From Saccoglossus kowalevskii (lineage: Eukaryota > Hemichordata > Enteropneusta > Harrimaniidae), in contig NW_003155247.1 of NCBI RefSeq assembly GCF_000003605.2, positions 52,846 to 116,845 on the forward strand: DNA of 64,000 nt. The letters are read 5' to 3'. The position numbers and the translations under genes were made by a program. Under the pieces are notes generated by a model, which was not told the origin of the DNA, searched no databases, and saw only the letters and a program-made list of their open reading frames with translations. Shown one piece after another: positions 1 through 64,000 of this stretch; the first letter of the stretch is position 1, and every line of letters starts with the position of its first letter.

Positions 1-940
1 TCTGTTCTGATCTACTCTACTCTACTCTGCTCTGCTCTACTCAATTCCACTTTGATATGCTCTGCTGTGCTCTACTCTACTCTGTTCTGAACTACTCTAC
101 TCTATTCTGATCTACTCTACTGCTTTGTTCTGATCTACTCTACTCTACTCTGCTATACTAAATTCCACTTTGATATGCTCTGTTGTGCTCTACTCTACTC
201 TGTTCTGAACTACTCTACTCTGTTCTGATCAACTCTATTCTGTTCTGATCTACTCTACTTTGCCCTACGCAATTCCACTTTGATATGCTCTGCTGTGCTC
301 TACTCTACTCTGTTCTGAACTACTCTACTCTGTTCTGATCTACTCTAGTCTGTTCTGATCTACTCAACACTGTTCTGATGTACTCTACTCTACTCTCCTC
401 TACTCAATTCCACTTCGATATGCTCTGCTGTGCTCTACTTAACTCTGTTCTGAACTACTCTACTCTGTTCTGATTTACTCTACTCTACTCTGATCTGCTC
501 TACTCAATTCCGTTTTGATATGCTCTGCTGTGCTCTACTCTACTCTACTCTTTTCTGATCTACTCTACTCTACTCCACTCTACTCTGTTCTTCTCTGCTC
601 TGCTCTGCTCTGCTCTGCTCTGCTCTGCTCTGCTCTGCTCTGCTCTTCTCTGCTCTGCTCTACTCTACTCTACTCTACTCTACTCTACTCTACTCTACTC
701 TACTCTACTCTACTCTACTCTACTCTACTCTACTCTACTCTACTCTACTCTACTCTACTCTACTCTACTCTACTATAATCTACTATAATCTACTATAATC
801 TACTCTACTATAATCTACTCACCCAATTCCATTTCGCTGTGCTCTACTCGACTCGAATCGATTCGACTCACCTCAACTCGAGTTGACTCGACCTAACTCA
901 ACACGACTATATACTCTACTCATCTCTTCTTTGCTCTGCT
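1..940. repeat. TCTAC/TCTGC pentamer satellite with higher-order unit
   Basis: The stretch is built of five-base words (TCTAC, TCTGC, TCTGT, TCTGA). A distinct phrase beginning CAATTCCACTTTGATATG recurs at about 42, 160, 270, 405 and 505, and in decayed form at about 823. This gives higher-order units of roughly 118, 110, 135 and 100 bp. Between the fifth and sixth copies lies a nearly pure array, first (CTCTG)n at about 590-660 and then (CTCTA)n at about 660-770, ending in three TACTATAATC units. From 835 to 910 the words decay into ACTCG/CTCGA variants. The 87-codon open frame at 515-778 only reflects the absence of stops in the pentamer and is not a gene. The array is cut by the window edge, so its full length is unknown. 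Confidence 0.95.
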
Positions 941-1989
941 CTACAACACAAATACCAATCACGGAATTCACAATAGCCACACAGAACTGTAACCACTTTT
1001 CAACTAGCAATAAACTAACAAGTATACCATAAAAAATTCAGGATATGTTTTTGTAATAAAATTGGTTGGTTGGTTGCATGGCATACTGCAAGTAAGTAAG
1101 TAAGAATATTGTAAATATTTGCTATGTGCATCATAGGCAACGTGGTGTTTCATAAAATGCCCAATTACCCAAAAAAGTTAAATTGAAATCAACAATAATA
1201 CCAACAAAACGTGTACACGTGTTTGATCTGATGTCGTATTTCAGTGATTCAAATGTATGACATATATGTGAGTATTAAGGTAAAATTGGTAAGTACAAGG
1301 TGAATGATATTAAAACACGACAAAAGTAATCCTCAATATATAATGACGTTGTTACCAAATGAATATATTATATTAAATTATAATTATGAATAATAATATT
1401 TGTACTGTACTGTCCTGTGATGTCAACGACAGGCACGGACGAATAATCATTTAAAATATACCTAAACATTGTCAACAATAATTTGCGTTGTTAAGTTAAA
1501 TTATCTATTCGTAATTATGCAGACAATTATTTTGATACCATTTCAGGTATTCCATATACAGATCGTTGAGGTTGAGAAACAAAGCGGAGGTTTGGTAAAA
1601 CTGCATGCCGGTAATACAAAACGAATGTGGTTTCTCAAAATAAATATGTACTTCTTTCTGTTTGTTAGCACCCAATCAAGCTACAATAGGTCAATGGGAA
1701 TAAAGCGAATGTCAGCATTTGGATTTCTTCCAAGAAGATGTTCGACTCCGTCTCCTGTGCATGGATAGCGCCCCCAACGTTGTATTTAATGTACAGCTTG
1801 CACGCTTTAGTTCAAAGTTCAGATTTCCGGTCGACTATATACTGCAGCCTGATTTCTAGTTACTTCAATTATATATAACAGTACTGACAAGCTGAGAGTT
1901 CGCTTGCTCATAATGAGTCTAAAAGATTTCGAGAATGGATGGAGATGTATGACGTTATATAGCAATGACAGCATTTCCGTATACCGTAA
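941..1989. other. non-coding stretch, nothing recognised
   Basis: This is AT-rich unique-looking sequence. It has a short (GTAA)4 run near 1090-1106 and an AT-only patch at 1365-1400. The open frame at 1469-1768 (99 codons) shows no recognisable domain. I see no gene. Confidence 0.6.
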
Positions 1990-2060
1990 GGCGCCATGTT
2001 GTTTAACCATTCAACCGCCATTTTGAGTGTTACCACGTGATGACGCGTCATAATTATATC
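1990..2060. promoter_or_regulatory. YY1 / E-box / CRE-like cluster, possible minus-strand promoter
   Basis: On the minus strand, CAAAATGGCGG (around 2015-2025) matches a YY1-type site. Within 30 bases lie CACGTGA (2034-2040) and the palindrome TGACGCGTCA (2041-2050). YY1 sites of this form often sit just at or after transcription starts, with the ATG inside the site. Here the minus ATG at 2021 opens a frame of only about 37 codons that begins MAVEWLNNMAPYG. Three strong motifs this close suggest a promoter or enhancer core. No TATA box or downstream gene confirms it. Confidence 0.3.
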
Positions 2061-4740
2061 CAAGTACTGGCTGTGACTGGAAACCCTGACCCTGAAAAAA
2101 CAAGTATAATTCAGTTATTTGTTATTATTGCTGTTCATGTTCGGACCGCCTTGCACGTCATTTTATATGTGTCAGATTCAGAACGGGAAATTGTTCGTAG
2201 TTTTGTTACAACAGTGAGAAAACGAATCGATTAACTACTGTGTGGATTCAAATGGGAACCGGGGTCATTAACGGGGTCGCGCGTGATTCATCCTTCTACG
2301 CCGACGTGACCAGGCACGGTACACGTAAGTAGCTGTGAAATTGAAGACGCACGAATCGACGCGGAAAAAGCTTACTCTGGCGTCGGCATGTACATTCAGG
2401 CTTAGTGACATGTAACACTTTAATCTTGGCGGAAAATTGGGCTAATTCCTTAAGATTCTCTCAGAAGTTTAGATTATTAATATAAATCGCTATTTGATGA
2501 AATATTATGGGGGTTGTCAGTTAGCTGGGCCAAGAGTGATCAGTTTTCACCATCGCATCTCATCAACTTGTATCAATATTATGAGCACAACGCAGAAACC
2601 TAATCATCGTGCACTGAATCCAATTTCACTGTGGACGGATTTATGAGTTTTTGATACTCTATTTTACATTATATGAGAGGTAATAGTTTAGGGGTCGTCG
2701 ATATATTATTTCTTTCATTAAACTGTTTAAATACTAACGTTGTGTTCACGAACTTTTTTTCATCTTAATGGGGATTAAATATCAGAATTTATGTCAACCT
2801 TGATGGCTTAAGAAGTCAGCTGAACAACAATGCAAACACTGATGCACGTCGTATGTTACGGGCAGCCCCCGGCCAATGCCGCTCTGGAAACCGCGCGCAT
2901 AACATTCTGATAACGAGAAAGCTGGTAGTGCTGCCAAGGCCCGTTAATATATTTTGCAAGTATTAATCGGGTAGTTACGGTTTGCCAATGGTGGGACACG
3001 CAATACAAACATTCTCAATTACTAGTATCTGTGCAGAAAAACATATAAGACATGACCCCGGTGGACGGTGAATCAGAAAATCATCTGCACTCTTACGATC
3101 AACTCATACAACTGCATAACATAGAAATTAAAATACGCGATCTTGACTGGCACCCAGCCGGTGGCCCGGGCCTGAAGCGCGCGCGGTTAGAAGCGCCTTA
3201 ATCGACGTACATTTTTTTATGCGCTGTATACGTCAATCGCGATAAAGCGACTGAGGTTTTTGTGTAATTGAAAAATATTGTATGTTTGTTTGTATTTCAT
3301 TTTCAGTTAAACTGTTCGTTTTATTATAAACATCACAACACATTACAATACCTATCATGTACAAGGAGTATAGTATACGATGCCACTGTTGAGATTACCC
3401 TTTAGTAAATTCACAGGTGCCAGGAACCTCTCATCACGGAGTTCTCCCTCTGTAGATCGATTTCTAACACAATCTATGAGAGCCAAGCGCATCTGTCGTG
3501 CCAATTAGAAAATTTACCTCTAAATACAGGAAAATCCAATTTTCGATGGATAAATCCGTATCCATGGTGATTGATGAACCGTCTATTGACAGAAAAGAAC
3601 AATAAAATGGATCTGCGTCTAATTTACTGCGTGTCACCAATTCATCACGAGAACAGCCGAAAAGATAGACTTTTTTTAAATATGTCTATGTATGAATATT
3701 CGACGTATTGATATCGCCTAGTGCAGAAAATCAGCGAAAATACGTGGTTCTAAATATAATTACCCCCAATTTTTTTCCGGCGCATGCGTAGATCTGTGCG
3801 AACTATTCGCAGAAATTAATAACGTAACGATCGGTAATTAGGGTAATACGTTCTTCAATGAAATGGCGACAGTTTGGATCAATATAAGCCATACCGTGGA
3901 TGACAATTATTTTATAGTTACACTGTTGTTTGCAGCTGCATGCCTTGTGTTCAGAGTGAAACTTGAGGTTGCAAAAACATATATCAGTATATACAAATTT
4001 AGACTCTTTAAACAAAGACATAGCACTCCGAAAAATTGCATTTTCATTTGCATATTATCTCATTCATGCTCTAAAATCGCGGCGCTCTCTTCAACAACTG
4101 TTAACTGTTACCGATAAGAGGTAATATCTATTTTTTCTGTTTATATTTGTTTTTTATAAAAGCGTCTTGTTTATCACACATTATCGCTATTTAAGTGATA
4201 TATAACTTCACAACATAAAGTGTATATATTTTGAGCTAGTAATTTTGGAGGTAAACGCCTTTATTTTTTTCTTGAAAAAAAAGCGTATGTTCAACATTGC
4301 GTCGAATGCGTTGACAGAGATGGACTATTTGTGTAACTAAACATCCTGGAGAGAGAACGAGACTTTGAAGTTAGGTACATGTGCAAATTTAGGAGCACTT
4401 AATATTTTCTAATACCGCAGGTAGTGTATACAGAAAACAAACAAACAATAGTTTGAATCACATTGCATTTTTATGAAGCAATATCTCTTCGCTCATGTCT
4501 TTACTTTCAATGTCCTAGCAACAACACTACTGGGCGCAGTTAATTTTATCCACATTAAACGCCACAATTTTCCCGCCAAAATAGTTTCGCAACATTTTTC
4601 TAATTTGTGTTTTGTTTTTTTCATTTCATTGTTAAGTTTGGCCATTTAGAAATAATTTTCCAAATTATGTGAGTTTATTTTGTGAAGGTGCATTGTCAAC
4701 TGCGGTTCTTTGTAATCAGGTGCTAATCAGAAACGGATCA
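2061..4740. other. non-coding stretch, CpG-richer 2230-3230
   Basis: No coding exon is recognised. The part from about 2230 to 3230 is richer in G, C and CpG than its surroundings, for example GCGCGC runs near 3175-3185. It contains a splice-donor-like GTAAGT after 2325. An NRF1-like GGCGCATGCGT lies at 3779-3789. The rest is AT-rich with short open frames only (72-84 codons near 3800-4117, overlapping on both strands). Confidence 0.5.
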
Positions 4741-4747
4741 CTATCTT

Positions 4748-4772
4748 TTGATTGATAGCCCCTGTCAATCAA
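4748..4772. promoter_or_regulatory. inverted pair of PBX/TALE-type sites
   Basis: TTGATTGA (4748-4755) and TCAATCAA (4765-4772) form a perfect 8-bp inverted repeat around a 9-base loop. Read on the minus strand, the right half is TGATTGACAG, the classic PBX-PREP/MEIS motif. The left half is TGATTGATAG, a PBX-HOX-like word. These motifs are typical of developmental enhancers in animals. Use as an enhancer here is inference. Confidence 0.35.
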
Positions 4773-6475
4773 CTGAATATGAAAAAAAAGCAGAAATTGT
4801 TATTTTCAAGGCAGATTTCCTTTATTTTTTCTTTCATTTTGTTCTTTGGCGAAGGCACTTCCTTTTCCGATGCTGGCTTTGATTGTTGAGAACTTATTCA
4901 CTCCTGGGATTGACGCGCTCGGCGTTCACACACTTACAGAACAGAGACGATTAATTCAACCACAATACATTTTTTTTCGTGATTCGTGATTTAAAAGATG
5001 ATTGAGCGATTAATCGTAACTATAAAGCACAAATACACAAATGAAAATAGTATCCCGCTGTAAAGGCAGTGATTTTGGAGAACAATGAAAACGATCAAAC
5101 ATATCTATGCTGCCTAGACATTGAATTCATTAAATCTACACCATGATTGCCATGGTGATACCCACAATACATTGTACGAGTAAGAAAAGAATCATCAATT
5201 GGCACGTAGGAAATATTCTATTATGGTAAAATGGCAACATGTAATACATGTATGACAGTTATTAATCCCTAATCATAATCCTGGTATGGATAATCCTATT
5301 AGGCAATATGTTGCTAAGCGCTGACATTAAATCTGGATCAAAAGAAGTGGTGACAATGCCTTTGGAAGTAGTGACTCACGAATGTTAGAATTTAGCTGAA
5401 TATGTCGTTTTACTTACTGTTTCATTCATTTTTGAAATTGTTAATTTATCTAAGCTGTTTTGTTTACAGTTATGGCCTTAATGTTGTTTATAGCTACTGT
5501 CATCAGAATTTATAATTTATTTTTTGCGGCGAAATTATACCTTGGAGTGTCCCTATAACAATCTTCCCAAGGATAGAGCTTATATTGAAGAAATAGTGCA
5601 ATCAAGTATACAGTGTGGTATTTGTAGACACCGTATTCACGTGTAAAACATCGTGAATGAAAGATGAATTTTGTATGAAGATCGCATAAAAAATGTCATT
5701 TGAGTTTTGTAAACACTTAGATATAAAGAATGAAACCTCGGGTGAAAGTTGCTCATTTCTCTATAGCGCCGAAAAAGTGGATTATAAATACTAGTTTTTT
5801 TCCGTTATTTGCAATGACTGCCATAAATTCTCTGAATTGAAGCATAATAGACGGGAGAGCGTCATTCGTGTTGCAATATCGAGCCTGGTGAACGTTGTGG
5901 GCGAACATAGCATCTGTCCAGTATCTGTTATTTGACAGTAAAATTCACTGACTTTGAATAAGCATTACGCAATAAGCGAAAGAAGTTCATAATAATATAA
6001 ATTATCCAATATTTGTTTGGCATAGTTCGTACAATACATTCAATCGTATACAGCTCTCGTTTGGATTCGGAAAGATGAATTAAATGACGTGATCCTATTT
6101 GCGTCGCGTGACGTGAATACCGATGTAGCGTAGCTACATAATAAAACTCACGTAAACATAGAACGTCATTCCGCGCGTGAAATGGATCAAGTGTGAACAA
6201 CGTGCGCAGACGATAACGGAAAATGTTAACGCTTGGTGCGATACTTTGTTGTGGCTTTTTGTTTATTGCCTGAACAAAGTTATTGCTATTACATTATCTC
6301 AACTTCACGAATACGTCTGCCCCTATTTTAGTTTTTGTGTACTTGTTTGTTCGATTCGAATATATGAATAATTAATTGCATTACGTATTGCTTAGTGACG
6401 TAATCTTAAAATGAATGCTATACGATTGGGCACCATGTACAGACATGTTGACAATGTGTACGGCATGGCTTTTTT
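4773..6475. other. non-coding stretch, nothing recognised
   Basis: This is AT-rich unique sequence with scattered short open frames (up to 90 codons, 5928-6200 minus) that show no domain or plausible splice structure. I see no repeat array or RNA gene. Confidence 0.6.
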
Positions 6476-6936
6476 TCGTTCCAACATAATACACCGAGAG
6501 ACCACTCGTTCAAACGTGAACTATTCTGTGTACCCTTGTTCGAACAAAATGAATTCAGTGCCTCCGAGTCACCGACCAAGCATAATTTATTCAATGCCTC
6601 CTCGTTCAAGCATAATGTATTTAGAGCACATTCGTTCCAGCATAATATATACATGACTCCTCGTTCAAATATTATTCAGTGTATCCTCATTCAAACATAA
6701 TCGAATATGTGAACCCTCGTTCTAGAATAATCTATTCAGTTAATCCTCGTTTAAACACGATCTGTTCAGTGCCTTCTCATTCCAACACGATCCATCCAGT
6801 GCATTCTCGTCCCAGCATAATCTATTCAATGCATTCTCATCCCAGAATAATCGATTCTCTGAACCCTAGTTCCGTGAATTCTCGTTCAAGTATATTCAGT
6901 GCACCCTCGTTCCAACATAACCTATTCTGTACTTAT
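6476..6936. repeat. 30-bp minisatellite, about 16 units
   Basis: Units begin TCGTTCCAACATAATC and end ATTCAGTGCATTC. Starts fall near 6476, 6506, 6537, 6567, 6602, 6632, 6661, 6687, 6717, 6747, 6777, 6807, 6837, 6867 (half unit), 6882 and 6907. The stretch 6687-6867 keeps an exact 30-base pitch, while the edges carry small indels and more substitutions, as in an ageing tandem array. Because 30 is a multiple of three, open frames run through it on both strands (6411-6656 and 6679-7011 plus, 6418-6654 minus). The plus frame spells a 10-residue repeat of the type PRSSIIYSVN. A frame change near 6656-6680 argues against a coding exon. Confidence 0.9.
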
Positions 6937-9900
6937 ACTCTGGGTAGAAAAGATTACGATAAAGGTCGACGCATTCAGTCATATCTGAAACGGGCATGTA
7001 CATGCGAGTGACATTAGTATTTCGGATATTTAGTGCTAAGTTGTGCCTATAGTAAACATACAAAACAACAGTGTCGGATTCGGGGGTTCAGGTGGCTGAC
7101 AGGAAGAATGAGTAAAACATTCTGAATCTGCCCTCTTGAAGGAAGCTTGACTGAGTTCGTAATTCGATTAGATGCAACGATTTATTGATAAAAAGCCCTT
7201 TAATGTAATCGACTTTGTAGAACTCTTCGTAATCAGTGACGACTATATTATCAGCTTTGACCTCAGTGCTGCCGACGAGAGACGCGTATTTGGTATCACG
7301 AATACTCCAAAAAGGACCTATGTTATAATATCGTCTATTTTTGTGATGTGAGTGCCAATCTATGCTCACGGGCAGTCGACATTGCGTTATACGACATCCG
7401 CAAGATGAGAAATTTAACTGTCTATCTGTCGTTGTAACGCAAGTCGTTGGAAATTTAGTTGAGTGAAATTTACGGAGGCGTAGAAATGGAGTCGTTGATT
7501 AGCCCAGACATCAAATTCCGAAGCGGCTGCCCAACCTGAAGCGCTTACGTCCCCCTCAATGTCGGACAATTTGTTGTACGACTGCTTTACATAGTGTTAT
7601 GTTGCATACATTACAACGTATACGTGCATGATGAATGGATGTCACGTCTACGTGAAGCAGATGAAACAGGACATACTGATTAACTTGTGTATTTATCATG
7701 TCATATAATATTAATCCTCGTCAAGACAGTCAAAGCTATAATGGTTTCAGTTTACTGACAGCTACTATTAATATTGACAAAGTGTCTTCTGAGTCAAGTA
7801 CTGAAATATTCGTAGTCCACAATTCGGCCACTGTGATTGTTCGTGTAAATGACTCGCGCAAATATTGTCTCTTGTTCAACATTTACCCGTTCACTATTGC
7901 TCAGTTTTGACACTGATTATATGAGTCATTTCAGTGTAACAATTGAACAACTAAAGTACTATACATATCAAAATTAAAATTACAGACTCCAACATATCCA
8001 TCTCGACATTCTAGTCAAAAAAGGTCACATTCAGAACCTGTTCCCTAAAACCAGGGCGACACATCGATATATTTCCGTCTTGTAATGTGACAAGTCAACT
8101 TCGGCAGTGAAGTAGGTTGTGTATAATATTACAGACTCATATTAGTGGCCTTGTACTCATCAAGTGTGCTTAATTATCTGTCTACATGGCTAACGAACCG
8201 ATGTATATCAGTTATTGGACGCTCGCCAATTCAAAGGAACGCTGATAAATAACTCTTAATCGCGACCTGTTTTTCGATGTTTCCTTTCTCAGCTCAAAAT
8301 TATATCAATATAGGCATTATTATTTTGAGCTTCCTCCCTCTGTACTTATACATCAATGAACAGATTATCCACGACTTCGGCTTTATAGTGAGGTTGAAGG
8401 GAATTCAGTGAAGTTTTGCGCAGTCGCAGTTGTTTCTCTCTCAGAGGACGTAATTAGATGCATTGGTGCATTGGTGCAGAGAGATAAGCGTGGGTCGGTG
8501 GAATGACCGCATTGAATGCCCTCCGAGATATGGAAGAGAATGAAAGTGAGGAACTTAGGTAAAGATGGGCAAATTATGGAGTCAGGCGGCTGGAAAGTTT
8601 GTCATATACTGCATATGTTGGTATTCAAAATATCTGGTGCGTCATCATTATGCAACAATATGCAGACATGTTAATTAATTTAATTTTATGGTAATTTAAG
8701 CATTTGAGAGTCCATTTCACTTGTTGATGTCCTTCCCTATCAGATACTTCTTTATATGATCTATCCAATGAAAAATAACTAAAACAAACTTTGCGTGATT
8801 TACCCAGAAACGGAGCAGATGGCTGGGAAGTGTTTGATAAGGACATTTTGGTAAAATTAACCAAACATTGCCTGAACGAGTCCAACAGATTCATATATGT
8901 GTCGTCAACGTGTTCAACAACTCAACAATTTGCCTGTTTTCAGCTTCAAACACAACGCGGATGAATATTATGGTTGATCCTTATCATTTCCGGATCCGGT
9001 ATTGTGTTTTTAGTGATGATGAATATTTCAGTGTTACAGTGGGATACCATTTAATGCTAACCTGAAAAAGTCGTCGGGTCATCTTAGTGTATATTTTGCT
9101 CTGCAATCAAGAAGAGAAATGATATAAGGTATATTCTCAGATGATACAATCGGAGACACAATGGCGTTCTCTTAATCGTGTTGTTCTCGCTTCACCTATT
9201 AATTGTGTCAGTATGGCCCATGGGACTTGTTTTATCAAGTATAATCAGTTTGTAGATCATGCCCTCAATTTTAACACGGAAAAACAAAGCTAAATGTATT
9301 TTTCGTGTGAGACAGTTTCATCATTCCGAAAGAAGAGGATGGATGTGAGCAAGACAAGAATTGTAACATCTTTTTCCAAGGAAATCGAGTTTATGAAAAA
9401 GTTTATATAGCTTTTTATTTGAACGATCTTGACAGGACTAGAAGGCACGAGCAAAATGATTAAAGCACCATTACGAATACTAACTGTTGCGACTCAATCT
9501 GGATATGACTTGAATTGTGGATCAGGAATGGTACCATAACTTATAGAATTGTTGTTTTTTTCATTTATTCAGGATTCCATAGGGTTTTTAGAAAACATTC
9601 ACAACCAAAATGTTATGTACGTGACAACACCCCACCCCTCCGATTGAGAGTGGAACATTCCTCCCTGGGTCTTTCCACATAAAGTGCCTATGTTTATACA
9701 TTTATTATGTGCTAAGTCGAGTTGCGGTATATACTAGTATGCCGTTAAGTTGCCGTCGGAGTATATCCCACCTCCATGGGACAAGACCCTTAGAATAAGA
9801 GAGGTCAAGGCAATGGTTTGGGGTTAAGTACTTTCAGCGCAAGAAATGGGCACCGGTGGCCGCAATAACGAGCTCGACTCTGCTGAACAACACGCGGGGG

Positions 9901-10404
9901 GGAAATAACAATGTTTGCTACCTCTCTAGCGACCCAATAGTAATCGATTTCATGGGGAAAATAGTAGTCAATAGTCTCGACGGTAGAGCTGAGAAGAAAT
10001 AAATCGTGTTCTTTGGGGCAAAAACAGTGACATCACTGGTGCTAATGGGCTTATCAGACACACGTCTGTGTGGTGAAATCTCCAACATTCACTCAGCGTA
10101 TTCCCGTTAGGTTTGAGATATTTCAAACTATCCACGAAATACTATATCGGATGTTAGCGGATGTTCATTTGTGTGTCTCACTGGGCTGGACTTCTGTCAG
10201 TAGTCTACAGTAAGCTTTTTCATCCGTGTCTGAAAACGGAGGGTTGTTAATTTTTGTATTGGCTGCATAAGCTTTCGACCAATTTGTTCAAAGTCTAAAT
10301 TAGTTAAGAGTGTTTATGTTTTTCTTGTTCACAGGTACGACAAAGCATAGCTTCTGGCATGGTATGCTAGACGTTTCCGTTTGCTGTTATCTCTCGACGT
10401 TACT
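6937..10404. other. non-coding stretch, nothing recognised
   Basis: No exon, RNA gene or transposon is recognised. There is a short local repeat of GCATTGGT at 8461-8478 and a C/G-homopolymer-rich patch at 9625-9660 and 9890-9905. Open frames (65-93 codons) are short and featureless. Confidence 0.6.
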
Positions 10405-10463
10405 CTGAGTTCCAACTCAGACAACTAATACATTTATTATAAGTTAGTTGTCTGAGGTTCCAA
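10405..10463. repeat. miniature fold-back element with flanking direct repeats
   Basis: CTCAGACAACTAA (10416-10428) and TTAGTTGTCTGAG (10444-10456) are a perfect 13-bp inverted repeat around a 15-base AT-rich loop. GTTCCAA flanks the 41-bp palindrome on both sides (10409-10415 and 10457-10463). The direct repeat can be extended leftwards to TCTGAG-TTCCAAC against TCTGAGGTTCCAAC. This looks like a tiny inverted-repeat insertion with a 7-bp target duplication. It could equally be a local template-switch scar. It is too short and AT-looped to call a microRNA. Confidence 0.6.
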
Positions 10464-10808
10464 CAAGAAATGTCGGCCGCTGTTTAGATTATAGCAGATA
10501 CACCTGTTCCTAAATTTCAACCTGTAATGCCAGTGGGAAACTATATACGAAGATAATCGTAGTCGCGAGTTAGCAGCCTATCTCTTCGTAACGACGGCGG
10601 AGAACTTTATAGGCGACTGACTGTGAGTTGTTTCTGTGAACACGGCACTCTCGTTCACAACTGACGAATTCAGCACGAATCCGGCATGGCGTCAGCAAAT
10701 CTTGAAAGTCGAGACAATGCATTTAAGAAAATTTGCCTTTATGTAAAATATATTTTGCTCTGGGCCATGGAAAAGTGCCAAGCATTAGTCTAACATTCTA
10801 AAGTAAGC
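10464..10808. other. non-coding stretch, nothing recognised
   Basis: Unique sequence with no exon or repeat that I can recognise. Confidence 0.55.
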
Positions 10809-10833
10809 TTATGACGTCATAATGACGCCGTCA
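10809..10833. promoter_or_regulatory. double CRE palindrome
   Basis: TTATGACGTCATAA (10809-10822) is a perfect 14-base palindrome containing the consensus cAMP-response element TGACGTCA. It is followed at once by TGACGCCGTCA (10823-10833), a second dyad of the same TGACG half-site with one spacer base. ATF/CREB-type bZIP proteins bind such sites. No gene start is visible nearby. Confidence 0.4.
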
Positions 10834-12117
10834 CGCTGCTTGGCCCGTATATTATGAGAGAAAAAAACGAGTCTTTTAAACCAACAAAATTACGAAGTAG
10901 AGTATTAAGGAGGTGATTTGGACCCCTTATGATGACGTGCGAACAAGTGGCAAAGGAAATGGACATGTCAGTATGTACGAAAAAAGCTATAAATTGTAGG
11001 ACTTGCCTGACTGTTAGTTGGCGGCAAAACCCTCTAGGGGGTTGCCGTTAAATCGATTTGTTTTACGACGCGGCGCGAAGTCATGCATTTCTGAGCGGAG
11101 ACACGTCCCCGAAGGGCTACCTTCTAACTGTGACAGGTTTGATTCTGGTGAAAAATTGACAGTCTGTCTGTTGCCATGACTGGGCACGTCAATTTGTTTC
11201 ATAATATTCACATCTTCTCATTGAAGAATGTTCCTTGAAAGATGCCATTTTAATTCAGAATATTATCAACGTGTGATATTCATCTATACTATCGGCGATG
11301 GACATCTCTGATTTGTGATGTTTTTAACTCTGCTACTACTGGATTCCTTGAAGTCTACAATTTTGGAAATTGAGAAAACGTCGCATAAAAACACTTGACC
11401 CAATATTATGCTGAACAATGCTAGTTTGAGAACATAATATAACTACCCTTTTTTAGAAAATAATATTATAATTCCAGTTGTTTTGGTGTAGATATCTACA
11501 TATATTTGCCCAGCAACTGTCATTTTAATTAGACGTCTAGTTTACTGTTCTTACTACTAAGCAATTTACACGAGTACAGTGACATATATTCTCATATCTG
11601 CCCATTTACAAAATCAGAATGGTTTTATTTATATCCCAGTATCATGGCAACCACCGTTGCTAGGCTAGTAATTCGGGCTTTCTCGGCGTTGTGCAGTAAA
11701 ACTAGAGTTGGACGGCTATGCCAGACAATGAGCAACGTGATATGAATAATATAGATGGTGGATAACTGATTAGGTCATGTAACTCGGGAATCATGCAACG
11801 AATGCTCCAATGAAATCAGGCGAAAATCCTCGAGAAGAATTCAAAACTCTCAAGAGTATTCAATGTCGATGTGTCCACTATATTTCATAGTTTGCAGACT
11901 GCACCACTGTACCTACTTGAATAAAACCACAATGCGCGTTCAACGCCAGAAAACCACCAGAGTGAGATTTCCTACGCGCGATGTATATAAATATCGAACT
12001 TCACAATGACTTGTACAATACCAGAGACGACGTTCTAAATGGCGTAATTAGTGTTCCTAGTTATATTTGCAATACAGTGTGCACTGATTGGAAAAATCAG
12101 AACTTGAGCTCGTCAGT
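10834..12117. other. non-coding stretch, nothing recognised
   Basis: Mixed-composition unique sequence. The 65-codon minus frame at 11014-11211 is unremarkable. I see no gene. Confidence 0.55.
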
Positions 12118-12155
12118 AAATAAAATAAAAATAAAAAAATAAAATAAAATAAAAA
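12118..12155. repeat. A-rich (AATAA)n microsatellite
   Basis: An AAATAAAAATAAAAAAATAAAA-type run of nearly pure A and T with a period of about five. It may be the degenerate tail of an old retroposon, but no body is recognisable next to it. Confidence 0.7.
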
Positions 12156-15100
12156 TGTATATCTTTCCAGAAATGCGCGCGACACGAACAATAATATGCG
12201 ATTTACTTTGCCAACGTATTTAACGTATCTTTTTTAATGGTACATTTCTGGTATACGTGAAATGCTTGTCATTTAAGTAATCAACAAATTAATTCCGGTG
12301 GGAAAATACGTGGTTAGTGACATAAACAGTACATAGCCACGTTCTTATTGTCCATGGCTGCATTATGTTAAACAATGTAAATAACCCGTATGCAATATCA
12401 CACGTGAGAAGTATACTACTTGTCTAAAACAATAATATCGTCGAAAAAATGAAATATACAAGCCAACTAAGGTAAATATATAGTCATATTTGAGTTTACT
12501 TATTGCATTGACATTTATTATGCAGGTGCAGGTGAATGAATAAATTTATTTAGTATCGTGTTTAAATAGCGTAATTCTGTGACAAGTTCTACGCGATCTA
12601 ATATCACGCATCCATTGTGACATTCTGTCTAGAGACGTTTTACATTAGCCACCGATATGAAATGATTTAAAAATCAAATTACGGGTCACGAGTTTGAAGA
12701 AGATTGGAAAAGAAGTTACATATGATACGGGATGCTTTATACTACGCACTCAATTATTTGTATTTAGCGTTGACAATACGCGCCGGTACTTCAGTGATAA
12801 TGACCCGTGAAACGACATTGAAAAGGAACGAGAGAAAGAAGAGAACTAACGATTTTCTTTACGTTTTCAAGTGGACATTTTAAACACCCGCTGTTCTGTG
12901 TATTCTACTTCTCAACAAGGATGACATACTCCAACCGACCCGTTGCTTTTAATTTACTAAATGTAATTCCCTCCTAAGCCCAAGTAGCCGAGTCCACGAG
13001 TATCCGTTTAAACTGTTGAGACAGATAGACAATGGGCGACGAGTGGAAACAGTCAACAGCAGACAACGAAGCATGTAGCATAAATAATTCAAAGAGTTCG
13101 TCTGACGAGAGGCAATCGACCCCGTACGGGTTGCAGCAATTCTTAAAAATCGTGAAGGCTGTTCGTGACAGGTCATGACTATATGTAAGAGACGCGATCG
13201 ATCGTGCGTGTATTTCGGCGAGTGACTGTTAGGCATGCGTGTACATTAGACTAAGATGAGTATAGCCACTGACATGGATAGTCTATAAGCAAGATCTGTG
13301 TTACATACTTTATGATTGAAGCAGCAAGCTATGTCAGATCGCGTCAGTATACGTTTGCTGCGCTATATATGACGTAATCTGTCAGGATTTCTTCAATTTG
13401 GGGCATTGAATAGACGCAAATGGCAGTCAAGATCTCGTCGAGAGCGAGAGAACCACGAGACTTGAATGCAAAGCTATTTGTTTCCACCGAGATCTAAAAC
13501 CATTTGCTACGAGAAACTTTTAAGTTTAGTTGTATGCCATGCAACTGGATTATTATGTCGCGAAATATTGCTCCTTTTTCTGGCCATAAACCGTCTACAG
13601 TGTACAAAAGTTAATTTTAAAGTTGATTGGAAAAAAGATTATAATAAAGTTAACAACGAATATTAAGCACCAGTCTTACGTATTTTGTTTTTCAAATATA
13701 CAATCAACTATGTTGGTATGTCGATGATTCGTCAGGCATTTTACGCCATAACTGAACACTGAGCCCATTTGAAATCTGTTCAAGAAGTATGGCAGTAACA
13801 ACAAATGCTGAAGGGTAACCAGAGAATGCCGGAGGCAAATAAACAGCAAACACACGAAACAAAATCACTGGAAGTCTTAAAAATCGTAATGCATATTTTT
13901 TCTGTCGAATAACACATGTCCCTGGTTCAATACAGCCCACACGATGCAGTAGTGGGACAGAAAACCACTTTCATGAATCTAGGCACTAGAACATGCAAAT
14001 GCACATCAGTATGTAAGTTAAGATATGATTACTAAAGTAATATCTAAAATGTGTTTTAAATTACCTGACTGTAGATTGAGTTACAAAAGGATTTCAATTT
14101 AGTGTTTTATTCATTTTATTATATTTTATAAAAAACTATATGCGAACTACTATATTAGTATTCAGTCTTCCGCAAATCACTCCCAAAGTACAAATCCATA
14201 TTTCTATTTTTAGATTCCAGTGATTTGCTGAGTCGCAGGGTGAGTGGTATCATATTAGGTACGCTAATGAGCAGGGGCATATTCATTTATTGAACTGAAC
14301 AATTGCCAATCGTTTTCACTCACTGTCACCTATTTCGACGTACTGCTGAAAAGATGTATGGATTTTTCGCCCTCGTGCTCAGATGTTGTCGTCATTCCAT
14401 GAAGAATAATACACCGTGGGTACACAGGCTTTACTGGTGATTGCAAATCCGTTATACACATCTGAATACGACGCCTTAAAAACGCATGATACACACTCAC
14501 TGGAATTGTAGCTTCTTAGTGTTCAAATATTTAATTTTCTACGCTGACAAAAAAACTAATCACTTAACAGAGTGGTTTGCTCTTGAAATTTAGATATCAA
14601 TAACGATGTCAACAATTTCTCTATTTGTTATCAATATTGGCCTCGAAGTAGAAAAATACGCGCAGCTCTTGATTCGCTTACCTCAAACTCATGAAAATGC
14701 ACTCTCACTAGACGACAAGCTTCGTGATCATTTATTAGTTAATTATTTCGATCGGATTCCTGTTATAGTTGAAAGTTCTTTTTACTGAACATTTGAGTCA
14801 TAACATTCTCTATAATAAGGAGACTACATTTCCGTGAAATAATTGTCTCCGTTTACCTATCTATTCACGGCGGTTATATTTGTCATAGAGATTATAACGA
14901 CTTACTAAACCTCACTGACCGGAGCTTAAACTCGTGTTTCTGAAATAAGAGGCCTAAACGCATTGCTGTTTATATATACGTCGACTTTCACTATTGATCG
15001 GCGATAATATAAAGCCTGTTTTATAAAAATGAAAGTCACAACGAAGTATGCAAGTACGTCGTCGATCAACGCTACTAAAAGTGGAATTATTAATAAAATA

Positions 15101-16472
15101 TAACACAAGGAATGCGCCAGCCACCGCTAAATGTGAAATTATTGCTAACAGAAAAAATATTGCGACTCGTACATTGCAGCGTGTCTGATTAATTCTTTGC
15201 AACGCCCTCTAGATCATAGAACACATCATATATTACAACACGAGAAAAATGCCGTTAAGGTAATTTGCAAAGAATAATGGTCGACTGTTTTTAGCCTTAG
15301 GAGTAGAAATCGATCAATGCCTTTGTTGCCCTTGGCCCAGGACACTAATGACGTAGGAACAGGTCCCGTGACAGTGATATCCCCACAGTCAGTGCGTAAT
15401 GATGGCAAGCTGAGGAATGGGAAAGGTATTTCATAAACCGTCGTCTTCTCTTTGTAACCTTGTTCGGTTTACCTATATCGTATACATTGGTTGAAGCTGA
15501 GAAAGGAAAACGAGACAGCCTCATGAAACGAGCAATATACTTACAACGCAGGCTCGTACCAAAAATGCGTTATGGTTGCTTCACGAAAATGTCGACGCAT
15601 ATACGTCATCAAAGCTAATTATATTATTGCATGTGTGTACATATATGTATATTGCAATCAGTTCGGTTCGGTTTGGTTTTGGTGATTACTATTTGCATTC
15701 ATTTATTCCTAGAATGCCCAGGGACGAAATGTAACTGTAATTGACAAACTAATTCCAATCAAGGGAATCGACACATCATCATCTCTGCTCTCCTAATTGC
15801 CCCCTGTAACAATTAAAAAGTCGCTAACTGAAAACTAGCTTTAAGGAATATCGTCCGGCTGAAGGTTATTCATCTTAAATTTATGCAAATGATAAAAAAA
15901 ACAGCAAACATCGCCATTAGAGCAGCAAATTCTAATTTGGAACTGATTTATTAGACATATTTCGAAATGCCCCCAGGCTTCTGTTGGCAAATATTATCCA
16001 TATGCACATACGGCAGTATCACCACACACACCCTACGGGGGAAATCGGGAACATTCAACACTAAGTTTGCTGTATATTGATCGAAAAAAAGAATTGGGGT
16101 CACGGTTCGAGCGATCTCATTTACTTTTTCAGCCCTATCGGCGTACATTTAAATGTATTTTTTGATCGAATGCCTGAAAAAAGGAAATCGGTTTGGTTGC
16201 AGTCCGTCATTGTTAAAATTTATATGTTAATCAAGTTTATTATAAATCTTCGTGTTAAATACCTTTTCGAATAACAATAAAGTAACTGGAGAAGATAAAT
16301 GTTCATATATACTGGAACCGGTATAGCGCTGACGTCGTGACTTTCCGAGGTCATCCTGCTTTACACACCTCTCAAACTACTAATCAATGCATGATAGTAT
16401 CCCATCGCTTGGGAATCTGTTTAGGGACACACACCAGTTGGGTCACTATATACATATCCAACACAGGCTATA
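12156..16472. other. non-coding stretch, nothing recognised
   Basis: Four kilobases of unique-looking sequence. The longest frames (95 codons minus at 12949-13236, 82 minus at 14954-15202) show no recognisable domain and lack convincing splice boundaries. No repeat array, tRNA or microRNA is recognised. Confidence 0.6.
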
Positions 16473-16512
16473 CTGTATGTCTGTCCGTCCGTCCGTCCGT
16501 CTGTTTGTTTGT
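16473..16512. repeat. TCTG/TCCG/TTTG tetranucleotide repeat
   Basis: A short run of GTCTGTCCGTCCGTCCGTC followed by TGTTTGTTTGTC. It directly abuts the first copy of the 235-bp tandem duplication and may have helped start that duplication. Confidence 0.8.
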
Positions 16513-16982
16513 CAGCCTGTCTTTCCTATCAGATCTTCCTATTAAATTCGTTATTATTAATATGTAACGATTTGAGTGCAGTATTTTCCAACTTTTACAC
16601 AACGAATATCATTATTTGTAGCCCCTCTCATTCTCGCTGGCTACTATTAATATGTCACCGCCGAGTCACTAAAGACCGTCGAACTAAATCGACATATATA
16701 CTTTTACAGCTTTCCAAGAAACGTATTCTAGACATTCAATCACAGATCAGCCTGTCTTTCCTGTCAGGTCTTCCTATTAAACTCGTTATTATTACTATGT
16801 AACGATTTGAGTGCAGTTTTTTTCAACTTTTACACAACGAATATCATTATTCGTAGCCCCTCTCATTCTCGCTGACTACTATTAATATGTCACCGCCGAG
16901 TCACTAAAGACCGTCGAACCAAATCTACATATATACTTTTACAGCTTTCCAAGAAACGTATTCTAGACATTCAATAACAGAT
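16513..16982. repeat. tandem duplication, two copies of 235 bp
   Basis: Copy one (16513-16747) and copy two (16748-16982) both begin CAGCCTGTCTTTCCT and end TTCAATNACAGAT. They align without gaps, with about 11 substitutions by eye (about 95% identity). Each copy contains ACAACGAATATCATTATT, AGCCCCTCTCATTCTCGCTG and CACCGCCGAGTCACTAAAG. No coding potential is conserved between copies: short frames cover parts of copy one but stop early. The level of divergence points to a fairly recent local event. Confidence 0.95.
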
Positions 16983-18311
16983 AAGTGTAATATCACTGGG
17001 GTGAAGTAAGACTCTAGACGGATACCGATACGACGAGCATTGAAGTCGCAGAAGATAGACACTCGGGTAACAAGGTACCGATAGGCATTTCGTTATTCTC
17101 CAGGGTTAGCCTGAGTCTATCTTGCAAAGGTTACCTCTGAGAAGGCTGTCCAAATTGCTCGATTTATATCACGTAATTATTCGACTTGATCGCAATACAT
17201 CATTTACGTTTACAAGTGATATTATCAGTGTTGAGCCCGGGAAATGTATGTAATGCTCTTTTCGTACACTCTTCTACCAGTTTTTCAGTAAATATATTTC
17301 AATGTATAGATTATAATAACGGCTTGCATTTTAACATACACGCTTTTCGAATTAAAAGATAACTAGTTCAAAACAAAATGCTTTCCCATATAAAGCGCAT
17401 AGTATAAAGACTTTAAAACTTCAACCGAATAAACTTTAAAATTGTAAAGTGTATGGTGTCTCTATATACACGATTGGTATTTCTGTGTATATGATGACCG
17501 ACAACTTTAAACACATTCAATCAATATTTTATAAGTGTAGAAGTAGTAAACTTTCTGACACAGATGAACACATAAATACTAAATTCAAATATAAGTCGTG
17601 TTTTTTTTATATAGAAGCCCGACTAAAATTAATGCCCATATTTTATCCAACTTGCAATATTTTTACGATGCGTTTATGTCTTGATGTCATTTTAACATTT
17701 TGCATAAAATACATCGTTATTCATTTGATTAAATTTCTTCATAATTTCCCATATATAGAAAACATAAATAGAAAACAAATGTACCAGACGTGCGAAACGA
17801 TAGACAATGGACCTTGCAGGGTGAGATCACATGTCAACACTTTAAAATCTATTTTTGATTTTGTGCATTTATTCATGTGTAGATTTCACTTCGTTTAAAA
17901 GCTTTCCAGACCAATAAATTTAGCTGGAAAAAAATATTGATGATAACAATCGGATTTAACCACTCTCTGCTGTTATTTCTATAAATAACTGACAATAATT
18001 AACATAGTTAACAATGCAGGTCAGTCAAAATATACGGATACACAAATGTTATGTATAAAAAAAAGTACTTTTAAAACACGGACAATTAAAGAAAATGTTT
18101 AAGCTTCGAAAGAACTGGCACTTTTTAAAAAAGTTTTTTACCGAATCAAAATAATTACAAGAATGTAATTTGCACATTTCAATATTGTAGATATTCTTTA
18201 GTTCAATTTTTATTATTTACTAAAATGTATTAAATATTACATCACAGCAATATAGTTTATTATTGTATCTTTATGTGATTTGCTATGAATAAACCACTCG
18301 CTTTTTTTCAG
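16983..18311. other. non-coding stretch, nothing recognised
   Basis: The plus frame at 17449-17898 (149 codons) is one of the longer open frames, but it is rich in Ile, Phe, Tyr and Lys as expected from AT-rich DNA and shows no domain. I do not call it a gene. Confidence 0.55.
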
Positions 18312-18551
18312 CTTCCATGCAGTCACGTGATCGCCTGTTGAACAAGATGTGCCATTGTGTTCAAAGGCTGCCGTACAAAGTATTTGTAATCACGTGACAT
18401 GAGAGCACAGATCGATAGGTGGTCGACCCACTAAGACCTGATTAGGAATATACCCTTATTGACATACTTTCTAGTTTCTATAAATTACGGGGGAAATCAT
18501 CCAGTGCCTGTCAGTTTGATCAGTCTCATTGGAAAACAACTCGAGGTGAGT
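18312..18551 (+). promoter_or_regulatory. promoter-like island or non-coding exon
   Basis: A pyrimidine tract and CAG precede 18312, and CTCGAG|GTGAGT gives a strong splice donor at 18545/18546, so 18312-18545 could be a 234-nt non-coding exon. Alternatively it is a promoter. A TATA box (CTATAAAT, 18478-18485) lies about 34 bases before an initiator TCAGTT (18511-18516), which would make a 33-nt first exon ending at the same donor. Two perfect TCACGTGA palindromes (18323-18330 and 18390-18397) lie upstream, with SOX/TCF-like words (CATTGTG, TTCAAAG, ACAAAG) between them. CACGTGA sites bind USF/MITF-type bHLH-ZIP factors. No downstream coding exon is recognised, so the transcript, if real, may be non-coding or spliced to exons outside the window. 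Confidence 0.4.
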
Positions 18552-20296
18552 CCAATTAAGCATCATAGTGATTAGTAAAATTCTTCGTGTTTTGTATCAA
18601 ATCTATTTTTTTTCTTTAGAGATTAGAATCATGTCTTTTTGTCCAACAATCTTTGTAACGACTGAATAACTATTCATTGTTCTCAGCATAAGTAATTTAG
18701 TTTTAGTCGGTTCAATATTTGAGGAATAAACTAAGATAAATTTTTCATAGACAGATAATCGCCGCTGTTTTATTTTATTCATATATTTATAGCAGTATTA
18801 AAGCGAAACACAGAATAAGTGCGAACATAATTTCGTCGCTGATAAACGCTTGATGACATTAACACAAAACACAGACGGACATCTCCAACTTCGGAACAAA
18901 CAGTGGTCATTTATGCAAATTAGTAACAGACGACCAAACGTTTCGCGGTACAAGTACTGTGGCCGAATAATTATTCTCTGACAATTAACATACCTCCTCG
19001 TTTTTTTCTGTGCGTAATGGATTAATTTAACACATTCGTTGTAATCAGAATTACGTCCTCTTTGAGCAACTGGGATACATCTTAGTTATTTCCCTTAATG
19101 TAATTCAAAAAAATGAGTTTTTGCAGATTACGGTAACATTACTTAAGCAAACTAACAAAATCATGTTTCATCAGCATTTTTGGCGGGAAAACTATGGAAG
19201 TCTGGCTACTTTGTGAAGCATTGTTGTAACCATTTTATCGGCACCGGAGGATATATATATATTGTCAATACAAATTGATGGATATACCTACATGACAAAA
19301 TTTAACTAATAGAAAAAGTGCAAGCCAGCATACAATGTTTAAAGAGACAATTTCCTTTTTTCCAATAACAACGAGAAGAAAGAGGCACCGTTCGTTACAG
19401 TCTGAAAATATCACGTGATCGCATAAATAACTTGAACGAGCGAATTTTCAAAATGGGATAGGTAAATAAAACTAAACAAAACAAAACACGTCTTAACAGA
19501 ATAAAACACAATAACTGATGGTATGGTGCTGACGCACGAGTTATGTCTATAAATTTGTCATTATTCTGCAACTTGAATTTCGAGTAAACTGACAATATTA
19601 AACGAATGATGCATATCTTCTATTTTGGTATTTATTTTTTGCAACCTTTTGAATAAGGGGCTCGCTATTTGAATAAATAAATAGGAGCTGCATAAATTAC
19701 AAATCAAATGTGGCGTTCATACTATTCGTACTATTAACAACAAAATTGTATCAAATGTTAGAGTCAAAGAAAACAAAATACAAAAAAGAAAATTGAGTCG
19801 AATGTTAAATATAGGTATTAAGAAAATTAAAAAATGTAAACAACAAATACTGTTTTTGTTTTTTTGTCAGTCTAAAAACTTTTGCCAGGACTCAAATGTA
19901 GTCATTATAGGGTTGCGAAGTGTCTCATATTATTTCTTTCCTTTGTTCATAAACTGCGTACAGGTTATTTTCTCCCTTATTCAGTAAAATAACTTTGACT
20001 CCCCCTCCCCTCATAGCTTCTCTCCTGCTGTCATGAATTGTTTTCGCGTATCTGTTAACCGACTTAATTAACTGATTATTAGCTGAATTGCTGTGTTATG
20101 TCTGTCATCGTGTAGGCCTATTTGAAGTTTTGGACGGAACTTGGCTCAGTGGTTTGGAACTAATTACAAGATACCGTCGCTATTCTGACATCCGTAGTTA
20201 TTAACGTAGTGAACGATTAATCAAAAGATATGACGTATTCAGTACTTAGTGTGATTGGCTTTATGATTGAAGGTTACGCCCTAGAGTCTTTTTACT
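18552..20296. other. non-coding stretch, one tRNA A-box-like word
   Basis: AT-rich sequence without a gene. TTGGCTCAGTGGTTTGG at 20141-20157 resembles the A box of a tRNA or tRNA-derived SINE, but no B box follows within 100 bases, so it is at most a scrap. Confidence 0.5.
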
Positions 20297-20698
20297 GCAT
20301 TGTAATTGGTCAGAGTTTTGAAAATGAATAAAGAGAGTTTGAGTTGGTCTTGGCGAATACTCCACGACAGGGCAGTCCTGGAGAGACTTGGGGCGAGCCT
20401 TGACGCAGTCTAAGAGAGTCTTGGGTCAGCCTTGCGATATAGTCTTGGGGATTTTTCCCCAGGGCGCTGTGTCTTATAGAGTGCTCCAAAAGATCGACTA
20501 AGACGAGAGTTGAAACGTATTTCGTTGTGTGTGTCTTATTTGACTGTAAAGTTAAAGTGACTTTCCCGATCCCGTACCTCGAGGGGACGAGATAGAGAGA
20601 CGAGACGAGTTTCCCCCCTGACACGTGTGGAGAACCCCGAGAGTAGGAAGATTTCCCCCCTGATACTGCACTGCAAAAAAAAAAAAAAGCATTTGCAA
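20297..20698 (+). mobile_element. poly-A-tailed retroposon insertion, about 380 bp
   Basis: The body (about 20306-20674) is G/C-richer than its surroundings and ends in 14 consecutive A bases (20675-20688). GCATTTGCAA directly after the tail (20689-20698) resembles GCATTGTAA before the body (20297-20305), a plausible decayed target-site duplication. The insert interrupts the reverse-transcriptase remnant that continues on the right. Within the body the phrase TTTCCCCCCTGA occurs twice (near 20610 and 20652). The family is not recognised; a SINE or a truncated non-LTR/LTR piece are all possible. The 138-codon minus frame 20310-20726 runs through the insert and is a chance chimera. Confidence 0.5.
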
Positions 20699-20894
20699 CG
20701 GAGTAAAAAATGTTCCAGTGTTTCATCTTTTTCCTTACAATATGGGCAAGTGTAGGCTTGGTCAGAAGTAATATTTTCCCATTTCATTTTTGATATTCCA
20801 AACCGAGTGTGTAGAACTTTGCCTTCAGTTGGCCCCTCTTAAAATCTGGCACTGGGTCTATATGTGGTTCGTAGTTTGTTATCTTATTCTTGAA
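20691..20894 (-). pseudogene. non-LTR reverse transcriptase C-terminal remnant
   Basis: The minus-strand reading contains YTCPYCKEKDETLEHFLLRC (about 20754-20695), a CX2CX8HX4C zinc motif followed and preceded by residues typical of the C-terminal zf-RVT region of non-LTR retrotransposon polymerases. Upstream, KVLHTRFGISKMKWENIT continues in the same frame to about 20835. A frameshift near 20832-20838 then moves the reading to PHIDPVPDFKRG in a second frame, out to about 20894. The remnant is therefore truncated, frameshifted and cut at its 3' side by the poly-A-tailed insert. It is non-functional. The clade (CR1, L2, RTE or other) cannot be told from this fragment. Confidence 0.65.
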
Positions 20895-23800
20895 CACAAC
20901 CTAGAACTATCAGGTAGTGGTTTTGTGTTGATAAGAGTGTAATGATATTTTCAGGATTGTAGCGAGAAAACAAATATCCAATTCGACGTAATAACTATTG
21001 CACAATAAGTGTCACTTTCGTGTACCTTATCACAATTGATATAACGCAATATACTCGTCGTCATAGGCATTGCGCCGCGGCGGGTCTCACGACATGGAAG
21101 CATGCGTTATCATCTCCGATGACTTTCAAAAGAGTGTTTCACCACGGCATACTCCAACACTGCTTTTATCGCCCTATGTCATCCACTTTATAGCTCCAGT
21201 AATGCTTTTAAAGTCATATGCTTGATCTCTCTTTCACCGGCATGACAACATCAGCTACAAACGCAGACAATCATTTACCGACAGAGACGCGGCATGTGGT
21301 TTTTAATGCGCATGCGTAAGTAGCAGAATTCGTCGTATTTGGTCATTAGAACTAAGCTATTTCAGGCTGATGGTGGAACAATGACTATTGCGCGATTTAA
21401 CTAAACACATAATATTCCGGGTTCGAGTTTAAATAAAATTAAAGTCAAAGCCAATGTCCTTCTCCCTCTTCCTGTTACATCGTTTATGCATATTGGTCGC
21501 AAAAGGTTTTTATCGTCTACAAGCTCAAAATAATCTTCAAATTTGAATATTCCACCGATAATTTATAATGATTTTGTGTTTTGAAAATCCCTTTTCATCT
21601 ACCCCAAAGACACGGAATGATACAGAAACACAATAACGATAAACTTGCGAAGAGCACGTCTGAGATTGATCCTAAGGTGAGCAATTCTAGGAATCGACGT
21701 AATTAGGGAAGGGACCCAAAAGTGATTACATCTGGGTTGACACAAGAATAGACCGTTATCAATGGTTAGGTTTTCAATTCGCGGAGAAAATTACTAGCGG
21801 TTTCATGTTTTTTTTTTCCTTTTGCTGCGAGTCAAAAGGAATCGAATTTCCGCCAGTGACTTCCATCACGATGATGATTTTACTAACATTTGCTCAAGAA
21901 ATGAAGACTGTCAGCCCCAGTTTGCTTGGCGCGATTCTCTTGTTTACACAGCGGCTTCTCTGATCTATCTGTCGAGCCAGGGGAAAAACAACAGCTAGTA
22001 GCCAACGGCGGAAATGAGAAAATGGCCCGGACGTGACCCCACGCACACAAACGTCAGGATAATCAACTGAGAAACAAAAAAGAAAGAGCAAAATCGTAGT
22101 TTCCGTGTGTGGGATAGACTCAAGGGACGGAGATTAAAATATAGTAGTACAGTCGCACGTCTGTATTAACTCGAGAGTCTTACGCATAGCAGTACATCGC
22201 ACAATTGCAATCTGGTGATATAATTCGTCAATTCTAAGCACAAATACGCGTGTAATCTACATTTTTTCTTTTTCTTTCCGGGAGACGAAGAAATTTGTTT
22301 GAATTGAACACACAATGAACCGAAGATCAACATCCTTCAATGGCGGCGTATTCACTGTACGAGACAAGATAAGTAAAACCGACGGTAAAACGATACGATA
22401 TAAAAACTGCTTCTTGCCTATGACCATGCGCAGTATCCCCCAACGCGAGAACCACACTAATTCACGTGAATATTCAGTTTCAAAACAGAGCATTACAATA
22501 TGAAACATGAAGATTCTATCTGTGTATTGATTCATTTAGTGATATGTACCATCGCCAACGTTACCATTGTCAAATCCACTGTTCTCAAATCAAAATCTAT
22601 TTCACAGAGCTCAAATTTCAAAGTTTAAATCGCGTCATTTGCATTCATATAAACGTCCGAAGAAGGCATCGCAATTTCTTCAAAATAACCAAATTTATCT
22701 ACGAGTATCCCCTAACCAGAATGCATAGCGTAGCAACGGTCACGTGCTACTGTCGTCACTTCCTTTTGTTATGCTGTAAACTCGTGTGTGTGTGTGGGGG
22801 GGGGGGTGTTCATTTATGTTACATGCATATTGGTTCGAGTGAGTTGACGGCATCATTCGACGAGGATAAACCATATCACATTTGTTGCACTTGTCCACAT
22901 GCGTGCCTCGAAAGCAGTAGCCACCACGTGACAGTACTGTAGAACATAATCGGTTTATAATGGCACGCAAACCGAACAGCGATTTTCTGTAAGCTTTCTT
23001 ATTTTAAACCCAATTTTGCATGTTTTCAACTTGAAGTGTAACCATTAGAGGTGCCTGGGGATTCTAAGTACTTGATAGCTGAAAGGAAAACTCGAGAAGC
23101 ATGTCACGACATACACGATGGGCGAAACAAGAAATACAACTGATTGTAGTACATGGGGAAACATTTTTTTTACCCACCCTGTTCTAAGATTGACAGTATT
23201 TAGGTAAAATTAGTGAAATATTGACTCGGGAGAGGAAACTCTGTACGTGAACGGCTACAAGTAGAAGAAGATAATGTCGTTACTTCTCGTGTAATCGTTA
23301 AATATAGTATTCAACGGCAGATCTCCTGATTGTGTGAAAACAAAATGGACGTCATCTGTCCATCAAACTCCGTCCTAAAACTCGTGCTAGAGCCACATCG
23401 AATATATAGTTTATTTCCCGCTTTTTTAAACACCTGAGCAAAATTGAAGTCGATTCACTATGAATGATGGCGTCTATAATTGAACAAAAAATAAATTGGC
23501 AATTTTGCTTGGATAATGAAAAAAATTATAACGAAATGCAACATTGCCAGAAGCGCGAAACAAAATAACGTGAGCGCCGCTGAACTTGAAGTCAGTCAAT
23601 GTTGTTTTTTTTCTCAAAACGACAAAATAATACGATAACCTTTGTTACAGGTACCCGCAAGCGGCATATACTCAAAATCAATTCGACGTCACCATGGCAA
23701 CAAGCGAAACACTCGCGTGCTGAACACGTGGTTACACAGTGGGAGATAACGCACTGCATTATGGGTGACGGTATTCGAGTCACGTTCGCTTGATCGCCTG

Positions 23801-24232
23801 AGACTGTCAGTATGCTATAGCACAGTGGATCAGCACATCTATATGTTTTAGCTCGCATTTTAACCAGAATATATCTCCCAAATTGATTGAAAGCGAGGTA
23901 CAAGCTGTACAAACTTGCAATATCCGTGAGTCTGTCGACACTCATCAATCCTTATCGGCCAGCAATATAACTAACATTGTCAACTGCATAATGCGACCGC
24001 GGTTTTATTTCACATCATATGACGGAATATTATTTAATACTCGTTATTAAACACATATTATAAATATTTGCTGTGTCACTATTGATTGCTTGCCAGCCAT
24101 CTGGCTCCCAGTCTCTATCAACACGAATCAGTGAAGGCCTGTCTCAAATCCCATCCTAAGTTTGTTTTGTTTTGCTTTGTTCTGATTTGCTAAGCAATAT
24201 TTTTAATTTAATCCTGTTTATTTTTCTCCCTC
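20895..24232. other. non-coding stretch, small simple repeats
   Basis: No gene is recognised. There is an NRF1-like TGCGCATGCGT at 21307-21317, a CGCCGCGGCG palindrome near 21073-21082, a (GT)n(G)n run at about 22787-22808, and an ATGGCGGCG YY1-like word near 22338. The 132-codon plus frame at 22544-22942 crosses the GT/G run and has no domain. Confidence 0.5.
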
Positions 24233-24251
24233 AAAAAAAAAAAAAAAAAAA
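24233..24251. repeat. poly-A tract, 19 bases
   Basis: A run of 19 A bases preceded by T/TG-rich sequence. It may be the tail of an old plus-strand retroposon. No body is recognised upstream. Confidence 0.7.
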
Positions 24252-24384
24252 GTGTAAAACTGGGTGTATGCACAATCTTAATTCATATTGAATACTATTT
24301 TAATCAATTAATTAATCAGTACTAAACCATATACGATTGTTTTTTTGTTTTGCATTGTATTTGAAAAATTGTGCCCGGAGTACT

Positions 24385-24435
24385 TTGTGTGCGTAGCAAC
24401 GCTACATCCGACCCTGGTTCGACTCCCGGGAGAGA
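24385..24435 (+). mobile_element. tRNA-derived SINE fragment (T-arm/B box)
   Basis: GACCCTGGTTCGACTCCCGG (around 24410-24430) is a good T-arm with B box GGTTCGACTCC, preceded by GCGTAGCAACGCTACATC. No A box or acceptor stem is found at the right distance, so this is not an intact tRNA gene. It is more likely the right half of a tRNA-derived SINE head. Confidence 0.4.
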
Positions 24436-27400
24436 AAAGTAACAACGAACACGATTAAGGCCTAGTTGTCGCATTGATTTTCGTTCCATATACATTATAC
24501 TTTGAACCGATTCCTTCGGTAACGAGCTACGACAGCCATAAAGACTTGTTTGCCGTTGACAGCGCCTAACGCTGAGCCCTTTTTTCATTATACACAGTCT
24601 GGGGCACTGTTTATAATCGCTTACCGTCTCGTACGTGCCACTTTATACAGAAAAGCAATAAAATACCGTATAAAATGAATAATTCAGGAACATAACCTCA
24701 TCTCCAGTTTAAGAACAGTAAATTACGATAAGCAAATAAAGAATGTGGACAAGTTTGCCGGAGAACTGTATGCACTTAGTCTGCGATAATAGACACGTTG
24801 TTGAAGTTTATACCATTACATTCAATGTGTTGAAGAGGGTCATTTTTGTCAAGGTCTCATAGCGACACTTACTAGTGATTCTAATTTGACATTTTGTAAA
24901 TACTAGAATCCGAGATCCGATCTTTCGGCTCTGCTTGTGTCGTGTAGTACGTGTGCTGCCGTTGCCTTAAATCAAGCAGCGTTATTACCGAATACTAGTA
25001 ATTAAAATAGACTATTACCTAGAGAGACGATTTTTGCTTAATTTTATACTCAACAAATATTACACATTCGCGCGTGCACTAATAATAAAATGACTTTACT
25101 GTTATTTAAAATGAAAACGAAACGATTTCTATTCAATGATATTTCTCGATTCCCAATTTTATTTTCAATCAAATTCGCGATTTGTTATTTATCGGCAACG
25201 CAACTGCATGCAGAAATATCGCATGACAAAGTAATCCTCGTCTTTTTATAACGGTAATCACGTTCCATGAAAGCTGACAGAGTCCACAAAGACTACAACA
25301 ATGGGAGACTGGAAACGGACGGACGGCGGGACATATTTCTCAATCAAAACAATATTATCGAAACATCTTTTGATTGAAATCCATCTTTACAATTCAAATT
25401 ACACAGTAGCTGATCGTCACAGTGTTTTTGTTATTCTTCATAATGGCGGCGCAGAATCGAAACCACTGATCTACAAGCGAGACTGTAATATACGAGCCGC
25501 ACATCCTGTCCGCTACTGGTTTAATTTAATGTATTTCATGCAAAAAAAATCACGTTTGGTAACAGATCTGTACGCGCCATTTAAAAACGCCATGTTAGCC
25601 GCGGAATGAAAGTGACACTACCATGCTCAATTATTTGCCCTTTTTATTATCGCCGCGTCTTACCTTGTTTGTTTCCAAGTTTCCATGACAACCTTCAATA
25701 ACTAGATAATGACACTTACGTACAGCGGTTACCTATAAGAAAATGAGAAAAAGCATTAGAAAGGTGTCTGCTGTTGTTGGTCTCTGTCTCCGCGATTATT
25801 GAACGACAAAGCGAAAATGAACATATTCTTTGAGTCATTATTATCGTCCAATTAATTTGTGTTTAGTGACATCTGCTATTACGCGACGCTCGATTGAGAA
25901 TGGTGACATCATTGGTCACAACTGTACGTGTTCAGGCCATAATTGAACTGGTAGAATGTCTGCAATTATTGCAATTTGTTATGAGGAATACATCAATCAT
26001 GAGTAATTAATATTTATAATTGCGACGCGCGTGAAAAACGCGGGCTTCTGTCAATGAAATGGACAATCGTATTAAGTAGACGGAACGATCACGCATACAT
26101 TTACAGTACATTCCCGTGTAATCAGATAATAATAATAAAACGTAACATGTTTTTGCAACCAATGAGTATTTGTAACTACTTGCCATCAACATTCGTACAC
26201 AAGCACAGTGAGTTTTCCCTTCACTGCGCGATCTCGCACGGACCTGGCCTGTCTACCGCGAGAATCGAATACTAGTAGTTTGATTTTAACTTGAAACTTT
26301 ATTAATAGCTCACTATAGAAATGCCTTTCAGGGAAGAATATGACGTTAATTTATAATAATATATTTAAAAAAAAGTCAAGAATATTTCATCGAACCAGGC
26401 GATAAGTGAAAAAAAAATCATAGAAATAAATATGAATGAATGAATGAATACTTCAGAACCCGGCGTACATATTTGGATGGATGTCGTAAAGGCGGAAGCT
26501 AATTTGAAAACGTGAATGTTTTGCACATTGGGGGTAACTCTCTTTACTATTCTCCTATCGGTAACACGAGATGAAAGCTTTAAAAGCCTATTTTGCCTTT
26601 CACCTATAAGTGTTAAAACCCCTTAATTTCTACTAACAATCCAGTGATATATATTGAGAGTACAGAGGGGTTAAAGATATCCTGCATCGCTTTATGTCGT
26701 CGTATATTTTTTCGAGTTCGAGCAGCATTTTACTGGACGCATTCGTGGGATATAAACAGACGAGCTCGATCATTATTATCTGCAGGTCGATAGTAGCTGA
26801 TTAACAATGTCCATCGCGATGCACACAATATCAAGCCCTTTATTTCTCGACTAGGTCACATAGTATACCAGGCACATTGGCGTGCACCACATTATAGTCA
26901 ACAAACAAGCTACCCTGTGATTGGTTTGACTGTTAGGTGCCAGGGTTAGGTAGCAATCAGGTGTGAGTGGTGAGTAATTTCGCATTGACTCTGGAGCTCG
27001 GGGTGTCTCGTACACGGAAACACGTCGCGAAGAAGGACACGCTAACAAATCTTAATAGTGGCAAAAAAATGCCAAATACTCTTAAAACTACGATCCGGAA
27101 TTCCAGAATTTGTGCCGATAGCTGGGGATTGTTTTGCAGCCTCCGTGGACACACTGTAGGCTTTACGACTGACCAGATAGCTAAGGTCACAGCTCGCACG
27201 AAATATTAATGGAGAAGCCTAATGCTGCAGGATTATGGATTTTTTATGATGATCGTAGCCGCCGTGATATCATTTAAGTTGACTATATGTAAACAGTCTA
27301 GTGACACGAAACAATCCTCTGTGTACATATTGACAAAATATTCAGTGTCGCATTCAGTATATTACAAGTACAAACAGCAGAGACTAGACTTTGCCTTTGG

Positions 27401-27467
27401 GTATTCGTAGACAGGCCTCCCTAGAGCTCGAACAAATTGAGAGCGATATCAAGACTCCATAGTTTCG
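24436..27467. other. non-coding stretch, nothing recognised
   Basis: Unique sequence. A YY1-like CATAATGGCGGCG word lies near 25440, and (AATG)n runs near 26430-26448. Frames of 80-102 codons (25301-25609 plus; 26957-27209 on both strands) show no domain. I see no gene. Confidence 0.5.
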
Positions 27468-27592
27468 TCGAAAAAAAAAAACTAAATCAAAACAGGTTAA
27501 GTGGGATAGAACGGAAAAGAGTAGAGAGGGAAGTGAAGTAGGAAATCGTGATAGGGAAGGAAAGTCGTCAAAGGAAGGAGGAAGGAAAACAC
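27468..27592. repeat. polypurine tract on the plus strand
   Basis: About 125 bases strongly dominated by A and G, for example GGGAAGGAAAG and AAGGAAGGAGGAAGG, with only scattered pyrimidines. It explains the Ser/Phe/Leu/Pro-rich minus open frame at 27384-27674, which is not a gene. Confidence 0.7.
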
Positions 27593-28050
27593 CTTGACTG
27601 CGTTGTGCATTTATAAATTTACTCAAAGGATGTTTCGGGTATGTTCTACATAAACGGAGATAACATAGTAACAACGTTGTAGAATTACATCAATAAATCT
27701 ATTTTGTAGTCCAAGTTAAACAAAACTGAAACCGGTAAAACATGGAACAGGCACGCATACTGATGATGGGAAATGTGTCCGTTCTTTGAAGTATATAATG
27801 CACTCAGGGGAGAACACATTTAATTGGATAGTTACCAAATTGAAATGTGCCGAAATAAGACAGATTTACTACTCATAATGTTTACTGTTGTAAATTTTAT
27901 GTTTAATGTCTACCGTTAACGTGGACAGGCGTGTTAAATTCTACGCTCTACAACACATGGACGTTACTTTGTATTCCTTGACCCTAATTTCTACTGGGGG
28001 GGGTTAGATTATTCAGGCAGATTAATATTGTTTCTTTCTTTATAGAGTAA

Positions 28051-28146
28051 CGTGGAACCGCGGGCTCGTCTGTGTACGGAGCTTATGGCCCCCTTCCAAC
28101 ATTTTTTTTTCATTCACTCTGTCCTAATCCACTGAGCCACCCCATC
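28051..28146 (-). mobile_element. tRNA-derived SINE head remnant
   Basis: On the minus strand GGTGGCTCAGTGGATTAGGA (28140-28121 region) is a good tRNA-type A box. About 70 bases further on, GCCCGCGGTTCCACG (28067-28051) resembles a B box. The spacing is longer than in a tRNA because an A-rich insert (AATGAAAAAAAATG) sits between. I read it as a decayed tRNA-derived SINE promoter, not a tRNA gene. Confidence 0.4.
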
Positions 28147-30758
28147 AGAAATAATATTTCACCCCCATAGGAAACCCGTTTTATCAGTGTCATATTGCTA
28201 TGGAGTATTTTAAGGTGACTGAAGGAATGATGTTATCCATCAGTGGCTGTTGCGATCATCATCGCCGTGTTCGGGGTTTTGTAGTGTATGGCTATAGTGT
28301 ATACATATGAACCCGCATCGGTTCCAGGGAAACCCAGTCTCACGCGACTGAATGTCACGCGATCGCGAACTCTGATTCAGATTAATGTCCCTGTTAGCTT
28401 TCTTTAAAACGTAAATAATTCCACATTCATTATAGTATATTTATATACCAGATAATATATTCTTCGCATTGAACCGTAGTCAAATAACGTCACATGACAT
28501 GAAATGAAATGAACACGTGACATTGAAACTGTCAACGGCAGTGGATTGCAGTTGAGAACGCATGTGTTACCATGTCGACAGTGCATAGTAACATACGCTT
28601 CTATATTCAGCACGGCTGCGCACATTATCATAATAATGCATCGGGTGGTGTAAAGAACAAGGTTGAACACGGTGACGTCGGTGAGCTTTAAGATAATAAT
28701 CGCGATGCACCAAATATAAGAGCAGTATTAACGCACCACGCGTGTACGTGTCTTAACGCGGCTTTTAACAAAATTGATGCCTCGTCCAATCAGGTACACG
28801 GAATTTCACTAAGAAATATTGACATTTATGCCCCATTTTCTTACGAGCGAACATGTACATTATTGACGATCGGATTGAACCTAAAACGTGATGTTTTGTA
28901 TATTTACGCAGAAAATGTTTCTTTATGATTTCTTTCTTGTCCATCAACTGTTACACATACTATACCACTAGAAACGACACTCCCATGATCGTCACGTATT
29001 GTTTTGCGGTTACTCTTTGTTTTTTTCTCAATTTCTTTTTCTTGTATTTTTTTGGGGTGAGATGGAGAGATTTCAAGGCACATCACGTATTTACAGCCTG
29101 GGAACGCAAATACTCGGTCTATTATCGTGAATCAATGTAGTCAAAACACAACAGAGAATCATCTTTCGAGCCTCGGGCGTTATAATCACCATACTTTTTA
29201 GCTCGCCCCTCCACGTTGGATTTAAATACAAACTAAAAGCAATGCCGCATCTTTAATTTCCTTCGCTGTGCATAAAAATTAGAATCACGTCCCTGATGAT
29301 GTCTGGAAGGGCTTCATCGTTACTATGACAACATGATGAGAAAGATACCCATTTCAACGAAGAGAATAAAAAAAAAGTCGATGTTGTAAAAGAACGATGT
29401 TAGAGACCCGTCAAGAGAGGAATAAGTCGGTTTGCTTAGTACTCCAGTGCTTTACATACTACACTTAAAAATGGGAAAACCAATTTTGCTAGAAGTCGTA
29501 TATAGGGTAAATTTGTTCAAAGGTGTGCCGCCTTTTCTCGACAAAGCTACTCTACATGTGTATTGATTGTACTAACGCGCTAGGCATTGCTACCACTTCA
29601 CAATCCAACGTACTATGCACGAAGTTCGACATCTCCGGCGCTTCACTACCCTACTTCAACATCTGTCGAGGGTCCGGTGTTCGACAGGTGGTGAGATTAA
29701 CTGAAAGCTTGACAAAAAAATCCAAAATAGAACAACACCACGTTCATTTATACGAATTATATTTTCTCATCTTTTAGTAATCTTATTTTCAGTGTTCTGG
29801 TTGGACAACAGAGCTCATGATGAGACTTAGACATGTCTTCCGGGGATTCGCTTTAACTACGTTGTTGACCAATTAATATATAATCGAGCAATACATACGA
29901 GACTTGTGCTAAATATATTTCAATGCACACAGATCAATATTTAAACGAACGCAGGTATACGAACGTCTTCCAGCTCTCGTGTAATACTAATAATACGAGA
30001 ACAAGATAAAAATTCTATTTCACCTTGGTCTATTATTAATAGATAGCACCTTACGTGTTCACTGTGGGATGTTTTTTTTTTTATTTTCAATACGTTTTAC
30101 AGAGTTATTAAAAATGGATTCTATCGCTTTGTGATTAAATCGGCCTTCAATCAAAGTCGCGTCTATTGAACCTCGGCGTTTCATCACTGATGAAAGATGT
30201 TAATATTCGGTTCAATATGGCGGAAACGATCTTGTCTCCGTTGTGTACACCTCACGTGTTATTAATTACACCTATATCTGCAACACGCCTAGTGTTATTC
30301 CAAGTATTGCGTTTTCTTTTCCTTCTCGGCATTTTCCAAAGACGATCGGCGATGACAAACAAAATCACTTGATATTAATGACGGAATCATTTACAGCATT
30401 TTCTAAAAACACATGCATCCTATTGTTACGAAAACTACATTTCAAACTCGTACGCACATATTCTTAATTCAATTTATGCCAAACGCAAATTTCCGAGCAA
30501 AAGCGTAATTTGGTGGTGAAAAGTAATTCAATTGCGATGGTTATGAGACTGGTTACAATAGAACGTTATAATTTACAAAAAACGTCGGATTGTTCAAAAA
30601 CAAATTGAAGAAACATGTTGTTATATTTTTATTGACATTGTACCAAGTCTTGACATATATTTCAGATTAACATATTACTTTCACTTATTTTTCTACTTAT
30701 TGTTTTAGTGATACGATTTATATAAATATTGTTTTGTTTGATTTTGAATGTATGATAT
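28147..30758. other. non-coding stretch, nothing recognised
   Basis: AT-rich unique sequence. A YY1-like CAATATGGCGG word lies near 30211-30221, inside an open frame whose inner ATG would give about 51 residues with one hydrophobic stretch. The evidence is too weak to call a gene. Confidence 0.5.
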
Positions 30759-30806
30759 CATTCATTCATTCATTCATTCATTCATTCATTCATTCATTCA
30801 TTCATT
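30759..30806. repeat. (ATTC)n microsatellite, about 12 units
   Basis: An uninterrupted run of the tetranucleotide ATTC. Shorter runs of the same word occur at about 58267-58290 and, as AATG, at 26430-26448. Confidence 0.95.
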
Positions 30807-33800
30807 GACATTTACCCAATATTCGAATATGTGGTAATGAACAATATTTTAAGAAAATTTAAGAAAACCAATCTATGTAAACAATGGTATAGTATTTGGG
30901 AGTCAGTTTAGTGGATGCTATCAGTTACGTCATGTTATATAAATTGCCCACCTTGAATGTCTTTGTCACAGTAACCAATGCAACCAAGTTCCAGACATGA
31001 CAACATTATAATGATAGCTACTTTTCTTAAAAAAAACAATATCCCCTTAGCTTAGAATACACTTCAGGATATTTTACGGATGGGCATCAATCATCGGAAG
31101 TTCAAAGTAAGATGCAGCCAGCTTTGGAATTGATTATGACGCCCTCAATTACTCTATTTTGATTAATATAATATAGTTTGGAAACTGGCGAAGTATTGAC
31201 GCATCCATGCGTTGCGCGGAAGATCTTTTAACCGTGATCAGATTTATAGAAAAATGTACGGCATTATCTTCCTTTCATGGGTCATTACACTTCTAATTCG
31301 GCACCCGTGAAATTACTGCTGATATTGACTTTTGAATTATGAACTTTACATCGAATATACGTCATTCTCTTCATTTAGGCACGTGACCCGTTCGTGTGAA
31401 GTGAATAATCGTACGTATTATGTATATTATTCACAACTATTAAAAACGCAGAGCCGTTTGCGCATAGATGTAGCGCGTTGTGTGTGAGATGTTCATTTCA
31501 TCGACAAAAGCCTGAGAGATTTCTAGGACCAAAGTATTTAAATGGGACAAACCAAGCGAAAATTGATTCGCAATATTGAACACGATTCACAGAACAAGCA
31601 TTTGGATTTCCTGGTTCTTAATTCAGTTATCGTGCTTGAACTTGATGTTGCGGATGACGATTATTCCGAGTTCGCTAACGACCCATGTATCTAGAGTATT
31701 AATGCACTATTGACATTACCATCCTTTATCGGTTACATTCCAATTGAAATAGACAACCGGAAGCGACCTATAATGCAATATTCAAAATGGCTTCTTGATG
31801 TCGGTTCTTCAAACGAGCTTTGCCGACTGTGCTAGCACGATGCTTGGCAAACATGTTGCTATATTAAATGTAGAAGTAATTTATTCTTTTATAGAAATAC
31901 TAAATCTGCTATATACAAATAAATAATTAAAACATACCTGGCAGATGTAAGATCTAACCAAGATAACCACCTACATTTATTTTGATATATCTTGAAATTC
32001 AAATTGGTATTTTAATCTAAATACACCTAAACTTATCCTCGTATTTCACAAGTGCAATTCTTTCGCACAGATACAAGTAACTAGCCACATGTTTTCCAAT
32101 GCCTAAGTTCTGCAAGACTTACATTGTACTGTGACCCCGTTACTGAAAAAAGGACATGTTTTACTCCGGCTTTACTCTCATATAATCAGCGATATTACAA
32201 TTCCGGGTAATAAGCAGAAATTAATGTCGGTCTTATTTGAAAGAACGGCCACGTGAATATATTCTATGCCCAGCTCAGCATCACTTTGCTGACTATCCCT
32301 AATGCCTCTGTTGAAAAGTAAAGAAGATGAAGTCTCTCTGGAATGTTATAGGCGACTCAATAACGACACTCACTCGTCGCTGACATCTTCTTGCTCTAAT
32401 TACGCAAATTAGGACTGGTGCGGAGAATCGTCTAAGTTCCCTGTGTAGCGTTCCAACTGTCATCATCGAATAACAGGCTAACATTGTTACTGAGTTGTCT
32501 CCGTGGACGTGTTTTCGAGTAGGGCTGCTGATAAGCGATCTTATCATGGCAATTGGGGGCCTCTCTTGATGCGATACGGTACCGTCATTGCAGAAATACA
32601 ATAGAAGATATGTGATAAGGTTATTCGAGTTTTGTCTAAATTTGGCTACTCTTGGGGCCGTCTTTATCTCTAAATTAAACCACTTAATTTTATAAAATGT
32701 ATACACTGATTGAAGGAAAATGAGTTAAGGACAATTTTTCGATAATTTTATATAATTGAATTGAAAAGAAAAATGATTGGAAATGTAATAGACTCACACC
32801 ATTTTTACTAAGAATTGAAGTTAATATTTTATTAAAAGGAAAGTAAGATGGCGAAACGCAATGCATCTTTGTTAGAAACACATTTTTCCAGCGTTGTTTT
32901 CAAAACTTACTATCCTTTCAGGCACTTGAGAGTTGGAAAATTGAAAGCGATTATAATTGACGCTTGACCTTTGACAAATCAATCTGGTCCCACCATCGAA
33001 AGTGAAACTTTTCTAACGTCGAGTCGCAGTGAACTGTGGGTAACATAGCAGCGCTAGAAGACAATGAACGCTATTCCATCTTGTTAATTTTATATACTAT
33101 ATATTTTATATATATATATTTTTTATGCGAATTAAAATTCGAAACACCAAGTTCGCCACAGAAACATGTCCAGCAAATTTATCAGCTGTTTTCACCAGGA
33201 TCGGCGGTTAAATTACGTGCAGTCGTTCAACTACTACAACTAACCTAATCTTGTCCAAAGAGAAAATGTGTGCCTCTACCGGAAAGGTCGTAATAATTTA
33301 CACGGAAAAAAAAACTGTAATTTAATATCAATCAAAAATCTAGTATGTTTCATTTCATTTCAGGTGAAAGGGGCGAGTTCCAGTTAAAAACCGCAGACTT
33401 CAAAGATACGTATCTGCTCGTGAATCACTCCGATGATGGACTGCGAGAAACGCACCACATGACGCGCCTCACCTTTCTATTCATATGCAAATTTGAATAT
33501 TGAAACGAGGCTCCTTTATTCATTTATACATATCAGTGTTCCAAAGTTCAGACTCTACATGGTGCATATTTGTTATTAAAGCAATCATCTCCCATCATAA
33601 ATGTCATTCCCGACAACAACAAAAACTCATTGAATTAGAAATTATTAAAACATGATACGATCATACGGACTGCGTTAAACTGAAGGCGCCAAGGAGTCTG
33701 GTATATCTTTGTCCTCTGCCAGGGGTGTTTTTTTAAAAATACAAATGTTTATTGACGGACTATATACGTTCGGGGAAACGTCGAGCTGGGTAAGGTAAAA

Positions 33801-35229
33801 TATAGGATCATTTGATGCGAGGAACGCATATTCAGTGGTGAAAACGGGTGACAGAGTGTTAACACATGCTCCGCCTCTCATTTTAGTTTATATTGGACCT
33901 GCATACGTTCACATTCACTAATTATAAATACAGCATTGGATAACGGCACAGAATTCAGATTGGAACTGTAAATTGGAAGTCAATCAGCGTGGGAACTTTC
34001 ATTATTTTCGATTTATTGGAAACGCGATGCTGGTAGTTCGTCTAAAATCGAAAACAAATCTACATCGCCATTTTAGTTGCCAACAATGGGTTATGTCATG
34101 ATGTTGCTGACAGATTGTTTGAAGTTTCCGCCAGACCATGCCTACCATAACGGGTTTTAAAATTGCGGAATCATTTTAACTATACAACTATTCAATTTAG
34201 ATATATTTAAAGAACAGTGGTCGTCGCGTCGTGCTGTCGTCGATATGAGTCCCGAGCGACGGATACAAAGCGCGCGGTGAACGGCGCTTTATTCTGTATT
34301 CTGTAACGTTTCATCAGTATCCGTGTTTCTAGTTGACAACTCGGTCGGGCGATTGACACCCTGGATTTTGCAACATCTCATTGTGCTATACATTCCTAAA
34401 CAATCGCCGCTTAGCTGGCGGTGCAGTATTACATCAAGCGTCTTACTGCAGTATTGTGTAAGACATTTCGGTAGAAGTCAGGATAAGCTGAGATGGGAAT
34501 GTCGTCACCTGTGCTACGGGTACTTTGTAATCGCCCTGGGTCCCCGCAGCGCAATAATCCGTAGAGAGATGTCGGCAAATTAAAAAAAAAAGAAAATGCT
34601 GTGTTTGCTTTATCGGTGAGTACATGATTCGGCAATTGAGACAAGTAAACAGCGTACAGTGAGCAACGACAAGGAAACTTGTTATAATATCGTGACTTTC
34701 GACGGAGTTAAAAACTGAGTGGGTCGCTATCAGTGTGCAGATGAGCGCGGAGATATTCGAAGTATGTCGTTCTCTCACCATAACATCATAATACAAGTAA
34801 ACTAGTACACTATAATGTTGCATAGAAACAACAGGAAATTCACCGCTACGCGAAATTGTGTGTGAAAAAACAGGATATATTACACGCGTTGTAAACGCTA
34901 CCGCTGTTGACCACGACGCGGCTTAGCAATTATGGCGACTCAATTATTTGACCAAATCTCCAAAACAAGACAAATAGTGTAACATATACTAGACAAGATT
35001 TTTCTACAATTCCATGGTGATTTTTGTTCACCAAAATGTAACTTTTGTGCGTTGATGATATTATTTAGAACTTAAAGTTCATTATACAAACTAGAAGATA
35101 AATTACATAGGATTTTTTTAAAGAGATTGCCTTATAATATTTTAATTGTTTTGTTGTCGGATTTTCACAATTTATATCATTCCCGGGGTTTGACATCGTC
35201 CACTTTGAGGAAGAAGAAATCGAATAGTG
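30807..35229. other. non-coding stretch with two small stem-loops
   Basis: No exon is recognised. GTGAATAAT (31401-31409) and ATTATTCAC (31426-31434) form a 9-bp inverted repeat. TTTTCGATTT (34005-34014) and AAATCGAAAA (34045-34054) form a 10-bp inverted repeat around 30 bases. An acceptor-like TTTCATTTCATTTCAG ends near 33363, followed by mixed-composition sequence with a POU-type ATGCAAAT near 33487, but no matching coding frame follows. Confidence 0.5.
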
Positions 35230-35345
35230 ATACAGAGTTGTCGGTTAGCTTACTCGTTATGCGCATGCGCATTATATTTTAATATTGCGCCGCCAGGCAT
35301 TCTGCTCATTGCAGTGATCTTGCAGTCAAGGTGAAACACTATTAT
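35230..35345. promoter_or_regulatory. NRF1-type site, possible promoter
   Basis: TGCGCATGCGCA (35260-35271) is a perfect palindrome matching the NRF1 consensus, followed by GCGCCGCC at 35287-35294. NRF1 sites are strongly tied to TATA-less promoters in animals. The 115-codon plus frame 35409-35756 begins about 140 bases downstream, but it lacks an ATG at its start and any recognisable domain. Confidence 0.25.
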
Positions 35346-37913
35346 TTAGTGGCCAGTCTTGTGTGCAAACTAAGCTGCTATACTCTCGTAGTTGCTTAAG
35401 CAGCTTTTGTGAGTAATAGGTGTTTTTCGTTTCTGCGAGATCTCGTGAAAAGCGCGCGCCGAAGCGTCTGCCGCAAAATTGATTTAATTTTGAACTTGGA
35501 TTTCTTTTGTTATAGATTATATATCAAAATGCCGATCTCTCAGTGGGGAATATGGCGTCATCAAATCTGGCCATCATTAAAGGCGTACTGTGCATTATTA
35601 AACTCGATAATACCCCACCAAGCCTTGTTTGTGTTTGTCGAATCCTACGAAGAGGTTTTGACGCCACTACGACGCTATGACCTTTGTTTGTCGGGTTTTA
35701 CATTCGATTCCACACATAACGCGGGATCTCGCAATGAACGGAAAATGGTCTATTGAACACATTTCCTGGAAACATATTATTTTTGATGGGGCCGTTCCTG
35801 CTACATGTTGGCAACCAACGTAGCTGATGGATTCTGAGCGATTTGTCTACAGTACTTAACTTAGTTTTCAATTTCGATTAAGAATAAATGGAATGCAAAA
35901 TAGGCAGTACTATGATCCAACATAGGCCTGTGTTACAGAGAACGCTGCGTGTATGATCATAGTTTTGACTATGATATGTATGTAACATTTTTAAAACATA
36001 CGTTTTTGACATTTATCCATTTCGATTTTCAAAAATGCATGTTAAATATTCATTAAATGATAAAACAATTGTGAGTAAATCGCGATTAATTTTAGACAAA
36101 AACTGACAATTCGTTTTCAAATATTAACTAATACTGTTAGTTATATTGATATGTTCTCTATTGCATTAATGAATATTTCTGACTTGGAACGAGGATGAAG
36201 TATAAACCTGATGTAATAGTAATCAACCGTTGCTAACATGGCGTTATGGTTATTTATTACAAACTCAACACATCAGACACAGTTTGAGAAAAAAGCACTT
36301 GGCAACTGGCATTTAGAATGCCGTAGGGTGTCCTAAATGCACGTGGAAGCGTCAAATCTGTCACGTTCGAAAAAAAAAACCAAGCTCAGTGAAGGTGCTC
36401 TGGAATTAACAGTGTCGGGAAATAGTGTTTCTCTAGACAGACGTGCGCGTTTTTTCCTCCTTACAATATATTATAAATGTTTTTAAATGTAACTGATTTC
36501 CGGGGTGAAAAATTGTCTCTATTAACATGAACCCGTTTACAAGTAATTCTTTTTTTTTTTACCTACAGATTGTTCGGCTTTTAAAAAATATAGAATGTTT
36601 TTTTCATAGCTTTAATTCTTCGATGTCTCGTCGAGTTTTATGCGTAATGTAGACATCGGAAACGGACCTTGATCCTAACAGCACAAATGATAGTCATAAA
36701 AACTGTATTCATACGACACCTATACAAACTATTAAACAGCGATAATAGTGCATTTACCAATAGAGCTGTGTTCGCACTGACTTAAAAAATCATCCCTGGG
36801 ATTGTATCTATCTATCTTTTGAGAGTTCCTTTCTCGCGAAACCTCCTCCAGATTTAGTCCACCCTCTTTCAGAATAATCACTTATATTGTGCACAGTTAT
36901 TAACCTCCCCTGACAATGGATAAAATCACGTGCGATTTAACTGAATATTCAATATGTCTATAGCATAGCTCGTATGGTATTGATTACTTGAAAGAGAAGC
37001 TGGCAATAATGTTTAATATTGAACACGCAAGCTGAACATACTTCTGCATTCTGCGCACAATATCGTGGAAACCACAGGCATTTCGTCCCTTTCAGATGTA
37101 AATTACAAAACCAGTAAAATATGCATCGCCGATTATAGATAGAAATTATTGTGAGGGTAAAGAAAGGTTGGCGGACGAGGATCGTACTGAGAGATAGTCG
37201 AGAGCATTGTATTCGTGGTATGCGTGAGTGATCTCATTCAGAAGACCACTATCGGAGCGAATACAGTGTGTTAGTGATGAATAGGCAACTGAAATCAAGC
37301 GGAACGAATGTCAGTAGGGGAAATGCAGAAAACTGTCATTTCTTATCGCATTTTAGCGCCGCATTCTGGATTAAATATCTTCGTAATTAAGTGCGGTGAA
37401 ACACCACGCCGTGATAAAAATAATATACACGAGCTATAATTTTCATGCTGCTGAAAAAATAAACGACAACGGTGCGTCGGATGTACGTCTCAGTGTCATG
37501 TCGTGGACCCAGAGGGCCGGAGTAAACGTCGGTTGTGTGGGGATTTTATATGTTATATTTATATTATTATAAACCTTTAATATAAGAAGACGTTATCGTT
37601 CCGGCAAGGTATTGGATTATCTGATAGGTGTGTCATGAATTTAGTACCTTAACATTGATAAATTAAATCGACCTTTATTTGTGTATACAGCGCCTTATTG
37701 GACGCGTTTTGAGTAGTCGATTTCTACCTATCACAGTCACATGATCTTTAGAATCACCCATACCCTTTGTACAAGTGACCTGTGTATTTTATTCAACAGT
37801 GTAAGGTTTCGTAATCTAACTTTCACATGGCTAATACCTTTTACACCGCGGCGTCGTGACCTTTTTTGGCGGCAAAGTTTTGGAAAGCTGCGGAAGCGCG
37901 ATGAGCGGGTGGA
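35346..37913. other. non-coding stretch, nothing recognised
   Basis: A small AAGCTGCT/AGCAGCTT inverted repeat lies near 35371-35405, and TAACTAATACTGTTAGTTA, a short stem-loop, lies near 36125. Otherwise AT-rich unique sequence without a gene. Confidence 0.5.
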
Positions 37914-37921
37914 TGACGTCA
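37914..37921. promoter_or_regulatory. consensus CRE (TGACGTCA)
   Basis: A perfect TGACGTCA octamer in a locally CpG-containing stretch (37845-37925), with a donor-like GTAAGC about 20 bases downstream on the plus strand. It lies inside a 121-codon plus frame (37741-38106) that shows no domain. Regulatory use is inferred only from the motif. Confidence 0.25.
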
Positions 37922-39979
37922 TAGATGGGGCAACAGTGGTAAGCAATGATTGGATGACTGTTGACGAAATTGTGCGTATTGCGATTACATTTTTTTTTAG
38001 TCTTCGAACAAATTGTGTAAAGATTGCTGATTACCCTCAAAATTGCGAGTATCACATCGAATATAGGGGCGTCTGCTACCATAGTGATACACCATTGAAC
38101 GAATAAAATTGTTTCAATTCAAATTGGCCCAGTTTTGAGAATAACAACTGACTACCCATAGTATTAAAGATATAAATTTCGTGTTGACTGCGTTATTGAA
38201 GGCATTTAAAGAGACGTTGTGATCATGTAGCTGCTGGTTAGTTTGACGATCAGATATGAACATAAAAACATAAATGTTGCGTTTTTTTTTTGCCAGGGAC
38301 CACGTAATTGAATCTACGTATTCATAACAAATAAAAGTACCAGAACGCAAATATTGTATTTTTACAATCCATAGACGTTCCGTAGGTATTGTGCGTATCA
38401 ATATAGATCGACACGCATTTTTCACCTGATACCAAGGTGGTCCATGACTATTTATGCTTGCAATTGATATTGTTATATTCTGAATATACTCCAAGTCCCC
38501 GGTGACTTCACATTCACGGGTAATCAGTCGGCAACGTCTCAACTGACGCAAAAGCAAGTAGGATTGTTTGCAGAACACCGTTTTTGTATACCGTATCTCT
38601 TCTTATTTTTGTTCTTTTTCTTCAACCTTCCACAATCTTTGCGAATCACGTACCCCGAAATATGGCCAGGGAAGACAGCCTAGAGTGTACCCTAAGAATC
38701 AGCGCACATGCAATTCCTTTACAATTCTTCTCTTCCGTAAAAAAAATCGACTCGAATTTATGCTTGTTTTTAAAATACAGTCATTTTTGACAGGTTCTGA
38801 TAAAGCCCATAGTACGGTGCACGCCCCTTGAAAATACAACCACTTTTTTATTAAGACGTACACGAGCGAACACTTAATACACTGAATCAGCCTGTCAGTA
38901 ATGTCATTGCCACAGACGACTATAAACCCAGCTTAGCTGATCTCAACGAGAGTTCATCTAACGTGCATTTAAGAAAAAAAATAGAGCACTAGTAACAAGA
39001 ACATATATTTACGACGACATATTATTTTTAATTTACAGTGAGTGTAAATAGGTCCAACTGTATCTGCGTGCTATTTTTTTCTTAAATATGCCCCATTATT
39101 CCTTAGTGTGCTGACTTATAAAAATAGAACGTGTTATCGTGAATGCCGTACACATAGGCAATGCGTCATAGTTAATAACAGTCATAACTAGACTTCACCG
39201 TGATGACGTAACAGTATTCTATTGCGGAGGCAATCTGTGTTTATAATAAACCGCCCTTTGTTATACGCTAGCCGTGTCTATCTTGAATTATCGACTCGGG
39301 TGGTATGCATGATATAAATATATATACATCTACCATAAAATTGAAAAAAAAATCGCATTTTGACAAATACAAGTAGTTGCGACGTTTCGAGTTGTTTTAT
39401 AATTCCTCTGTGTTTCTTGTCTTTCTAAGAATTTGTTTCATTTTAAAGGATTATTTTATTGCATGTTTATAAAACACAGTTTGCCTCAAAGGTAAGTCGG
39501 TGCTGAGAATCGATGTCTGTCTATATAAGGCAAACATGTTGGCAACCTGCTTGAGGGTGAGGTACTTCCTGGCCTTCTCGGTATTAGTACACAATGCGAC
39601 GCTATTACAAGAATGGAAAGCCTACACGACCACATCAAGCACGACACGCCGTTATTGTTGTGCGCGGAAGCGTTTTTTATTGGCGAACATATACGAAAGG
39701 AAGCAGGTACATTGCCATCGGAATAACACACGGCATGGATCTGACGTACACAATGTAGAATAAATATATAATGGAAAACTAAATCGTCTGATGTGTATTT
39801 CGCTAAGTGTTCGGGCGACTCTCCCTGCCATTCCATGTATGTGCTTGGGTAATCTATAAAAAATAAGCTTCTTGTCCTCGACTTGAAAATCGGGAGGATG
39901 ATTTCCGCCGATGAAATATACCGTTGGCCCAATTGATGGTTGAAAAGATGAACTGGATTCTTGGCTGATGCTGTTGCTA
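37922..39979. other. non-coding stretch downstream of mir-137
   Basis: On the minus strand this region is downstream of the microRNA hairpin and would hold the rest of any pri-miR-137 transcript. No polyadenylation site can be chosen with confidence because AATAAA-like words are frequent in such AT-rich DNA. The 175-codon minus frame 39486-40013, the longest in the window, starts inside the mature microRNA and has no recognisable domain. Confidence 0.4.
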
Positions 39980-40054
39980 GGCACCAGCTACGTGTATTCT
40001 CAAGCAATAACATCAGGTATGTATTATCAACCCGAGAATACGCGTCACCGGCAC
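39980..40054 (-). ncRNA. mir-137 microRNA precursor hairpin
   Basis: miR-137 is a conserved animal microRNA, best known from neurons, that represses target mRNAs in the cytoplasm through Argonaute. On the minus strand the 3' arm (39988-40010) contains TATTGCTTGAGAATACACG, the miR-137 core with its seed. The 5' arm (about 40022-40046) reads CGCGTATTCTCGGGTTGATA and pairs with it: GTATTCTC/GAGAATAC first, then a wobble-rich upper stem with one bulged T, closing on a loop around CATACCTGA. The lower stem continues outward with GTGCCGG against CTGGTGC. The layout (mature product in the 3' arm, 5' arm of the form GGTGACGNGTATTCT-GGGT-GATAATAC) agrees with the vertebrate precursor as I remember it. 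The spelling GAGAATACAC rather than AAGAATACGC is the invertebrate form. Exact Drosha and Dicer ends cannot be fixed from sequence. Confidence 0.96.
39988..40010 (-). ncRNA. mature miR-137 (3' arm)
   Basis: The guide strand starts with TTATTGC or TATTGCT, depending on the 5' end used. Animals differ by one base at this end, which shifts the seed, so small-RNA reads are needed to choose. The 3' end is around CACGTAG. All core positions of the invertebrate form appear intact. Confidence 0.93.
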
Positions 40055-40776
40055 GTGCATGATTCCCTTCACAAGTTCTCTCCGCATCTTACTCTTTGGC
40101 TCACTGCTTTTCCCGATTCACCGCAAACATCACCATTCTCGGCGTCGCCACCGATAAAACTCAACACCGGACAGAAAGGTTAAAAACAGGTCCATCTACA
40201 CACTCAATCTGACATTTGCGGCTGTTATATCCTCGGCCCACTCAATTGAAATTTCGTTTCACCCCCAATAAACCTACAATTATTATCCTTGTCCTTTGGG
40301 AGCTCGGCAAAAGTATCATAGCATACCCGACTTAGATCGAATTTATGAATATTTCTAAAGAAGGCGATTTACCGTTCCACGAAGTTTTCAAAAAATTAAA
40401 GAAAGAAAGAAAGAAAGAAAGGGAACGTTTTAGGTCGCGCTTTTATGATATCACAATACAACAACAAAGAGAAATACTAACCGATGTTTATCGCAATTAC
40501 GTGTGCCGTGCTTGCTCAATAAATACGGGAGAACGCTGAATGATGAGATGATTTATACTAGCACGAACACGCAATGCGATGATGTCAAATGATAAGGATT
40601 GACAAAAGTATTGCTATCGCAGAAAATTAGTATTTCTCGCATATATTCACATTTTTGGTCAAGTCTGAAACAGACGTTGACTGTGGATATCAATTAAACA
40701 CACTCATACAGCGCACAAGCACTCCACAAAAGAACATATTTAAGACAAATGGATATTAGAAAAATAATAGACTTAC
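40055..40776. other. non-coding stretch between hairpin and upstream candidate exon
   Basis: On the minus strand this would be intron or pri-miRNA leader. It contains a short AAGA repeat near 40403-40422 (AAAGAAAGAAAGAAAG). The 64-codon plus frame 40345-40539 contains that repeat and is not convincing. No second microRNA hairpin is seen. Confidence 0.45.
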
Positions 40777-41145
40777 AGGGGTATTTTTTGTGAAGGTAAA
40801 GAACAACCACGCCGGGAAACTGTATTCACTGTCGTTGTTTTCATCTTCGTAACTATCATCACCATCATCATCACCACATTCATTGTCAGCCGCAGTCTCG
40901 TCGCCTTTCTGCACACACGGCATTGGGAACACAATTACGGATGCGTTCCCAGCACTATCAAGTCGGTCACTGCAGCCATGACAACGGCGATAGAGAGAAA
41001 GAGATGTTGAGAACAAGCTGATTGGGGAGTGACGACTTTCCGGAGAAATGAAATGTGTCACCACGTACACACAGGGATTGCTGAATTCAACCCTGATGCA
41101 CAAAGCGACTGACCGTTGGTGTTGCAGTCTTGGAATAGCGTTCAA
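40777..41145 (-). other. candidate 5' exon upstream of mir-137
   Basis: A 129-codon minus frame runs from 41145 to 40756. At 40777/40776 it meets CCCCT|GTAAGT, a strong splice donor, so an exon could end there with the last residues FTFTKNTP. The frame holds an acidic run (DDDGDDSYEDENNDSEY, from GAT/GAC/CAT-type trinucleotides near 40848-40878) followed by FPAWLFFTFT. I recognise no protein family. It could be a first exon of a protein gene, a non-coding exon of the pri-miR-137 transcript, or chance. The hairpin lies about 720 bases further along the same strand, in what would be the first intron. Confidence 0.22.
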
Positions 41146-41279
41146 TTCGAATCACCAAAAACACTCGCCTCCTCTACATGTATACAAACAGCAGCTCGCA
41201 TTATCAAACGGCGAATCTGTGCTTTTTTTTACCAACGCCGCTTGTGTCACTGGTCTGTCGTACCAGAGTTGTCAACGAA

Positions 41280-41565
41280 GCGACATCAACTGAGTCACAG
41301 AGCTAGCTTGCAAGGTGGTTGCCGACTCACTCGCTGCACGGCTTCAATTCGGCAAGCGTTGCCCAGGTGCAATTGATCAGCGCTTCCTACATCTTCGGCT
41401 GATAGCGGCCGTAGTGCGCGCACTCTGACGCCCACACTGAACACTATCTATGTCGGCGTGTCTATTTCACCGATAATTAGGGCGTGTCCCCGTGACAATG
41501 CCTGCTCTTCTCATTCATCACATCATGTCGCAATCCGATAGGACGACGCAGCAACCAATCGGAAC
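41280..41565 (-). promoter_or_regulatory. CpG-rich putative promoter upstream of mir-137
   Basis: From about 41280 to 41465 CpG is frequent, for example GCGCGC near 41416 and GGCGTG near 41455. A CCAAT box in AACCAATCGG lies near 41553-41562. Placed 1.3-1.5 kb upstream of the minus-strand hairpin and just upstream of the candidate exon, it is a reasonable pri-miR-137 promoter. No TATA box is evident. Direction is inferred from the position of the microRNA, since a CCAAT box works in either orientation. Confidence 0.3.
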
Positions 41566-44500
41566 CCAGGTATCCTTACTCCCCGTTTTCGTGGCTCTAG
41601 TTTTTATGACAGCGCTAGGATTAACGATAATGAGGCAGCTTCGGATCGGTTAATCGCAAGCGTTTTTTTTAGCAATCTCCTCCGATATCGTGGATGAAAA
41701 TAGCGTCTTAATTGGCTGTCAGCGATATCGATACATTGTGCATAGTATAATTATTATCCTGTTCTTTCCCAAGAGAAAATACAATAATTATAGTGTATTC
41801 TATCATTAGTCCGTCTATCGAGTGTGGAGAAAACGTCTGCAAGAAAATAGTAATTCATTAGTCCTATACGAACGGTTAATATTGTGGCGTATTGATTTAT
41901 CTTTCAGTATTTCTGTAGTTTTAGCTATTTCAGTAACGGCTAGACAGGTGTAATTTTGCATGGCACACATCTCTCCATATCATAATAATTGTCCTAACCC
42001 ACGTGTCATTATGCTAAAATGCTTAATTCTCAAACCAGAATCAATCATAGCAAAAGCATTTTTATTATTCGTATCATATTACAGCAATATCGGTTCTCGT
42101 ATTGTCATCACGGTTCTTGTTGTAAGTTCAACAATGCGTAAGGAAGTAATGATGTCGAAAGAAGGAAATGGGAATCCTGCCATTGTTCTGTTTTGTTGAT
42201 GTTGCTTTTTGTAAAAAAAAAAATATCGGAACAACGATAAAATCAAATTGTCTATTTTGCGTAACAAATTTCCTGGTAAATAGGCTTACAAAATTAATGT
42301 TATAATTCGAATGAAATCAAAGTATACACATTTTGTTCCGAGATCACGCACGACATCGCGCATTAATCGTGGCCCTGAACTTGAATACACAGGTACACAG
42401 AAAATGAAATATACCACAACAGTCACGGATATGTATTATGCAATACGGGTGTCTCGCTTGTCGAAGTACCAGGAGCTCAGCACCCGCTAGTAAAGAGATG
42501 CTTAGAATGACCGCACACACAACCTTTTGCAAATGCAGTGACATTTCGTTATCGTCAGTTCAGTTTTACGTGTCGAATGGAGTGAAATAAGAATAGTGTT
42601 ACGGGAATAATATAATTTTGCCATCACCTGCAGTTGATCGCGTACAACTTGGAATGTTCATACGCGATTCGCGACGTATGTGATACAGCAATCTCGTTTT
42701 ATCAGCGTACACTGTAGAAAGTACGGTGTAGGCTCGTGAAAAAATAAACTCGAATGACAGCGCCACCTGTACGTGTTAACAGAGATGGCAAATGTTATAC
42801 AGCCAATAAACTTTAATACAATGATATAATTTTTGTAAATTATTAAACGTTGAGTTGCAAGATGCAATAATGATCTACTATCTGAATCATGAAGCGAACA
42901 ATCTACGCGAGAAAAGTCTTTAGCGGAGCAAGCAGTTGCGGCAATTATCGTGGCCGCGGTCTTTACGTCTATTGTATTCCTCCGCTATGCCAGGATTGTT
43001 ACTGATTGTAGGGAGTGACTGGCGATGATGACTTAAACCAACAGACATGCACACACACACAAAATATCAACGACTCAATGTGTGTGGGGTGTCTAGACAC
43101 CGGCAGTAGCATATTGTCAACATTCGAGCGCAAAGGAGATGAAGTCAATTTTATGAAGACATAAAAACGTCTTTAAATATGGGTTAAACTGAGATAACGC
43201 ATGATGACATTTGTATGATGATGAATAACTGTAAAAACAGCCTTTTACTGCTCAATATTTGTACCAGACGTTCACCTCATTGTTCGTAAATGGACAAAAC
43301 CAGATTTATTTGACATACCACGCCAATGAACTCAGCGCGAAGAATTTTTACTCGCTCAATGTGTGTCATTGAAGGTTACGCCCACTTAATATTTTGCGGG
43401 CACAGAACCAAAATATGTTTCGCGGGCGAAGAATGTAAAATCAGCGCATGTGTGTACAAACGTAATAGTCCCATATGACGGTGTGTCATCGTGTCTCTAA
43501 CAGGCAGGTTGACAAAGTAATCTTTCTTTGGTAAGCGTGCAGGTCCACGCATAATATATATAAACTCATCGTTTAGTCTGTGATGACTTTTTAACGAAAT
43601 TGCGGGAGTGATATTTTTCACGGTTCGCTCCGTAGCACGGAAGATAATTATCGCCGGGTTTAAGGAAGAGAAAAAAAACCTCACGCATGATCGAAAACGA
43701 CATATTCTTGCATTCGTCAATTTCATTACGCGCTTTTCGGTGCGATAACATATAATAGATGTTGGGTTTCAGCCACGTGTGTCAAATAGCAATATGTGGC
43801 GAGGCAGAAATCACTCGCTCGCTGATGACTGCGCGAGAGACTGACCCATCAGATTGGTAATGAGTGCAATCTGTATGCAAAGAAATCGGTGATGAATAAT
43901 GCTGTTCTCCATATCAGCTTTGTTTCACCTTGTCGTATATTACCGGTTAATTCACGACATGCTTTTTTTACATGCTGTGTACATTACAAAGCAGAAGCGA
44001 GAGGCGTAAGCAGAGACAGATTGAGGGAGGGGCGGCAATGAACCCTTTGCATAGTCAACTCCCTATAAAACACCTACGCATTTTGTTATGTTTAACAATG
44101 GTATTTAATAATGGCGATACTTTGTAGGACATGTGACTATTAAGTATTTAATACTATTCGCGATTCATTGTTATTTATAAAATTACGTGATTCCGCACGA
44201 CACGTGCGCTTCGATTAGACGAAACCTTGCTGACAGCTTCAAATTACAAGCAGCAAAGACAAGATTACCTTATCTCATATAAAAAATACATATCAGAAAC
44301 AAAAATCAATCAAAATCAATGAAAAATGAAGAGACAAAAAGCAAGAAACACAGAATAACAGAAAGTAGAGGACCCTCTTCATTTATGAACAAAGAAGATG
44401 TCTTTCTGTCCATGTATGAATGAATGTATGAAAGCGTATTGTATTTGAAATGGTGTAGCATCATGATTGCCGTAAACATTGAATAACAACTGCCATTTGG

Positions 44501-47106
44501 CATTGATAAAATATAGTTCTTGCAAAGTAAAACATGAAAATTACATAACTTACATGTTTTTCCCCAAATATTATATATTTTGATAACTCTGCTCCAGGTT
44601 TGGTGTTGGTAACACGTAATATAATTTTCAACCTTTTCTTTTCGTCTGACAGCAAACTATCTCTTTAGTCTGTATTTTAATAAGAGCTTGTGTACCTCGT
44701 TAATTAGTAAATCGTAAATAATACAACCTGGTTCCCTTTTCTTAAATAGAACATTGTGATACTCGCAATCACTTATGTTATCATTGTGAAAAATCGTACT
44801 ACCTTTTCACTGCTTAGGACAATTGAGGTGAGGGTAGGAAAACGTACTCTCATTGGGTGATACAGAATTCCCCAAGGTAAACAGTTTTCTATTGAAATTA
44901 ATTGAATCATTCACATATTTTACCCTTTCCTTGAGACGGCCACCACTAGTAAAACATGTTCTTGTTAATTGTCATGGCTGAGATGTTTAAATAATATTGT
45001 GTGTTAAAAATGTGTAACATAGCACCTCGTCAGAAGATCATTTGAGTGCACTGTGGTTACCTGCATGTGTATGGGAACATGCCTCTGAGAGAGATATTTG
45101 ATGAAAATGTACGGCTTCACAAAACAGACAGGTAGTCTTTATCAATCCACTGTTTTATAGTAATAACTCATTGCAGCTTGTAAATGGGTGAAATTTAATA
45201 TTGTTTGTAATTGGAACACACACTACAGTTAACACAGTAAAGTCAGATTTGAACAGTAATTCCACACTGAGGTTTTATCTATTTTACCGACGATAACTTT
45301 GGATGACAGATTTGGGCACATTGAGAGTAAATTTGCATATAAATGATGCGTTCCTTTATTATTCAAATTCCTGCGCCTTACAGAAGTCCTGTATCCACTC
45401 CTGATCAGCGTCAATAGTCAATTAAATCGTTTCATGAACCTGGTTGACTTGACGCACTTATTGACTGTCCGGAAATTGGGAGTGGCAGAATTGCGGTCGG
45501 GCAACATACCACCTAAGAACCGAATCATAACTTAGGAAATCTGTACATAGACAATATGGATTGATTTGGTTTCCGGGTTTGACGAGAAGCTCAGTTTACG
45601 ACCCTCCGTTCTCATTTCTTCTTCTAAAGAGCTGCACGCAAGGAGGTCCGCGCAACGTTTCAACCTCACTGCTGACGGCCATGCCAAGATGTCGCCAAAT
45701 GATCTGTTATTTGTCGATTTCCCGTGAAGAAAAGTAATTAAGCCGTAATAGATGTCTGTGGTACACTGACTTCACCCCTAGACCATGCTGTGAAACGCGT
45801 GCCTACCAACACGAAATAGATCAGATTCATATTTTTTTATCTAGCTTACTTTTTTGCTCGATTTCATAAATCACGCGTACACATACATTGTAATGATTCA
45901 TTTTCTGTCAGCGAGTAAGTTTCATCAATATTTCTCCCTAACACCGGTGCTAGAAATTAATAACATATTAATTGTCACAAATATGATAACAGCCGTTCTC
46001 ACCTGCGTCTTCTTTATGAACGAACAGCCGTTTCTTTCCAATTAGCCCCGTCGTCTAGATTGAGTAACGATGACTCAGATTTCGGATAGTAAAAAGACCG
46101 TTCTGCTTGGTGATCGATAGCTAGCAGCTCCGATTGTGTGTGTAGTCTGTGGGTGAAATATTGTATGCCAAATATTATATCGCTTTCAAGTATTTAGGCT
46201 ACATCATTAATCGCCCCCACCTATCATTATTCTTATAAGGCTTTATCGCTCGGGTCATTGACTACATTATTACTAGGCAATTTACACAACGTCACTGCAT
46301 GATGAGTCAATCCTATCCCGGGTAAAATTGGGCAAAATTCTATTTTTCCTACGATTTCCGCTACAATGATAAAACAATTTATATTCAAATTAGTAAACAA
46401 GCATCTATTTGGCGACTATTTTCAGCTGATCGTGAATTTTCGTATACTATTAATTCTAAGCTGATTAATGCTAGTATGTGATTTCTGCGACATGTCGCAA
46501 AACTGTTGCTATTTTGTCCTCATTTAGTCTACATTCAGACCAACTCGGAATAACGGGGATTTATGGATTATTTCGTTTAGTAACATATCTTGGATATTTT
46601 CTGAAGTACACATGCGTACCATGACACACACACATACACGCATACTAAAAATGCCAGTTACTAACCGTTTTAACGGTGGGGAGGGCGGGGTTGGTTGGAT
46701 ACACACGTTGTTACCAGAGGGTGCACTATGCGCCATTTTACACCGTAGTTACATGGAACTTACTGCGACATGGATGGATCTCAGTAGCTTGGCGTGAAGC
46801 TCACAGGTGGTAGGTTACTAAAACATACTCTGTATTTTGTGTATCCGCATGTCTTCGAGTAAGTGTGTTCAAAGTTGGAACAATATTCAAAACGTTGCAT
46901 AATTTCAAACATTTTTTTTTGTAAATCCGAAACTATACTGATCTTGAAAATTGTTATACATAAGTTTTTGAAAACCCGTTGCATTTCAATCGAACATAGT
47001 AGTGTAGTCACATACATTGTATTTGACTTCAAGTATGTAACGAGACTATTTGACATTGACTTTTGTTTGAGTTAGGAACTTAAGATTCGCCGTTTCCCGA
47101 TTCAAA
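41566..47106. other. non-coding stretch, nothing recognised
   Basis: Five and a half kilobases without a recognised exon, tRNA, transposon or tandem array. A small (CA)n run lies at 43047-43060. A minus-strand YY1-like AAAATGGCGC lies near 46735. The longest frames (116 minus at 43376-43726, 91 minus at 46781-47056) show no domain. Confidence 0.5.
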
Positions 47107-47238
47107 ATGGCTGCCAAAATTGATGTCACGAGGAAAACAAGTCCACATTTACTTGTCACTACTACTGCATTGCTCGGAATAATATCAAAAGCTTCTTGCG
47201 TGGTTCCAATGCTCCCCATTTTCAACCACAGCTCGTAG
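47107..47238 (+). CDS. possible 43-residue small protein
   Basis: The ATG at 47107 stands in CAAAATGGC, both a good start context and a YY1-type site. The frame runs 43 residues to TAG at 47236-47238. It begins MAAKIDVTRKTSPHLLV and has one hydrophobic stretch (about residues 15-38, LLVTTTALLGIIS then CVVPMLPIF) that could be a membrane segment. No family is recognised. A frame of this length arises often by chance in 64 kb, so only the start context and the hydrophobic stretch speak for it. The ATG could also simply be part of a YY1 site at a non-coding start. Confidence 0.2.
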   Translation: MAAKIDVTRKTSPHLLVTTTALLGIISKASCVVPMLPIFNHSS

Positions 47239-50200
47239 AGAACTACTTTAAACTGTAATCTTCAATTATATTGATGTTCGAACAATCATGGCATCTTCCC
47301 TTGCTGAACTTTCGGAATGATGCAGGTGAATCGCATCGTCACGGGTCGGCAATTCAAGTCAGCGACATGAATTCACTAAGTACTGCAGAAACGAATTGAA
47401 AAATATGACCCCCCTGGAACATTTCACTGCTAATTTGCACGGCGAAGCCATCATTCCTCAATCAACGATAACAGTCCACTGCTTGCGTGAAAATGCAAGG
47501 TGTGGAGCCGAAATAGTCGAACTCATACTGCTCGTCAAGTTGATGAGAGCCAACATTATTAAGCGGGATTATTAGGCGTGAAATTTCCATTTGAATAGGT
47601 TGGATTACTACAGCCACCATAAAAGCTCGCTCACATCGACTTCAATAAATAGGCACGTATGATTATTACCCTGCCTGAACGTGTACCCGACACGTACGGC
47701 GTTATTACCGCCAAACAAACATCGTATTTTGTTCTAAGCAAAACAGAAAGTAGTTAGAGATTTTTCGAAGTATTGGTCACCAAGCTCATTAAATATAATT
47801 GCATTCGTGTTTTTTTATGGAAAGGCTGATTTATTACAACGAATTGTTTTTTTACTTCTTATGACCGAGGCACAGATCCATCACGCCTCGTTCACTCTGA
47901 TACGGGCGAGTTGTCAGTAAAGAACGACCTAGTCCGAAATTGAACGACAAGCAGATTGGAGACACGCCTGTGGCACTTTGACCGATATGGGACGTGCCGT
48001 TATACGTTAAACTGCTAGTACAGACAGCACGATTCTAAAAGGTAAAGTACCACATGGCGCGTTACTGTTCGGTATGGGACTCCTACGACATATACAAGGC
48101 GTGTACGTTGTACGCACTCGAAAGCGCGCTGCTGTGCGATGGCTGTGACGCAGTGCGCTCTTCTCAGATGTCTGCATGATGATTTATCGAGGTGATATAA
48201 AAACGCTTCAACGGAGACAGCATTGCAGAATACATTTTATTTGTCGCCACCCGTTGTGTTGTTGCGATACGGGCCATGCACGACAAGTGACATCGTTTCT
48301 CTGTCATTTGTAAAATGAAATTAAACTAAATGTATGGAGAACGTAATTGAACAACAACTAGTGACGTCATTATCCAATATGTATTTGAGTTTTCTTACGT
48401 GTAATTTGCCTGAGTTGTCATTTATCTACTTATACAGAACATTTCTCGCAGACAAATAAATTACATTTCCCAGTCCAATAATGGAGTTGAACCGAACATG
48501 GTATTAATCACTATACATGTTATTGTGTGCGATTATTGACGAGAATGTTAGCGGACAGAGGAATCCTAATGTAAGCAGTGGGACTGATTTATTTTTTTCA
48601 TAAACCATAAAATCATTCTCATATCTCAAATCAAGCAATATGTTACGCATAAACTACATATTTTATATATCATATAATCAATTATATGCAGATTGATGAA
48701 TATATATAAGAAAGTGACTGTCATGCGCAGTTGATGATAGCTATCATCGTCACATAATCACTCATTTTGTGTTGTCACGCAGTTTTACTTTTATCGTCTG
48801 ACATTTCCACGGCAATAAACAACATTATAATACACTACTGTTTTGGGGTATTTATAATCTGCAAAAGTATGAAAAGCGTATGTGATAAAAACACATGTTG
48901 CCAGTGTTTCGGAAGTTTTTTTCATATAATACATTTTGTGAAATATTTATGTTCACGACACGAGGACATGTGTCTCATCCGGGGCGCCTTAATTGTCACA
49001 ATACTTTTCAATGTGTGTTTAGTAGACACACATATTTGAGAGTATTTCCAACAAAAATTGAAAAGTATTTATTATCACAATACTAATAATAATAATGTAA
49101 AAGCGTTTTCTTTTTAACCACATTTTTCAAAAGAAACACATATTTAAAAGTGTCTGTATGAGAGGAAGGGATTACAAATCGTTATAAATACATTTGTGCT
49201 CATGGACAAATATATCAAATGACATTTTTTGCAGTCAAGTACTTTCCAGTATAAGCACAATACAACAAACAAATCACACATTAATAAAATAAGTTTGTGT
49301 GCTCTAAAAAGGGCATTGTATAAATATATTTTTGTAACAAGAATTCACATTGCTAGAAAGAGTATTTCTCTGTAACTAATTAACTCCTCGATTTATTTGC
49401 AACTGCTAACTAATTATGTCTACTGAGATTCAAATCGTTCATAAAAATGTAGAAAAAAATGCCCAACAATTTCAACATGGACACTTAAAATCGAATTACC
49501 AATGCACAGATTAACACAAACAAAACATCTGTAAACTGTCACATCTTTCCCAATCTCATCTCATGTCATGTCGTTTCCCCGAATTGCGTTTCCCCGAAAA
49601 CATCAAATTCCTGCGCAAAAGAAAAATAGTGGAACAAACAAAAAAATTACAGAAATTAAACGATTTTACTTAATTCCAATCCCATTCTCAGCAAATCCAA
49701 TAATCTGCACCTATTCATTGCATTCGATCTATTTCATTCCATTCCATTCGCACTCATTCCATTACAGTTTAACCTCTCTATCCGATATTTTCACTACTTT
49801 TATAAGCACCTCCTAAAAAGAGGACAGTGTGGACTTTTAAAAGTATTTTCCTAAACAGATTTCTTCACACATTGAAGACGAGAACAACCAACATTAATCC
49901 ATATTAGCAGACCAAAATTGATTTTCCATATTAGCAAAATCGTCTCTACCGCTCTGACAAAACCTATAATTTTCTATTCAATCTAAAGTAATTATTGTTC
50001 GGGCAATGCGCTATTTGAATTAGAAATATTTGATGCACAATATTATTTCGAGTATTTATACAGAAAATATTATTTGAATGCGCATGTAATTTGGGAAAAC
50101 ATGCCCACGTACTAGTATCATTACTCGAACTGAATTTTCAGTGTAAGTCTGCCTGATGTTTCTATAATCTTCTTTAGCAACTCTGGTCATGTCTCTGATC

Positions 50201-51417
50201 GATGTCGGTGAAGAATCTGTGCAATATGGAATTCTATAGTCCTGTAAATGCATTAATTTTCAGTAAAATAATTTATCTATCAACCCGCACGCAATGAAAT
50301 AAAAGCAGAATAGAGGCTCTGTTGCAAATGAACATTCAGCGTACAGCTGCCAGCTATCAAATAATTAAGACATATTCCTTTGATTCAAGTTGTTGTAATT
50401 GCTCTGTGCACATGCTAATAGGAATGAGCAGGCGCACGACATATGTGCCCAGTTATTTGTACACACACCTTATAATAGTGTTCATCTTTCAGAATAAAAA
50501 AATAGCAATCTAAATTTGTACTTCAATTTTAATTTTCATATTCATATTTGTAAATAATAAGCATCTATTTAGATTATACACACACTTGCACACGTGTGTG
50601 ATAATCACCATTTAAGCTAGAATTCAGCCACGAAGCTCCGTCAATAGAATAATGTGAACTGCCAATACATGAGGTTGTTTTTTTCATTTAAAATACTAAA
50701 ATTCATAAATGTGTCGCTACACTTTAAATATGTCTGACAACAATGGTGACATGTGTGGGCATATTTTTTTTTCGAGTTTATAACCGTGGACTGCATACAC
50801 AGATACATAAACACTTGAAACCAGTGTTTTAGTTTGAGAATTGCAAGTATTTCGAATTAAAACATTTTTTTACTAGTAAGAAAATTATTTTAAATACTCA
50901 TATCATGAACTTGACAAAACTGCGGACGTATACGGAGGTACATTCGATTTGTTTTTTTGGGAGGAATTGTTTTTTTAAATATTGTTTTAATTTATGTACT
51001 TCTAAATACCCATTTTCTCACGGAATTAGACAATTCCTGCTATTCACATGATATTTACCCACGTGTAAGCCGTATGATATCACATATTATCCCATATATT
51101 ATGTCAGTTCTGTGTAATAAAACACTGTTATAATGTTCTACATCTCCATACTAAAAATCCCGGCAAACGTATTGCTTCATGCAAAGCAGACTGCTTTTTT
51201 GACGCCATGGCTGATTATCACTAAGTTAGCTAATATTGGTGGTTTTACAAAATATTTTTGGAATAATTTTTGCCAATTATATTAATTCGAATATTTCTTA
51301 TCCTTTCAGATATCGGCTGACACGTGTGTGATACAAAACTTTGTATATGTGAAATTCCATTTTAAATTCTTCCAACCACAGCTTCTTCTCGCACAGAAAT
51401 TATTTCACCCTTGTCTA
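47239..51417. other. non-coding stretch, nothing recognised
   Basis: AT-rich, increasingly so after 48.5 kb. A consensus CRE TGACGTCA lies at 48362-48369. Short ATTCC repeats occur near 49735-49760. No gene is recognised. Confidence 0.5.
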
Positions 51418-51450
51418 GTGGCCATTTGTCTGGAATTGTGAAATGGCCAC
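51418..51450. repeat. perfect 10-bp stem-loop
   Basis: GTGGCCATTT (51418-51427) and AAATGGCCAC (51441-51450) form a perfect inverted repeat around the 13-base loop GTCTGGAATTGTG. The stem is G/C-rich in AT-rich surroundings, so it stands out. It is too short for a microRNA precursor. It could be a protein-binding dyad, a structured RNA element or a tiny fold-back scar. Confidence 0.6.
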
Positions 51451-54400
51451 ATTTTGAATTGACTCGAACGTTAGTAATTATGTTACTAACACATCCCCTA
51501 ACTATGCAAATAAGCTAGATTTAACCTTTACTATACTAAGCAACGAAATGGACATGTAAAATAAACAGCATATTCGAGACCCTACAAAGGTCAAAGGCCT
51601 CAGGACAAATGAAAATTACTAAACTTTCGAAGGACGAAGATCAAATGAGGGGATTGTGTATAAGTTTAATTTCAGTCAGTCCAATGTCATACAATGATAT
51701 TAATAAATCAATATGACTAGGTGTTTGTCATATGTACACGTGAGCTCTAGTCGGCATTTTAGTGGATTTAAATACCCTTATCAGCTGACTTTCTGAGTGG
51801 GTCGATTTTATGCTTTACCCAGAAAATGTTCATTTATTATCTACTATCTACGAAGTGCGTGTTACATGTTGAACCTTTTTTATTAACACATAACTTAGCC
51901 TTATTCATGTAATTAACGGGACAACTGATGATCGTTTTATTTATAAGAATGCATGTGTCTGGTTGTTTTATTGACCAATTTGGATGAAACACGTACAACA
52001 CTTGATAGAACGTATTTATACACATGATTTGTTTGGAGTGTATTCGACATTCTGAGGAAGAATAACACATTTATTTGTGTCACTTTGGGCAATTGGTGGC
52101 CATTTTCAGTACTTGTTGTTCCAAAACGTGACAGATAAACTGGTGCCTAATGAGATGTACATTAGTTTGGGATTAGTGTATTTCTGTTAGTTTCAATAAA
52201 CTGGTTAACACATTTTAGTCCATGTTGTACAAGAAAAAGGATATTACATATGTAGAACATTTTAAAGAAGCCGTACCCATTTAGTTTACTATTTTGAACA
52301 AATCATGTTGTACTTTTCGTTTTAGGTTCGCCGCTCTTGTTATTAATTTTATTTTTATGGCTTTTAAACGAAAATGCTGGAACTATCAGTTAAACTGGAT
52401 TATTAATTATGGTTCAAAAATGATGACATGCAACTGAAGCAAACAAACACTGGATAAATGAATTTATAAATGATCTTAATCAACATAGTTGCAGCTAACT
52501 GACTTCAAAGTGAATGAATCATACAAAAGTGAAAACAAATCAGAGTTCCATGCTTTCAAAGAAGGAGTTAACATAATATGTAAGTCTTCCACTCACTTAT
52601 CTGTATTACAATAGAAATTTTTTCTAGCATTGTGCGTGAAATCGAACTTAATATTCGGACAAACAATGGTCATAGAATAGTGACGTCAAAACATCGCGTT
52701 GGGTTCGACAAAGTACTTAATATGCATAATAATGTGTTACACACATGATCTGATAAGGGTAAGTAAGGTTGTCTCAATTTCCTCATAGAACTATACAAAC
52801 AAAATTTCGCGAGATTTGCGCACTGAACAAAAAATAATATATGTATAATAGTATAATAATATAATGTATGTATGATTGTGGATTTATAATTTCGTTGAAA
52901 TTAAAGTAAACTATGAACAATTGACTTAAAGTTATTTTAACTTTGATTCGTGTCTTTTCAGTGACTCGGAAGAAGGGGATATAACATAAATCCTTTATAA
53001 TTTGATAACATCAGTTTTTGTTTTTTTTCTTCTTCAGAAATCTGGGTATCCCTGTTCAAATTACGTAATACTAACTACATATGTGGTACATGAAGTTTCT
53101 TTTTTTTATCCGAAGTTAATATTTGCATAAGGGATTACAACCTACATTACTTTAAGGAAGTTGCATGTCCTTATATCATTTTATTCAAAATATGTTATAG
53201 TAGTCAATCACACACACGGTAGCTAAATTGTGTACTATTTATATTTCGGCATGGCTTGCTTGTATATGTTCATGACCTGTAAAACACATTGTATATGTAA
53301 CGTGGCCTAAGTAATCGACAATTGGCAGTAACACTGTCAACGGTTATTGACCAGATTTTGTTTCTGGGCAAAGAACTGTAGTAGTACATCGATCAATAAT
53401 AAAATATGTTGTCATATCCACGACTCTAATTCCATAGAGATACATACATAACTGTAGTACCACGATGCTTTGTGTCGCATGCAAGGGGGGATACAGCAAT
53501 AACCTAGATAGGCATATTGTTTTATTTCGCCATATATTTAATATATATTCAATGTATGACGTAATATCCCGTGTATAATGGGGACCAGTGAAAGGTGTCC
53601 AATGGGTAAACATGCGAGAGAAAAGAACATTGGTGTAACTGTTAGGTTTGTTTCATTTTTCTATAGCACCGATGTGCAGTCTGTGTTTCGTATTCTTGAA
53701 CACAGTTGACCCTGAGCTTACCGATGCTTAACCGATAATGTGCGCTAGGCTGCACGCTCTAACCATAATATGGACGGGCATTTAAGGATGTAGTAGATCG
53801 CTTAGTATTGCTACGTGTTCACACATGTGATGACATAAATATCATATACCTTTACAGGTATTATTACAGAATATGTGATCTGTGTTTAGCTTAAGCACTC
53901 GTATACTAACTAATTGACTTGATCATCAAAAATCGCCAACATCTCGATCTCTTCCTCCATTTATCACACATAAATTTATTAGTTATAAACTATCGAAGTT
54001 TTTACTTAAAAATAATATGCTAGTGGTGGGATCACGCGGGGATTTCCACTTAGCCAATTAAGTTCAATGCTGAGACACATTCTGGACGCAAAATCGCACC
54101 GCATGACTTTACTGTGAATCGCATCTCCCCTTAAGATGAGTTTTGCTTACCCTTATCTATAACTCGAATATGGTGTAGTCAATTTTCATTAGTTGTTCTG
54201 AAAGCCTATTTCAAAGAACATGCGGATCTTCGGATGATATTTGTTGAAAACATTTTATATTTAACCGAATTTTTCTAAGTATGCCATTTTAAAACTTCAA
54301 TCAAACTTAATAGATCTGGTGATGCATTTGTTAGTAGGATTTCTTGACATATTCCACCACACTCCAAATGACCTACTCACTTATATTTTACCAGAAACAA

Positions 54401-56918
54401 TATTAAATTTGTCGCATACATCTACAAATCTTTCTCCGCTGCTGGAGATAAAATGCACAAAATGTACAATTTTAGAAAGTTTCAGGTTTCTGTGAGTAGT
54501 GTTTCTGAGACACATTCAGAATACTAGTATGCATATTCCAGTTATGTAGACGTATGAATGCGAATCGCGAATGCAAATACAGATTTACTCGCCTGTTTAC
54601 TTCGATTGCACCTTAATCATCATCGAAATCCACTCTGTATTCATGTTTCAGATACACACATGCCCTTGTATGATCCGCGCTTGCACAAATACAATCAGGT
54701 AGTCTTGAAATGTCATGAGCATTTCGATTATACACGCGACGTGACGCGCATTTACAATTGGCATAGTCTTCAGTAAACACATATTGCGGCGAAATCGGGT
54801 AAGACACTTGAACGTGTATGTTAACGAAATTTGCTGTGAATGATATAATTACTAATTCAGTAACTTTGAACGCAAACAAATACTGTAGTGAATGTTTATT
54901 TTTGAGAAACCGACGTCGGTGTCGCATCCGCCGCCACAATCGTCATTGTTGTTTTAATTTTCAAATCGGACAATTGGTTCAATAATTAACGACCTACATT
55001 CTAAAAATGTTTAGGGAAGGTTTAGGGAAGACGTGAAAGGTACATGGTTATTAGTTGAGCATGCGTAGTTTTATCACCTGTATACACCACCCCCATGTGA
55101 GCCGTATAAAAATTCCGTCCGCATTGCGAGTGTCTATGGAGCCTCCTTTACCCTAATGTCAAGACTACCATGAGAATCCGTTTTAATTTCCCCCGACAGC
55201 CAAGATTATAAAGTTATTTCATTAGGGAACGTGTCAGTTTACACCGTGATTTGCCAGGGTTGAATGAAATAGGCTAGTTATTGCTACCGATCGCTTACCA
55301 AGCAGCTTCAAAACTCTTGTCTAGAATCCAACGTACCGAATAACACGCTGTAAAACGGTGAAATTCTCTGATTTTTCTTTCTTTCTCTGTTTCCTGGTTT
55401 TTAAAGTTACAAACAGCGTGAGTAATCAGTATCGACAAGGGTCTGTCGTCATATTTCTAAAGAGTCTCATATTCAGTAAGTGTTGGCGGAAATAAAAGTT
55501 CATACACACATGTTTTTTATTAAATTTTGAACTCTCATTAGCAGAAGCATTTGTGTGCGCTGAAATGTGATTATATTAACAACCTATTATATTATCGCAA
55601 AACTCTGTCTCATACACGCATATATTTTTTTCTAATAATTGCCCCTTTATTATTAACATTATAAATATAGCATTATAATATGAAACCATGCCTGGTTATT
55701 CCATTGTGATTCGCTTTTAAGCGCACGTACGTTCTCTCAAAAGCGTGAACAAAAACACTTGATTTTGAAGGATTTCACCCACTTCTAATCATGTACAATT
55801 GGACGTCTCTTGTTCCCTAACTACTCTCTTGAACTCATGCTTAATGACAATCAGCAAATAGGCGAAAACAGACGGCCTCTCAGAATCGACGGAGATTCAA
55901 TTCCCCCAACACTTTATAAATGTTAGAAATAATTAAGGAGACGACAAAACGGGGCGCTTATCAGCCTCACCATGATATGCAACATACATCTGGCCTTTGA
56001 ATCGATCACTTGGTCTGTTAATCATTCCTGCTTCTTCTTTCTGAGCACAGGGCCGATTTGACTCGTCTAGAACTTCGTTAACGAGATATACATAAAACAC
56101 AACAACCGATCGGGGTGTATCAAAGTACAAAGAAAAGGGTAGGGTACATATGATCGGACATGCAACTATCACACGTGCCGCATTCCAATTTCATTTAGAC
56201 ATGAGAAAATTGTGTAGCTAAGCGATAGATTATTATTATCGTGCAATAATTGAGGCTGCTTTGACAGTACATCGATATGACTTTTATCGGACGGCATTGT
56301 AGAAGGCCCATCACAGCACAACAGGTTGATTGGATTTTATGTTGACTGCGTGACTAGAATAGTTAAAACGAAACAATCGCAATGAAATTGGAACATGACG
56401 TTAACCGTGCTCTTTCGTATAATAATTTTTGGAATCTTTGTTTCTAATCGGTCTGCACGAACCATAAATGACTTATTTGTTCATGTCTCAATGACGCATA
56501 AAATCAAGATCCACAATTCCTTTCCTTTCTCGGGGGTCATAGTACATACCCCAAGGGTCACGATAAACCTTACTATATCGTTAATATCTTATCAAATATT
56601 GTCAGTTTTTATTTTCAATTACAAGTATGAAACCGGAACCGCCGTTTAAATCAATTCATAGTGTTCTGATACAGCCTTGGGTGACGGGAAAAAAACAGCA
56701 GTATAATTAACCTTATTCCTAACTACCTGCATACGTATGTTTATATTTTATTTCTAAGCCCAAAGCATAAACAAATATTAACAGGTGCACGTCAATATAT
56801 TTTATTCTACATAGATATGTTTAATATTTTCCCATGACGTAACAACGTTCGATTTGTCCAATTCATTGGCATTCTGTTAATAATAACATAATGCAATCGG
56901 AAGATGGATAACCTTAGT
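51451..56918. other. non-coding stretch, nothing recognised
   Basis: AT-rich unique sequence. A short local duplication (TTTAGGGAAGG, TTTAGGGAAGA) lies at 55011-55031. Open frames reach 108 codons (54613-54939 minus) with no domain. I see no gene. Confidence 0.5.
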
Positions 56919-57055
56919 CTGCGCATGTCTACACGATTACGCATTCAGTAGCCCGAGTAGGTACTTGCCTACGCGATTGTACATTGTATCTGCGCATGTC
57001 GATGCGACTGCGCGTTGCATTGCGTTTCTCTGCGCATGTCCGGGCATATGTTCGT
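56919..57055. repeat. 40-bp minisatellite, about 3.5 units
   Basis: CTGCGCATGTC recurs at 56919-56929, 56990-57000 and 57030-57040. The intervening unit starts CTACGCGATTGTACATTGTA near 56969. Each unit also carries a GCATT/GTACATT/GCATT tail, giving a pitch near 40 bases. The units are diverged. TGCGCATG is half of an NRF1-type palindrome, so the array is also a cluster of weak NRF1-like words. Confidence 0.65.
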
Positions 57056-58981
57056 TGCATTTGTAGCTGATACCTGATTTTTCTCAAGCTAATAATTGAT
57101 ATGATGCGTTTATTCAGGTCACTGATTTATTCACACTAGTTAATACTTATTATAACAGGGTGGAATTAAATTATATACTCGTTAGTTTAACTGTTGTCCA
57201 AAAAAATCACGTTCCACCACGTTAATCCTATTTGCCGTGTTCTCAGTGCAAATATACCAGTGTTAATTAGATGGCATGCATTTATTCATGCCATAAATCA
57301 ACGGTGGCATAATCTGCCACAGCATTTTGCGGTCTTATTCGATATTAAATTGTAATAATATGACTAAGAAATAAGTCATCGTCGACAACACGCGACATAC
57401 GTCAAATCCGTGTTAGACCGTGACAAGCGAACTCAACCATAGTAAGAACTTTGAATGGCGGTAGCCGATGGTGTTTAGCAAAAAAAGAAAGAACGCGTGA
57501 GATAGTAGCGAACACGGGGGAAATGACTCCCAGTTGGCCGTCGGGCTCGTAAAAAGTCTACAACATCAGAAATTACGTCATGGCTTTGTTTTATTGAACT
57601 CAAGTTTACGATCGAAAACTGAACGAATGTGCCTAAAATGTGCCAAGTACTTACTTACTAGCTTAATATTCAATTGTATTCAGACACCAAAACAAATGAC
57701 ATACATTATTAACATACATTGACAGGTCAAAAACAAGGAAAGTGCAATATAAAATAGAAATGACCAACGAAAATAAATTTTAACTAGAACATACGGAATA
57801 TCGACTGTAGCTGTGCTGAGGTCGACAACGACAACAACTGGAACGTGTTTCTATTTTGGGAGTCGTCCCAACCCTGCGAGATCCAAAGCGGATAGTTTTG
57901 ACAATATATGTGACAAGATAATCTGACATGGATTGAAGTAATCTCAAATCAAGTAATGACCTTAATGACCTTGTTACGTTTACCGGATATATTTGTGAAC
58001 AACCGGAGGTTGATCCGTTATATTAATCCCGCAGGTTTCCGATGTCTGAACCAGTAATATGGCTATAATACAAATATACATATGTGTTCAATCAAATATG
58101 TCACATGCACCTATAATAAGGTTCTCTTTCTTCTTGCGCTGATCTCTATATTTGTTGTAACTTTAGCCTTTAGTGATGACGTTTCTTTAACATCATCAAC
58201 AACAACAATTGGATAATGGTTGCTGCTTCTTCATTCAGTTATGTTTCTTTTACCAAATGTTACCAATTCATTCATTCATTCATTCACTTATGACTAATGC
58301 ATAATGCATACCAGTTGCAATATGTTTGGGCATTGGTGACAATTGAACTTTTCGTGTTTTTTCTTAATTTCAATATTTTCGTATTTTGAAGATTTCCAAT
58401 AGTGATTTCGTGTTAAAAACGGTTATTAACTAGCATATCGCATACGTGTATTGTCTTATGTATTCACTGGTTTCGTCGCCATTAATTGGGCAGTATATTA
58501 ATTAATTGATTAAACAATAATTAATCATTTTTTTGGCACACATTCCTAATTATTCGAATTCGTTTCCTTTTCAACATTCTTCTTTTTGAGGCAATGTATC
58601 AGCTGAGCATTGTTTGAGTATTTAAAAAAAAAATAATGATTTGATATTCAAATCACATCTTTTCAAAAACATGCCACTAAAACGTATTAGTCAATACATT
58701 GGAGAAATATAAGACTCCAAGTTCAGAAATGTTTCATTAGATTCTTCGCATTACAGCTCACAGGCGGCGCATAAAACTTGTAATTTTATTTAAAAAATAT
58801 TTCAAAAATGAGTGAATATGGCATTGGACAGAGAATACATGAATATAAATAAAAGTCCGTTCGAACCACCTAATTATTAATTACGAAGTGAAATCTCTCA
58901 ACGAAATGACTTTCAGGTTTGACTTGACTTCCCTGAAAATGTTACGCACAATTACGACACAATTTCCAACTAACTATTGTA
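57056..58981. other. non-coding stretch, one small stem-loop
   Basis: ATGGCATG (57271-57278) and CATGCCAT (57287-57294) form an 8-bp inverted repeat around CATTTATT. A short (ATTC)n run occurs at about 58267-58290. No gene is recognised. Confidence 0.5.
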
Positions 58982-59002
58982 TTTTTTTTTTTTTTTTTTT
59001 TT
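58982..59002. repeat. poly-T tract, 21 bases
   Basis: A run of 21 T bases. It could be the tail of a minus-strand retroposon, but no body is recognised on its left. Confidence 0.85.
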
Positions 59003-60666
59003 GGAACTGCAAAATGGATATTGACTAAAGGTCGATCGCAAATATTCGACCTATTAAATTTGTGTTTCAAATCTGACATTGTAACATCGAGTTACAATTT
59101 GGCTTGTTTTCTCAAAAGTGGGCGTGGTTTTCTGAAATACGGGCGTGGTCGTTTGTGTAATTTGATGTTTCGTAATTCGATGTCCGTAACTCGAACAATT
59201 CAGCATCTCTCACAATCGAAATAGTGACCCACAAACTTGGGAAACACGCAGCATACGAACAAGCACACATGTCTAAAACAGAGTAAAAAATGATCAGCTA
59301 ATATTTATAATACATGCAATTCATGACGAAAGGCAATTGGAAAAGTTCGGAACAGACAAGAAAATCGTGCGCCTGCTCTTTGAATACAAGAGAAATACTA
59401 TGCGGATTGAATCAAATATCGTGTAGGGACTAGTTTGTTGTCACGTTGTTTCAGCTGCCACATTATATTGACCACGTGCACAGTGGCACTGTGTCGATTT
59501 CATTAAAATATCACCCTCGATAGTCGTTACATGTTCAGATTGTTCAATTACGGTAATCAACATACCTATGTCTCTATGCATATAAATAGATTTCAAATGA
59601 ATTGTCCTTAGCGGCTCTGATTGAAATATTCAAACGATGTTGCAAGACTTGTACACTGTGAATAATTACATGTTGTGTGGGGATTTTGGTGGATGTGATT
59701 GCAATGTAGAAATTTGCTGAGAGAAAAATGTAATATATCCACAGCTGCAATCGTGATAGTAATCGGTTAGTGCTAACACACAAGGTAGAACCATCCGACC
59801 CGTGCCGACTCCCTAGACAAGTATATATGGTTGATAGTAAACAACATTCACCAATATGCCAAATGCACATGCGCAATGTATTTTAGTTTCAGAATCTGTG
59901 CACTGATGTGAATACAACTTTAACAAGAGAACTGGTGATGGTTGTAGAACCATAACTGCCTCAGCTCAAAGATTGTTATGTAATACAGGGGAATGTGAAG
60001 GGAAATGTATTGTAGTGTTACTTCTGTGTAATTTACAATATATCTGCATTAACCTTCACTTTGAAGGACAATATGGGAGTTGACTTAAATGACTGGTAGA
60101 AGCAAGGCTGGTCAAATTTTGCGAAAAAGTAGTTAGAATTTCCAGATACGCAATCAACACATTGTGGGATATCAAAATATGGATGATAAAAGTGATATTT
60201 CCAGAGATGTAGTTGGAATTGAAGCAAAGGAGTGACCTATTAATCCATGAAACATACCCACACATATCCGTACATATCCTGTCTTAGTGTGTGGACAAAG
60301 CTGTCATGCACACAATCGGAAAAATATGTTATTACTGTAAATTATTATGAACACTAAAAACTGAAATTAATAAGGAAAATATGTGATTTGCTGTACAGTT
60401 TCCAGAAAATTATTACAAGTCCCAGAAGTGCATACAGTCGTCAAAACGTACAGTTTGGTGACAGTTGGGAATGATACCAAGATTTAACAATTCCATGAGA
60501 ACATCGCAATGTTATTTTAACACATGAAATGGATGTGCATTGGTCAAATGTTGTATAGTTTCAATAGGCATACAAGCACCTGTATATACAAGACATTAAA
60601 CCTTCTTGATAGTAAAACGTAAGTGTTGTATAAACCTGAATGAAAAGTCCGGAGTCACAGCGAATA
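59003..60666. other. non-coding stretch with two GGGCGTGG boxes
   Basis: GTGGGCGTGG (59118-59127) and CGGGCGTGG (59140-59148) are KLF/SP-type words about 22 bases apart, and GGTCGATCGCAAATATTCGACC forms a small dyad near 59029-59050. The remainder is AT-rich, with no gene up to the gap. Confidence 0.45.
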
Positions 60667-60716
60667 NNNNNNNNNNNNNNNNNNNNNNNNNNNNNNNNNN
60701 NNNNNNNNNNNNNNNN
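60667..60716. other. assembly gap, 50 N
   Basis: Fifty consecutive unknown bases. The open frame that spans it (60606-60788) is an artefact of reading through N. Confidence 0.99.
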
Positions 60717-63700
60717 ACCCTGAAGCATGTCTATTGTTTCACAACGACTGTCCCAAAGGATTTTCGTATTCTCAATTTCTCAAGATAAACGTCCCAAGGT
60801 TGTTTTTTTTTACTAGAAGGACATGTCTTTTGGCAGCATTTCTTGTATTAATTTCCATTGCACAAAAAAGTAGCAAATACTGTTACTGAAGCACAGAATT
60901 TGCATGATTTTTTTCTCTCCAGCCATTCACGCAAACTGCAAACGAAGTCTTTTACCTCATCCATAGTTGCTGACACTTTGCAACCGCCTTGATGGATGTA
61001 TTGTGATGTATTTTGACCCTCGATTCTGACCTTGCATTCTGGTTACATTTACCGCCCTTTCATACCACTTCAGTTTCCTTTCATCATTTCATCCAGATTC
61101 CACGATATTTAATATTTAAAACCAACCTTCATTTCACAGTCACTCTAGTTTTTACTTTTCTAAAATTATTTTACTGATCAAAAGACTTTCCACTCCCATC
61201 ATGCAATCCCCCATAGTACTTCCGGAAACACAGAGGCGATGGCCAGCATATCTACAAATAACCTCGCTCTCAGGAGCTGAGGAATAAAAACTTTGGCCCA
61301 CACATAACAGTTCGCACTTTCAAAATACGTACCGGTTATTCATATCGCATGCTAAATAATATAGCCCATTATGAATCACAAATACTCAAATCTACATAAT
61401 TACCTCTTTACAATTCGTTACATATACTACATGATTATGTATTTGCTAAAACTGGTCTTTTCAATAGAAGGTGGTTCTGTATAGTGGGACTGAAAAAACA
61501 CGTCATTTTTAATGTAAGCAATATTGTTGGAAGCTGCTCCACCATGAAGGTATCATTGATCCATTAAAGATTTAACTGTTGACATAAGGCAGCTGTGGAA
61601 AATTTGACAAACAAAATTTGTTACATTTCAGTAGCTATAATTAATCATGTTGCTTAGTAACCAGTCCAGCGAAAACCGCTGAGGTAAAATGAGGTATGGT
61701 TATTGTCCAAAGATTCATAGTAAAATAGTAAAGCCCCTAATTCAATGTTTTTTTATGTTTTTGTAAGGGGTATCTTCTGGATCATGTCATGAATTGTTTG
61801 CCTTCAACTCACAGGAATGAAAAGTATTATATTATTGTAACCCTCTTTAAAAACAAAATTCACTGAAATGTCCAAATATTCACAAAAGTAGCAGCTGCAC
61901 TAAAGCGAAAGCAGATTGTTCAATACTCGTTGTTTGATAAACATGTCATAAGACGGAGAAGTTTACTTTCAATTTAACAATGTCTTCTCGAGTGTAAGTT
62001 AATCTCAAATTCCAACTTGTTTGTATAAAGTTAACTTTATTTCAGTAATGAAAACGGATAGGTAAATTATAGTATTACACCGTGGAGTCCGTTTTGATTT
62101 TATGTAGAACACGAAAATGAAATATTCAGGTTTAATATCATGATTATGTTGAAGATATTGTCATACAATAAGTGTACGTTACGTTATGTAAATGAACTTG
62201 AATGTTTAATTTATTTATATTGAACTTCTAATCAATAATTTTCCTTGTAACTCTCGGTAAGTTTATAATTTTTTTTACCTAACATGAATGTATTTAAACA
62301 CACGTGTCACGTAATGAAACGCTGTTTAGGTTATAACTTTTGACAAACAAGCTTGTAACTGAACACTAAAGTATAATATTATAAGAAATACACTTTCAAC
62401 TTTCACCAAAATGGTATTTCAATACAATTATAATCTTAAGCTGTGTAAATATAACTTGTACTTCCTCAGTTACTATGTTTAAATTCTGAATATTTCTCTC
62501 TACAAACGACGGAATCCCGAGATAAAAAAACACTTATTTACAAAAATACAAATCGTTTGAAAACTACTTCCTTATATAGACGTATAACCTTGCTTCAAAT
62601 AGATGAAGCTAAATATTTAATGGACGCATGTAAGCATTAAAAGCTGTGTTTAAGATGAAAATTATTTTCAAATCCTCAAATGAATGTTTTGCTTTGAAAC
62701 CATACCTATGATTGGTTCAATGCGTAACTTACGAGCAGAAATACTAATTATTTAAACAAAACAAAAATAGTATGTCACTTGAAGTAAAATAATATGTTTT
62801 CCAAACACGCTAGATTCGTAACATCGTTACAAATACAAGACAAATATCCATATGATGCTTCCAGGGATCGATGAAGAGTGCCCGACATAAACCATAGGGA
62901 CACTGACGTACGCAACATCGTTAAAATTTAGTTTTATAAAGCTGCATATGAAATTAAATATGTAAAATATTTACATATGCTGAATAAACATGTATACTTG
63001 TTTTAACGACTGTTGGAAAGTAGGCAGCTTCTACGTGGAAAGTAGGCAGCAACTTTTATATGGTTTTGTTATGCATTCGCGATTATAGAAACAAAATGTG
63101 GTTATCATTTCGAACTTTCGGGTCCGTGGCCCTGAACATCAACCAGGAATATATACAAAGACAAGCATTGAAAATCGGTGAAAAGAAAAAAATATGAAAT
63201 CCATATCGACAGTTCTCCGCTGGAATGTTGTTGGACAGGATACCAGATTGAGCAAAGATGGTTACTCTATTTTACTCTATTATCAGTTCGCAAACTAAGT
63301 AACGAAAGTGCAATAGTGGGCAAGTTCACGACGATGTATGAAAGTCTAAAACAGGTTCCAAAAGTAGCACTCTTTATATCTCCGCTGTCAGTGATTTGAC
63401 CTCAATCAAACTCTATCGACGTCAAAATCCCCTTTCACGCTACTTTAAAGACGGTTTTTTTTTCGAGAATCGCCGTCAAATTTTATTCACTAATATCTTG
63501 ACATTTATTGATCTTACAGCAGGTGCAGAGGAAGAAAGACTATTCAGCAAGTATTTTGTAAGTGTTCATCAGCTTCTGTTAGTTCACATCAGTCTCAGAA
63601 TTCCAATTGAGGAAAGAGATCGAGAAAATTGTCGGATTTAGATGAGACATTAAAGCTTTAATCAGTCATCGTTAACCTTATCTTGTATTGCTTATTTTTA

Positions 63701-64000
63701 CGATTAAAGCGTTTTTTTAACACGTGCAATGAAGTTATCGCTGTCTCACACTATCTTTGTCGCATTTCACAGATTCTCCGTTATGCATATCTGAATACTG
63801 TTTATTATTGCAGTTGTATATGTCACCACGGCAACAACAAACAAGTACATACTTGCATGTCAGAAATATTATCAATAAGTTTATATGGCGCCTGATGTTC
63901 ATGCCCCACATGAAGAAGCTCATTGTTCTCTGAAAACGTGTTGAAGAAGATGAGTTTTAAGTCTGAATTTGAAGATATCTATATTTCATTTGGTGCTGTG
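60717..64000. other. non-coding stretch, nothing recognised
   Basis: AT-rich unique sequence. TGGAAAGTAGGCAGC occurs twice, at 63014-63028 and 63036-63050, a small tandem duplication. Frames at 63178-63641 (73 and 81 codons) overlap the same AT-rich region without a domain. No gene is recognised before the window ends. Confidence 0.5.

Follow-up and report, generated by a model that had tools for sequence, protein, structure and literature searches.

We found that a hairpin on the minus strand of the DNA analysed here (the window, 64,000 nucleotides, corresponding to C4451:52846-116845) is almost certainly the mir-137 gene of a Saccoglossus acorn worm, very probably S. kowalevskii, and that it is single in the sequence searched. 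The minus strand matches the Rfam family RF00694 (mir-137) at 39983-40052 with 80.2 bits (gathering score 56.7, E 3.6e-16), and the alignment covers model positions 1-72 of 72, with no pair marked as broken in its printed form. This is the sole match over the gathering score in an Rfam search of the whole window. When E values up to 1 are admitted, one further row is listed, the antisense of the same place with 33.5 bits; the tool leaves a single overlapping same-clan match out of this listing.

The locus folds into one hairpin whose 32 pairs are arranged as 8+3+12+9 and whose lower stem extends past the product, forming a single stem-loop of the ~70-80 bases typical of the family. On the minus strand, positions 39978-40057 fold to -35.2 kcal/mol (z -5.58) and the longer segment 39970-40065 to -37.3 kcal/mol (z -4.54), neither fold being equalled by any of 200 shuffles, and the hairpin ranks as the most stable among 12,758 80-base windows taken in steps of 10 on both strands, none of them containing N. 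A previous sequence-only reading had called a mir-137 gene at 39980-40054, with a 5' arm that pairs over more than 30 positions including the lower stem, and had pointed to 39970-40065 as the segment to fold. The call is correct, as indicated by the full-length family match together with the identity of the 22-base product (see below); the pairing and the fold agree with what was described, and the coordinates are accurate to about one base.

The mir-137 family is widespread in bilaterians. Its product lies in the 3' arm with the full miR-137 core, as the same reading had it: here, this is TATTGCTTGAGAATACACGTAG, running from 40009 to 39988 with the seed AUUGCUU. The 23-mer TTATTGCTTGAGAATACACGTAG, which contains the product, is present at a single place of the window when up to three mismatches are tolerated and is found in none of 100 shuffles, and its first 20 bases have a single exact occurrence in the 572-Mb assembly, where a reversed control pattern has none. 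The 21-base core of the product gave no matches in the viral contigs, a result that carries no information on the locus. Predicted ends of the two arms are given in Table 1, together with two candidate processing motifs at the positions usual for them. A given dinucleotide is expected at a given place by chance roughly 1 time in 16, which bears on the basal UG, and CNNC starts at 12, 15, 18, and 21 bases downstream of the 3' arm product. Both motifs are named among those of primary microRNAs in the available part of PMC10954719.

Table 1. Coordinates of the mir-137 locus and of other features discussed in the text. Positions are those of the window, except where a locus (L005, L015, L020) is named.
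Feature	Position	Strand	Basis
mir-137 precursor hairpin including lower stem	39981..40054	-	Fold (32 pairs) and RF00694 over 39983-40052
Predicted mature miR-137-3p TATTGCTTGAGAATACACGTAG, invertebrate start	39988..40009	-	Sequence and letters of spu-miR-137 (excerpt of PMC4669494); predicted ends
Predicted 5' arm (star) ACGCGTATTCTCGGGTTGATAAT	40023..40045	-	2-base 3' overhang on the fold
Candidate basal UG motif	40058..40059	-	14 bases before the predicted 5' arm start; weak alone
Candidate CNNC motif	39967..39970	-	Begins 18 bases downstream of the product; weak alone
TGF-beta ligand frames	L005:4315-4728 and 6328-7239	+	PF00019, E 6.2e-26
Sub-threshold mir-137 match on C2793	L015:1496-1578	+	26.8 bits; hairpin z -3.32, product absent
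mir-2012 locus, same assembly	L020:1490-1566	+	Rfam RF03980, 91.4 bits, just over the cut-off of 90

A vertebrate-type start would fall at 40010, one base upstream of the invertebrate start at 40009 on the minus strand. With hsa-miR-137, the acorn worm locus has in common the family, the seed region, and a product in the 3' arm. The differences are those described in the accessible text of PMC4669494: vertebrate miR-137 has an extra first base, and the two types also differ at base nine (invertebrate numbering) or ten (vertebrate numbering), whereas the acorn worm locus carries the letters of spu-miR-137. These letters, which that paper prints for a sea cucumber following the record of the sea urchin, are identical to ours over all 22 bases of the mature sequence, a comparison that concerns another phylum and the product alone, and the mature sequence is therefore of the invertebrate type, as had been proposed. 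In the full-text literature, TATTGCTTGAGAATACACGTAG appears in ten papers, of which, going by the titles, one is on a sea cucumber and nine are on insects (four on mosquito, two on Drosophila, and one each on whitefly, silkworm, and rootworm), and this shared occurrence in insects and a sea cucumber indicates an invertebrate type without allowing a choice among phyla. The same 22-base sequence is counted once in the text available for Drosophila miR-137-3p (PMC12338917), a likeness to a distant host that again rests on the product.

The hairpin sits within a stop-to-stop frame of 200 aa (39486-40088, minus strand), the longest in the window, and this raises the question of whether this frame might be a protein exon and the hairpin incidental to it. 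Its length speaks for such a reading, as frames of at least 200 aa were reached in just one of 60 Markov-resampled windows. However, a Pfam scan of the frame gave nothing at E values up to 1, its G+C content by codon position is flat (0.45/0.47/0.42), and the RNA family match accounts for the conserved part without a protein; we consider a coding stretch extremely improbable, and the description of this frame in the sequence-only reading as the longest chance frame fits these results. Just as little credit is due to a product acting from the opposite strand, that is, an antisense mir-137. The plus strand does align to RF00694 with an E value of 0.0037, because the stem of mir-137 is nearly palindromic, but the score of this alignment stays under the gathering score, and the same 70 bases fold to -18.2 kcal/mol on the plus strand versus -31.4 kcal/mol on the minus strand. 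Slightly less remote, though still highly improbable, is a composite scenario in which the locus belongs to an acorn worm species without mir-137 annotation and its near-palindromic stem also gives a plus-strand, antisense miR-137-like product.

A further alternative to a working minus-strand mir-137 gene is that the present copy is silent or decaying, while the active gene lies elsewhere in the genome or in an assembly gap. The assembly, with 572,110,611 bases distributed over 4,830 contigs, is possibly incomplete, and it does contain two sub-threshold mir-137 matches at other places. Searching it with RF00694 (66 of 142,979 first-look candidates scored) and admitting E values up to 10, we obtained four rows, of which one is over the cut-off and corresponds to the locus on C4451. 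The remaining three are its own antisense (33.5 bits), a place on C2793 (26.8 bits, E 0.56), and a place on C1347 (23.7 bits, E 4.1). In 14 control genomes, the same search gave a match in three and a match over the cut-off in none. The C2793 place forms a hairpin (z -3.32) without the miR-137 product and is probably a chance resemblance, and the C1347 place has a product-like stretch without a fold (z -0.51, equalled by 56 of 200 shuffles). Both scores are far under 56.7 and neither place is convincing as a copy; thus, no rival copy was found in the sequence searched, though a gap might hide one, and the better-conserved second mir-137 that the earlier reading had named as grounds for rejecting its call did not emerge over the cut-off among the candidates scored. 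Moreover, the 22-base product at our locus is identical to the printed spu-miR-137 and the RF00694 alignment has no broken pair, both of which argue against decay. We therefore regard a silent copy as very unlikely, if somewhat less so than the alternatives of the preceding paragraph.

The identity of the host was addressed through the mitochondrial genome. COX1 is found once in the assembly, on C4830, a mitochondrial contig of 17,037 bases, of which 17,000 were read, COX1 being identified by search and the other genes named by eye. One strand carries COX2, ATP6, COX3, ND3, ND4L, ND4, ND5, CYTB, ND2, and ND1, with ND2 before ND1 and ND5 adjoining CYTB, and COX1 is on the opposite strand. Concerning the genetic code, the COX1 frame has ten ATA codons, and the eight that fall within the alignment to the best PDB chain (7o37_a) face Ile five times, Val twice, Leu once, and Met never. 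In 11 stop-to-stop mitochondrial frames there are 54 AAA codons, judged to be Lys by eye where examined, at sites that we presume to be conserved lysines. The only AGG in these frames falls in the stretch that extends upstream of the COX3 start, and seven codons are AGA, read as Ser by assumption. For S. kowalevskii mitochondrial DNA, the available portion of PMC3121625 reports an inversion of COX1, a transposition of ND1 or ND2, AUA as Ile, AAA as Lys, AGG absent, and AGA as Ser, and that of PMC2697986 reports AAA as Lys in Saccoglossus and ND5 adjoining cob in both hemichordates compared. C4830 is like the S. kowalevskii genome described in these excerpts in the COX1 inversion, the order of ND2 and ND1, the ND5-CYTB adjacency, ATA as Ile, AAA as Lys, and the lack of AGG outside the COX3 extension. 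The host is thus very probably an acorn worm of the genus Saccoglossus, and the species is suggested to be S. kowalevskii by this one mitochondrial contig, on which other Saccoglossus might look alike. The broader claim that the window comes from an invertebrate bilaterian is accordingly borne out, and narrowed by mitochondrial gene order and code to a Saccoglossus-type acorn worm.

Three other hosts were considered and rejected. An insect, an early candidate favoured in part by the CpG ratio of the window (1.12), was set aside in view of the mitochondrial result. The lancelet genus Asymmetron, considered because COX1 is inverted in C4830, has a published gene order unlike that of C4830: according to the accessible part of PMC2034537, a trnL-nad6 segment is inverted and cox3-nad3 has moved beside cox1, whereas C4830 has COX3 and ND3 placed between ATP6 and ND4L. 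Mitogenomes of A. lucayanum are reported at 15.1 kb, versus 17.0 kb for C4830. Against an echinoderm host stand the reading of AAA as Lys and the position of ND4L beside ND4, and this host was rejected. In addition, the assembly holds a locus for mir-2012, a marker of echinoderms and hemichordates (Table 1). The letters of miR-2012, as printed in the excerpt of PMC4669494, occur exactly and once in the assembly with one mismatch allowed, and the reversed control does not occur.

A miRBase record for sko-miR-137 (MI0010165, MIMAT0009628) is listed in Table 2 of PMC4669494, so the gene is known and the find correct but not new. Our locus resembles this S. kowalevskii entry in its family and, judging from the mitochondrial data, very probably also in its species, a likeness established by listing and not by letters. 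Should the host be S. kowalevskii, sko-mir-137 MI0010165 would be this very gene, which is then catalogued already; with a sister species as host, the locus is one more member of the family. We regard it as an ordinary, already known gene with the expected family function, correctly read. Excerpts from other papers list mir-137 in Daphnia (PMC6828783), report two copies in a spider (PMC4987109), and, for four flatworms, count it with the conserved families that escaped detection (PMC4156656), and by this last report it is loss, rather than presence, that is the notable state. The result is a correct annotation, from raw sequence, of a deeply conserved neural microRNA; it provides a landmark for the Saccoglossus genome and an aid to comparing mir-137 among deuterostomes, and by itself it resolves no open question.

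Conservation suggests that the locus is functional, and its action is likely to be seed-guided post-transcriptional repression, by analogy with the family. A non-coding transcript of the minus strand would form the hairpin, which would be cut by Drosha and Dicer, and the 3' arm product UAUUGCUUGAGAAUACACGUAG would then be loaded into an Argonaute protein. Presumably in some parts of the nervous system, the loaded miR-137 may then repress mRNAs whose sites match the seed AUUGCUU. The texts available to us present miR-137 as conserved and for the most part neural. In amphioxus it is reported in restricted cells of the cerebral vesicle and nerve cord, as well as in the mouth and gill slits, and in the annelid Platynereis in the same region as miR-7 (PMC3145563). 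For the Drosophila eye, Myc is reported as one of its targets (PMC12338917).

Concerning the surroundings of the locus, no RNA gene over the gathering score was found near mir-137 in 113,000 flanking bases (C4451 read to 176,699 of 420,950). The window has 78 frames of at least 80 aa and the flanks have 26 of at least 110 aa; Pfam scans covered 10 from each set. A gene for a TGF-beta family ligand lies at about 34.3-37.2 kb of C4451, ~55 kb from mir-137, with the propeptide and mature domain in two frames (Table 1). In vertebrates, DPYD is a neighbour of the mir-137 gene, and a literature search for mir-137/DPYD synteny gave no matches. Within the window, a frame at 20539-20838 (minus strand) has a sub-threshold match to zf-RVT (E 0.0021, 19.1 versus 27.5 bits) and is possibly the remnant of a LINE-type element. 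The window has a G+C content of 37.1% over positions 1-64000 and a CpG observed/expected ratio of 1.12, and hence no CpG depletion; a gap of 50 N lies at 60667-60716. A long imperfect tandem array of a TCTAC-like pentamer occupies positions 1-820, and a 235-base unit is tandemly duplicated at 16512-16982, in two copies with 95% matches.
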